Below are positions 1 through 49,577 of a stretch of DNA of 49,577 nucleotides, in pieces. The notes beneath the pieces are model-generated. The model was not told the DNA's origin. It ran no database searches and saw only the letters and a program-made list of their open reading frames with translations. Origin of the DNA: Xanthobacteraceae bacterium (GTDB lineage: Bacteria > Pseudomonadota > Alphaproteobacteria > Rhizobiales > Xanthobacteraceae); NCBI GenBank assembly GCA_030038995.1, contig JASHQS010000116.1:1-49577 (forward strand), given 5' to 3'. Each line of letters opens with the position of its first letter. The stretch's first letter is position 1. Both the position numbers and the translations under genes were made by a program.

Positions 1-1
1 T

Positions 2-703
2 ACGCCGCTGGTGACGGCAACGCTGACGCTTGCCGGCAGCCTGTTCGGCATCGCCGATGTGCGCCCAAAACGCCACGCGGGGCGTGACGCCATCTACGCC
101 GCCGCCGCCGCAACTGGCCTCGCCGGCCTCTGTTTCCACGCCTACAACATTCTCAAGCGGCCTGGCGGCCTGGCGTGGATCAATCTGTTTTACGCCGCAC
201 CGATCGGCGCGCCGTTTGCGCTGACGCTCGCCGGCCTGCTTGGTCGCGGCGCCGAGCGGGTGCGCGACGTGCCGCTGCGGCAACGCCCGACGATTCTCGG
301 TCTGCCGGCCGGGCGCACGCTTGCGGCCGTCTCTGCGGCAGGACTCGCCGGCACTGTCGGCGAGGCCGCGCTCCTGCATTTCCGCGGCGCGTTTCAAGAC
401 CCGGCAATGGTGCTGCCGGTCACCGTGCCGCCGGTCGCGGCGGGGCTGCTCGGCGCGGCCGCGGTGCGGCCGACACTGAAAATCAAGCGCGTCGCGCGCC
501 GGTGGCTGCATCTCACCGCACTGCTCGGCTTGGGTGGCGTCGGTTTTCACATCTTCGGCGTGGCCCGCAACATGGGTGGCTGGCGCAATTGGCGCCAGAA
601 CGTGTTGAGCGGTCCGCCGCTGCCGGCGCCGCCGAGTTTCACCGGCCTGGCGCTCGCCGGTCTTGCCGCGCTGTCGCTGATCGAGGACGAGGCCGATGCC
701 TGA
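2..703 (+). CDS. Polytopic membrane protein, 5' end outside window
   Basis: The reading frame is open to the left edge, so the N-terminus is missing; an internal GTG lies at 11. About six hydrophobic segments are visible, separated by short basic loops, and the last ends just before the acidic C-terminus EDEADA. It overlaps the next gene by 8 bp, so the two are probably translationally coupled. The next two genes encode a gluconate-2-dehydrogenase subunit-3-like protein and a GMC flavoprotein, so this protein may anchor or serve a membrane-bound dehydrogenase; that role is inferred from context only. I do not recognise the family. Confidence 0.7.
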   Translation, partial: TPLVTATLTLAGSLFGIADVRPKRHAGRDAIYAAAAATGLAGLCFHAYNILKRPGGLAWINLFYAAPIGAPFALTLAGLLGRGAERVRDVPLRQRPTILGLPAGRTLAAVSAAGLAGTVGEAALLHFRGAFQDPAMVLPVTVPPVAAGLLGAAAVRPTLKIKRVARRWLHLTALLGLGGVGFHIFGVARNMGGWRNWRQNVLSGPPLPAPPSFTGLALAGLAALSLIEDEADA

Positions 704-1343
704 CCGCTATCCCGGCTACGAGGTGCTGCAAAAGCGCAACTCGCCGTCATGGAACGACAAGACCCGTGCCGTGATCGATCAGCGCATGGCGATCGATCCG
801 AACCATCACGCCTTCTTCACCGACGCCGAATGGCCGACGCTGCGCGCGATCTGCGAGCGCATCGTGCCGCAACCGCCGGACCGGGCGCAGCCGGCGCCGG
901 TCGCCGCCATGGTCGACGAAAAAATGCACAAGAACAGCGGCGACGGCTATCGCGACGCGCGTTTGCCGCCGATGCGCGAGGCCTGGCGGCGCGCGCTTGC
1001 GGCGCTCGATGCCGAGGCGACGTCGCGTTACGGCCGGCGCTTCCATGAACTGGGCGCGCTGCTGCAGGACGATTTGTTGAAAGCAATCCAGAACGGCGGG
1101 GTGGCCCAAAAAGCGTGGGGCGACTTGCCGGCCAAGCTGTTTTTCGAAAAGCGGCTGCTGCACGACGTGGTCAGCTCTTATTACGCGCATCCGGCGGCGT
1201 GGAGCGAAATCGGCTTCGGCGGGCCGGCTAGCCCGCGCGGCTATGTGCGCATGTCTTTCGACCGGCGCGACCCATGGGAGGCCGCCGAAGCGCGGCCCGG
1301 GAGCGAAGCCAAGGCGCGCGCGGAGAATGCCCGTGTCGGATGA
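696..1343 (+). CDS. Gluconate 2-dehydrogenase subunit 3 family protein
   Basis: This 215-residue protein has the FFTDAEWPTLRAICERIVP segment typical of gluconate 2-dehydrogenase subunit 3 proteins, small partners of membrane-linked GMC or FAD sugar/alcohol dehydrogenases. No obvious twin-arginine signal is seen at its N-terminus, unlike many family members. The ATG at 696 lies inside the end of the upstream gene, and the 3' end overlaps the GMC gene. The three genes thus form a tight unit. The electron acceptor and substrate cannot be read from sequence. Confidence 0.8.
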   Translation: MPDRYPGYEVLQKRNSPSWNDKTRAVIDQRMAIDPNHHAFFTDAEWPTLRAICERIVPQPPDRAQPAPVAAMVDEKMHKNSGDGYRDARLPPMREAWRRALAALDAEATSRYGRRFHELGALLQDDLLKAIQNGGVAQKAWGDLPAKLFFEKRLLHDVVSSYYAHPAAWSEIGFGGPASPRGYVRMSFDRRDPWEAAEARPGSEAKARAENARVG

Positions 1344-2979
1344 TGCAGAACATACCCCGCGCGCCATCGACGGCCACGCGCCGGATGTATTCCATCACGG
1401 CGGCTGGGTGCCGATGCGGCAGCATGGCGAGGATGACGCGGTCGATTTCGCCATCGTCGGCACCGGCGCCGGCGGCGGCACCTTGGCTTGCAAGCTCGCC
1501 GAATACGGCTTCTCGGTCGTAGCGCTCGACGCCGGGCCGTATTGGCGGCCGCTCGAGGATTTTGCCTCCGACGAGCACCACCAGGCCAAACTCTATTGGA
1601 CCGACGAGCGCATCGTCGGCGGCGACAATCCGCTGCAGCTCGGCGCCAACAATTCCGGCAAATCGGTCGGCGGCTCGACCGTGCATTTCGCCATGGTGTC
1701 GCTGCGCTTCCGTCCGGAATGGTTCAAGGCGCGCAGCAAGCTCGGCTATGGCGCCGATTGGCCGCTCGATTGGCGCGAAATGTGGAGCTACTACGCCGAA
1801 GTCGAGAACACGCTGAAAATTTCCGGACCGGTCAATTACCCGTGGGGGCCGAAGCGGCCGCGCTATCCGTACCGCGCCCATGAAATCAATGCCGCCGGCC
1901 TGGTGCTCGCCGAAGGCGCCGAGGCGCTCGGCATTGCCTGGTCGCCCACTCCGCTCGCAACGGTCTCCGCGCCCCGCGGCCAGTCACCGCCCTGCGTCTA
2001 TCGCGGCATGTGCGTCATCGGCTGCTCGACCAATGCCAAGCAGAGCGTTCTCACCACCTGGCTGCCGCGCGCGCTCAAGGCCGGCGCGGAAATCCGCGAT
2101 CTCGCCATGGTCGGCCGCATCGAGCACGACAAATCCGGCCGCGTCACCGGCGTGCGCTATCATCGCCAGGGCCGCTGGCGCTTTCAGCGCGCCAAGAACG
2201 TCGTGGTCGCCGGCTATTCGATCGAAACGCCGCGGCTGTTGCTCAACTCGGCATCGAGCCGCTACCCCGATGGGCTCGCCAATTCCTCCGGGCTCGTTGG
2301 CAAAAACCTCATGGTGCAGGCGAACCAGGCGGTGTGGGGCATCATGGAGCGCGAGATTCGCGCCTATAAGGGTCCGCCGTCGCTCGCCATCACCGAGCAC
2401 TGGAACTACACCGACGCCGGCAAGGACTTCTTCGGCGGCTACGCCTACATGAGCCAGGGGCCGCTGCCGCTGGTTTGGTCGGGCGTGCAGGCGAGCAAGC
2501 GCGGATTATGGGGCCGGCCGCTCATCGACGAGATGGAGCGCTACAATCATCATGTCGGGCTGAAAATCGTCGGCGAATTCATGCCGCAGGAGCGCAACCG
2601 CGTCACGCTCACCGACGAGCGCGATCAATACGGCCTGCCAATCCCGCGCGTCACCTATTCGTATTGCGACAACGACAAGCGCCTGATCGCCCATTCGCTC
2701 GCCTTCATGCGGCAGGCGCTGGAGGCGGCCGGAGCTACCGAGATCTGGGACGAGACCGACGATACCTGCCATCTCAACGGCACCGCGCGCATGGGCGACG
2801 ATCCGCAAACGAGCGTCGTCAACGCCGATTGCCGGTCCTGGGATATTCCAAATTTATGGATCTGCGACGGCTCGGTGTTCCCGACCGTGGGCGGCGTCAA
2901 TCCCTCGCTCACCATCCAGGCGATCGCCTGCCGCACCGCCGACCGCATCAAGGCGCGCGCAGCGCACGGCGAACTTTAA
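1327..2979 (+). CDS. GMC-family FAD-dependent oxidoreductase
   Basis: The protein has a dinucleotide-binding motif near its start (IVGTGAGGGTLACKL) and the characteristic GMC C-terminus: a histidine in CHLNGTARMG, then DGSVFPTVGGVNPS with the conserved Asn. It should oxidise an alcohol, polyol or sugar and pass electrons to a membrane partner. I place the start at ATG 1327; GTG 1333 is an alternative with better spacing from the GGAG at 1322-1325. A longer frame reaches back to 1243 but overlaps the previous gene heavily. It is the last gene of a three-gene unit. Confidence 0.9.
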   Translation: MPVSDDAEHTPRAIDGHAPDVFHHGGWVPMRQHGEDDAVDFAIVGTGAGGGTLACKLAEYGFSVVALDAGPYWRPLEDFASDEHHQAKLYWTDERIVGGDNPLQLGANNSGKSVGGSTVHFAMVSLRFRPEWFKARSKLGYGADWPLDWREMWSYYAEVENTLKISGPVNYPWGPKRPRYPYRAHEINAAGLVLAEGAEALGIAWSPTPLATVSAPRGQSPPCVYRGMCVIGCSTNAKQSVLTTWLPRALKAGAEIRDLAMVGRIEHDKSGRVTGVRYHRQGRWRFQRAKNVVVAGYSIETPRLLLNSASSRYPDGLANSSGLVGKNLMVQANQAVWGIMEREIRAYKGPPSLAITEHWNYTDAGKDFFGGYAYMSQGPLPLVWSGVQASKRGLWGRPLIDEMERYNHHVGLKIVGEFMPQERNRVTLTDERDQYGLPIPRVTYSYCDNDKRLIAHSLAFMRQALEAAGATEIWDETDDTCHLNGTARMGDDPQTSVVNADCRSWDIPNLWICDGSVFPTVGGVNPSLTIQAIACRTADRIKARAAHGEL

Positions 2980-3011
2980 GCGCGCGACGAAGCCGGCAGT
3001 TAGACTACCCG

Positions 3012-3779
3012 TTAGAGGGCGCGCTTGCCCGGGCGCTGGGGCTCGGTGATCTGGGAGAGCGGTGCGGGTTCGCCTGAAGCCGCCAACAGCTTGCTGATGT
3101 AGCTGTTGAAAAACGCGTGGCATTCGCAACTGTGCCGCTCGAGCTTGTCCTTGTCGGCGATTTGAATATAGCCGCGATGGCAGTTGAGCACGCCCGCCGC
3201 TTCGAGCCGGCCGGCCACCAGCGTCACGGTGGTGCGGCGCACGCCGAGCATCTGCGCCAGCGTGCTCTGGGTCAGCGGCACCTTGTCGCCGGCGCAGCGC
3301 GCCAGGATGGCGAGGAGCCAGCGGCAGATGCGCGACTCGACCGGATGCGCGGCGTGGCACAGAGCGGTCTGTTGCGATTGCGCGATCAGGGCGTTGGCGT
3401 AACGCGCCACGCGCCGCCGGATCGACGGGCTCTGGTCGATAACATAGCGAAACGCCGCCGCCGACAGCCGCGAAGCCTGTCCGGCGATGTGCACTACGGC
3501 GTCGGAAGCCGCCGGTGCCGAAGCAAGGGCGGCCATGGCGCCGACGATGCCGTCGCGCCCGATCAAAGTCGCCACGGCGCCGGGATTGTCGCGCAACGAC
3601 ATGGTGGTGGCGACCAGGCCCGAATGCGGGAAAACCACGTCCTCGACCCCGTCGCCCTGATAGTGCAGGCATTGGCCGACGCGCAACTCAAGGGGCGCCA
3701 AGTGGCTGCGCAACGCGCCGTATTCGGCTGCGGAAAGTTCTGAAAGAAAAGCGTTTTTTTCGCTTGCCTGGCCGAGCAT
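3012..3779 (-). CDS. Crp/Fnr-family transcriptional regulator
   Basis: About 255 residues. The N-terminal half is a cyclic-nucleotide-type sensor domain (FPHSGLVATTMSLRDN). The C-terminal half has a winged helix with LTQSTLAQMLGVRRTTVT as the recognition helix-turn-helix. It lacks the N-terminal cysteine cluster of oxygen-sensing Fnr; the only paired cysteines are near the C-terminus in HSCECHAFF, which is not the Fnr arrangement. The start at 3779 (MLGQASEKN) is preferred over a longer upstream extension with low-complexity residues. It is convergent with the GMC unit. Its target genes are unknown. Confidence 0.87.
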   Translation of the reverse strand: MLGQASEKNAFLSELSAAEYGALRSHLAPLELRVGQCLHYQGDGVEDVVFPHSGLVATTMSLRDNPGAVATLIGRDGIVGAMAALASAPAASDAVVHIAGQASRLSAAAFRYVIDQSPSIRRRVARYANALIAQSQQTALCHAAHPVESRICRWLLAILARCAGDKVPLTQSTLAQMLGVRRTTVTLVAGRLEAAGVLNCHRGYIQIADKDKLERHSCECHAFFNSYISKLLAASGEPAPLSQITEPQRPGKRAL

Positions 3780-4002
3780 GACGGTTTTTCCACGCCTGCG
3801 CCGCGGCGATGGATGCCATGCGACGGAAGATCCCTCCCATAAGCTCCTCAACCCTGGGATTGGTTCCCTACCCGACATTATATTTTTACCCGGGTCCTGC
3901 CGCCGTGCCGTGTGCAGCCGGAATCGTCGTCGTTGACCTCTCGAATGATCTTTTGCCCGCCTTCGGTGGCGAGATACGGAATTTCGAACACGCGCCGGTC
4001 GT

Positions 4003-4346
4003 TATGGCGTTGAGGAAGGCGGCGTCGACGGAGGTGTAGTTCGCGTACAGCGTCCAGCGGTCGCGCTTGTAGGACATCGCAGCTTCGACGCCCTGCCGCA
4101 ACGTGTTGCCGGCGGATCGCCGATCAGCGCGTTGTCGACCAGGCACGGCCGCAGCGGATCTGAACAGCCGGGATCAAGCGGCGTCGGCGCGCGGTTGGCT
4201 TCGGCATAGCCGGCATAAGGCGTCAGGTTCGTTGTCAACTTGTAGGCGGCGCCGGTGCTTGCATTAAAACGCGAGTAAGCATGATTGCCGTTGAGGCCGG
4301 GATCATTGCCGAGCACGTGCTCAAGGTCGATCTGCGCCAGGTTGAG
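4003..4346 (-). pseudogene. TonB-dependent receptor remnant
   Basis: Two pieces of outer-membrane receptor beta-barrel lie in different frames and join at about 4110. The upstream piece contains LTPYAGYAEANRAPTPL and a CSDPLRPCL segment, a signature of siderophore/TonB-type receptors. The downstream piece contains LRQGVEAAMSYKRDRWTLYA. In intact members these segments are separated by a longer stretch, so there appears to be a deletion plus a frameshift. No plug domain, signal peptide or C-terminal strand is found. The region is not functional as a receptor. Confidence 0.7.
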
Positions 4347-4588
4347 ACGGCTGCCGCCGCCGTTTCGGCTTCTTGTCGGCCTCGCCCGAGGATGGCCCCA
4401 CAAGGCAGTACAGAGCCGCGAGCGCGCCGCCTGCAGCCGCGGCCACCCCGCCGATGAACAACGCAATGTCCATACCTGATCAACGTTACGCCACACCGCG
4501 CCGTTCCCGGGTCGGCACGGCGACCACGCGCCAGGGGCCGCGGCGGTCCGCCGGTATGCCGGGTACGTGCAAAACCGTCAAAGTCCCG

Positions 4589-4631
4589 CTACGGCGCTCG
4601 TCCTCATAGCTACGGGCGCTCGTCCTCATAA
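4589..4631. repeat. 21/22-bp tandem duplication
   Basis: Two near-identical copies of a sequence beginning CTACGG and ending CTCGTCCTCATA lie head to tail (4589-4609 and 4610-4631), differing by an extra G. The duplication sits exactly at the stop codon of the small leftward ORF at 4610-4804. Confidence 0.7.
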
Positions 4632-4804
4632 ACGCCCGAACCGACCTCCAAGGCTTGCTCGAGCCGACCGACCAGCTTCGCGAGAGGCTCGGACAGCGGA
4701 ATTTGCCGGGCATGACCGTAATAGGCACGCAACCGCTCGCCGAGAACCTGGCGAATGTTCCGGCACGCCACTCTGTCCAGCAAGGGCGGGGCATCCGCTG
4801 CCAC
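4610..4804 (-). CDS. Small ORF, possible NepR-like anti-sigma factor
   Basis: The ORF encodes 64 residues from GTG 4804, with a well-placed AGAGGA about 7 nt upstream. The centre reads RQVLGERLRAYYGHARQIPL followed by a leucine-rich helix. This loosely resembles the two-helix core of NepR anti-sigma factors of the alphaproteobacterial general stress response (LR.YY/D ... P.P..). The similarity is weak and judged by eye. No sigma-EcfG or PhyR gene lies nearby, which argues against a canonical stress module. Confidence 0.35.
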   Translation of the reverse strand: MAADAPPLLDRVACRNIRQVLGERLRAYYGHARQIPLSEPLAKLVGRLEQALEVGSGVYEDERP

Positions 4805-5072
4805 GACGCATTCCTCTGAGGAAGGCCTATACGGCGCCGGAGCGCAAACCGGCGCGCCTCCTCGGTTCGGTTTCCTACACGGCTAATGCCTGGACCCGAG
4901 GACTGTTCCGCAGCCATGCCGACTATGCGGCGCGGCCGACGGGCCGGGCCGTCCGCCCGGTTCCGGTGGCGCCGAAATCTGTCAAATCAACTCGGAGTTC
5001 AAGAAAATTTCCGTGAATACGGTCTTTCCGTACGAGGTTCCCTGCCGCAAGGCGCACGGCGCTTGGGACTTT

Positions 5073-5321
5073 TCAATTCTTGACGAAATCAGTCGCGGGC
5101 GAACTCAGTGCCACGCCGGAGCGGCGGCGAACGTATGGCAGAAGTTTCTGCAGGCGCTGCAGGTAATGCCGATCGATCTCATCCTTGCTGACGCGGTAAG
5201 CCGAGCCGAAGCGGTCTTGCGCCTCGGCGTCGGCGCAAAATTCGCTGCAGTAGAAGCGATTGGCGCTGCCCTTCCACGCCGTCTTGGGATCGATCACGGA
5301 ACGACAATTCGGACATTTCAC
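5073..5321 (-). CDS. Small zinc-ribbon-like protein
   Basis: Starting at GTG 5321 this gives about 82 residues beginning VKCPNCRSVIDP, followed by FYCSEFCADAE. The CxxC ... CxxxC arrangement suggests one bound zinc. A frame of 144 codons is open upstream to 5507, but that part runs through a palindromic intergenic repeat and is unlikely to be coding. No enzymatic motif is seen. It stands alone between the decayed region and the aldehyde dehydrogenase. Confidence 0.6.
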   Translation of the reverse strand: MKCPNCRSVIDPKTAWKGSANRFYCSEFCADAEAQDRFGSAYRVSKDEIDRHYLQRLQKLLPYVRRRSGVALSSPATDFVKN

Positions 5322-5426
5322 GGCGAGCGGCCTCTGCGGCGGTAACGCCGAACGCGGTTTTCGGTTCCCGTGCGGGAGGGCTAGAGCGGATTCCGATCTG
5401 ATTGAGTGCGCAGCCCACTCCTTCCC

Positions 5427-5511
5427 TGTCATCGCCCGCGACGGCGGGCGATCCAGTAATCGCAAAAGATTCAGGAGGTTACTGGATGCCCCGCTTTCGC
5501 GGGGCATGACA
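5427..5511. repeat. Palindromic intergenic element (Bradyrhizobium RPE-like)
   Basis: Nested inverted repeats: TGTCAT (5427) pairs with ATGACA (5506). ATCCAGTAA (5451) pairs with TTACTGGAT (5479). Two inner hairpins are present, ATCGCCCG/CGGGCGAT and GCCCCGC-TTTC-GCGGGGC. This cloverleaf pattern is typical of the small mobile palindromes scattered between genes in Bradyrhizobium and relatives. That assignment is from memory of the type, not from a database match. Confidence 0.75.
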
Positions 5512-5843
5512 ATGATTGATACAGCGATGGCGCGTGCGATTCCATATGAATGGAATTTGCTCTAGCGCCTTATTTAGCTGAATTTTAAAGGCTGGCAGCA
5601 CCGTCACCGGTCGCGGCGTCAATCGAATTGAGGCGTTTCGACCTGAGCATGGCAATGCTCTCTCATGATAATTCGCAGCGGTCCGCTGCAATCGCCCCCG
5701 CCGCGATCATGCGCGCTCAACCGCAGCCGGCACCACGACAATCGGTGCCGCCCAGCGCGCGGCCTGGAAGCATGTGGCTTTGATCGGCAGGCTTGCAAAG
5801 TGCTGCGGCTCAGTCGTGTCGCACCTGTGGCGAACGCAACGGC
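5512..5843. other. Intergenic, no gene recognised
   Basis: About 330 bp between the palindromic element and the 3' end of the aldehyde dehydrogenase gene. No convincing ribosome-binding site with ORF, tRNA or rRNA feature was found. Confidence 0.5.
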
Positions 5844-7334
5844 CTAACGCATCAAGTTGACTGTGATGTTTTTCCTCTGCGTATAGCTTTCCAGCATGCC
5901 TTCCAGGGAGAACTCGCGGCCGATCCCGCTTTCCTTATAGCCGCCATAGGAGTGTCCGGGACTCTGGCCGAGCCCCTGGTTGACCTGGATCCAACCGGCC
6001 TCGATGGCGTGCGCCGTGCGCAAGGCGCGGCCGATGTCGTGCGACCAGACGTAGGCGGCGAGCCCGTAGTGGCTGTCGTTCGCCATCGCAATCGCGTCGG
6101 CCTCGTCGGTCCACGGTATGGCGACCAGCACCGGGCCGAAAATCTCCTCGCGCGCCAGGCGCCAATCGTTCGCCGCGTTGGCGAAGATGGTCGGAATGGC
6201 GTAATAGCCTTCGCTCAGCGATCCCTCCTTGGGTGGCATTCCGCCGATCACGACGCGCGCCTCGCGCCGGCCCAATCCTTCCTCGACGTAGCCGCACACC
6301 TTGCTGAACTGCTTCTCGTTGATGATGGTGCCGATGTCGCTTGCCTCGTCGAGCGGATCGCCGATCTTGAGCGCCTTGACCTTCCGCCCGAGCGCATCGA
6401 GGAACGGGTCGAAAATGTCGCGGTGCAGGAACAGGCGCGAGCCGGCCGTGCAGGATTGGCTCTGCCGCGTGAAGCGCATGGCCGCGATGATGCCGTCGAT
6501 GACCCAGTCTTCGTTGGCATCGGGGAACACGATCGAGGGGCTCTTGCCGCCAAGCTCGAGCGAAACCGGTACGATGCGGTCGGCGGCGGCACGCATGATC
6601 AGCTTGCCGACCTCGGTGGAGCCGGTGAACGAAAGCTTGCTCACCGTGGGATCGTTGGCAAGCGGAGCGCCGCATTCCTCGCCAAGCCCGGTGAGCACGT
6701 TGAGCACGCCGGGCGGCAAAAACTCCTGGCACACTTCGGCAAGCAGCAACACGCCGAGCGGCGCATCTTCGGCCGCTTTGAGGACCATGGTGTTGCCGGC
6801 GCAGAGCGCGGGGCCGATCTTGAGCGCGGCAAGCAGCACCGGCGCATTCCAAGGAATAATGGCGCCGACGACGCCGAGCGGCTCGCGCCGCGTATAGCTC
6901 AGCACGTGCTCGCCCAACGGAATGGTCTCACCCTTGAGCTCGCCGCCCAAGCCGCCGAAGTAGCGCAGGATGTCGACCGTCGTCTTCGCCTCGGGCCGCG
7001 CCTGGGTGCGCAGCGCGTTCCCGGTCTCAAGCGCAATGCAGCGGGCCAGCTCTTCCAGACGCGCCTCGAGCGCGTCGGCAATGCGCGCGATAAGCCGTCC
7101 GCGGTCGCGCGGAATAGTGCGCGACCAGGCAGGAAAAGCCTCCGCCGCCGCTCGAACGGCACGCGTAACATCCTCGGCGCGGCCGCGCGGCACCACGGCA
7201 ATCGGGCGGCGGTGCGCCGGATCCTCGACTTCCAGCACCTCGCCTGACGCGCTGTCGACCCACTTGCCGCCGATCAACATCTGCGCCTGCCTGAGCGCCG
7301 CCTCGTCACCGCGCATTCGCTTGACCGCCGTCAT
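5844..7334 (-). CDS. NAD(P)-dependent aldehyde dehydrogenase
   Basis: 496 residues, the normal length for the ALDH superfamily. Cofactor-binding and catalytic landmarks are present in order: the catalytic glutamate in SLELGGKSP, the nucleophilic cysteine in QSQSCTAGSR, EEIFGPV, and YGGYKESGIGRE near the C-terminus. It oxidises an aldehyde to the acid in the cytoplasm; the substrate is not readable. Start ATG 7334 has GGAG six bases upstream and is preferred to upstream starts at 7361 or 7418. The next gene, a reductase, runs in the opposite direction. Confidence 0.93.
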   Translation of the reverse strand: MTAVKRMRGDEAALRQAQMLIGGKWVDSASGEVLEVEDPAHRRPIAVVPRGRAEDVTRAVRAAAEAFPAWSRTIPRDRGRLIARIADALEARLEELARCIALETGNALRTQARPEAKTTVDILRYFGGLGGELKGETIPLGEHVLSYTRREPLGVVGAIIPWNAPVLLAALKIGPALCAGNTMVLKAAEDAPLGVLLLAEVCQEFLPPGVLNVLTGLGEECGAPLANDPTVSKLSFTGSTEVGKLIMRAAADRIVPVSLELGGKSPSIVFPDANEDWVIDGIIAAMRFTRQSQSCTAGSRLFLHRDIFDPFLDALGRKVKALKIGDPLDEASDIGTIINEKQFSKVCGYVEEGLGRREARVVIGGMPPKEGSLSEGYYAIPTIFANAANDWRLAREEIFGPVLVAIPWTDEADAIAMANDSHYGLAAYVWSHDIGRALRTAHAIEAGWIQVNQGLGQSPGHSYGGYKESGIGREFSLEGMLESYTQRKNITVNLMR

Positions 7335-7475
7335 GATCGTCTCCGTCAAAAAATGCCCCATTGTCGGCACCAGAGGCAATGCTACGCCTTGGCGGATGCG
7401 AAGCAAATCGCCGACCACGGAGAGGCATGCGCTAGATAGCCGCGCGGAACCTGGGCTCGCTTTTCGCGTCGGACG

Positions 7476-7589
7476 CGCCTGCTCGACGGCTGCGACGACG
7501 CCGCGCTCACCGACATTTATCGCGGTGGTATTTCGGCGTTCAAGGCAAGCGGCCGTAACGAGCGCCCGTGGACATTCCCTCTTGTTTAG
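7476..7589 (+). pseudogene. Possible LeuD-type C-terminal remnant
   Basis: A short frame reads RLLDGCDDAALTDIYRGG and, after a short gap, RPWTFPLV before a stop. This resembles the end of the 3-isopropylmalate dehydratase small subunit (RLLxGLDDIxLT ... AFE ... RPWL). There is no start or upstream domain, so it is at most a 38-codon relic. Judged by eye. Confidence 0.35.
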
Positions 7590-7630
7590 AGAGGCGCGGA
7601 CGGTATCCTGACGGCAAAATAGGCACGCCG

Positions 7631-8659
7631 ATGCAAAATGTCGTGAACCGCCGCTGGCTACTCGCCAGTTATCCGAAAGGGCTGCCGTCCCCGCAAAACT
7701 GGACCATGGACGCCCAGCCGGTGCCCGATCCCGGGCCAGGCCAGATCCTGGTCAAGGCCAAATGGCTTTCCGTCGATCCGTACATGCGCGGGCGCATGAG
7801 TCCGAGCGCGAACTACACCAAGGGAGTCGGCCTCGGCGAGGTCATGCAAGGTGGCGGCGTCGGTGAAATCGTGGCCTCAAACCATCCCGCCTGGAAGACC
7901 GGAGACATTGCCGAGTCAATGAGCTTTGGTTGGCAGGAATGGTCGGTCCTGACCCCCGACATATTCGGCCCCGCGGGCGTGAACAAGATCGATCCGAAAC
8001 TCGCCCCGATCGAAAGCTCGCTGTCTTGGCTCGGCATGCCGGGCGTCACGGCCTATTTCGGCCTCCTTGACGTCGGCCGTCCGCGGCCAGGCGAGACCGT
8101 GGTGGTTTCCGCCGCATCGGGAGCAGTCGGCCAACTCGTCGGCCAGATCGCCAAACTGGCGGGATGTCGGGCCGTCGCCATTGCCGGCGGCGATCATAAG
8201 CTGCAATGGTGTCGCGAAATCGGGTTCGATGCGGCAATCAATTATAAAAAGGTCGCCGATCTTGCCGCAGCGGTGAAGCAGGCCTGTCCGCAGGGCGTCG
8301 ACGTCTTCTTCGACAACACGGCCGGGCCTATCCATGATGCGGTCATGAAAAACCTGAGCATTGGCGCACGGGCCGTGATTTGCGGTCGTGTGGCGCTTGC
8401 CGATCGGTTCGGCGAGCCCGACATTGGCGAACGCTTCATGGGGCAGTTGATCGTCAGCCGGGCCAGCGTCCACGGCTTTCTGGTTTTCGACTGGTGGCAT
8501 AAGCGCAATGAAGCATTGCAGCGCTTGGTCGCTTGGCAGCAGGCAGGCAAAATCCATTTCAAGGAAGACGTCCTCAATGGCATCGAGCGAATGCCCGAGG
8601 CATTTCTTCGGTTGTTGCAAGGCAAGAATTTCGGAAAGCAAATTGTCAAGATCAGCTAG
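7631..8659 (+). CDS. NADP-dependent MDR oxidoreductase (CurA/YncB type)
   Basis: 342 residues from ATG 7631 (MQNVVNRRWLLASYP). The N-terminus has the conserved DPYMRGRMS found in prostaglandin/leukotriene reductases and CurA. The nucleotide-binding glycine motif is VSAASGAVGQLVGQIAK. No zinc-ligand cysteines are seen, as expected for this zinc-independent medium-chain reductase group, which reduces activated double bonds or quinone-like substrates. The frame extends back to 7568, but that extension is probably untranslated. It is convergent with livF, with a gap of 36 bp. Confidence 0.9.
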   Translation: MQNVVNRRWLLASYPKGLPSPQNWTMDAQPVPDPGPGQILVKAKWLSVDPYMRGRMSPSANYTKGVGLGEVMQGGGVGEIVASNHPAWKTGDIAESMSFGWQEWSVLTPDIFGPAGVNKIDPKLAPIESSLSWLGMPGVTAYFGLLDVGRPRPGETVVVSAASGAVGQLVGQIAKLAGCRAVAIAGGDHKLQWCREIGFDAAINYKKVADLAAAVKQACPQGVDVFFDNTAGPIHDAVMKNLSIGARAVICGRVALADRFGEPDIGERFMGQLIVSRASVHGFLVFDWWHKRNEALQRLVAWQQAGKIHFKEDVLNGIERMPEAFLRLLQGKNFGKQIVKIS

Positions 8660-8695
8660 ACCGTTGCGAACCGGCGTCGGCCGCGGGCGCGCATC

Positions 8696-9499
8696 TTAAT
8701 CATTCTCCAATATGTCGGCGAGGCCGCGGACCAGCCGGCTATGGCGGCCTTCGGCGTCGCCGTGACGGAGCGAGGCCGCCGCAGCGCCAACGCCAAGGTA
8801 GCGCTTGGCAACATCCGGATGGCCGAGCAGTTCGCGCCCGCTCCCCTGCAACGCGATGCGTCCCATCTCGATGACGTAGGCGCGATCGGCAATGGCCAGC
8901 GTCATCTGCGCATTCTGCTCCGACAACAAGATCGCGATGCCGGCCGCCCGCAGACGATCGACAAGGCGGAAAATGTCCGCCACCAGCGCCGGCGCCAAGC
9001 CGAGCGAAGGCTCGTCCAGCACCAGCAGCTTCGGTTCGGTCATCAGCGCGCGGGCGATCGCCAGCATCTGTTGTTGGCCTCCCGACAAATTGCCGGCGGT
9101 TTCGCCGAGCCGCTCGCGCAGCGGCAGAAAAAGCTCGCACACCGCGGCGATGCGCCCGCTGGTCCAGCTCTCGCCACGTTGCCGCCGCAGCGCGTAGGCG
9201 CCGAGCCGCAGATTGTCGGCAACCGTCAATCCGGCGACGACCTGGCGGCCTTCGGGAGCGTGGGCCATGCCAAGCCGGATGCGCGCCCACGGCGGCAAGC
9301 GCTCGATCGGATTTCCGGCCAGGCGAATCTCGCCGCGGCGCACCGGAAGCAGCCCCGCGATCGTTTTGGCAAGCGTCGTCTTGCCGGCGCCGTTGGCGCC
9401 GATCAGCGCAACGATCTCGCCGGCGCGGACCTCGAGATCGATGCCGCGCAGCACGATGAGATCGCGGTAGCCCGCCTCGATCGCGGTCAATTGCAGCAT
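8696..9499 (-). CDS. livF: Branched-chain amino acid ABC transporter ATPase LivF
   Basis: 267 residues with Walker A GANGAGKTT, signature NLSGGQQQMLAIARAL and Walker B LLVLDEPSLGLAP, in the LivF form (MLQLTAIEAGY start, EQN H-loop region). It pairs with the ATPase domain of the preceding fused protein at the cytoplasmic face of the importer. The ATG at 9499-9497 abuts the TGA of the fused gene directly, implying translational coupling. A C-terminal tail of about 30 residues extends beyond the usual LivF end. Confidence 0.92.
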   Translation of the reverse strand: MLQLTAIEAGYRDLIVLRGIDLEVRAGEIVALIGANGAGKTTLAKTIAGLLPVRRGEIRLAGNPIERLPPWARIRLGMAHAPEGRQVVAGLTVADNLRLGAYALRRQRGESWTSGRIAAVCELFLPLRERLGETAGNLSGGQQQMLAIARALMTEPKLLVLDEPSLGLAPALVADIFRLVDRLRAAGIAILLSEQNAQMTLAIADRAYVIEMGRIALQGSGRELLGHPDVAKRYLGVGAAAASLRHGDAEGRHSRLVRGLADILEND

Positions 9500-12211
9500 T
9501 CAGACCGCCTTTGCTTCGACGCCGAGATAGGCGTCGATAACGCGGCGGTCGCGCTGTATGTCGCGCGGCACCCCGCGGGCCAGGAGTCGCCCCAGATCGA
9601 GCACGATGACCTGATCGGCGACATCCATCACCAGCGACATGTTGTGCTCGACCACAAGGATGGTGAGGCCGGCGTCGCGCACCGCGTAAAGCAGGGCGGC
9701 AAGCTCGGCGGTCTCGGCATCGTTGAGTCCGGCCGCCGGCTCGTCGAGCAAGAGCAGCCGCGGCCGCGCCATCAGCGCGCGGCACACTTCCAGCAACTTC
9801 TGCGCGCCCATCGGCAACGTGGTCGCGGCAACGTCGCGAAAGCGCGCGAGACCGACCAGCCCGAGCAGCGCCTCGCCGCGTCCGCGCAGCGCCCGCTCTT
9901 CGCGCATGGCCGGCGGCAGCCACAGCATATGCGCCGCGGCGCCGTGACGGACTTGGCGATGCGCACCGGCAAGAAGATTTTCGAGGGTCGTCATGCCGGG
10001 AAAAACGCGCGCCGTCTGAAAGGTGCGCATGAGTCCGAGCGCTGCGACTTCGCCGGGCGACAGGCGGCGCAGCGATGCTCCATAAAAACGCACCTCGCCG
10101 CTGTCGGGCGCGAACAGGTTGGTGATGAGGTTGAACACCGTGGTCTTGCCGGCGCCGTTGGGGCCGATCAGCGCGGTGATGCTGCCGTCGGGCACCGTGA
10201 AGGAAAGGTCTGCGACTGCTTGCACGCCGCCGAATCTCTTGGCGAGGTGAACGGCTTCGAGCGCCAATGCGCTCGCGGCGACGTTCCGCCGGCGGGAGCG
10301 CAGCGGCCGATCGCGCGCCGGCGCCAAGTTCGCCGCCAACGCGCGCGGCCATAGCGCCGCGACCAGCCGGTCCACCACGCGCCATAATGCGCCGGCAATG
10401 CCGTCGGGCAGATATTGAAACGCGAGCACCAGGACCGCGCCTTCGACCAGGGTCTTGTAGAGGGCGATCGGCTGAAACACGATCGGCAACAGGGTCAGCA
10501 GAGCCGTGCCGGCCAGTCCGCCCACCAGCGCGCCCTCGCCACCGACGATCAGCATCGCAATCATCTCGAACGAGCGCGGCGTCGCCACCATTTCCGGTGA
10601 GAGAAAGTGAAAATCAAATGCCAGGAGGCTGCCCGACAGAGCGGCGAGCACGGCGCTGATCGCAAACGCGGCCATCTTGTATCGCGGCACATTGAGGCCA
10701 AGCGCCTGCGCTGCGGTCTGGTCGGCGCGGATCGCCTGGAGCACGCGGCCGAAATCCGAGCGCATGGCACCTGCGAGCGCCGCGACCAGCACCACGACGA
10801 TGGTCAGCGTCAGGTAATACATGGCGCGCGGGCTCGTGAAGACGAACGGTCCGAGTGCAAAAGACGGAATCCCGACCAGCCCCGACGGGCCGCCGGTAAC
10901 GTCGACGAGGCCGACCGTCAGGGAATCCATCAGAAGACCGAACGCGAGCGTCGCCAGCGCCAGATAAGCGCCGCGCAGCCGGATTGTGACGGTCGACAGC
11001 AGCAATGCGCAGCTCAGCGACAACGCGATTCCGGCGGCCGTGCCTAGAAGCGGCGATACGCCGTAGTCGGTCGCCAGGATCGCCGCCGTATAGCCGCCGA
11101 GCGCCATGAATCCTGCCTGGCCGAGGTTGACCTGGCCGGCATAGCCCATCAGCACGTCGAGGCCGAGCACGGCGATGAACAGAATGAGCGTGATGACCAG
11201 CGAACTCATCAAACCGCCGCCAACCAGATAGGGCAGCGCGATCAACAGCAGAAGCAGCAGCGCCGCGGCCAGCGCCACGCCGCGCGGACGCGGCCGAATC
11301 ACCGAGCGCGTCACGCGCAGTTCCTCGCGCACGTCGCGACGGCGTTCCCGGCCGGACACGAACAGGCCCTGCGGCCGCAACAGCAACGTCGCCATCAGGA
11401 GCGCCAGCGCCAGCCCGTTCGCGAACAACGACGACACATATCCGGCGGCGAGCTGCTCGGCGATGCCGAGAAATAATCCTCCCGCGATCGCGCCCGGCAG
11501 CGAGCTCATGCCGCCAAGCGCGACCGCAATGAACCCGGCATTGGTGAAGAAGCTGCCGGCGTCGAATTGCAGCGACATGATCGGCGCCACCACGGCGCCG
11601 CCCACGGCACCGATGAGAGCGGCAAGCGCGAAACTGAAAAGCGTCAGGCGCGCGACGTCGACGCCCATGAAGCGCGCCGCCAGCGGATTCTCGGCGCACG
11701 CGGAGAGCGCCTTGCCTACGGTCGTGTGCGCCATCAACAGCCAGACGCCGATGATGATGATCGCAGCGAAGGCGGCGATCCACAGCCCCTGCGACGGCAC
11801 CAGGATGCCGAAGACATCGATCGGCTGCTCGCCCGAGAATGCGGTCACGGCGTAGGGCTGGCTGCCCCACACCACCAGCGCCAAGCCGTTGATGAAAGTC
11901 AGAAGCCCAACGGTCAGCATCAACATGCTGCTGGTGGGCAGGCGAGACAGCGCCGGCACGAAGGTGACGGCGCCGAGCGCCGCGCCCAACATCGTCGTGG
12001 CCGCGATCGCCGCGAGAAAAGCGGCAGGCAGCGGCCAACCGAGATCGTTCGCGAACGAGTACAGGGCGAGCGCGCCGATGATGCAGAAGCCGCCCTGCAC
12101 CAGATTGATGATGCCGGTGACGCGAAAGACCAGGCTGATGCCGAGGGCGACGATGGCGAAAACGCTGCCCTGCAGGATGCCGCCGACCAGGATCTGCGCA
12201 AGTTGGTCCAT
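9500..12211 (-). CDS. Fused LivH-LivM-LivG transporter protein
   Basis: A single uninterrupted 903-codon frame. Residues about 1-290 are a LivH permease (MDQLAQILVGGILQGSVFAI). After a basic linker (RERRRDVREE), residues about 310-600 are a LivM permease (VLMGYAGQVNLGQAGFMALG). Residues about 655-903 are a LivG ATPase with Walker A GPNGAGKTT near 683 and Walker B RLLLLDEPAAGLN near 820. Normally these are two or three genes. With LivF and the binding protein it makes a complete importer for amino acids or, as often in such clusters, aromatic or small organic compounds. Confidence 0.93.
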   Translation of the reverse strand: MDQLAQILVGGILQGSVFAIVALGISLVFRVTGIINLVQGGFCIIGALALYSFANDLGWPLPAAFLAAIAATTMLGAALGAVTFVPALSRLPTSSMLMLTVGLLTFINGLALVVWGSQPYAVTAFSGEQPIDVFGILVPSQGLWIAAFAAIIIIGVWLLMAHTTVGKALSACAENPLAARFMGVDVARLTLFSFALAALIGAVGGAVVAPIMSLQFDAGSFFTNAGFIAVALGGMSSLPGAIAGGLFLGIAEQLAAGYVSSLFANGLALALLMATLLLRPQGLFVSGRERRRDVREELRVTRSVIRPRPRGVALAAALLLLLLIALPYLVGGGLMSSLVITLILFIAVLGLDVLMGYAGQVNLGQAGFMALGGYTAAILATDYGVSPLLGTAAGIALSLSCALLLSTVTIRLRGAYLALATLAFGLLMDSLTVGLVDVTGGPSGLVGIPSFALGPFVFTSPRAMYYLTLTIVVVLVAALAGAMRSDFGRVLQAIRADQTAAQALGLNVPRYKMAAFAISAVLAALSGSLLAFDFHFLSPEMVATPRSFEMIAMLIVGGEGALVGGLAGTALLTLLPIVFQPIALYKTLVEGAVLVLAFQYLPDGIAGALWRVVDRLVAALWPRALAANLAPARDRPLRSRRRNVAASALALEAVHLAKRFGGVQAVADLSFTVPDGSITALIGPNGAGKTTVFNLITNLFAPDSGEVRFYGASLRRLSPGEVAALGLMRTFQTARVFPGMTTLENLLAGAHRQVRHGAAAHMLWLPPAMREERALRGRGEALLGLVGLARFRDVAATTLPMGAQKLLEVCRALMARPRLLLLDEPAAGLNDAETAELAALLYAVRDAGLTILVVEHNMSLVMDVADQVIVLDLGRLLARGVPRDIQRDRRVIDAYLGVEAKAV

Positions 12212-12267
12212 CGCCGGCGGCTCAGGTCATAACCGGCTGACGCCGGTTTCGGCTCGACGGCCGCAGC

Positions 12268-13470
12268 CTATTTGCCCAACGGCGCTCCGCCCGGCTGCGA
12301 AAGCCAGGTCCACGAGACGGTCTTTGCGTCGTAGGCGGTAACCGTCGCGGATTCCTGCCCGAGTCCGCGCTGCGGATATTTTTTGAAATCATAGATGCCG
12401 TCGACGCCGGGGAAGTCCGTCAGACCGTTGATGTATTGCCGCAACTGCGCCGCGGTGGCGCCGCTGCCGAGCTTGCGCAGCCCGGAGGCCACAATGAGGC
12501 CGCCATCCCACGACGTCGCCACCATGTTGTCCGCCTTGAGCCCGCGCTTCTTCAACGTGGCGTACATCGCCTGCTGCGCGCTGTCGACGCGGGGATCGAG
12601 CTTGACGCCGGGCGGATGCGGCGGATAAAGGGCCGAAGCGAGGATCAGGTGTTTCGGCAGAAATGCCTGCCATTGCTTCATCGCCGCGAACGTCTGATTG
12701 CCGCTGGTCGGCGCTACCGGCAGGTCGACTCCCTCCTGCGCCATGCCGCGAAAGACGGTTGCCGCCGGCGCGCCGGTAGTCCAGGCGACGATCGCCTGGG
12801 CGCCCGAACCCTTGATGCGCGCCATCTGCGCCGCGACCGAGACATCCGAGGGATTGAAGTGCTCCTGGATCACGAGCTGCATTTTGCCCTTGTTCTCGGG
12901 GTATTGCAGCACCGCGGCGAGCGAACGGTCGCCGTCCTGGCCGCTGGCGTCGGTCGTCATCAGCGACGCGATCTTGGTCCAACCCACCATGCGATAGTAG
13001 CGCACCACCGCCGCGATCTGATCGGTCGACGAGGAGCTGGTGGAGAACACATAGCTTGCCGCCTTCGGATGGATGCCCGGCGACAGGCAATATTGGACCG
13101 GCCCGTTGGCCATCAGCGGCGCCATGGCAAGACACATGGCGACGAGACTCGACCCCATGACCACTGCCGGCCGCGAGCCGAGAACCTGGCTGGTGAGCTG
13201 GACCGCCAGCTGCGGCTGCGTCTGATCGTCGTGGAAAATGAAATTGAGCTTCTGGCCGCCGATGCCCCCCGTGCCGTTGATCTGGTCCTCGAGCGCCGAC
13301 AAGGTGTCCTTCTGGCCCTGCCCGACGAACGCGGCGCTGCCGGTGAGCGGCAACACGACATTGATGTCATACGTTCCGGCGGCCAGCCCCGCACTCGAAA
13401 GCGTTGCGACGGCCGCAACCGCGCCGATCAAGCCGGCGCACGGAATTCGGATCAGGCGAGCGATGTGCAT
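12268..13470 (-). CDS. Periplasmic ABC substrate-binding protein (LivK type)
   Basis: 400 residues starting MHIARLIRIPCAGLIGAVAA, a standard Sec signal peptide cleaved near SAGLAAGTYD. The mature part has the type-1 periplasmic-binding fold start (INVVLPLTGSAAFVGQGQKD). A strong GGAGGAG lies a few bases before ATG 13470, which decides the start over a longer frame to 13560. It is the first gene of the livK-livHMG-livF unit and delivers ligand to the fused permease. The ligand is unknown. Confidence 0.9.
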   Translation of the reverse strand: MHIARLIRIPCAGLIGAVAAVATLSSAGLAAGTYDINVVLPLTGSAAFVGQGQKDTLSALEDQINGTGGIGGQKLNFIFHDDQTQPQLAVQLTSQVLGSRPAVVMGSSLVAMCLAMAPLMANGPVQYCLSPGIHPKAASYVFSTSSSSTDQIAAVVRYYRMVGWTKIASLMTTDASGQDGDRSLAAVLQYPENKGKMQLVIQEHFNPSDVSVAAQMARIKGSGAQAIVAWTTGAPAATVFRGMAQEGVDLPVAPTSGNQTFAAMKQWQAFLPKHLILASALYPPHPPGVKLDPRVDSAQQAMYATLKKRGLKADNMVATSWDGGLIVASGLRKLGSGATAAQLRQYINGLTDFPGVDGIYDFKKYPQRGLGQESATVTAYDAKTVSWTWLSQPGGAPLGK

Positions 13471-13820
13471 TTTTTTCTCCTCCTGGGCAGCGTTCTCCCC
13501 GCCTGAACAGCACATCATGATCCGGCCGGACTCGTCAATTGTAAGGAACGTCACGGGCAATCATCGGCAATGGCTTACCGAAATCTGCTGCCGATCTCGC
13601 CTGCTTGTCGGGGGCAGAGACTATCATTTCCACGGGTATCGACAATCCAGGCGTTTATCGATGCCAGCGCATTTGCCGCCTTAGGCTGGCGCCACGTATC
13701 GGCGTTGCGAGAGCTGAAACGCCACCACGCGCGGATCGCTGCCCCTTACGTCTGCATGTGGAACGGGGTAACCTCGCGGCCAAAAAATTCGCCGCAACGG
13801 CAGATGTGTGGAGGATGCGC
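13471..13820. promoter_or_regulatory. Divergent intergenic region livK/tctC
   Basis: About 350 bp between two divergently transcribed transport genes. It must contain promoters for both. GAGG at 13811-13814 serves the rightward gene, and GGAGGAG near 13475-13485 serves the leftward one. I could not pick a convincing -35/-10 pair or operator by eye. Confidence 0.4.
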
Positions 13821-14813
13821 ATGACGAATCTTTCCCGTTTTTCTCGCCGAAGACTTTTGCGCTTGGCGGCGGGCGCCGCGACGCTTCCGGCGCTGCCTCG
13901 CCTTGCGCGCGCGCAAAAAACCTATCCGACGCGGTCGGTGCTTTTGCTCGTCGGTTATGCGGCCGGCGGCCCGACCGACATTTGCGCGCGCCTCATGGCT
14001 CAATGGCTGTCGCAGCGGCTTGGTCAGCAATTCGTCGTCGAGAACCGATCGGGCGCCGGCAGCAACATCGCCACCGAGGCGGTCGTGCGCGCCGACCCCG
14101 ACGGCTACACGCTGCTTCTGGTCACGCAGTCGAACGCGATCAATGCCACGCTCTATCGCCACCTCAATTTCGATTTCATGCGCGACATCGCGCCGATTGC
14201 GGGCCTCATGCAGGCGCCGTCGCTGCTGGAAGTCAATCCATCGCTGCCGGTCAAGAGCGTTGCCGAGTTCATCGCCTACGCCAAGGCCAATCCGGGCAAG
14301 ATCGACCTCGGCACGGCCGGCAACGGCAGGCCGCCGCATATGTTCGCCGAATTGTTCATGGCGATGACCGGCGTCAACTTGAACGTGGTGGGATACCGCG
14401 GCGGCGGGCCGGCGCTGGTCGATCTGCTCAGCGGCCAGATCCAGGTTATGTTCGAGGGCATCACCTCGTCGATCGGCTATGTCAAAGCCGGCAAGCTTCG
14501 GGCGCTCGCGGTGACGTCGGCGAAGCGTAACTCGGCGCTGCCGGATCTTCCGGCGATTGCCGAATTCGTGCCGGGTTACGATGCCACCGGATGGTTCGGC
14601 CTCGGCGCCCCCAAGGGCACGCCGCAACCGATCATCGAAAGGCTGAGCAAGGAGGTCGCCGCCGCCCTTGCCGATCCGGGGATGAAGGCGCGGTTTACCG
14701 AGTTGGGCGCCGAACCGATGCCGATGGGGCCGGCCGAATTTGGCAAGCTCGTCGCCGACGACACCAAAAAGTGGGCTAAGGTGATCCACACCGCCAATAT
14801 CAAGATGGATTGA
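13821..14813 (+). CDS. Tripartite tricarboxylate transporter receptor (Bug/TctC)
   Basis: 330 residues. The N-terminus has a twin-arginine-like signal (SRRRLLRLAAGAATLPAL) ending at RLARAQKTYP, then the Bug-family start YPTRSVLLLVGYAAGGPTD and VVENRSGAGSNIATE. These proteins bind organic acids or related small molecules in the periplasm. ATG 13821 is preferred over 13815 because it leaves six bases after GAGG. No TctA/TctB membrane genes are nearby, as is common for orphan Bug receptors. Confidence 0.9.
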   Translation: MTNLSRFSRRRLLRLAAGAATLPALPRLARAQKTYPTRSVLLLVGYAAGGPTDICARLMAQWLSQRLGQQFVVENRSGAGSNIATEAVVRADPDGYTLLLVTQSNAINATLYRHLNFDFMRDIAPIAGLMQAPSLLEVNPSLPVKSVAEFIAYAKANPGKIDLGTAGNGRPPHMFAELFMAMTGVNLNVVGYRGGGPALVDLLSGQIQVMFEGITSSIGYVKAGKLRALAVTSAKRNSALPDLPAIAEFVPGYDATGWFGLGAPKGTPQPIIERLSKEVAAALADPGMKARFTELGAEPMPMGPAEFGKLVADDTKKWAKVIHTANIKMD

Positions 14814-14894
14814 CGCCGGCCGCGCTCGCGCTACGCCGCGGCGGCGGGGCTATGCGTTCCTGTTCGCAGGACTTGACGACGTCAGACACCGTAT

Positions 14895-15119
14895 TTCGGC
14901 CAACAAGGCCGGCGCATAGGCAAATCCCGCCGCCGTCAGACAGCGGCCCATTTCGGCTTCGGGATGCTGCCCGCTGGACATGCGGCGGAAGATTTTCAGC
15001 AGCGCGATGTCGCCGATCGTCGGCGAGCTGTTGGACTGCTCGGCGCTGAGCCAATTGATCTCGGCATCGCCCACTGTGTGCAGCAGCTCGCGGCCGGATT
15101 CCGTCGGCCGGAACTGCAG
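14895..15119 (-). pseudogene. TreS-maltokinase fragment
   Basis: The translated stretch contains LSAEQSNSSPTIGDIALLKI and FRRMSSGQHPEAEMGR. This matches the start of the maltokinase domain found at the C-terminus of bifunctional trehalose synthases (EQSNSS ... LK.FRR ... HPE.E.GR.L). The trehalose synthase domain upstream and the catalytic kinase part downstream are absent, so this is a broken fragment. Confidence 0.65.
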
Positions 15120-15279
15120 CCGTGGCGGCACCCGAGATGATACGGCCATGACGAACGCGCTCCGGCGAGCAAGGGATCGAAATAATAGGTTTTCGGCGCA
15201 AATAGCTGTAAATGTTGGCTCATCACAGGCGCTGAACAGCTCCTTGGACGCATGGCGCTCGGCAAAGGGCGCGCTCGGC

Positions 15280-15351
15280 CGGCATGAACGGCCGCTCGGA
15301 CTCGGTCGCCGCGCCGCCGCCGAATGCCGCGATCAACTCGCGTCGCCTCAT
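15280..15351 (-). pseudogene. Possible truncated MRRRE-type binding-protein N-terminus
   Basis: ATG 15351 has GAGG eight bases upstream and begins MRRRELIAAFGGGAA, the start typical of Rhizobiales ABC-type periplasmic binding proteins. The similarity is lost after about 17 residues, so if real it is only a relic abutting the TreS fragment. Confidence 0.3.
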
Positions 15352-15394
15352 GACGGTGCCTCACGACGTACATGACGGCATTGAAAAACGGCGC

Positions 15395-16411
15395 TCACTC
15401 GATCACTACCTTCACGGTATGGACGGAGTTGCGCGCCTTGCCCATGGGCTGCACGGCGCCGCGCGAATCGGTTGCGCGCGCAGCCAGCGTGAAGCTGCCG
15501 GCACCAGCCGGCCGCCAGTCGAAGGCAAATCGCTGCCATGACCATTGCCGGCGGCGTTCGACCCGCGCCGTTGACCAGCTTTGGCCGCCGTCGACGCTGA
15601 CCTCGACCTGGACGATCTCCGCGGCGGCCCAGGCCCATCCCCAGACCTCGATCGCGGCCGCGGCCAACGGCCCGGGTGCGGGCGCGACGATCAGGGCTTC
15701 GGGCGGTGCTTCCCAGACCGGCCGGGTGCCGCCGGCCGCGGGGTCGGGATCGTTGTAGAGCACAGTTGTGAAAGGGCCGGTGGCACGCCCTGCGGCGAGC
15801 TCGAGCCGCCACAGCCATTTGACCGTGTTGGTGCCGTAATAGCCGGGAACGATAAGCCGCAGCGGAAAGCCGTGCTCCGGTGCCAACGGCTCGCCATTGA
15901 CCGCATAGGCGAGAAGGACGCCGCCTTCGCCGAGCCGCGTCAATGGCACGTCCTTGACGTACCACTTGGCGCTCACGCCGTCGTAATCGCCGTGGTCGAG
16001 GCCATAGGCCCACAAGAAGCGCGCGTCGGCATGCACGCTGCACGTCCGGAGCAGATCGGCAAGATCGACGCCGCTCCAGACCACGTTGGCGACCCGATGC
16101 ACGGCGAGGTCGGGTCGGCGCGGCGCACCGGCGCATTGGTGAAAAGATTCGACCCGCCGCGCCGGCAAGCGCCGAATGTCGTCGAGCGTCAGTGTAACCG
16201 GTCGCTCCACCAGACCGGCGATCTCGAGCCGCCAGTCGAGAGCCTCAACCCGCGGAATGCCGAGATGCGCCAGAACGAAAAGATCGCGTTGCGGCGTTAC
16301 GGCCTCGATCGCCTGGTGCGGCTCCAGGATAATCCGCCGCGTGTACCGCGCGGGGTCCAGCGGCGCCGCGAACGGCGGCGCTGATGGCCGGTGCCTGCTC
16401 TCGACCGTCAT
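15395..16411 (-). CDS. Sulfite-oxidase-like molybdopterin enzyme
   Basis: 338 residues. The N-terminal domain carries the molybdenum-coordinating cysteine in FHQCAGAPRRP and the family segments WSGVDLADLL, GLDHGDYDGV and EHGFPLRLIVPGYYG. The C-terminal part is the Mo-cofactor dimerisation domain (VEVSVDGGQSW ... RATDSRG). No signal peptide and no cytochrome b5 or cytochrome c domain is visible, and no redox-partner gene is adjacent, so a cytoplasmic oxidoreductase of unknown substrate is as likely as a true sulfite oxidase. Confidence 0.87.
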   Translation of the reverse strand: MTVESRHRPSAPPFAAPLDPARYTRRIILEPHQAIEAVTPQRDLFVLAHLGIPRVEALDWRLEIAGLVERPVTLTLDDIRRLPARRVESFHQCAGAPRRPDLAVHRVANVVWSGVDLADLLRTCSVHADARFLWAYGLDHGDYDGVSAKWYVKDVPLTRLGEGGVLLAYAVNGEPLAPEHGFPLRLIVPGYYGTNTVKWLWRLELAAGRATGPFTTVLYNDPDPAAGGTRPVWEAPPEALIVAPAPGPLAAAAIEVWGWAWAAAEIVQVEVSVDGGQSWSTARVERRRQWSWQRFAFDWRPAGAGSFTLAARATDSRGAVQPMGKARNSVHTVKVVIE

Positions 16412-16465
16412 CCAATCATCTCATCTATTCGCAACAAATAGATCACGAAGCGGCCTTCCCGCAAA

Positions 16466-16543
16466 GCTCCATGTCGGGGCTCGATGTCGGGGCTCGATGT
16501 CGGGGCTCCATGTCGGGGCTCCATGTCGGGGCTCCATGTCGGG
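16466..16543. repeat. 13-bp tandem repeat, six copies
   Basis: Six head-to-tail copies of GCTCSATGTCGGG (S = C or G: C,G,G,C,C,C from left to right). They lie in the gap upstream of the sulfite-oxidase-like gene. As 13 is not a multiple of three, the long frames through it are repeat artefacts. Copy number probably varies between strains. Confidence 0.9.
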
Positions 16544-16778
16544 GCAGGAGCGGCGGATCGGCGAACTCCGCCGAAAATCTCGCCGGGATCGATCGCCTGG
16601 TGCTGCCCGGCGCCGCTTCCGGCACACGCCATCCGATCGAGCAGCTGCAGCGGTCGAACGTGTGATGCCAACGGCCGCAAACACTCACTCATCCTGGAAT
16701 CCGGATGTTCGGTAATCGCCGAAGCTCGCAGGCTTGTTAGGACGTACGCCCGCAAAATTCGGTTTCTGCAAGCGCCGC
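16544..16778. other. Intergenic, no gene recognised
   Basis: About 235 bp between the tandem repeat and the end of the VanX-like gene. No supported ORF or RNA gene was found. Confidence 0.4.
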
Positions 16779-17582
16779 TCATGGGGGTGCAATATAGCCG
16801 TACCAAGCAGCTTTTGCCGGATTCGCGCGTAGCGCACGCGTCATCTTCACATAGAGTTGGCTGCCCCAGTCAAAATGCCAGAACGTGAATGGATCGTTCT
16901 CGAAGCCTTCGCTGCTCATCGCCCAATGGAGCAGGCGCCGATACCTCAGCCGCGTGTCGTCGTCAGCAATCGCTCCCGCCGCGAGTTTTCGTTCGAAATA
17001 GTCCGTCGCGGCGATGTCGTTGATATCTTCGAAACGACCGCCGAGATCGCAGTAGGTGCCGCAATCGAGGTCGCGCAGCGACAGGTCCACCGCCGCGCCC
17101 GTGGCATGGGTCGGCCATGTCGCCGGATTATCCTCGTTGAAATCGCCGGGATCGACGGCATGCCGGAGCGCCTGTGCCCGCCAAACCGCTGGCGTTCCCT
17201 CAGGCGTCGCCCGAACCGCCTCACGATAGAAGAAGTCCCACATGCCCTGCTGGCAGGCGAGCGTGCGATATCCGTCCCAAACGATCAGCCCGACGCCGAA
17301 CGGTTTGAGGCGCTGGTCGACCTTGGCCAGCATTCCGGCAACGGTCTTGCGCAGCCAAACGTCCTTGCGTGCCCCGGGCACCGGACCGAGATAGGGCCAA
17401 TTGCGCCCATCGGTCCGGGCGTGATGCGCCTCATAGGCGACACCAACGGTTTCCAGCCTGACCAAAGGCTCGTTCCGGCGCGGGTCGGTCGCGTCAAAGG
17501 GTATGGATGTATAGCGCTCGGCATACACGCTCCGTTCGATGATCGGCACTTCATACGCGAGATCGGAAAGCGACATAGCCAT
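16779..17582 (-). CDS. VanX-like D-alanyl-D-alanine dipeptidase (M15 family)
   Basis: 267 residues. Zinc and catalytic landmarks of the M15D peptidases are visible: the SxHxxGxAxD-type motif as THATGAAVDLSL, DGYRT upstream, and WHFDWG near the C-terminus. VanX-type enzymes hydrolyse D-Ala-D-Ala or other small D-dipeptides, for resistance or for recycling cell-wall peptides. The protein is longer than classic VanX (about 200 residues) owing to N-terminal sequence. It lacks a clear signal peptide. It follows the phosphoribosyltransferase-like gene with a 12-bp gap, so they are probably co-transcribed. Confidence 0.85.
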   Translation of the reverse strand: MAMSLSDLAYEVPIIERSVYAERYTSIPFDATDPRRNEPLVRLETVGVAYEAHHARTDGRNWPYLGPVPGARKDVWLRKTVAGMLAKVDQRLKPFGVGLIVWDGYRTLACQQGMWDFFYREAVRATPEGTPAVWRAQALRHAVDPGDFNEDNPATWPTHATGAAVDLSLRDLDCGTYCDLGGRFEDINDIAATDYFERKLAAGAIADDDTRLRYRRLLHWAMSSEGFENDPFTFWHFDWGSQLYVKMTRALRANPAKAAWYGYIAPP

Positions 17583-17594
17583 CCCAAGCCCCCT

Positions 17595-18476
17595 CTATGC
17601 CCGCAAGATCGCCCGCTCATCGCCGAACACGGCGCGCTCCACGGCCTGAATGTTTTCCTCAAATAGCGGGCCGCCATAGAGACCTTCGCGCAGGATCGCA
17701 CGGCGAAGCATCTGCCGCTTCGGAGGTCGAAGCGCTTCGAAGATGGCCGCGAGCTCCTGGGGATCGTGGGACATGAGGCGGCAGATCAATTTTGCCGTCG
17801 GGTCGAATTCGCAATCGCTCAGGAAGGCGGTGAATTCCGCAAGATCGGTGATCCTCGACGTGTTGATCTCGTTCTCGAGCTGAGGAAACGCACATCCTAT
17901 CTTCCGGTCGACATTGACAATCAAAAGCACGTCGAGACTCTCGACCGCCGCACTTTGCAAAAGCTTCGTGATCGTGGCGAGCTGGGTGCCGGTGACATTG
18001 ATGTCGTTCACGAAGATGGCGTGACGGCCTTGGAAATTGGCAAGATCGTAAGTCGCGCTTTTATGGAACGGCAAATAGAACTGCTGGCGCTTCTTCAGGT
18101 CGTGCTTGCTGTATCCGCCATAGGCTTCGAATTCAGCCAGGCTGCTGATCGGTCTCCTGGGGCCCCGGGCGTCGATCGAGACAAGACGCGGAGCCTGACC
18201 ATCGGGCAATGCTTTGGCAAGTTGGCCGCAGAGAGCGCGGCACACCAGATTTGCACCGCACGGCAAGCCCCGCAGCGGCAGCGGCGGCGAAGTCAGCACC
18301 CGGCCGCGACCTTTCGCAGGCACGTCGGCGATCGCCTGCAACGCCATAGGCGCCAGCAATTCGGCGAAGTAATTCACGCTCGCCAAATGCCCGAACTTCA
18401 TAGCAGGGTAATGCGCGAAGATCGGGCTCCCCAGGCCGAACGGATAGGTACTGATGGTGTGCAGTGCTGACAGCAC
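17595..18476 (-). CDS. Phosphoribosyltransferase-like protein
   Basis: About 293 residues from GTG 18476, which has GGAG ten bases upstream; the frame is open to 18557. HAIFVNDINVTGTQLATITK resembles the PRPP-binding loop (hydrophobic-DD-x-x-TGxT) with the first acidic residue replaced by Asn. The rest (YGGYSKHDLKKRQQFYLPFH) does not match a nucleotide-salvage enzyme I know. It precedes the VanX-like gene closely. The substrate is unknown. Confidence 0.65.
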   Translation of the reverse strand: MLSALHTISTYPFGLGSPIFAHYPAMKFGHLASVNYFAELLAPMALQAIADVPAKGRGRVLTSPPLPLRGLPCGANLVCRALCGQLAKALPDGQAPRLVSIDARGPRRPISSLAEFEAYGGYSKHDLKKRQQFYLPFHKSATYDLANFQGRHAIFVNDINVTGTQLATITKLLQSAAVESLDVLLIVNVDRKIGCAFPQLENEINTSRITDLAEFTAFLSDCEFDPTAKLICRLMSHDPQELAAIFEALRPPKRQMLRRAILREGLYGGPLFEENIQAVERAVFGDERAILRA

Positions 18477-18617
18477 GCGATCGCCACTCCGTCCTCGAGC
18501 GCCGGCCCGCCAAGGGGCTGCTGCTGTTGTGCTCCACGCTCGAACGGCGCAGAGCACACAGCCTTGGACGTTAAAGCGCGACCGGCCGGTCGCGAACCGA
18601 TCGCGCTCTTGGCATTA

Positions 18618-20600
18618 CTACGGCAGCGGTTTGGTCGGTTTGAAAATATGACTGACGAAAGTGCTAGCGGGCTTCGTCACGTCGCCTGTGACGTCGCTAT
18701 GACAGCTGAAGCAATTGAAGCCCGTCTTAGAAGTGCCGTCTGTCCCCTGTTGAAAAGTCTCCATCGTGCTGTTGAACAGCATGCTGGTGCCGACCACGTT
18801 ATACGGGGGCGGGTTTGGGGGGTTTGCAGCGTTGTTGGGATAGGCGCCGTTGGGAGTGAGCTTACTGGGCTGGCCGCCGCCGAAGGTCCAGGTCGAGCCG
18901 ATCATGAGGTAATTGTACCGCGGATCGGTGCCGGCGCCCCCGGCGCTCAGTTGCGCTTGTACATTGGTGTCGATCGAGATGATCTCGGTGTTGGCGGCGG
19001 CCGGCGTCTTGTCCTCGTTGTTGGGAACACCGTTGGAGGCGACGCCCCAAGGCTTCATGCGCAGGACGTTGCTTGGCGGCAAGATCGCTGCCGATGTCGT
19101 ATATGCAACGATATGCCCCGACAGGTTCGGCGACGACGGGCACTGTTTTGTGGGTTGATTGCTGTTCGGACAAAGAACCGCCAGTTCGGCGTTATACGGC
19201 GCGGCGGCGCCATTGGCCGAGAACAGCCAGTTGCCTGTCGTGCTCTGCTGGACGGTTAACGTCTTTCCACCGCTGTTGTACTGATAGGTCGCGAGCGGCG
19301 TATTGCGCAGGTGCTCGAATGTGGCCCAGATCATTTCCGGATGATTCTTGGCGCTGCCCACGAAATGCGCACCGACCAGCGCGACCCTGGCGGGTTTGGT
19401 TCCGGTGGGCACCCAATCTCTCGGGTTGCTCGTATTGTAGGTCGGCACATTGGCTTGCGTGGTGATGTAGCCCTGCGCGTTGTTGGGCAGAGTCGCCGCG
19501 TCCACCCAGGAGAGCTTGACTTCGACGGCGAGCGCGTCGCCGTCCGGGAAGCTCGGCGGCCCGCCATGGGCCTTCGAGAAATTCTCGATCGCCGTCAGGT
19601 CATTTGCCGAGGTGGGGAACAGGCCGTAAGTGGCCGGATTGTTGGGGTTGTAATACGGCGCTATGCCGCCCTGCGTCTTGCGGCCGGTGAGGTACCAGGC
19701 GTAGACATCGTTGACCAGGGTCTCATAGAAAATCACCGAATTCTGCTGCGAGTTCAGCACGCCATTGCCGCCAGCCTGGCCCGGCCCGAGATTGTCGACG
19801 ACGCCGGTGCCGGCTTCAACGAAGACCGGGCCGCTGCCGGTGTTGAACTGGATCAGCACCCTCGCGGCGGTCAACGCGTCGGCGACCTGCTGACGTTGGG
19901 CCGTTGCGCTCAGTGCCGTGGGGCCGCTCGACGGCTGCAGCAAGCCAGTCAAGCGGCCGAGCGTTTGCGGCAGCATGTCGGCGGTCACATTCGGCGTAAC
20001 CGTCACGAGGTTGTTGTTGGCATCGCGGAACACCGCCTTGCCGTCGGGGCCGGTCTCGACCGTGGCAATCCGGGCTTGCCTATTTCCCGGAAGGCTCAGC
20101 GTGGTGATGCCCGCGTTGCCCGGTGCGGTGACGAATTCGCGCACATGGCCTGCGGCGTCCATAATAACCGGCAGGCCGTCGGGACCGGCTTGCGCCGCGC
20201 GCAGCGCGAAATTCCGCGGGCCGAAGGTGTTCTGCGCCACCAGGGTGCCGTTACTGACCTGATAGAAGACCTGCGTGTCGAACACGCGGCCACCCTTATA
20301 GGGGCCTGATGCCGGAGAGGTCAGCCACAGAAACATCCGCTCGGACCATTTGTAGAAATTACAATTATTACTGGTGTTGAGCAGGATGCTGTCGGCCGGC
20401 GAGACCGGTACGTTGAGGAAGGGAGGCCCGGATTCGAACCAGCTTTTGAACTCGCTCGCCGGCACGACGCAGGTCGGATCGGGATTGGGCGGCAGGACCT
20501 GCGCGTCGGCGGTTCCTGCCAAACCAGCCGCGAAGCATGCACCAAGGCCGACGAGGCCAGCCTTTGCCAGGGATTTCGATGATTGCCGGAAGTTTTTCAT
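18618..20600 (-). CDS. Large secreted protein with one haem-c motif
   Basis: About 660 residues from ATG 20600, or 19 more from ATG 20657. A Sec signal peptide (AKAGLVGLGACFAAGLAGTADA) follows the second start. Near the C-terminus NCFSCHSDV is a CxxCH haem-binding motif. The long middle part has no motif I recognise. The protein is probably periplasmic and may accept electrons. It lies downstream of the hyp operon on the same strand, with about 175 bp between, so co-transcription is possible but not shown. Confidence 0.75.
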   Translation of the reverse strand: MKNFRQSSKSLAKAGLVGLGACFAAGLAGTADAQVLPPNPDPTCVVPASEFKSWFESGPPFLNVPVSPADSILLNTSNNCNFYKWSERMFLWLTSPASGPYKGGRVFDTQVFYQVSNGTLVAQNTFGPRNFALRAAQAGPDGLPVIMDAAGHVREFVTAPGNAGITTLSLPGNRQARIATVETGPDGKAVFRDANNNLVTVTPNVTADMLPQTLGRLTGLLQPSSGPTALSATAQRQQVADALTAARVLIQFNTGSGPVFVEAGTGVVDNLGPGQAGGNGVLNSQQNSVIFYETLVNDVYAWYLTGRKTQGGIAPYYNPNNPATYGLFPTSANDLTAIENFSKAHGGPPSFPDGDALAVEVKLSWVDAATLPNNAQGYITTQANVPTYNTSNPRDWVPTGTKPARVALVGAHFVGSAKNHPEMIWATFEHLRNTPLATYQYNSGGKTLTVQQSTTGNWLFSANGAAAPYNAELAVLCPNSNQPTKQCPSSPNLSGHIVAYTTSAAILPPSNVLRMKPWGVASNGVPNNEDKTPAAANTEIISIDTNVQAQLSAGGAGTDPRYNYLMIGSTWTFGGGQPSKLTPNGAYPNNAANPPNPPPYNVVGTSMLFNSTMETFQQGTDGTSKTGFNCFSCHSDVTGDVTKPASTFVSHIFKPTKPLP

Positions 20601-20680
20601 TTTCGTCCGTCCCTCTTTCTCTCCTGAGGATTTCGATGATTGCCGGAAGTTTTCCATTTTCGTCGCTCCCTCTTCTCTGC
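20571..20680. repeat. Duplicated translation start region (57-bp offset)
   Basis: Two copies of about 53 bp (20571-20623 and 20628-20680) each contain an AG-rich ribosome-binding region and an ATG followed by codons for NFRQSSKS. The offset is 57 bp, exactly 19 codons, so both starts are in the same frame of the haem-c protein gene. Confidence 0.85.
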
Positions 20681-20774
20681 AGATGCTTTCACACCAGTAC
20701 TGACTGCAATGTTGGCGATTGCTGTCCACAGCAACTAAGGCAATTGCCGTTTGCCTCCGCTCATTTCATTTGGT

Positions 20775-21485
20775 CTACCGGTTGATGGGCGTCCTTTCGC
20801 CCACAGCCGATGCCGCCCGAGGAGGGGATTTGCCCTCCGCAGGCGCGCCCCCGGGCGGTTTGCTCCTCAAGTCGTCCCAATAATCGGCGCGCAACGTCTC
20901 GGCCGGCAGCTCACCGGGCGCCAACGGCCGGTCGATCGTCTCGACGTTGAAATTGCGGCTGAGCGGCGCCGCCCAAATTCGGGTCGAGAGCGTGACCTTG
21001 AAAATCTCGAACAGCCGCCTGTCTGCCTTGGTCTCGGCCGCGGTGCCCAGCCGGTCGGAAAGCTCGTAGAATGCCCGCGGCACGAAGTCCTCGCGCAACT
21101 TGACGAACACCGTCCTGCGGCGATCGCTCACCCACCATTCGAACTTCATGGAGCTGTTGCACTTCATGCCGCAATCGGCGTCGGCAATCACCTTGTAGCG
21201 GTCGCGTCCGACGACGCCGGTCACATAGTCGATGGCATCGCGCACGCCCGGCCCAGGGTGAGCGCCGACGACGTAGAGATCGTCACGACTCCAGAGCCCG
21301 TCCTTGGACAAAGCTTCGGCCGCGGCCTGCATCGCGCGATAGCCGACGGCCGTGCCCCACCACAAAGACCCGATGTGCTTGGTAATGGCGGCGTTGTAAT
21401 CGATCTCCTTGACCTCGCCGCGATCCTTGATGCGGACGACGGTTGCATCGACGGGCGTGACGGCGGCGGCATCATTGCTGTGCAT
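20775..21485 (-). CDS. FmdE-like protein in hyp operon
   Basis: 236 residues from ATG 21485. The segments SLWWGTAVGYRAMQAAAEAL, VGAHPGPGVRDAIDYVTGVV and CGMKCNSSMKFEWW recall the FmdE fold (subunit E of formylmethanofuran dehydrogenase and its bacterial relatives, where G-x-x-x-G-xRA and DAIQ..TG motifs recur). CGMKC could bind a metal. It follows hypE by 50 bp and so is probably the last gene of the hyp operon. Its role there is unknown; a cofactor or metal-handling role is inference. Confidence 0.6.
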   Translation of the reverse strand: MHSNDAAAVTPVDATVVRIKDRGEVKEIDYNAAITKHIGSLWWGTAVGYRAMQAAAEALSKDGLWSRDDLYVVGAHPGPGVRDAIDYVTGVVGRDRYKVIADADCGMKCNSSMKFEWWVSDRRRTVFVKLREDFVPRAFYELSDRLGTAAETKADRRLFEIFKVTLSTRIWAAPLSRNFNVETIDRPLAPGELPAETLRADYWDDLRSKPPGGAPAEGKSPPRAASAVGERTPINR

Positions 21486-21535
21486 GGGCGATCCTTCCCG
21501 TTTTTCGAGTCCCCGGTGCTGCGGCTTCGCCGCGG

Positions 21536-22603
21536 CTAGCAAATTCTCGGCAGCTGCTCCCCAACCAGCATGTCGACGATGCGGCGACCGCCAAACATGG
21601 TCTGCATGACCACACGTCCCGGCGGTCCGTCGGTTGCATGACCGATGATTGCGCTGTCGCGGCCGAGCGGATGGTTGCGCATCGCGGTGAGCGCCGCTTC
21701 CGCTTGATCCGGCGGCACGACGCACAAGATCTTGCCTTCGTTGGCGAGGTAAAGCGGGTCGAGCCCGAGGATTTCGCAAAACGCCCTGACCTCTTCGCGG
21801 ATCGGCGTTGCGGCTTCATCGATCTCGATGGCGACCTGGGACGCCTCGGCGATCTCATTGAGCACCGTGGCGAGTCCGCCGCGGGTGGCGTCGCGCATGA
21901 AACGAATGCCGGGCGCCGCCGCCAGCACGGTCTCGATCAAGCCGTGCAGGCAGGCGCAATCGCTCTCGATCAAGGTGTCGAGCGCCATGTCGCCCCGCGC
22001 ACAAAGGATGGCGGCGCCATGATCGCCGAGCAGGCCGTTGACCAGCATCACGTCGCCCGGACGCGCGCTGTCCACGCCAAGCGTGAGCCCTTTGCGGATC
22101 ACGCCGATACCGGTGGTGGTGATGAACAGCTTGTCGCAGGCGCCGCGCTGGACCACCTTGGTGTCGCCAGTGACGATGGCGACGCCGGCCGCGCGCGCGG
22201 TCATCGCCATGGAGCGCGCCACCTTGCGCAGGAGGTCGATGCTCGTACCCTCTTCAATGATGACGGCACACGACAAATACAGCGGCGTCGCGGCACCGAC
22301 GGCGAGGTCGTTGACGGTGCCGCAAACGGCGAGGTCGCCGATGTTGCCGCCGGGGAAGAACAGCGGATCGACCACGAAGGAATCCGTGGTAAACGCCAGC
22401 CGGTCGCCATGCAGAGCGAGTTCGGCCAGATCGAACCGGGCCTGATCCTCCAGAGGCGCCAGCGCGTGATCGTCGAACACCGCTACGAACACGTCGTCGA
22501 TCAGATCCTTCATCGCCTTGCCACCGCCGCCATGGGCGAGCGTCACCGTCTCGACGTTGAGCTTGCCGAGCTTGCGGGTGCGGATGAACGGCGCGACGTT
22601 CAT
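21536..22603 (-). CDS. hypE: Hydrogenase maturation protein HypE
   Basis: 355 residues. HypE dehydrates the carbamoyl group it receives from HypF to a thiocyanate on its C-terminal cysteine, supplying CN ligands for the Fe of the [NiFe] site. The PurM-like ATP-binding start (LAHGGGGKAMKDLIDDVF) and the essential terminal PRIC are both present. ATG 22603 overlaps the hypD stop by 4 bp (ATGA). Confidence 0.96.
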   Translation of the reverse strand: MNVAPFIRTRKLGKLNVETVTLAHGGGGKAMKDLIDDVFVAVFDDHALAPLEDQARFDLAELALHGDRLAFTTDSFVVDPLFFPGGNIGDLAVCGTVNDLAVGAATPLYLSCAVIIEEGTSIDLLRKVARSMAMTARAAGVAIVTGDTKVVQRGACDKLFITTTGIGVIRKGLTLGVDSARPGDVMLVNGLLGDHGAAILCARGDMALDTLIESDCACLHGLIETVLAAAPGIRFMRDATRGGLATVLNEIAEASQVAIEIDEAATPIREEVRAFCEILGLDPLYLANEGKILCVVPPDQAEAALTAMRNHPLGRDSAIIGHATDGPPGRVVMQTMFGGRRIVDMLVGEQLPRIC

Positions 22604-23730
22604 ACCGCCTCCTTGAAGCGCTTCACGCCGCCGTACCGGTAGTAGGCAGCGCAGGCGCCTTCCGACGACACCATCAGCGCGCCGAGCGGTTTCTCCGGCG
22701 TGCACGCCGAGCCGAACACCTTGCATTGCCAGGGCTTGATCACACCCTTGAGCACCTCGCCGCACTGGCACGATTTCGGATCGGCGATTTTCAGATTGGG
22801 AATCGCGAACTTTTGCTCGGCGTCGTAGCGGGCATATTCATCGCGCAACTTGACACCGGAGTGATCGATCGAGCCGAGCCCGCGCCACTCGAAGAACTGG
22901 CGCAGTTCGTATACCTTGGACACCGCCTGAAGCGCTGCGGCATTGCCGCCGTCAGGCACGATGCGGGCATACTGGTTTTCGATCTCGCTTCGGCCCTCCT
23001 TGATCTGTTTCAGCACCATCCAGATAGATTGCAGGATATCGAGCGGCTCGAAGCCTGCGACTACCATCGGCTTGTTGTAGAAATTGGCGATGAACTCGTA
23101 GGGCGCGGTGCCGATCACCATCGACACATGGCCCGGCCCGAGAAAGCCATCGAGCTGAAGACCCGGGCTGTCGAGGATCGCCTTGATGGTGGGAACAATA
23201 GTGATGTGATTGCAGAATACCGAAAAATTCTCGATGCCCTCGGCTTCCGCCTGCAGGATGGTCAGCGCGGTGGACGGCATCGTGGTCTCGAAGCCGAGCG
23301 CGAAGAACACCACCTCGCGATCGGGGTTCTTGCGCGCCAGCGCCAGCGCATCCATCGGCGAATAGACCATGCGCACGTCGGTGCCCTCGGCCTTGGCCTG
23401 CAGCAGACTCTTCTTTGAGCCGGGCACCCGCATGGCGTCGCCAAAGGTCGCGAAGATCACTTTCGGATTTTCGGCGATCGACACGCAATCGTCGACGCGG
23501 CCCATCGGCAGCACGCAGACTGGACAGCCCGGCCCGTGGATCAATTCGATTTCCTTCGGCAGCATGCCTTCGAGGCCGTAGCGGAAGATCGAATGGGTGT
23601 GGCCGCCGCAGACCTCCATGATGTAGACCGGCCGCCCCGGCGGCATGGTCATGGTCGAGACCAGCGACTCGATTTCCTTTATCAGGACGCGGGCCGTCTG
23701 GCCGTCACGGAATTCATCTACGTATTTCAT
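22600..23730 (-). CDS. hypD: Hydrogenase maturation protein HypD
   Basis: 376 residues. HypD is the iron-sulfur scaffold on which, with HypC, the Fe(CN)2CO unit is built. Conserved CGGHTHSIFRYG, GPGCPVCVLP and the C-terminal cysteine region (CQCGEVLKGVIKPWQC) are intact. It overlaps the preceding SIS gene and the following hypE by 4 bp each, so the genes are translationally coupled. Confidence 0.97.
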   Translation of the reverse strand: MKYVDEFRDGQTARVLIKEIESLVSTMTMPPGRPVYIMEVCGGHTHSIFRYGLEGMLPKEIELIHGPGCPVCVLPMGRVDDCVSIAENPKVIFATFGDAMRVPGSKKSLLQAKAEGTDVRMVYSPMDALALARKNPDREVVFFALGFETTMPSTALTILQAEAEGIENFSVFCNHITIVPTIKAILDSPGLQLDGFLGPGHVSMVIGTAPYEFIANFYNKPMVVAGFEPLDILQSIWMVLKQIKEGRSEIENQYARIVPDGGNAAALQAVSKVYELRQFFEWRGLGSIDHSGVKLRDEYARYDAEQKFAIPNLKIADPKSCQCGEVLKGVIKPWQCKVFGSACTPEKPLGALMVSSEGACAAYYRYGGVKRFKEAV

Positions 23731-24419
23731 GCCGCGGCTCCTTTTGTCGTTGCCGATCCGCGGTCATCGGCCAGCAGCGTATGCACGAGATCCCACAGGA
23801 TGTGATAGGCGGCGACGTGACATTCCTGGGTGCGGTGAATAGACGTGGTCGGCACCACCAGGCAAAAATCGACGACGCCGGCCGATTTCATCTTGCCGCC
23901 ATCGCCGCCCGCTAGGCCGATTGTGACGATGCCCAGCTCCTTCGCCTTGGCGAACGCCGCCATCAGGTTGGAGGAATTGCCGCTTGTCGAGATGCCGACC
24001 AGCGCGTCGCCCTTGTGGCCTTGCGCCAGAAGCTGACGGACAAAGACGTGCTCGAAGCCCAGGTCGTTGCCGACCGCTGAGATCATCGCCAGATCGGCGA
24101 CGAGATTGATGGCGGCCAGCGCCGGACGTCCCGCAGTGATCGGGTGCACGAATTCCACGGCGACATGAGACGCATCGCAACTCGAGCCGCCATTGCCCAT
24201 GGAGAACATCCGACCGCCGCTACGGTAGACCTCCGCCAGCGCCTTGGCGGCGGCGACCAGCACGGGTCCTTGCTCGCCGAAGAAGCGCGCATTCGTCTCG
24301 CGGGAGTCGCGGGCTTTCTCCTCGACCGAATGCAGCAATGCGGCATCGAGCCGCCCCGGCGCTTGCGGCTGGCCGTGCAGGAACGGATAAAGCGCCTTGA
24401 GGTCGCCTTCGCTGGACAT
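23727..24419 (-). CDS. SIS-domain protein (GmhA-like)
   Basis: 230 residues with the sugar-isomerase fold signature MGNGGSSCDASH and ISTSGNSSN, closest in look to phosphoheptose isomerases. It lies between hypC and hypD and overlaps hypD by 4 bp. I recall such SIS genes inside hyp clusters of high-affinity hydrogenase loci, but the function there is not known to me. No lipopolysaccharide heptose genes are nearby, so a role in heptose synthesis is unlikely. Confidence 0.85.
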   Translation of the reverse strand: MSSEGDLKALYPFLHGQPQAPGRLDAALLHSVEEKARDSRETNARFFGEQGPVLVAAAKALAEVYRSGGRMFSMGNGGSSCDASHVAVEFVHPITAGRPALAAINLVADLAMISAVGNDLGFEHVFVRQLLAQGHKGDALVGISTSGNSSNLMAAFAKAKELGIVTIGLAGGDGGKMKSAGVVDFCLVVPTTSIHRTQECHVAAYHILWDLVHTLLADDRGSATTKGAAA

Positions 24420-24432
24420 GATTTGACGCTCC

Positions 24433-24714
24433 TTACCCGGCCGCCGACAACCGCATCGCTTCGATTTCGCCCTGTGCCTCGCCGAGCTCGAACAGGATTT
24501 TCAAGGTTTGCGCCGCCTCTTCCTCGTTGATCCGGCTCATGGCGAAGCCGACGTGAACCAGAACCCACCAGCCGATGCAGTCTTCGACGGTCGTACCGTC
24601 CTCTACGACGCAGGCTACGTTTACCTCGCGCTGTACGCCGCCCACATCGACCATCGCCAGTTTGCGCTCGACGTCGGTAATTCTGACGATCCGACCTGGA
24701 ATTCCCAAACACAT
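24433..24714 (-). CDS. hypC: Hydrogenase maturation chaperone HypC
   Basis: 93 residues beginning MCLGIPGRIV; the cysteine after the initiator Met is the essential residue that holds the Fe centre while HypD decorates it. GFAMSRINEEEA matches the C-terminal helix region. There is a 13-bp gap to the SIS gene and 30 bp after hypF. Confidence 0.96.
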   Translation of the reverse strand: MCLGIPGRIVRITDVERKLAMVDVGGVQREVNVACVVEDGTTVEDCIGWWVLVHVGFAMSRINEEEAAQTLKILFELGEAQGEIEAMRLSAAG

Positions 24715-24744
24715 GGCGTTACTCCCATTCCGCAGGCTGGCGCA

Positions 24745-27147
24745 TCAGGCGGCTCGTGCGTCGATCTCGCGGGCTGCGGCGATGGCCGCCTGCCCCAGCG
24801 CCAGCCCGCCATCGTTCATCGGGACTTGCGACTGGCTAAGACAGGTCAGCCCACTCTCGTCGATACGGGTTACGCATGCTTCCAATAGCGTCTTGTTCTG
24901 GAAGCATCCGCCTGTAAGCACGACGGTATCGATCGGCTCGGTATCCGATCGTCTCGCAAGGCGTACCGCCATATCCGCGACCGCGATTGCAAGGCCGAGA
25001 TGAAACCGGGCGGAAACGACCGACGCCGGCGTTCGCGATCTCAGGTCTTCCAGCAAAGCCTGCCACATCGGTCGCGGCTCGAGGATTTCCAGGCCGGCCT
25101 TCGACATCGTCTGGCAGAAAGAATAGAATCCGCGCGACTTGGCAGCGGCGCAGGCATCGTCGTCGATGAGGTCTTCGAATTCCATCGCGGCCTGGCCTTC
25201 GAACAGCACTCTGTCCGCGCAAAGCCCTACTGCCGCGGCCGCCGCATCAAATAGCCGCCCGCAGGAACTGGCCGCGGGCACGTTGACGGCGCTCGCCAGC
25301 ATGCGGTCAATGATGGCGCGCGGCTTGCCGGCGAGATAGCGCGCCAATTCCAGGTCGCCGAAATCGCGCTGCAATGCCTCCCAACCGAATGCCGCGATCA
25401 AGTGGGCGTAGGTGTTGCGCCAGGGCTCGTGAACGGCTTGCGCGCCGCCGGGCATCGCAACCGGCTTGAATGCGGCCAGGCGCCTGAAATTACGATAGTC
25501 GGCCCGCAGAAACTCGCCGCCCCAAAGGCTGGCGTCGGCGCCGAATCCCATCCCGTCCAGAACCACGCCCAGCACCGGCGCAGCGTCCAGCTCCCGGCCG
25601 TTCTCCACCATCGCGCTCGCAATATGGGCGTGATGATGCTGAACGTCGTGCAGCACGCCGCCGCCGGAAGCTCGCTGCCTGGCCAATTTGCTCGACAAAT
25701 ATTCGGGATGCGTATCGGCCGCGAAAACGCGCGGCCGGCAGTTGTAGAGTTCGCAATAGAGCTCCAGGTGCTTCTGATAGTCGTCGAACGTCGCGGCGTC
25801 CTCCAAATCTCCCTGATGCTGGGACAGGATAGCCGCTCCGTCCTTGACCAAGCAGAAAGTGGACTTCAACTCGCCGCCGAAGGCCAGGACTTCCGGCGCG
25901 TCGGCAAGGCTCTTCGGCAACGCGATCGGACTTGGCGCGAAGCCGCGCGCCCGGCGCAGCGTCCTGGCCCGGCCGCCCATGACGCGAACGACGGAATCGT
26001 CGATCCGGTTGGCGATGTCGCGGTCGTGGAGCAGCGCGCTGTCGGCAATGGCGCCGAGCTTGACGCGAACCTCGGCGTTGTCGGTAACCTGAGGTTCGTG
26101 AGAGATATTGCCACTGGTCATGACCAGCGGCACATCGAATTCCTCCAGGATCAGCTTGTGCAGCGGCGTATACGGCAGCATAAATCCCAGCGTACCCAGG
26201 CTTGGCGCAACGCTCGCGGGCAGACGTTGAAGCCCGTCCGCGCGCAACAGGACGATCGGTGCCGCCGGGCTGTGCAGAAGCTCCGATTCGAGAGGCGAAA
26301 TCGATGCGAAGCGCCGGATGACTGTTTGGTCCCGCGCCATCAGCGCAAACGGTTTTCCAAACCGCCGCTTCCGCGCGCGCAGCCGGTCTACAGCGCTGCC
26401 ATTGGTCGCATCGCAGGCAAGATGAAATCCGCCGAGACCGCGGATGGCGAGGATCTTGCCGTCTTTGATCTGACGCACGGCCGCGTCAAGCGGTGCGAGC
26501 GACAGCTCATCGGCCGGGATCGTGCCATCGAGCGATTCAAGCCATAGCTTCGGCCCACACTCCGGACAGGCGATGGCCTGGGCATGAAACCGCCGGTCCG
26601 CCGGCTCGTGATATTCGGCGGCACATGCTTCGCACATCGCAAATGCGGCCATGGTCGTGCGCGTCCGGTCATAGGGCACGCCCGTCACAATCGAAATGCG
26701 CGGTCCGCAATGTGTGCAATTCGTGAACGGGTAGCGGTAACGCCGTTCGCGCTCGTCGAGCACCTCGGCCCAGCACGCCGGGCACGTGGCCGCATCGGCA
26801 GCGACATTGGTGCGTGTTTCGCCGCCGGCGCTGCTCGCAATGCAAAAGTTTTCGAATGTCACGACTTCGTCGAGATGATGGATATCGAGACTTTCGATGC
26901 ACGACAGCGGCGGAGGATTCGCTTCCAGGCAGCTCAAAAAGCGGGCAATGCGCTTCTTTTCTCCCGTCGCCCTGATGAGGACGCCGCGGCTGTCGTTTAG
27001 AACGTGTCCGACAAGATCGTTCTCTCTTGCCAGACGCCACACCGTCGGTCTGAAGCCCACGCCCTGCACCGTGCCGCGGACGCGAATCTCGACCGTCTCG
27101 AGGCCGTGGGGCAGCCCCATCTCCACGGCGCCGGCGCTTGCGTACAT
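24745..27147 (-). CDS. hypF: Carbamoyltransferase HypF
   Basis: 800 residues with the full HypF domain order: acylphosphatase (VRGTVQGVGFRPTVWRLA), zinc fingers (CPACWAEVLD, NCTHCGPR, CEAC, CPECGP), YrdC-like and Kae1-like domains (HHHAHIASAM). It makes carbamoyl-adenylate from carbamoyl phosphate and loads HypE. Start 27147 has GAGGAG two bases upstream, rather close; ATG 27120 is possible. It heads the leftward operon and is divergent from the hydrogenase-like gene. Confidence 0.95.
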   Translation of the reverse strand: MYASAGAVEMGLPHGLETVEIRVRGTVQGVGFRPTVWRLARENDLVGHVLNDSRGVLIRATGEKKRIARFLSCLEANPPPLSCIESLDIHHLDEVVTFENFCIASSAGGETRTNVAADAATCPACWAEVLDERERRYRYPFTNCTHCGPRISIVTGVPYDRTRTTMAAFAMCEACAAEYHEPADRRFHAQAIACPECGPKLWLESLDGTIPADELSLAPLDAAVRQIKDGKILAIRGLGGFHLACDATNGSAVDRLRARKRRFGKPFALMARDQTVIRRFASISPLESELLHSPAAPIVLLRADGLQRLPASVAPSLGTLGFMLPYTPLHKLILEEFDVPLVMTSGNISHEPQVTDNAEVRVKLGAIADSALLHDRDIANRIDDSVVRVMGGRARTLRRARGFAPSPIALPKSLADAPEVLAFGGELKSTFCLVKDGAAILSQHQGDLEDAATFDDYQKHLELYCELYNCRPRVFAADTHPEYLSSKLARQRASGGGVLHDVQHHHAHIASAMVENGRELDAAPVLGVVLDGMGFGADASLWGGEFLRADYRNFRRLAAFKPVAMPGGAQAVHEPWRNTYAHLIAAFGWEALQRDFGDLELARYLAGKPRAIIDRMLASAVNVPAASSCGRLFDAAAAAVGLCADRVLFEGQAAMEFEDLIDDDACAAAKSRGFYSFCQTMSKAGLEILEPRPMWQALLEDLRSRTPASVVSARFHLGLAIAVADMAVRLARRSDTEPIDTVVLTGGCFQNKTLLEACVTRIDESGLTCLSQSQVPMNDGGLALGQAAIAAAREIDARAA

Positions 27148-27405
27148 ATCTCCTCGACGTCATTGATTGGTAATGCCGGACGTTCGCTTCGCCGGCAATC
27201 AGGAACATCCGAAACGCGAGTGTAGTGAGACTCGCGGCATTATGTTAGCACAGGTGGTTGCTTCCGATCCAGCACAATGTTAGCTTGTTTTATCGTACCG
27301 TTTGCATACTGCTCCTGATTGTCCGGCTTGGCGGCGCGTCGCCGTTCTCCCGGCGGTGTTCAGGCGGCGCGATATCGAGTCGGGGGTTCTGAGGGGCGCG
27401 GGGTA
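27148..27405. promoter_or_regulatory. Divergent promoter region hypF / hydrogenase-like gene
   Basis: 258 bp separating the two oppositely directed units. It contains an inverted repeat CGCGAGT-N8-ACTCGCG (27215-27236), which could be an operator, and two copies of ATGTTAGC in the next 45 bp. TTGTTT followed after about 14 bp by CATACT is a weak sigma-70-like candidate. The shared region suggests joint control of the maturation genes and the hydrogenase-like protein. Confidence 0.4.
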
Positions 27406-29283
27406 ATGACAAGCCTGGGGCTGCCGATAGCCGACGAACCGCATGTCACCGGGCGGCAGGGCGAACAGCTATTTATCCCCGGAGCGATTTCTTCTTTCAC
27501 GACCGGCGGCGATGGTCCCGACGGAAGACTGTGGGCCGAAATCGAGCGTCTGAACGCGCAGGCCGCCAGCGGCTCGGATCCGTTTCGGCAGATTGGCGGC
27601 GGCCTTGCCCTCCATTGCAGCATCGATCTTGCGCAGCGCAAGGTGTCGGATGTCGCGTCCGTGGCCACGGCGTATCGTGGTTATGAATCGTTATTGCCCA
27701 ACCGGAACCTCAAAGAGGCCGGTCTCATCAGTTCGACGGCGTCGGGAATCTGTGGCGGCGTTCATGCCGCGACATCCGCGCAGTGCCTGGAGATGGCGCT
27801 CGGGATCGGACCGCCGCCGCTGGCCATCGTCGCGCGCAACCTGCTCTTGAGTTGCCAGTACCTCAACGACAACGCGATGCATCTGTTCGTGCTGTGCGGA
27901 CCGGACTATTCCGAGGACGTGGTGAAGGCCACCAATCCCGAGATCTGGACCAGGGCGCAATGCACGCCTGCTACCCATGCAACGGTTCACGGCTACGCAA
28001 CCGTCGGCGCGATTTTGACGGATCTGAACCGGACCTCCGGCAAGCTCTTTGTCGAAGCGCTCGATATGATGCGGACGGCGCGCGCAGCCTATGTTCTCTT
28101 GGGCGGGAAATATCCGCATTCCGAATCGATCTGCCCAGGCGGCGTCTCGTTCACGCTTTGCACGGAACGACTCGATGCCTTCGCCCGAAAGCTCGGGTCC
28201 TTCATCGATTATGCCAAGCGCTGCGCGCGAATTTGGGACGACGTTTTCGATTTCTTCTATGCCTGCGATCCCGCCTTCCGAGAGCTTGGCCGCGCACCGG
28301 CGAGCATGATCGACTTCGGTCAGTGGGACCACGAAGAATATTACGATGGGACCTACGAAAATTGCGGCCGTTGGGGGGAGAGGCGCTGGTCGACTCCAGG
28401 CGCGGTGATCGATGGCAAGCTTATCACGACCGATCTGACCCGGTTGAACTGCGGCATCGAGGAGTTTGTCGATCGCAGTTTCTACGAGCCGTGGCACGGC
28501 CAGCCGCACCGCGAGGATCCTGCAGGCAACCCGCTCACTCTGCATCATCCCTGGAACAAGACAATCAACCGTAATCCCGCGAAGAACTCGAGCTTGCGCC
28601 CGTATAGCTGGGCGACGGCCACAACGTGGAATCGCAGCGGCTTTGAGGTCGGTGCCTACGCTCGGCTTTATATCAGTGCGCTCGCGCGGAAAATCCCGTT
28701 CAGCGAGTTCATGGAGTCGACCGGCCGCAGCCTGGTGCTACACATTCCCGCAGGCAAGCTTGCCGACGAGCGCCTCGAGTGGCGGGTGCCGCAGATATGG
28801 AACGCCTTTGAGCGCAACCGCGCCCGTGCCTATGCAGTGGCATTCAACCTGATGGTGACGCTCGAAAACTGCCGCCGCGCCAAGAATCTGCTCTTGGGCG
28901 GCGAGCGACGCATGGCGACTCCCTTTGAGATTCCAGCAACCGGAAAGCGGCTCGGCGTCGGCTTCGGCGGAGCGGGGCGCGGTTTCCTGGCGCATTGGGC
29001 GATTCTCACCGGCGCAGAGATCAGCAATTATCAGGTCTCCGTGCCATCGCGCATCAACGGCGGCCCGCGCACCCCTTGGGGAGAATTGGGCCCGTGCGAG
29101 CGGGCACTGCTTAATACGCCGATCATCGAGTCCAACTGGTCGGACCAGGCCAGTTTCCACGGAATAGATCTTGTGCGGGCAATTCAGAGCTTCGATCCCT
29201 GCATGCCCTGTAAGATGCACTTGATCTTCAAAGGCACCGATTTCGCTTCAGCCATAGAGGTGAACACTGACGGGCTAATATGA
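27406..29283 (+). CDS. [NiFe]-hydrogenase large-subunit homologue, altered Ni site
   Basis: 625 residues from ATG 27406 (GAGGGG upstream). The whole large-subunit fold is recognisable: FRGYE-like AYRGYESLLPNR, SSTASGICGGVH (L1 region), ARNLL, VPSRINGGPRTPWGELGP and the C-terminal DPCMPCKMH (L2), followed by a 20-residue tail of the kind removed by maturation proteases. It looks closest to group 1h-type sequences, whose L1 reads RACGVCGGVH. Here the first L1 cysteine is Ser113 (TCG, 27742) and the arginine two residues before it is Thr111. The other three ligand cysteines (116, 599, 602) remain. No small subunit is present. See findings. Confidence 0.9.
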   Translation: MTSLGLPIADEPHVTGRQGEQLFIPGAISSFTTGGDGPDGRLWAEIERLNAQAASGSDPFRQIGGGLALHCSIDLAQRKVSDVASVATAYRGYESLLPNRNLKEAGLISSTASGICGGVHAATSAQCLEMALGIGPPPLAIVARNLLLSCQYLNDNAMHLFVLCGPDYSEDVVKATNPEIWTRAQCTPATHATVHGYATVGAILTDLNRTSGKLFVEALDMMRTARAAYVLLGGKYPHSESICPGGVSFTLCTERLDAFARKLGSFIDYAKRCARIWDDVFDFFYACDPAFRELGRAPASMIDFGQWDHEEYYDGTYENCGRWGERRWSTPGAVIDGKLITTDLTRLNCGIEEFVDRSFYEPWHGQPHREDPAGNPLTLHHPWNKTINRNPAKNSSLRPYSWATATTWNRSGFEVGAYARLYISALARKIPFSEFMESTGRSLVLHIPAGKLADERLEWRVPQIWNAFERNRARAYAVAFNLMVTLENCRRAKNLLLGGERRMATPFEIPATGKRLGVGFGGAGRGFLAHWAILTGAEISNYQVSVPSRINGGPRTPWGELGPCERALLNTPIIESNWSDQASFHGIDLVRAIQSFDPCMPCKMHLIFKGTDFASAIEVNTDGLI

Positions 29284-29338
29284 GCAGTGCTCGCCGGGGA
29301 AGTTGAATCGTGCATCTTGGCTTAAGATGGAGAACACA

Positions 29339-29470
29339 ATGTCGAAAGAAGCAGACGCACTATTGCGGGAACTCCTCGCCTTCGGCATCGATGCCGCCGG
29401 CGTTCACTGTGCTGTACCGCCGCCGCCCGATCAACCTGAGCCGCCACCCGATGATGATGAGCCTTGCTAG
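29339..29470 (+). CDS. 43-residue putative RiPP precursor peptide
   Basis: ATG 29339 has GGAG six bases upstream; ATG 29327 is an in-frame alternative adding four residues. Residues 1-21 (MSKEADALLRELLAFGIDAAG) form a predicted amphipathic helix, like a leader. Residues 22-43 start VHCAVPPPP, are rich in Pro and Asp, and end DDDEPC, with cysteines at 24 and at the very last position. The gene lies 55 bp after the hydrogenase-like gene and is followed by a YcaO gene, the classic partner of ribosomally made, post-translationally modified peptides. The assignment rests on context and composition; no family is recognised. Confidence 0.7.
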   Translation: MSKEADALLRELLAFGIDAAGVHCAVPPPPDQPEPPPDDDEPC

Positions 29471-29804
29471 ACCGTCGCCTCGGAACAGGGAGGGCCAACC
29501 GGATCTAAGAAAAAGACGCCAACCGGATTGACGGCGGTCTTTGTCCAAAGCCGGCGATTTGGTCAGGAGATGAGCGCGTCTGAATTGGGCCGCAGCGCCG
29601 GGCTCTGCACGAGCTCGCCCACCATAATACCGCGGTAAAGACGCGTTCTTTCCGAGGAAGCGAGGCTACATCCGGAGGCCGGTCGTGCGGCGATCGGCCT
29701 TCTTCTGCCGCGCTCGGCGCAGCCATGGCTGTGCCAAGTTCCTCGAGCGCGATCATGGGCCGAGCATACCCGCCCTCCGCCGGTGAAGGTGCGGAACAAC
29801 GACA
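29471..29804. other. Gap between peptide gene and ycaO
   Basis: 334 bp. It contains a short direct repeat (GCCAACCGGAT at about 29497 and 29519) and a 22-codon frame from ATG 29569 directly after AGGAG, which I do not regard as established. A leftward open frame runs through it but has no recognisable domain. A transcript from the peptide gene could continue into ycaO, or ycaO may have its own promoter here. Confidence 0.4.
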
Positions 29805-31082
29805 ATGGGCGCCGCCGGGTGGGTTTCGCTTTCTCGGTTGGATGGGTGGAAAGATTTGCATACCAGCTCCCGTGGCGTTCCGCCGCAGACAACGCTACGT
29901 TATGCGAAGGCCTGGGCGAAATTGGCCGGCATCCATGAAGTCCGCGACATCACCGCGATGGATTGCCTCGGCGTTCCGATATTCGTCAGCGAACGGCGAC
30001 GGGCGGCGTCCCGCGCTTACGCTTTCGGCAAGGGCTGTCTGCCGATCGACTCGGAGGTCGGCGCCCATATGGAAGCGATCGAGTCCTACTTCTCGGAGCC
30101 GGGGGTCGCGCGAGTAGAAACAAGGCGCGGCAGGCCATCCGACCTGTCAGGCGTCGGCGCGGGCTGTGATCCGATCCTTGAATTCGCGCCGAAGTTCGAT
30201 TGTCGCGCCGATCCCGAACGAACCCTCTTTCTCGCGCGCGCAGAGGATGTGGAAAGCGGCGCTGAGGGCTGGGTCCCGGCCGAGCTGGCATTTAATCCGC
30301 CGCCGCCCGAGATCGACACAGCGCTCTACGGCTCGTCGAGCAACGGCTTGGCGTCTGGCAACTCCGTGTTGGAAGCGAGCATTCATGCGCTCTACGAATT
30401 GATTGAGCGCGACATCTGGTCGATCGAGTTCGTCCGCAACCGTGCGGCCCGCGTCGACGATGACGGTCTACCTCGTCACGTCCACAAGATCATCGAAGCT
30501 GCCACCCATAACGGCCTGCGGCTGGTGGTCCGCTACGTCCCCAACGATTATGGCGTCCCGTTTTTTGCGGCATTCTTGTTCGACCCGAACAAGCTCGAAA
30601 GCCGCTTTTTCAATGGCGGTTGGGGATGCCATCACGAGCGCGGGATCGCGCTGATGCGCGCAGTCACGGAAGCCGCGCAAAGCCGCCTGGCCTTCCTGCA
30701 CGGCGGACGCGAGCCGAAAAGATCGGACGATTCCTTTGCCAAGGCCGATCGCATGAAGCAGCAAATCGAGGCCACTTCGAGGACGACACCGTCTATTCGG
30801 TTCGAGGATATTCCGGACCAACCTCACGCAGGGCCATTAGCCGCACAGTGGGCCGCTGCGGTAGGCTGTCTGCGACGCGTCATCGACCGGCCGATTTATC
30901 GGGTGATCTATACGCCATCCGAAGGGCCGCTCCACGTCGTCCGCCTGATTGTGCCGCGGCTGGAGCATTTCACCCGATCGACGATGCGCATAGGTCCCAG
31001 GATGCAGGCGGAACTCGAAGCTCTCAGCAAGCCCGCGGCGGCGGGGAACCCTTCTATGGATAGCGATTGCTCGGCGGTCTGA
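29805..31082 (+). CDS. YcaO-domain ATP-dependent cyclodehydratase/thioamidase
   Basis: 425 residues. The ATP-binding YcaO core is clear: SSNGLASGNSVLEASIHALY followed by ELIERD, with RAVTEAAQSRL downstream. YcaO enzymes activate peptide-bond carbonyls with ATP to form azolines or thioamides on peptides, or modify ribosomal protein S12. The N-terminal part (GVPPQTTLRYAKAWAKLAGI) matches stand-alone YcaO proteins. No TfuA gene is adjacent. The start at 29805 is the first ATG after an in-frame stop and has only a weak ribosome-binding site, so the true start could be slightly downstream. Confidence 0.88.
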   Translation: MGAAGWVSLSRLDGWKDLHTSSRGVPPQTTLRYAKAWAKLAGIHEVRDITAMDCLGVPIFVSERRRAASRAYAFGKGCLPIDSEVGAHMEAIESYFSEPGVARVETRRGRPSDLSGVGAGCDPILEFAPKFDCRADPERTLFLARAEDVESGAEGWVPAELAFNPPPPEIDTALYGSSSNGLASGNSVLEASIHALYELIERDIWSIEFVRNRAARVDDDGLPRHVHKIIEAATHNGLRLVVRYVPNDYGVPFFAAFLFDPNKLESRFFNGGWGCHHERGIALMRAVTEAAQSRLAFLHGGREPKRSDDSFAKADRMKQQIEATSRTTPSIRFEDIPDQPHAGPLAAQWAAAVGCLRRVIDRPIYRVIYTPSEGPLHVVRLIVPRLEHFTRSTMRIGPRMQAELEALSKPAAAGNPSMDSDCSAV

Positions 31083-31166
31083 TTCTCCGCAATGCTGTCT
31101 TCGATGCCGGACGCATGTCCCGAGAGCCACGCCATCTCCGGCGCGCTCTCAAGGCACGTCCAGGCG

Positions 31167-31525
31167 CTACCCTTTGAAGTACGTGTCCAGCGCCAGCGCG
31201 TGAACAAGTGCCAGAAAGGCCGTCTTCGGATGCTTCGCCAATTCGTTCCGCAGGTACGCGGTCAGTTCCGCGACCAGATTCTCGGACAAAGGACGCAAGC
31301 CCGTCCGCGTCCTTCGCCTTGGGCTTGGCCTGTTCGTGTTTGGCCTTGGATTTCGGTTCGTCGTCGTCACGGACAAAGCCGCGCTCGACCCGCACCGCGC
31401 CGCCGTGCCCGAGCGTCACGAACGCATCCGCAAGCGCGATATTGCGCTCGCCGCAAGCTTGTTTGTTTAGCGCCTCGACGGCGGCCTCGATGCGTTGCAG
31501 CTTGGTTGACGCCGCCTGAAAAGTC
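31167..31525 (-). pseudogene. ParB-like partition protein remnant
   Basis: The upstream piece reads LQRIEAAVEALNKQACGERN and then LGHGGAVRVERGFVRDDDE, like the C-terminal part of rhizobial ParB/Spo0J-type proteins. A second frame continues with RPLSENLVAELTAYLRNELA and ALVHALALDTYF. The N-terminal nuclease-like and DNA-binding domains are missing and at least one frameshift separates the pieces. Confidence 0.65.
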
Positions 31526-31540
31526 CTGGAGTAAGCAACC

Positions 31541-31608
31541 CCCGGCAGAGCCGGGTGCTTTAGGACCCGGGCCGCTCAAAGCGGCCGTTGGGGTCGCTAA
31601 CGCGACCC
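31541..31608. other. Three consecutive GC-rich hairpins
   Basis: CCCGGC-AGA-GCCGGG (31541-31555), GGCCGCT-CAA-AGCGGCC (31570-31586) and GGGTCGC-TAAC-GCGACCC (31591-31608) follow each other with short spacers. They lie between the ParB remnant and the end of the chloride-channel gene. They may be terminators, a structured RNA, or the edge of a lost mobile element. Confidence 0.7.
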
Positions 31609-31654
31609 ATGCAACTCGGGTCGGGTTACGCGCCACTGGAGAGAGGGTGGAACG

Positions 31655-33427
31655 TCAGCCGAACGGCTTGATGCTGTCGGAAACCGAATCGGCGATGTGT
31701 TCTTTGGAGATGATGCCGACGACTTCCGACGCTCTGCCGCGTCCGCCGGTTTTCATGACGATCGCCATGGCGGCATCGCGCCGTGACATGCGCTGCACGA
31801 TGTCGAAGACGATGTCGTCTTCGCGCGCCAGCGTGAAATTGCGCTGCGCAACGGTGGCCATGGGCACACCCGCATAGGCGGCTTCAATGCCGCGGCGGAT
31901 TCCAGTATTGATGCGGACCACGCCGACGATGTGATTGCCTCGCGCCACGACCACATGCATGAAGCCCTGTCCGGCGCCGTGCTGGCGTAGGAATTCGTGG
32001 AGATCGGCGTCGGCGGGCATCACCACCACGTCGCGCTCCATGACATCGCTGGCGCGGCGGACCAGAAACATATTGGCGTGCCTCGCCTTCGGCACGAAGT
32101 GGCCACGGCCGACGAGCTTGATGGTGTAGATATTCTCCCCCGACAGTAACCGCCGGATGCCGATGGCGAGCGCTACCGCCACGATGCTCGGCATCACCAG
32201 ATCATAGTCGCGCGTCATTTCGAAGATCATGGTCACCGCGGTCATTGCCGCCCCGGTGCCGCCGCCGACCATCGCCGCCATGCCGATGATCGCGCCGGTG
32301 CTTGCGGTGATGCCCTCTACCGGATGCATCGCCGCGACGGCGGCGCCGAACGCACCGCCGATTGTTGCGCCCATGAACAAAGACGGCGAGAAGATGCCGC
32401 CCGAGGCGCCCGAGCCCAGGCTCAACGACGTGGCGAACAATTTGGTGGCGAACAGAATCAACAGGAGCGCCGGCAACTGCATACCGCCTGTGAGTATGGC
32501 CTGGATCGTCGCGTAGCCGACGCCCTCGACATAATAGTGACCAGCCGTTCGAAACAACACGTAGATCAGAATGCCGAGCACCAGCATACCGGCGGCGTTG
32601 CGCAGGTACGGATTTTTGATTGTTTCGAAAACATCCTCGGCCAAACTAAGCCCGCGGATGAATGCCGTTCCGGCGATGCCGATCAAAGCGCCGAGCAACG
32701 CAAACAAGAGCAGCGCCGGCAGCGTGGCGGGCTGCTGCGACGTCAATAGCGTAGCCGGGATGGCGAAGGCCGGATGGATGCCGAAGAAGATGCGGCCGAC
32801 AAAGGTCGCCGTGCCGGTGGCGAGCGCGACCGGCAGGAAGGTGCGCGCGCTCAACTCCGGCATCAATAGTTCGATCGCGAACATCACGCCGCCGATCGGC
32901 GTGTTGAAGGTCGCGGCGATGCCGGCGCCAGCCCCGGCGGCAACCAGCGTGATACGCTGCCACGGCGCCATATGAACCAACTGGCCCAGCGTGGAACCGA
33001 GTGCGGCACCGATCTGGATGATCGGGCCCTCGCGCCCGACCGCGGCGCCGGTGCCGATCGACAACGCCGAGACGAGCGACTTGATCAGCGCCACCGCCGG
33101 CCGGATCAGGCCATTGTTGTAGTAGATCGCGTCCATCACCTCGGGCACGCCGTGGCCACGCGCTTCGGGGGCAAAGTTTACGATCAGGAAGGTGACGATG
33201 AACCCGCCTATGACCGGAACCAGGATGATGAATGGCCCCCACGGGCTCGGCGGCGTAAAGACGCTGGCGTCGTAAGCGAAGCTTAAAAGCTTAAGGAAGG
33301 CGACGTTGTGGAACAGGCCGATCAGCGCGCGAAAGGCGACGGCACCGAAGCCGGTCACCACGCCTACAATGATGGCAAGCAGCGAGAGCCGGAACAGTCC
33401 GACTCGCGAAAAACGGTTGGTGTTCAT
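31655..33427 (-). CDS. ClC-family chloride channel/transporter with CBS domains
   Basis: 590 residues. The channel part shows the selectivity-filter motifs GHGVPE (GSGIP position), GREGP and FNTPIGGVMFAIE, with ten or more membrane helices. The last 140 residues contain two CBS domains (ASDVMERDVVVMP ... DIVQRMSRRDAAMAIVM), which usually bind adenine nucleotides and regulate transport. The first filter motif has His in place of the usual Ser, which may alter anion preference. Confidence 0.93.
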   Translation of the reverse strand: MNTNRFSRVGLFRLSLLAIIVGVVTGFGAVAFRALIGLFHNVAFLKLLSFAYDASVFTPPSPWGPFIILVPVIGGFIVTFLIVNFAPEARGHGVPEVMDAIYYNNGLIRPAVALIKSLVSALSIGTGAAVGREGPIIQIGAALGSTLGQLVHMAPWQRITLVAAGAGAGIAATFNTPIGGVMFAIELLMPELSARTFLPVALATGTATFVGRIFFGIHPAFAIPATLLTSQQPATLPALLLFALLGALIGIAGTAFIRGLSLAEDVFETIKNPYLRNAAGMLVLGILIYVLFRTAGHYYVEGVGYATIQAILTGGMQLPALLLILFATKLFATSLSLGSGASGGIFSPSLFMGATIGGAFGAAVAAMHPVEGITASTGAIIGMAAMVGGGTGAAMTAVTMIFEMTRDYDLVMPSIVAVALAIGIRRLLSGENIYTIKLVGRGHFVPKARHANMFLVRRASDVMERDVVVMPADADLHEFLRQHGAGQGFMHVVVARGNHIVGVVRINTGIRRGIEAAYAGVPMATVAQRNFTLAREDDIVFDIVQRMSRRDAAMAIVMKTGGRGRASEVVGIISKEHIADSVSDSIKPFG

Positions 33428-33860
33428 TCAATCACTGTTAGTTCATTCCAACGGGAGATGATAGCGGCGCAGAACGGGCGGGGACCTTCACTCGGCAGGA
33501 CAGACGCTAAGCGGTAATATTCCTCGACGAATATTCAGGAAGCTGCAGGCTGTCGACGATGCTCTTGCCGAATGTAATCCGCGCGAATTCCGCAATTGCT
33601 GCCGCCCACTTCTTCTGGCGCATGCGTTGCGCAAAGCAGTTCGACACAGACCCTGCCCCGTTCAAGCATTGCGCGGCACATTTCGATCGCATGGGCGCGC
33701 GGCCGAGCGTGCAAAAGCTGCTCGCGTTCGAAAAGCCGGTCTTGGATGAATTCGCGAGCGCGGCTCAAGGGCACAATACTCGTAGTCACACGCCATCAAG
33801 CGCGATGACGCCCTTTCAGGTCATAATCGCCGATTTCGGCACTCACAATAACAAGGCCGA
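33428..33860. other. Intergenic, no gene recognised
   Basis: 433 bp between the chloride-channel start and the end of the sco gene. Leftward frames of 60-84 codons exist (for example ending QLPEYSSRNITA) but have no recognised domain or good ribosome-binding site. Confidence 0.4.
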
Positions 33861-34472
33861 TCAGGATGATGGCGCCGTCGTCACAAGCTTTCTAAGCTTG
33901 GCGAGCGCTACGGCGTCCTTCTCCTGATAGGGAATCACGGTGTCGAATTTATCGTCGGCGGTCATCAGATAGATGATGGCTGAATGGTTCATGAGATAAC
34001 CGCCGTCGCTGGTCGGGATTTTCTTGTAGTACACGCGATATTCCTTGGCGATCTTCGCGATCTGTGCTGGTGTGCCGGTAAAACCCCGGATCCGCTTGTC
34101 GAAGGATGCCAGATATTCATGCATCAACTTCGCGGTGTCTCGTTCAGGATCGACCGTCACGAACACGTAATTGAGCTTGTCGGCATCGGGCCCGAGCGCC
34201 TTGATCCAGCGCGTCAGGTCGAACAGCGTCGTCGGGCAAACGTCCGGGCAATACCGGTAGCCGAAGTACATCGCGTACGGCTTGCCGAAGAGCGTCTTGT
34301 CGGTCACGGTCGCGCCGTTGTCGTCAATCAGCGTGAACGGACCGCCGATGGCGGCAACACCCGCCGACCGCGCAATTCGCCATTGCCCAACGGCGAGTGT
34401 GATGACGAGCGCCATCATGGCAAAGCCGAGGGTGCCGGCGATGGCCGTGATAACCCACTGCCGTGCACGCAT
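33861..34472 (-). CDS. SCO1/SenC copper chaperone
   Basis: 203 residues with an N-terminal membrane anchor and a thioredoxin-like periplasmic domain. The copper ligands are visible: CPDVCP and the distal histidine in GYLMNHSAI. Sco proteins insert copper into the CuA site of cytochrome c oxidase. ATG 34472 has GGAG eight bases upstream and shares one base with the stop of the PCu(A)C gene (TGATG). Confidence 0.95.
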   Translation of the reverse strand: MRARQWVITAIAGTLGFAMMALVITLAVGQWRIARSAGVAAIGGPFTLIDDNGATVTDKTLFGKPYAMYFGYRYCPDVCPTTLFDLTRWIKALGPDADKLNYVFVTVDPERDTAKLMHEYLASFDKRIRGFTGTPAQIAKIAKEYRVYYKKIPTSDGGYLMNHSAIIYLMTADDKFDTVIPYQEKDAVALAKLRKLVTTAPSS

Positions 34473-35008
34473 CACTTCATCTCCATCTTGCCCATGCCGC
34501 CCGGCTTGTTACCCTGCATCCCTCCCATTCTGCTCATGCTGCCTTGACCGCCTTGAGTAGCGCCGATGGCCCGTATTGGAACGGTGATGGAGATAATCCC
34601 GGCCTTGGCGAAGGTGAGCGTGAGCGGAAGCGTTTGACCGGCGATCAGCCGTTTCTTTAATCCAGTCAGCATCACGTGGTAGCCGCCGGGCTTGAGGGTC
34701 ACCGATCCACCGGCCGGAATTGCGAGACCATCGACAAGCTGACGCATTGTCATGATCCCATTGACAACGGCCATTTCGTGGATCTGCACCTTGCTGGCAA
34801 CGCCCGAAGACGCGGCGGTGAGGCGATCAGCGGTGTCGCTCGTGTTGCCGAGCGTCATGTATACCGCGCCGGTCGTGGCGCCCGCCGGCGTGGCCCGGGC
34901 CCAGGGTTGTTCAACGTTGATCTTGGAAGTCCCGCCTACCTGGGCGAAGGCGGCTGGGGCGGCTGCGAGCAACACAGCCATCAAGCTGAGCTTGCATAGA
35001 AGGCGCAT
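34472..35008 (-). CDS. PCu(A)C periplasmic copper chaperone
   Basis: 178 residues starting MRLLCKLSLMAVLLAAAPAA, a Sec signal peptide. The DUF461 copper site is recognisable: IHEM, MRQL and GGYHVMLTGLK give the His/Met ligands. A Met- and Gly-rich tail (SMSRMGGMQG ... MGKMEMK) may bind more copper. It hands Cu(I) to Sco or directly to CuA. The start at 35008 has GGAG seven bases upstream; a longer frame to 35029 is less likely. Confidence 0.93.
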   Translation of the reverse strand: MRLLCKLSLMAVLLAAAPAAFAQVGGTSKINVEQPWARATPAGATTGAVYMTLGNTSDTADRLTAASSGVASKVQIHEMAVVNGIMTMRQLVDGLAIPAGGSVTLKPGGYHVMLTGLKKRLIAGQTLPLTLTFAKAGIISITVPIRAIGATQGGQGSMSRMGGMQGNKPGGMGKMEMK

Positions 35009-35066
35009 GACGTTCTCCGAAAAGCGCATGATGAGTGCTCCGCAGACGCGGAGCGGATTTTGAGCG

Positions 35067-35477
35067 TCAGACGGAGAAAGCCGGTGGCGCGCGTGGAGCG
35101 CCGACCGTGCGTCGGGACTGAGGAACGAATCTGCCGTTGCCGATTCGGTCCAATGCCGGGACTGTCAGCAGATCGGCATAGGCCGGGACTGATGGCACCG
35201 GACCCATCAGCGCAAGGTGCCCGGCACTCTGAGCGGCGACCAAGCAAAACGGACAGGTCGGTGAAGGACTGGGGTTCTGGCGGCCGTTATGTGGTGCCGG
35301 CGCGCCCGTCGAAGCATGACTGCAGATGGCCGAGTCGCCCTGACCGGGTGCAGCAAAAGCCGACATGCCGAGCCCAACGCTTGCCATCAGGGCTTGGATT
35401 GCAAGCGAATAGGCGATCCAAAGGGCTAGCAAACGGCTCGACCGCCCGGATCGTACAAGCTGCCGCAGGCCGAACAT
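35067..35477 (-). CDS. DUF2946-like small membrane/periplasmic protein
   Basis: About 136 residues from ATG 35477 (a TTG at 35513 is possible). It has one hydrophobic segment (LLALWIAYSLAIQALMAS) and a CPFCLVAAQSAGH motif, as in DUF2946 proteins, which often sit beside copper genes. It is the first gene of the leftward DUF2946-PCu(A)C-Sco unit. A metal-handling role is inferred from context. Confidence 0.7.
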   Translation of the reverse strand: MFGLRQLVRSGRSSRLLALWIAYSLAIQALMASVGLGMSAFAAPGQGDSAICSHASTGAPAPHNGRQNPSPSPTCPFCLVAAQSAGHLALMGPVPSVPAYADLLTVPALDRIGNGRFVPQSRRTVGAPRAPPAFSV

Positions 35478-35512
35478 CGGTTGATCAATAGCACGCGCAG
35501 CAAGCTGGAGCA

Positions 35513-35659
35513 ATGCAGCTTTTATTGGTTACGACCCTGATCGTTGCCGCCGGCAAGCTTGCTTATGATCATGCGGAAAGCAGCGTGACGGTGGTTACCG
35601 CATTCAGCGGCTGCGCGGCGCGCCAAAACGCACCCCTTAAGATGATCCTTGCGCGTTGA
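35513..35659 (+). CDS. Small hydrophobic ORF, uncertain
   Basis: 48 residues from ATG 35513 (GGAG two bases upstream, too close), beginning MQLLLVTTLIVAAGKLAY. It is divergent from the DUF2946-like gene. It could be a small membrane protein or chance. Confidence 0.25.
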   Translation: MQLLLVTTLIVAAGKLAYDHAESSVTVVTAFSGCAARQNAPLKMILAR

Positions 35660-35861
35660 GCGTCAACCTCGGCTGCATGCGCCACAAAACGCAGCACAAC
35701 ACGACCGGTCCGCTCTTGATCGGTCCTGGCAGACGGCGCCTTCATCCGGACAAAACGACGCAGAGCATCATCATCCTGCGGGCGCTATGAAAGCTCAGGC
35801 GTTCGGCGGCGTGACCTGACGCGCGTCGCAGCGCCAATGATGTCCGGGATGTCCGGCGGCG

Positions 35862-36788
35862 ATGGAATATCGGCGGCACAGAAACGTAATGATGGTCGCG
35901 CCCTGCCTGGTCGCGATCGGCATCATGTGCGCGCTGGTCGCCTATTCGCCGACGCTGTACCGCATGTTCTGCGCCGCGACCGGGCTTGCCGGGACCACGC
36001 AACGGGTCGCCGCTGACACCGCCAAGATTTCCAAACAGACCATCAGGGTGGCATTCGATACCAACGTCGCCCCCGGCCTGCCGTGGCGCTTTGTGCCCGA
36101 CCAGGACGCCGTGACCGTGCATCTCGGCGAGCAGAAGCTGGTGTATTTCACCGCCGAGAATCTCAGCAATCATTCGATCGTCGGCCATGCCACCTTCAAC
36201 GTTACGCCGTTGCGCAGCGGCATCTATTTCAACAAAATTCAGTGCTTCTGCTTCACCGAGGAGCGGCTCGATCCGCACCAGAAAGTTCATATGCCGGTGG
36301 TGTTCTACGTCGATCCAAAGTTCGGCAAGGATCCCGACATGCGCGACATCGCGCTGCTGACGCTCGGATACACCTTTTTCCGCTCGGCCGATCCGCGGAA
36401 CGCCAAGGACCTCTCGCGCTTTCTCGCCGGCAATCCGCCCGATCCCGCCGACGGCCGGGACCTTTTCAACGAGCAATGCACCGCCTGTCATGCGCTCGAT
36501 GCCAACAAGTACGGACCGAAGCTCGGCGGCGTGTTCGGCCGCCGTGCCGGCACGGCGGCCGGCTACGATTATTCGCCCGCCCTCAGAAGCGCCGGCCTGA
36601 CTTGGTCGGCGGACAATCTGAACCGCTGGCTTGCGAGTCCGAAAAAATTCATTCCCGGGGTGAAAATGCCGGTCAGCGTCCCCGATCCCATCGCTCGTCG
36701 TGATATCGTCGCCTACCTGCGGCAGGAAAGCGAGCAGCGCGGCGGCGGTCTCAAGGCCAAGAAAGCAGCGCGGGGTACGGGTTCCTAG
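35862..36788 (+). CDS. Cox11/CtaG fused to cytochrome c
   Basis: 308 residues. Residues about 10-190 are the Cox11 copper chaperone: a membrane anchor, then the periplasmic domain with the copper-binding CFCF in FNKIQCFCFTEE. Residues about 198-290 are a class I cytochrome c with the haem motif CTACH, KYGPKLGGVFGR and the axial methionine in GVKMPV. Cox11 delivers copper to the CuB site of cytochrome oxidase. The fused haem domain could keep the copper or its cysteines reduced; that is inference. It faces the Sco/PCu(A)C unit. Confidence 0.92.
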   Translation: MEYRRHRNVMMVAPCLVAIGIMCALVAYSPTLYRMFCAATGLAGTTQRVAADTAKISKQTIRVAFDTNVAPGLPWRFVPDQDAVTVHLGEQKLVYFTAENLSNHSIVGHATFNVTPLRSGIYFNKIQCFCFTEERLDPHQKVHMPVVFYVDPKFGKDPDMRDIALLTLGYTFFRSADPRNAKDLSRFLAGNPPDPADGRDLFNEQCTACHALDANKYGPKLGGVFGRRAGTAAGYDYSPALRSAGLTWSADNLNRWLASPKKFIPGVKMPVSVPDPIARRDIVAYLRQESEQRGGGLKAKKAARGTGS

Positions 36789-36790
36789 AC

Positions 36791-37042
36791 CTATCCGGAA
36801 ATTGGACCGAATATCTGACTGTGCAGGCGTCTTGCCTCTTTGATTCGACAGGTGGCGAAGCACCATTTTTCGATTTCAGCCTTCTGCAGCGCACTAAGCG
36901 CCTGAGGCGTTGTTGGTCGGACGGCGGCAGTTCATAACCCAAAATCCGCCAGCCGATGCCGCGCGGTCGAATCTGCAAATGCATCCCTGACCGCGGCGTT
37001 GAGCTCCGCAATGATTGCCTGAGGCGTCTTCTTTGCCGCCAC
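36791..37042 (-). pseudogene. TctC/Bug receptor C-terminal remnant
   Basis: Pieces in shifting frames read PQAIIAELNAAVRDAFAD, then YELPPSDQQ, then TPQALSALQKAEIEKW. This is the C-terminal region of a Bug-family tricarboxylate receptor (LNAAV ... ALADP ... P..QQTPEAL...KAEIEKW). Two frameshifts and the loss of everything upstream make it a relic. Confidence 0.65.
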
Positions 37043-37180
37043 TTAGTGGGGCGTTTGTTAGTCTCTGCGCTCGTAAAGCGGCGCTTGCCCGACCGGAAGC
37101 ATGGCCCATTTCTCCAGAGCACGGAAATGGCCTACAGAGAGACAACTTGAAATCCGGCGCGCCGGTCCGAATAAAACTGC

Positions 37181-37206
37181 GAACACATATGTAGAACACA
37201 TATGTA
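37181..37206. repeat. Two tandem 13-bp copies with palindromic ACATATGT
   Basis: GAACACATATGTA occurs twice head to tail. Each contains the palindrome ACATATGT. It lies in a convergent gap, so a promoter role is not obvious. Confidence 0.8.
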
Positions 37207-37289
37207 ATTGAAATCGCAATATGAGGCGCTGTCCAACCGGTTTGGCCGCAGTACCATTTCGGCTAATTGCCCAAGCTGAGACGATGCTT

Positions 37290-38225
37290 TCATGTCCGAT
37301 ACCGGGGCCGTTTTCGCTGCGCGCGCCCTTTCCGGATGCTGACTGAGGCTGCCAATTCAGGGGCGGACTTGGCCCGCGTTGCGCGAGGTCGGTTGCTTTT
37401 CTTTGCCGCGGCTGCCCTTTTCACGGCCGGCGTCTTACTTCCTCTCCGCGATTTGGAACGCTGTTGCCGCTTCGGGGCAGCCGGGGTGGGGCTTTCGGAA
37501 TTGGAGGTTTCAGCCATTTCCAGCCCGAACAGGGCCGCGACATCGGTGTCGTCGAGCACCTTCGCCGCGCTGGGCGCTGCGTGTTTCAGCGTGAGACCGT
37601 CCCCGGCACCGGCGAGCAATTCATTTTCATCGACTCCGCGCAGCACGAACAGCAGTTGGGGCTTTTCATCCAGCCGTGCGCCGACGCCGTAGAGCGCTGC
37701 GGCAATGTGCTTGCACATATCGGCCCAGTCGGGGCAGCTGCAGGACAGCTCGATTTCGCTTGGCGCCGGAAACAAGCCGTCGCCCTCGCGGCAGACCCGA
37801 TCCATGATGCCCTTGGCCAGGCGGCCTTGCAGCAGTTCCACCAGCGAATCGATCGCGCCCGCACAATCCCGGCAGATCGCTCGCCAGCGCTTTGCCGCAA
37901 CCGGCGCAATGGCGATCTTGATTTGGTAAAGCTCGGAACCGCTGACCATCGCCGTGACTTCGCCTCTGGCGATCTGCAAATCGATGACAGAACCGTTACG
38001 GACATAGGACCGGCCGCGCGGCAGGCGATTGACGAAGTCGCTATATCGTTCCAGGTTGCTGCACCACGACTGGCCCCAGAAGCTCCGGGCGATCGTGCGT
38101 CCCTCGATATTCACGGGCGCCATGATCCGCCCCCGCTTCTTGAGCTCGGCGACCTTCTTCGCGGCCCGCCGACGTTTCTCGGCGACCGACACATAATCTC
38201 CCCACCCGAACCCGAAATAGCTCAT
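37290..38225 (-). CDS. SWIM zinc-finger protein
   Basis: 311 residues with the SWIM signature CSCPDWADMCKHIAAALYG (CxC...CxH) in the middle and a strongly basic, low-complexity C-terminal tail (KRQQRSKSRRGSK ...). Such proteins pair with SNF2 helicases and probably bind nucleic acid. The gene begins 3 bp after the SNF2 gene, on the same strand, so the two are co-expressed. Confidence 0.9.
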   Translation of the reverse strand: MSYFGFGWGDYVSVAEKRRRAAKKVAELKKRGRIMAPVNIEGRTIARSFWGQSWCSNLERYSDFVNRLPRGRSYVRNGSVIDLQIARGEVTAMVSGSELYQIKIAIAPVAAKRWRAICRDCAGAIDSLVELLQGRLAKGIMDRVCREGDGLFPAPSEIELSCSCPDWADMCKHIAAALYGVGARLDEKPQLLFVLRGVDENELLAGAGDGLTLKHAAPSAAKVLDDTDVAALFGLEMAETSNSESPTPAAPKRQQRSKSRRGSKTPAVKRAAAAKKSNRPRATRAKSAPELAASVSIRKGRAQRKRPRYRT

Positions 38226-38228
38226 CGG

Positions 38229-40919
38229 TCAGCTTTCCTTCATCGCCGCCGCGAGATCGAGCCGCACGAGCTTCAACAGGTCGTCATCCTTCATCTCGGT
38301 CAGGATGGTTTCCGCCCCGCCGCCCAGCAGCTCTCCGGCGAGTTGCTGCTTTGCCTCGATCATGCGGTCGATCCTGTCCTCGACGGTGCCGCGGCAAACG
38401 AACTTGTGCACCAGCACATTCTTGGTCTGTCCGATGCGAAATACACGGTCCGTCGCTTGGTTTTCAACAGCCGGATTCCACCATCGGTCGAAGTGGATCA
38501 CGTGCGAGGCCGCGGTCAAATTGAGCCCGGCGCCCCCGGCCTTCACCGAAAGGACGAAAAATGGCACGTCGTCGTCCTCTTGAAACTTCCGCACCAGATC
38601 CTTGCGTTTGCGCACCTCGGTCTCGCCATGCAGGACGAGACCGCTTCGCCCGAACACCGATCCCAGGAACGCCGCCAGCGGTGCCGTCGTCTCCTTGAAC
38701 TGGGTGAAGATCAGGGCCTTTTGCTGCCGGGCCGCGATTTCCTCGGCGATATCACGCAGGCGCGCGAACTTGCCGCTGTCCTCCTCGTCCCATGCGTTGT
38801 CGCCCAGCCATTGCGAAGGATGATTGCAGATTTGCTTCAGCCGCATGAGCAGCGAGAGAATGATGCCGCGGCGTTGCATGCCGTCGGCATTTTCGAGTCG
38901 GTCGCTCAGATCATCGACCGCCTGCTGGTATAGCGCTGCCTGCTTTCGACTCAGGAGACAAAACGCCTTCACCTCGGTCTTGTCGGGCAAGTCGGCGATA
39001 ATGCGCCGGTCGGTCTTCATACGGCGCAGGATGTAGGGGCGCACAAGCTCACGAAGCGGTCCGTACGGATTGTGCGGTCGGTCAGCAAGTTGCTTAACAA
39101 ACGTGGAGAATTGCTTGGACGATCCCAACAGTCCGGGATTGATGAAATCGAAGATCGACCAGAGATCGCCGAGCCGGTTTTCGATCGGGGTGCCGGTGAG
39201 GGCGATACGGGCGTCCGCTTTAAGCTGTTTAACCGCCTTGGTCTGCTTGGCGGCCGGATTCTTGATGGTCTGCGCTTCGTCGATCACGACCAGATGCCAT
39301 GATTGGTCGGTCAACCACGCCGTGCGGGCCAGAAAGCCATAGCTCGTGATCGCCAGATCGACGCCGGCAAGGTCGGCGGCACCGGTTACGGTCAATTTTT
39401 CCGCCGATGGATGAATCAGCGCCGCTCTCAGACTCGGCGCGAACCGGGAAATTTCCGCCATCCAATTGGCGAGTAGCGAAGCTGGTGCCACCAGAAGCGA
39501 CGATTTGCGTCTGCCAGTGCCTTGCTCTTTCAACACCAGCAGCAGCGACAAGACCTGGATCGTCTTGCCGAGGCCCATGTCGTCGGCGAGACAGGCGCCA
39601 AGTCCGAGCCGGGCGAGCAGATGAAGCCATTGCACCCCCACCTGCTGATAGGGGCGCAATGTGCCCTGCAGCAATTGTCCGGCATCGACGCGGGAAAGGC
39701 CGTCCGGCCGGCGCAAATCGACCAACGTCTGTGCAAGCCAAGGTCCGGCGACGGTGCGACTCCAATCAATGTCGTCTTGGATGGAGGCCGCCTCTCCGGA
39801 AATTCCGGCTCCCGCCAGAAGACGCATGGCCTCGCCGAACGATAAGCCGTCGGCAGCGGCCCGGCGTTCGACCGCCTCGAAGTGATCGAGCGTCCGGCGC
39901 AAACGCTCATGATCGATTTCGACCCACTTGCCGCGGATGAAGGCGAGCCCGTCGGATTGTGCGAGCAAGCGTTTGATCTCGGCCCGCGTGAGTGTTTCGC
40001 CGTCAAGCGTCACCTCCATGCGAAAGTCGAGCACCGCGTCCAAGCCGAGTTGCGCCGGGGCCTCGCCTCCGACTGTGGCCTTCACCTGTGGACGTGCCGG
40101 CCGGTTCATGTGCCAGCTCGCCGGCATTCGCACGACGACCCCGGCGCTCTCCAGGGCCGGAGCGTCCTTGAGGAATTGCAGAGCCTGTCGCGGGCTCCAA
40201 CGCAGCGGATGAAAGATTTCGCCGGCGTCGACCATGGTTTTCAGCCAGCCGCACTTCTCGGCGGCGCGCTGCACGGGCATCAGAAGCGACAGCAAGCGTT
40301 CGCGATTTTTCGCGCCGGCATATTCCTGCAAGGCTTTTCCCAGCGGGAGATGTTGCGCCTTGGCGTCGGTCGAGAGCCGCGTCGTATAAGTCGCCAGGAA
40401 GGCGAACGGAGCCTCCTCATCTTTCCTGTTCTCGGCGAGATTGAAATGGACACGCCCGATCAGGTTCCAGGCCGGCTGACGGGATTTGAGGAATTCCTGC
40501 ACCGACACCTTGGCTTTCGCCAGTTCGGCGTCGAAAGCCGCATCGATGTTGCGCCAGAGATCGGCCAGGACAGAAGCCGTCAAGTATTCCGCGCCGGCCA
40601 TGGGTGGAACGGCCGCGGCCATCTTGTCCAGCTCATCGGCCGCGGGGATCGGTACAGGCGGCTTGGCGCCACCCTCGCCGATACCGGGAAAGGAGCACAG
40701 CGCGGCCACGTAGCGCGCCCCAAACTCGCGCCAATAAGACAGGACGGGCGGCAGGGCCGTCCCGATTTCGTCGACGCCCAGGCACAACAGTCCATGCCCG
40801 GGTCCGCGTGCAAACGCGCTCTCCAGCCGCGAGCCAAGCGCGGGCTCCAAGGCCAGCGGCTCTTCCGTTGGCCTGAGGATCAGCGACCCATGCGGCGTGA
40901 GAACGGGCGCAGTCATCAT
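38229..40919 (-). CDS. SNF2-family DEAD/DEAH-like helicase
   Basis: About 896 residues from ATG 40919 (40916 also possible). The Snf2 ATPase motifs are in order: ADDMGLGKT (I), VIDEAQTIKN (II, DEAQ), LTGTPIENR (III), then the C-terminal lobe with LSVKAGGAGLNL and ATDRVFRIGQ (V, VI). The N-terminal 400 residues are the domain that typically precedes SNF2 in bacterial SWIM-linked proteins. It remodels or translocates on nucleic acid; the biological role of the pair is unknown. Confidence 0.93.
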   Translation of the reverse strand: MMTAPVLTPHGSLILRPTEEPLALEPALGSRLESAFARGPGHGLLCLGVDEIGTALPPVLSYWREFGARYVAALCSFPGIGEGGAKPPVPIPAADELDKMAAAVPPMAGAEYLTASVLADLWRNIDAAFDAELAKAKVSVQEFLKSRQPAWNLIGRVHFNLAENRKDEEAPFAFLATYTTRLSTDAKAQHLPLGKALQEYAGAKNRERLLSLLMPVQRAAEKCGWLKTMVDAGEIFHPLRWSPRQALQFLKDAPALESAGVVVRMPASWHMNRPARPQVKATVGGEAPAQLGLDAVLDFRMEVTLDGETLTRAEIKRLLAQSDGLAFIRGKWVEIDHERLRRTLDHFEAVERRAAADGLSFGEAMRLLAGAGISGEAASIQDDIDWSRTVAGPWLAQTLVDLRRPDGLSRVDAGQLLQGTLRPYQQVGVQWLHLLARLGLGACLADDMGLGKTIQVLSLLLVLKEQGTGRRKSSLLVAPASLLANWMAEISRFAPSLRAALIHPSAEKLTVTGAADLAGVDLAITSYGFLARTAWLTDQSWHLVVIDEAQTIKNPAAKQTKAVKQLKADARIALTGTPIENRLGDLWSIFDFINPGLLGSSKQFSTFVKQLADRPHNPYGPLRELVRPYILRRMKTDRRIIADLPDKTEVKAFCLLSRKQAALYQQAVDDLSDRLENADGMQRRGIILSLLMRLKQICNHPSQWLGDNAWDEEDSGKFARLRDIAEEIAARQQKALIFTQFKETTAPLAAFLGSVFGRSGLVLHGETEVRKRKDLVRKFQEDDDVPFFVLSVKAGGAGLNLTAASHVIHFDRWWNPAVENQATDRVFRIGQTKNVLVHKFVCRGTVEDRIDRMIEAKQQLAGELLGGGAETILTEMKDDDLLKLVRLDLAAAMKES

Positions 40920-41212
40920 ATTCGGTGCATTCCTACGATCTCGCGGATCGAGAAGGGATAATCGCTGTGCGAAGCGGTCAGCATCACGAATCCGCATCCC
41001 TCTGCCTTCTGCAAATCGTCCGTGCCGTTACGCTTGCTGCAGCAAATGGCCGCACTGAACCGTCGTGGCCATGCGTTGTACCGAAGAAACTCGTCCAAGC
41101 TGACGGCGCCGGCGGAAACGCGGAGTTCTTTATTCCGAGCGGGCAAAGCTGGCGCGTCAGTCAGAATAGAATTGCGAAGAATCTATGGTATTGAAGTACT
41201 GATAGAATCCCG
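40920..41212. other. Intergenic between SNF2 gene and CRISPR array
   Basis: 293 bp. It holds the SNF2 promoter and the trailer side of the array. No cas gene and no AT-rich leader are seen. A leftward frame of 76 codons has no recognised domain. Confidence 0.5.
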
Positions 41213-43309
41213 CTCCAATGAGGCCGCAGCGTGTTGCTGCGGAAGACCGCGCTCTACCAGAGCCTGATCGACCTGAATTTCGGGCTTCAATGAGGCCGCA
41301 GCGTGTTGCTGCGGAAGACCTATAACAGAGAAGTGGACTCAGTACGAGACACTTCGTGCTTCAATGAGGCCGCAGCGTGTTGCTGCGGAAGACCGTAAAC
41401 GACCAGGCTACGGTCGACGTCGCTTCTATCGCTTCAATGAGGCCGCAGCGTGTTGCTGCGGAAGACCGCGCGGCGGGCCGCAACGCACCGCCTCGAATGC
41501 CGATGCTTCAATGAGGCCGCAGCGTGTTGCTGCGGAAGACCCCGGATATGACAACAGCCCGATATTTACGATCAATGGGCTTCAATGAGGCCGCAGCGTG
41601 TTGCTGCGGAAGACCGAGTAGTCGATTGCGGCGACTACTACATGGCGCTCGCTTCAATGAGGCCGCAGCGTGTTGCTGCGGAAGACCCTGTCGGTAGTGC
41701 ACGCCGCCCAGATCGCCGCCGACTTCTTGCTTCAATGAGGCCGCAGCGTGTTGCTGCGGAAGACCCGGTGAAACTCTAGTGGCATGTTGCCGCGGGGAGA
41801 AAGCTTCAATGAGGCCGCAGCGTGTTGCTGCGGAAGACCCACGGCCCCAGGACTGCGGCCGCGATAGCGGGCCGCGGCCAAGCTTCAATGAGGCCGCAGC
41901 GTGTTGCTGCGGAAGACATGCCGAACTCGATAAGATCGAGGCGGCGGTGCGCGCTTCAATGAGGCCGCAGCGTGTTGCTGCGGAAGACCCAGAGAATTTT
42001 TTCGGGGAGGGGCTGAAAAATCAAGCTTCAATGAGGCCGCAGCGTGTTGCTGCGGAAGACCTTTTCGATCCGCTACACCAAACACCGCTACATCAAGGCT
42101 TCAATGAGGCCGCAGCGTGTTGCTGCGGAAGACCCCGCCAATGAGGGCTACACCTTCACGCTGCTCGGCTCGCTTCAATGAGGCCGCAGCGTGTTGCTGC
42201 GGAAGACCCTGCAGTCAATAAGATGCTCATAATACGAGAGACCGCGCTTCAATGAGGCCGCAGCGTGTTGCTGCGGAAGACCCGACAGGAACCAGTGGAG
42301 ATAGTACAGGAAGTTGCGGTGCTTCAATGAGGCCGCAGCGTGTTGCTGCGGAAGACCCAGGAGAGACAGATGGCTAAGATCGAGAGCACCGCGCTTCAAT
42401 GAGGCCGCAGCGTGTTGCTGCGGAAGACCAGGGTGAAGAGTGTGGTGCGCTTGCGCGGCCTGGCCCGGCTTCAATGAGACCGCAGCGTGTTGCTGCGGAA
42501 GACCACGAGCACCACAACGACGACAACGCCAGATGCGACGAGCTTCAATGAGGCCGCAGCGTGTTGCTGCGGAAGACCCCGACGAGCCGGAGAAGAATCA
42601 ATACTCCCACGTTTGCGCTTCAATGAGGCCGCAGCGTGTTGCTGCGGAAGACCCCCAACGCCAGCAATGCCAGGCGGATGTGGGTGCACGCCGCTTCAAT
42701 GAGGCCGCAGCGTGTTGCTGCGGAAGACCCGTCCCCCTCACGCCGCCCTGTCCTCGGTCCGGACCTTGATGCTTCAATGAGGCCGCAGCGTGTTGCTGCG
42801 GAAGACCCGAAGATACCCGGAGAGCATTTGCCTGATCGGTTCAAGCTTCAATGAGGCCGCAGCGTGTTGCTGCGGAAGACCCAAGCTGTGCTGGATTCCG
42901 CCGTGCCGCGCTCGGCTCGCTTCAATGAGGCCGCAGCGTGTTGCTGCGGAAGACCCCCTCAGGATGAGGTGAACAGGGAAAAAAATGACCGCTTCAATGA
43001 GGCCGCAGCGTGTTGCTGCGGAAGACCCCGCCCGCCGCCGGTGCGGCACTGGTCTGGGTCGGCGGGCTTCAATGAGGCCGCAGCGTGTTGCTGCGGAAGA
43101 CCCGATCGCCCAGCCGAGCGAGGCGGCGACCTCGGTCCAGCTTCAATGAGGCCGCAGCGTGTTGCTGCGGAAGACCCCTGCTCGTCGTACCGCTCCTGTA
43201 GGAGCTGCACGTGCTTCAATGAGGCCGCAGCGTGTTGCTGCGGAAGACCCTCAGCAAAGCCTCCATTCTACCGCAACATGATCAACGGCTTCAATGAGGC
43301 CGCAGCGTG
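41213..43309 (-). CRISPR. CRISPR array, leader-distal part (repeats 1-29)
   Basis: Repeats of 36 nt beginning CTTCAATGAGGCC and ending TGCGGAAGACC, with spacers of 35-43 nt. The first repeat (41213-41248) has CTCC in place of CTTC, as expected for the old, degenerate end. Repeat 18 has GAGACC in place of GAGGCC and repeat 10 ends in A. On the minus strand the repeat ends ATTGAAG, resembling the 5' handle of type I crRNAs, and contains the stem CCGCAGC/GCTGCGG with a 5-nt loop. Both facts point to leftward transcription. Repeat 29 is cut after 21 nt by the insertion element. Confidence 0.97.
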
Positions 43310-43334
43310 GGTAGTGTCTCAGTTTGATTGTGGC
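43310..43334 (+). repeat. Left terminal inverted repeat
   Basis: 25 bp starting GGTAGTGTCTCAG; perfect complement of the right end at 46606-46630. Confidence 0.95.
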
Positions 43335-43341
43335 GGTCCAA

Positions 43342-43614
43342 TTAGAATCCCGCGCTGTAGCCTCCTCGGTTTCTTTGTCTTGGCCGAATGTCCTCGGGGT
43401 GTACGATTGAAACTGGCGGCCTTGTGTTTGTAGCGGTCGGCGACCGCGGGACGTGATCTTCTCGCGTCTCTATCCAGCGCACCAAGTAAGTGCCGTCCGG
43501 CTCTAATCGAACGATCTCAGCGTTGAACCATCCCGAATCATATCGGCCGCCGATATAACGCGCCATTACCGTATCGCCTGGTCGATAAGTCGCTTCTTTC
43601 ACAGCCTCCTCCAC
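43342..43614 (-). CDS. Small Tudor/SH3-like protein, passenger
   Basis: 90 residues. The segment GDTVMARYIGGRYDSGWFNA followed by LVRWIE and VHPEDIRP resembles the beta-barrel of Tudor/agenet domains, which bind modified or bent ligands in other organisms; only the fold is suggested. It lies 8 bp inside the left end of the element and faces outward, towards the CRISPR array. Function unknown. Confidence 0.6.
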   Translation of the reverse strand: MEEAVKEATYRPGDTVMARYIGGRYDSGWFNAEIVRLEPDGTYLVRWIETREDHVPRSPTATNTRPPVSIVHPEDIRPRQRNRGGYSAGF

Positions 43615-43658
43615 TATCCGACCTTGCGAAGCTTGCCGCTAAGCATTAGGCTACCCCA

Positions 43659-43898
43659 ATGCCCCGAGGCCCGAAAGGCGAAAAACGCCCCGCCGATGTA
43701 AACGCCCGCGCCGTCATGATCGCCAAGATCGCGACTGGCGAGGAACCGGAGGACTACGGGAAGGCCGACGCGGAGGGCAAGAACCCGGCCGCCGTAGCGC
43801 TGGGCCGCATGGGCGGGAAGGCGCGGGCGGCCGGCTTGTCGGCGCGGAAGCGAAAGGAAATCGCAAAAAGGGCTGCAAAAGTTCGTTGGGGGGATTGA
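43659..43898 (+). CDS. Small basic protein, passenger
   Basis: 79 residues, highly charged, beginning MPRGPKGEKRPADVNARAV and ending with GGKARAAGLSARKRKEIAKR followed by AAKVRW. This GGKARA...KRKEIAxKAAxxRW tail is common in small basic proteins of Rhizobiales, often linked with mobile DNA. It probably binds nucleic acid; not demonstrated. Confidence 0.65.
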   Translation: MPRGPKGEKRPADVNARAVMIAKIATGEEPEDYGKADAEGKNPAAVALGRMGGKARAAGLSARKRKEIAKRAAKVRWGD

Positions 43899-43957
43899 CG
43901 AACGTTACGTTTTGGGAAATTAATTAATTGCTAGATTCGTAACGCGGGCCTCCCCCA

Positions 43958-44587
43958 ATGCCAATCTATACCGACGAAACCATCGTGGTGCCGCTACTCA
44001 CAAAAATGAAGTTGCCGCGCCACGTCTTGCTTGAACTCGCAAATAACATCGGTGGCGAACGAGCAAACGTTGCAGAGCACGAACCTAGCAACGTGGTCGG
44101 TTTTGAAACGTGGCGCTGGGGAACGAGGTATGCCCGAGAGAATGAGATTTTGAACAAGCTTGGCTGGGTTCAGTGTGATCGCAACCAAGTTGCGGGTATT
44201 CGCCATCCTGAGCTTAAAATCAAATTCGTTTGCTGCGGCACCGATGTAAATACAGGCAATCCAGCAAGGTCGCCAAAAAATCTATCCGAACGCGGCGTAA
44301 ATGCTTGCAAGTTGATCGCTAGAAATGCCGGCCAAATTGAAATGGAGCTTGGTGAAAAATCACCCGAGCCTCATGATGATTTGTGGTACTACTGCTCTTA
44401 TTATTGCGACGATTTTATCTCGATTGAATTGTCGCGGCCGACGTCTGAAATCGGCGGCTTTGTTACTGCATTTTCTGACCGTATCATCATAGCGAAGCCC
44501 GGAGAGATTCCTGGCATTCGCCGAATTGTTGTTCCCCAAGAGTTTGCAGATGTTCCGAAACCACAGGTCTCCCGAAAAATCGGGTAA
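43958..44587 (+). CDS. Hypothetical protein paired with XRE-ImmA gene
   Basis: 209 residues, no recognised domain. It contains several cysteines (VCCGTD, YYCSYYC) and a C-terminus ending VSRKIG. Its stop is 3 bp before the start of the XRE-ImmA gene, so the two are one transcription unit. In other XRE-ImmA pairs the partner is a toxin or effector; that is the most likely reading here, but nothing in this sequence proves it. It is AT-richer than the host genes around it. Confidence 0.7.
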   Translation: MPIYTDETIVVPLLTKMKLPRHVLLELANNIGGERANVAEHEPSNVVGFETWRWGTRYARENEILNKLGWVQCDRNQVAGIRHPELKIKFVCCGTDVNTGNPARSPKNLSERGVNACKLIARNAGQIEMELGEKSPEPHDDLWYYCSYYCDDFISIELSRPTSEIGGFVTAFSDRIIIAKPGEIPGIRRIVVPQEFADVPKPQVSRKIG

Positions 44588-44590
44588 CCC

Positions 44591-45688
44591 ATGGTCACGC
44601 ATTTGAGATTAAGCATTGCCCGCCGTCGGCGGGCGATGAGCAAGAAAGGACTCGCCGATGCGATCGGCGTGAAGCCTATTACTATCTTGCGTTACGAAGC
44701 TGGCGAAATGAAGCCTTCCAGCGAAAATCTGGAAAAGATTGCTCACTGTCTGCAATTCCCAAGGGAATTTTTTGACGGTCCAGAAATCGATGAGCCTCGC
44801 CGCGATAATGCCAGCTTCCGGGGGATGGCGAGCAAGTCTGGGCGAATAATGGATGCTGCTTTAGCCTCTGGGGCTATCGCATTTTTGCTTGATGATTGGA
44901 TTACCGGCTCTTATTCACGGCCAGAGCCCGATTTGCTTGATCTTCAACATGAAGAACCTGCATCTGCAGCTGTACTTTTGCGCCAGCACTGGCGGTTAGG
45001 CGATAAGCCCATAGCAAATATGGTGCATTTGCTCGAATTGAAGGGAGTTCGAGTATTTTCGCTCGCCGAAAACACGAAGGAGATCGACGCCTTTTCTCTA
45101 TGGCGAGACGATGTTCCGTACGTTTTTCTGAATCGATTTAAGTCAGCCGAACGTAGCCGCTATGACGCGGCCCATGAGTTGGCCCACCTGTGCCTACATA
45201 AGCACGGCGGCGCCGGCACAGAATACCATGATGACAATCTTGAAAAGCAAGCAAATGCCTTTGCGGGCGCATTTTTAATGCCAGAGACAGATGTGAGGGC
45301 AATCTGCCGTAGGCCGATCTACAGCGTCGGCGATCTGGCGGAATACAAGAAGCGCTGGCGCGTATCCGTCTCGGCGTTCAATTACCGACTGCGTGAATTA
45401 AAAATGATTAGCGAGGGTAAGAGTACGAGCAATTATGTCGAAATGTCTCGGCGGGGATGGTTGAAGACTGAACCCGCAGGAATCCCGAGAGAGCAATCAT
45501 CGGTCCTCCAAGACATTGTGAATGACCTACTTAGCAGGGGCGTCACGAAAACGAAGATAGCCGCCGAGCTTATGGTTCCGCCCAAAGAAATCGAGGCCCT
45601 CCTATTTGGCTTGGCTAACATGACAACCATTGACGGTGCCGGCACTCTAAGCCCCCGTAGGAAAGTAGACTTAAGACTGATCAAGTGA
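44591..45688 (+). CDS. XRE-family regulator fused to ImmA/IrrE metallopeptidase
   Basis: 365 residues. Residues about 14-62 are a helix-turn-helix of XRE type (KKGLADAIGVKPITILRYEAG). Residues about 175-232 are an ImmA/IrrE-type (COG2856) zinc peptidase with the HExxH site HELAH at 195-199 and the typical EKQANAFAGAFLMP downstream. Such proteins serve as antitoxins or as derepressors that cleave a phage or ICE repressor. Here it follows an unknown gene by 3 bp inside a transposon, which suits a toxin-antitoxin-like maintenance role. Confidence 0.9.
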   Translation: MVTHLRLSIARRRRAMSKKGLADAIGVKPITILRYEAGEMKPSSENLEKIAHCLQFPREFFDGPEIDEPRRDNASFRGMASKSGRIMDAALASGAIAFLLDDWITGSYSRPEPDLLDLQHEEPASAAVLLRQHWRLGDKPIANMVHLLELKGVRVFSLAENTKEIDAFSLWRDDVPYVFLNRFKSAERSRYDAAHELAHLCLHKHGGAGTEYHDDNLEKQANAFAGAFLMPETDVRAICRRPIYSVGDLAEYKKRWRVSVSAFNYRLRELKMISEGKSTSNYVEMSRRGWLKTEPAGIPREQSSVLQDIVNDLLSRGVTKTKIAAELMVPPKEIEALLFGLANMTTIDGAGTLSPRRKVDLRLIK

Positions 45689-45724
45689 ACTTTTTACTTG
45701 ACGCTAAGCAAGAAAGTTCATATC

Positions 45725-46621
45725 ATGCGGAGCATGAACAAGCTCCCATTGGAAACTCGCGTTCGCATCCTCAATCTTCTGGTTGAGGGTTCCTCCCTTC
45801 GCTCGATTTCGAGGGTCTGTGACGTTTCGATCAATACCGTCACCAAGCTCCTAGTCGATGCCGGCACCGTTTGCGCAGCCTTCCATGATGAGAAGGTCCG
45901 CAACGTCAAAGCGAAGCGCATCCAGTGCGATGAAATCTGGTCGTTTTGCTATTCCAAGGCCAAGAACGTCCCGACCGCCAAAAGGCAAGACCTTGCCTAT
46001 GGCGACGTTTGGACCTGGACCGGCTTGGACGCGGATAGCAAGCTGATCGTGTCTTGGATGGTCGGCGGTCGCGATAGCGACTACGCAATGGGCCTGATGG
46101 ACGATCTAAAGTCGCGACTCGCTAATCGCGTGCAACTCACCACGGACGGCCACAGGGCCTATCTTGAGGCCGTTGAAGGAGCTTTCGGCGCAGACATCGA
46201 TTACGGAATGCTTGTGAAGCTGTACGGCGAAAGCCCCGAGGCTGAGAAGCGATATAGCCCTGCACAGTGCATCGGTGCCCGCAAGACGCGGATCGAAGGC
46301 AATCCCGATCCGGCGCACATTTCGACCAGCTACACGGAACGGCACAATCTGACCATGCGAATGCAAATGCGGCGCTTCACGCGACTTACCAATGCCTTCT
46401 CCAAGAAGATCGAGAACCACTGCCATTCGCTGGCGCTGTATTTCGTCTGGTACAACTGGGTCCGGCTGCACAAAGCGCTGAGGGTTACGCCTGCAATGGC
46501 AGGCGGCCTTACCGACAAGCTTATGTCCATGGAGGATATTGTGGCCCTGATCGATGATGCGGAAATGAAAGCGACCATTCAAAAGCGGGGTGCCATCCTG
46601 TCCGTGCCACAATCAAACTGA
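45725..46621 (+). CDS. IS1-family DDE transposase
   Basis: About 298 residues from ATG 45725 (45698 and 45734 are alternatives). The N-terminal part has a helix-turn-helix (SLRSISRVCDVSINTVTKLL). Catalytic residues in context are CDEIWSF (D), LTTDGHRAYLEAV (D) and YTERHNLTMRMQMRRFTR (E), as in single-frame IS1 members that need no ribosomal frameshift. It mobilises the element in which it sits. Confidence 0.95.
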   Translation: MRSMNKLPLETRVRILNLLVEGSSLRSISRVCDVSINTVTKLLVDAGTVCAAFHDEKVRNVKAKRIQCDEIWSFCYSKAKNVPTAKRQDLAYGDVWTWTGLDADSKLIVSWMVGGRDSDYAMGLMDDLKSRLANRVQLTTDGHRAYLEAVEGAFGADIDYGMLVKLYGESPEAEKRYSPAQCIGARKTRIEGNPDPAHISTSYTERHNLTMRMQMRRFTRLTNAFSKKIENHCHSLALYFVWYNWVRLHKALRVTPAMAGGLTDKLMSMEDIVALIDDAEMKATIQKRGAILSVPQSN

Positions 46622-46630
46622 GACACTACC
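46606..46630 (-). repeat. Right terminal inverted repeat
   Basis: 25 bp ending CTGAGACACTACC. The last codons of the transposase gene run into it. Confidence 0.95.
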
Positions 46631-49577
46631 GCAGCGTGTTGCTGCGGAAGACCCCTCATATGCGCGAGGCCGCCGAGGGGCGCCGCCGGGCGCGATCGCC
46701 GCTTCAATGAGGCCGCAGCGTGTTGCTGCGGAAGACCCGCTTTCGTAGCGCCTCAGGAAGCTGCGACCACTTACACCTGCAATGAGGCCGCAGCGTGTTG
46801 CTGCGGAAGACCATCAACTCGTGCTGCGCTCTCTCCCGCAGCAGGGAGGCCTTCAATGAGGCCGCAGCGTGTTGCTGCGGAAGACCGCTGCCGGGCGGAA
46901 AACACGCACGAACGAAAACGCGGCCTTCAATGAGGCCGCAGCGTGTTGCTGCGGAAGACCGGCTTGGTGCGCGCCGGCAAAACCGCCACGCCGGTCACGC
47001 TCCTTCAATGAGGCCGCAGCGTGTTGCTGCGGAAGACCTGTTTGGCCGCGTTGGCGCCGACGAACGTTCCCGGCGGCCTTCAATGAGGCCGCAGCGTGTT
47101 GCTGCGGAAGACCCCTCGATGACCAGATGGATTTCGAGGAGTGCATGGCGAGCCTGTGCCTTCAATGAGGCCGCAGCGTGTTGCTGCGGAAGACCGATGA
47201 CAAGGAGTTCACCGATGCTCTCGTCAACGGCCTTCAATGAGGCCGCAGCGTGTTGCTGCGGAAGACCCTCGCAATGTTGGCCGGAGATCAACCCACCTTA
47301 CGTTCCGCCTTCAATGAGGCCGCAGCGTGTTGCTGCGGAAGACCGACGCAGGCGGCGATCGGAGACGCGGGAGGAAACTCGTCCCTTCAATGAGGCCGCA
47401 GCGTGTTGCTGCGGAAGACCCGCGCATGCTCTCCACCAAGGACTGACGATCATGCACCTTCAATGAGGCCGCAGCGTGTTGCTGCGGAAGACCGACGAGG
47501 ACAGCAGGTTGCCGCGGAGGCCTCCGCTCCTTCAATGAGGCCGCAGCGTGTTGCTGCGGAAGACCGACCACGCACCCGGATTTCGCCATCTGCTTCGGGC
47601 CCCTTCAATGAGGCCGCAGCGTGTTGCTGCGGAAGACCGCGGAGGGATTGGCGATGGGCGCACCGCGTCATAGGACCTTCAATGAGGCCGCAGCGTGTTG
47701 CTGCGGAAGACCTCATCTGCTATCTCCAGACACGACACTGTTCACCACGTCCTTCAATGAGGCCGCAGCGTGTTGCTGCGGAAGACCTGTCAGCAGCCGA
47801 ACGGGCAGCCGGCGCCGGCCAACAGCGTCCTTCAATGAGGCCGCAGCGTGTTGCTGCGGAAGACCCGTGATCAACGGCCTTGGCAAGGTGAATGTGTCGG
47901 CGCCCCTTCAATGAGGCCGCAGCGTGTTGCTGCGGAAGACCAACCACCGCGCGCGTCCTATGCGCGCATGCTCTCCACCCTTCAATGAGGCCGCAGCGTG
48001 TTGCTGCGGAAGACCGCGGCACCCAGGCCAACTGGCGCGCGGTGACCGCCATCCTTCAATGAGGCCGCAGCGTGTTGCTGCGGAAGACCCCATTTCGATC
48101 TTTGGGGTGCTGCCGGCGAACCGCTGCCTTCAATGAGGCCGCAGCGTGTTGCTGCGGAAGACCAAGATGTTGATCGAGCAGGGCCTCGTCGCCACCGTCC
48201 CTTCAATGAGGCCGCAGCGTGTTGCTGCGGAAGACCGGTACTGGCCCTGCGACGATGACCCAACACCGAAGTTCCTTCAATGAGGCCGCAGCGTGTTGCT
48301 GCGGAAGACCAATCCCAAACACGATGCACGCGAGCAGGATCAACCCCCTTCAATGAGGCCGCAGCGTGTTGCTGCGGAAGACCCGTCAGGGGACGGGATG
48401 TTCATTTCAGCATCGGTCAGCGCATCCCTTCAATGAGGCCGCAGCGTGTTGCTGCGGAAGACCGAACCAGACCCTGCGCTACTGTCTGGACCTGAGACCC
48501 CTTCAATGAGGCCGCAGCGTGTTGCTGCGGAAGACCGCTGCCACGCGTTCGCCTCCTCGACACCGCGCCGCACCCTTCAATGAGGCCGCAGCGTGTTGCT
48601 GCGGAAGACCGACGCCAGACTGAGCCTGTCAATCCCGAGCTGATTCCTTCAATGAGGCCGCAGCGTGTTGCTGCGGAAGACCTCCACAAGACGGTCACAA
48701 AAGAGGCCGGGGAGCGTCCTTCAATGAGGCCGCAGCGTGTTGCTGCGGAAGACCAGTACCCATGGGCCGGCGCGACGCTGGACGGCTACGACCCTTCAAT
48801 GAGGCCGCAGCGTGTTGCTGCGGAAGACCGCGGACGGCACCACGCACACCAAGAAAGCCGACGCGCTCTTCAATGAGGCCGCAGCGTGTTGCTGCGGAAG
48901 ACCACATCACGTGAGATCACTTGCCCCTCCCTTTCGGCATCTTCAATGAGGCCGCAGCGTGTTGCTGCGGAAGACCTCGGCAGCGTGACGCCGTTGTCGC
49001 CGACGAACTTGCTCTTCAATGAGGCCGCAGCGTGTTGCTGCGGAAGACCGCCCTCCCTCCGGGCCACCCTTCCCCGCCGCCGCCGTCTTCAATGAGGCCG
49101 CAGCGTGTTGCTGCGGAAGACCGACGAGGGAAAGGGAGAACGGCGCCGCGCTACGCCGGTCTTCAATGAGGCCGCAGCGTGTTGCTGCGGAAGACCGGCC
49201 AAACGACGATGACCGATCCGCGCACCGAAGAGGTGTCTTCAATGAGGCCGCAGCGTGTTGCTGCGGAAGACAACAATGCCTGCACGCTTATCGGCATGGT
49301 CTACACGTCTTCAATGAGGCCGCAGCGTGTTGCTGCGGAAGACCGGTCCGGTCTGCCGGCATTGGCCGTCGCGCGGGCCGCCTTCAATGAGGCCGCAGCG
49401 TGTTGCTGCGGAAGACCAATTTTTGGGACCTGAAAGAACTCGCGTTCACATCAATCCTTCAATGAGGCCGCAGCGTGTTGCTGCGGAAGACCCCGACAAG
49501 GCGGACAATGCGGAAGCCGACCTGAACCTTCAATGAGGCCGCAGCGTGTTGCTGCGGAAGACCTCGCTACACCGCAA
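46631..49577 (-). CRISPR. CRISPR array, leader-proximal part (rest of repeat 29 to 68)
   Basis: The array resumes with the end of repeat 29 (46631-46653, including the duplicated target) and continues with 39 further complete repeats to the window edge, where a spacer is cut. In total 68 repeats and 67 complete spacers are counted, over 5.0 kb of array excluding the insertion. Repeat 31 has CTGC in place of CTTC. The spacer after repeat 29 is unusually long (48 nt). The leader and any cas genes should lie to the right. The subtype cannot be fixed without them. Confidence 0.97.

Follow-up and report, generated by a model that had tools for sequence, protein, structure and literature searches.

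In [NiFe]-hydrogenase large subunits the first conserved cysteine (Cys1) is a terminal nickel ligand, and the Fe(CN)2CO unit made by HypCDEF is, to our knowledge, known from no other setting than the NiFe site, of which it forms one half. PMC12134894 mentions no other client for this unit, and a nickel-free large subunit binding Fe(CN)2CO has been observed as a maturation intermediate (PMC11565642). The solved structure closest by sequence and fold to the large-subunit homologue described below is HofG, from the actinobacterial-type (group 1h) [NiFe]-hydrogenase of Cupriavidus necator H16 (PDB 5AA5). The Cupriavidus group 1h operon has the same gene order as our locus, hypF-hypC-SIS-hypD-hypE, but continues to hypA and hypB. 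Stand-alone YcaO RiPP systems, such as those for bottromycin and streptamidine (PMC8442711), also place a YcaO enzyme without an E1-like partner beside a short precursor, but their precursors are unrelated to the peptide reported here, and in the literature searched no hyp gene or hydrogenase homologue adjoins any of them. Homologues of hypE and hypF, but no other hyp genes, occur near a RiPP candidate in an ATP-grasp candidate cluster (PMC7794033). The preliminary description of our locus knew of no pathway joining its parts, and our own searches agree: they returned no paper combining YcaO with 'hydrogenase large subunit' or 'NiFe hydrogenase', and broader searches yielded no description.

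The window, a 49,577-nucleotide stretch of DNA from a Xanthobacteraceae bacterium, was examined from the rightward large-subunit homologue, peptide and YcaO genes to the leftward hyp run down to position 16779 (Table 1). The rightward trio and the divergent hypF, hypC, hypD and hypE lie where the preliminary description had placed them, and five further genes were missing from its list (SIS/GmhA-like, FmdE-like, cytochrome-c-like, PRTase_3-like and M15-like).

Table 1. Features of the locus, in window coordinates
Feature	Position	Strand	Remarks
HupL* (name used here), orphan [NiFe]-hydrogenase large-subunit homologue	27406..29283	+	625 aa
RiPP-like precursor peptide, 43 aa	29340..29471	+	leader ends AA-x-x-HC; Pro/Asp tail variable
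YcaO enzyme	29805..31082	+	177.5 bits; start codon uncertain
hypF, carbamoyltransferase	24745..27147	-	above NCBIfam hypF cut-off
hypC	24433..24714	-	above NCBIfam hypC cut-off
SIS-domain (GmhA-like) gene, between hypC and hypD	23727..24419	-	
hypD	22600..23730	-	above NCBIfam hypD cut-off
hypE, C-terminal end PRIC	21536..22603	-	above NCBIfam hypE cut-off
FmdE-like protein	20775..21485	-	PF02663 below cut-off; start approximate
Large cytochrome-c-like protein, signal-like N-terminus, one CxxCH	18618..20729	-	
PRTase_3 (ComF-like) protein	17595..18557	-	
M15 (VanX-like) metallopeptidase homologue	16779..17582	-	usual catalytic Glu replaced

HupL* matches the Pfam NiFeSe_Hases model with 185 bits (E 3e-54) and has the large-subunit fold of [NiFe]-hydrogenases, aligning with HofG over 525 residues (Z 48.4, rmsd 1.9) at ~33% identity. 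It differs from HofG in that the first cysteine of the RxCGxC motif is a serine, Ser113 (27742-27744), a point absent from the preliminary description. Cys116, Cys599 and Cys602 are kept, as is the C-terminal extension, for which the structure model shows a folded hairpin (block pLDDT about 85).

Homologue scans, which drew loci from Xanthobacteraceae, from the order of Rhizomicrobium (Micropepsaceae) and from Oxalobacteraceae with relatives in that GTDB family, and which also reached the order of a Methylococcaceae MAG, yielded 12 orphan homologues of the large subunit, spread over alpha-, beta- and gammaproteobacteria, that form a single clade (support 100/100), hereafter the Ser clade. In the alignment, ASGIC replaces RxCGxC in 12/12 of these proteins, so that the Cys1 position is a serine throughout; the four-cysteine signature (RxCGxC plus DPCxxC) is incomplete, and by the membership criteria applied HupL* falls outside the [NiFe]-hydrogenases. 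All 12 members have Cys2 and Cys3, Cys4 is present in 11/12, being also lost in L008, and the histidine at the protease cleavage site is altered in 4/12. The nearest Cys-intact relatives, from Pseudaestuariivita atlantica (L007) and a MAG (L100), are sister to the Ser clade and about 52-54% identical to HupL*. They too have FmdE-like and hyp genes nearby, but differ in keeping RACGVC and all four cysteines and in having a small subunit gene and a protease-like gene; neither locus revealed a PRTase-like, M15-like, YcaO or peptide gene. All 12 Ser-clade proteins have Cys127 (27784-27786), which sits three helix turns past Cys116; both sisters have a serine there.

Compared with the HofG locus, the window has no adjacent gene for a small subunit, HypA, HypB or the protease; no small subunit gene occurs elsewhere in the window, nor at any of the 12 Ser-clade loci. 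In the window genome (G000) and in G448 none of the PF01058 matches could be assigned to such a small subunit; PF01058 matches exist in G018 and G445 as well. The matches in the window genome comprise one NuoB-sized ORF, named by size only from an incomplete flank, and two Hyf-like membrane complexes (contigs C252 and C226; L074 and L075) whose large-like subunits lack nickel-ligand motifs, and the two matches in G448 both look like NuoB. No small subunit gene was found paired with HupL*, in keeping with the preliminary description, which had seen none. Whole-genome searches of G000, G018, G445 and G448, three of which are MAGs, gave no match to HypA or to the C-terminal protease HycI and nothing over the family cut-off for HypB. 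Identical searches recovered all three in G446, and a fifth genome, G447, has HypA and HypB alongside another hydrogenase. Protease cleavage normally needs nickel in place, and high nickel can bypass HypAB (PMC12134894).

The HypCDEF pathway to Fe(CN)2CO is present, with the order hypF-hypC-SIS-hypD-hypE kept in all four genomes searched whole. The possibility that this operon serves another hydrogenase of the window genome was considered and rejected: the other large-subunit-like proteins found there are Hyf-like and lack the cysteine motifs, leaving HupL* as the only likely Hyp client found. Taken together, the lost nickel ligand, the missing HypA, HypB and protease and the retained hyp genes point to a nickel-free protein that would bind Fe(CN)2CO. 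An Fe-cyanide-carbonyl centre had been proposed in the preliminary description, and these losses strengthen an Fe(CN)2CO-only version of that proposal, with binding predicted from sequence. Cys3 (C599), a terminal nickel ligand position, is still invariant, so another metal could occupy the nickel side, which counts against this explanation. Also on the contrary side stand the loss of Cys4 in L008, the coverage of the nickel-gene searches at four genomes, HypA and HypB in G447, and the HypAB bypass at high nickel.

Several of the neighbouring genes recur with the large-subunit homologue. An FmdE-like gene occurs in every Ser-clade locus extending that far, and a PRTase_3 (ComF-like) gene in nine Ser-clade loci and in neither Cys-intact sister locus, so that among the loci read it is restricted to the Ser clade. 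The PRTase_3 protein of the window carries an NDIxVTG loop. PRTase-like and M15-peptidase-like genes, both found in the window, are shared by the six beta/gamma members; no M15-like gene was seen in the stretch of L099 that was read. The M15 homologues keep HxxGxxxD and WHxDWG, but 8/8 aligned have another residue in place of the EWWH Glu of VanX, and judging from these motifs the protein is perhaps not a peptidase. A gene for a CxxCH protein adjoins hypF in three betaproteobacterial loci, and in one betaproteobacterial locus (L086) a large ORF (1251-3362), TonB-dependent receptor-like by eye, lies upstream of it. The AlphaFold model of the cytochrome-like protein, with a pLDDT of 31, is unusable. 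The core of the system is the putatively nickel-free protein, the Hyp operon and the FmdE-like gene, with the PRTase-like and M15-like genes where contigs reach.

Between the large-subunit and YcaO genes, one or two short ORFs were found in 6/6 alphaproteobacterial loci, two of which hold two tandem copies. The encoded peptides share the form M-[SP]-...-L-x-x-LLA-x4-AA-x-x-HC (single changes allowed) followed by a variable, often Pro/Lys-rich tail; their conserved core is LLA....AA..HC, within which the internal A-A-x-x-H-C is invariant. The window peptide reads MSKEADALLRELLAFGIDAAGVHCAVPPPPDQPEPPPDDDEPC. Its C-terminal Cys and Asp features, to which the preliminary description had drawn attention, are not conserved among its relatives, and in Rhizomicrobium the tail is KK only, so neither the Asp run nor the final Cys is an essential feature. 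Codon changes in the leader are mostly silent (pN/pS about 0.2-0.55), indicating purifying selection. A profile built only from the peptides of the other sub-clade ranked the window peptide among the best three of 2042 reading-frame segments (E 6e-10), with the next non-peptide segment at E 0.07, and a one-sub-clade profile recovered the remaining peptides at E 1e-6 to 2e-10. A chance ORF is ruled out by the 6/6 occurrence, the selection on the leader and the cross-clade profile. A short ORF beside a YcaO gene, with a conserved leader and a variable C-terminal part, is the make-up of a YcaO-dependent RiPP precursor. The AAGVHC of the window peptide was also likened to the large-subunit motif CGGVHA, a resemblance that the other peptides lack and that we take as coincidence.

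The six HupL*-linked alphaproteobacterial YcaOs form one clade (100/100) whose tree is broadly congruent with that of the large subunits, and YcaO genes of comparable similarity occur in only 7/384 other sampled genomes of the class. Their closest relatives, at about 30% identity, are the TfuA-partnered YcaOs and MJ1094, the McrA-thioamidating enzyme to which the window YcaO comes closest among solved structures, and their best NCBIfam model is the McrA-glycine thioamidation protein (169 bits against a cut-off of 365). Azoline-forming YcaOs have a PxPxP C-terminus, which in the alignment is absent from the window YcaO as it is from the MJ1094 and TfuA types. Because these nearest relatives form thioamides, backbone thioamidation by the linked YcaO appears likelier than azoline formation. 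The window enzyme differs from them in having a peptide in place of McrA and no adjacent TfuA gene; by inspection, no TfuA-like ORF was seen beside the YcaO gene in the listed loci, which on this count fall outside the TfuA-YcaO thioamide RiPPs. For alphaproteobacterial YcaOs outside the linked clade, TfuA next door was confirmed in 5/7 cases.

The preliminary description had grouped the large-subunit homologue, peptide and YcaO as one candidate system and had suggested looking for a YcaO and a short ORF beside other homologues. Both recur at 6/12 homologues and are missing from the other six, all beta- or gammaproteobacterial: none of these loci has a YcaO gene, the peptide profile found no peptide in them, and the two YcaOs of Undibacterium lie outside its HupL* locus and do not match the window YcaO (BLASTP, 1e-5). 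The refuting outcome that the preliminary description had named, homologues usually lacking both, is therefore half realised. The grouping holds for the alphaproteobacterial loci, where linkage is complete (6/6) and the trees broadly agree, but not for the clade as a whole. The YcaO-peptide pair is a clade-specific module rather than part of the core, an addition of one sub-clade whose linkage has been retained. No plasmid homologues above 60% were found for HupL* or YcaO, and none for the peptide.

We lean towards the explanation that HupL* is nickel-free, loaded with Fe(CN)2CO and, in the alphaproteobacterial sub-clade, acting with a YcaO-modified His-Cys peptide. HupL* would derive from a [NiFe]-hydrogenase large subunit, receive Fe(CN)2CO from HypFCDE and act as a cytosolic protein that needs no small subunit. 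The bridging cysteines, Cys116 and Cys602, would probably hold the Fe(CN)2CO unit, with the nickel side vacant or re-used and the C-terminus unprocessed. In members of the alphaproteobacterial sub-clade, YcaO would modify the peptide beside its invariant His-Cys. Thioamidation of the backbone is the likeliest modification, and the product would most likely work with the nickel-free protein, whether by filling the empty nickel side as a ligand or by serving as its substrate. The six members that do without YcaO and peptide speak against this explanation. That these proteins constitute a mononuclear Fe(CN)2CO class, Hyp-dependent and nickel-independent, with the modified peptide as nickel-side ligand or substrate, is a tentative proposal that we consider possible rather than probable.

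The peptide and YcaO might instead make a stand-alone RiPP, such as a metal-binding or signalling peptide, merely sharing a transfer unit with HupL*. Such a product would fit the beta/gamma members that lack both genes, as well as the variable tails and tandem copies typical of RiPP precursors, but the pair lies directly downstream of HupL* in 6/6 loci, spanning Xanthobacteraceae and Micropepsaceae-order genomes, the two trees are broadly congruent, and no exporter or export-linked protease was noticed beside YcaO, making this reading unlikely. We think it quite improbable that YcaO thioamidates HupL* itself, as McrA is modified by its own YcaO, with the peptide serving as guide or chaperone. 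The McrA-type NCBIfam model and the kinship with MJ1094 favour this, as does the modification of McrA without TfuA in M. jannaschii (PMC5589413), but the score falls well under the equivalog cut-off and the peptide looks like a substrate. A decayed uptake hydrogenase heading for loss would explain why nickel ligand, small subunit and protease are all gone, but is scarcely credible given the long, uninterrupted reading frames of 12 members from three classes, ~50-60% identity across sub-clades within a fully supported clade, intact hyp operons, invariant remaining cysteines and a newly gained, invariant Cys127.

If HupL* is a nickel-free Fe(CN)2CO protein, the iron half of the hydrogenase site would have been kept and the nickel dropped, giving a new kind of metalloprotein in which the cyanide-carbonyl iron unit is used outside hydrogenases. 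The clade would then be a natural test bed for Fe(CN)2CO acting alone, and one species that carries the core system, Undibacterium flavidum, is in culture. The paired peptide family opens up a YcaO chemistry in which a protein is the likely partner.
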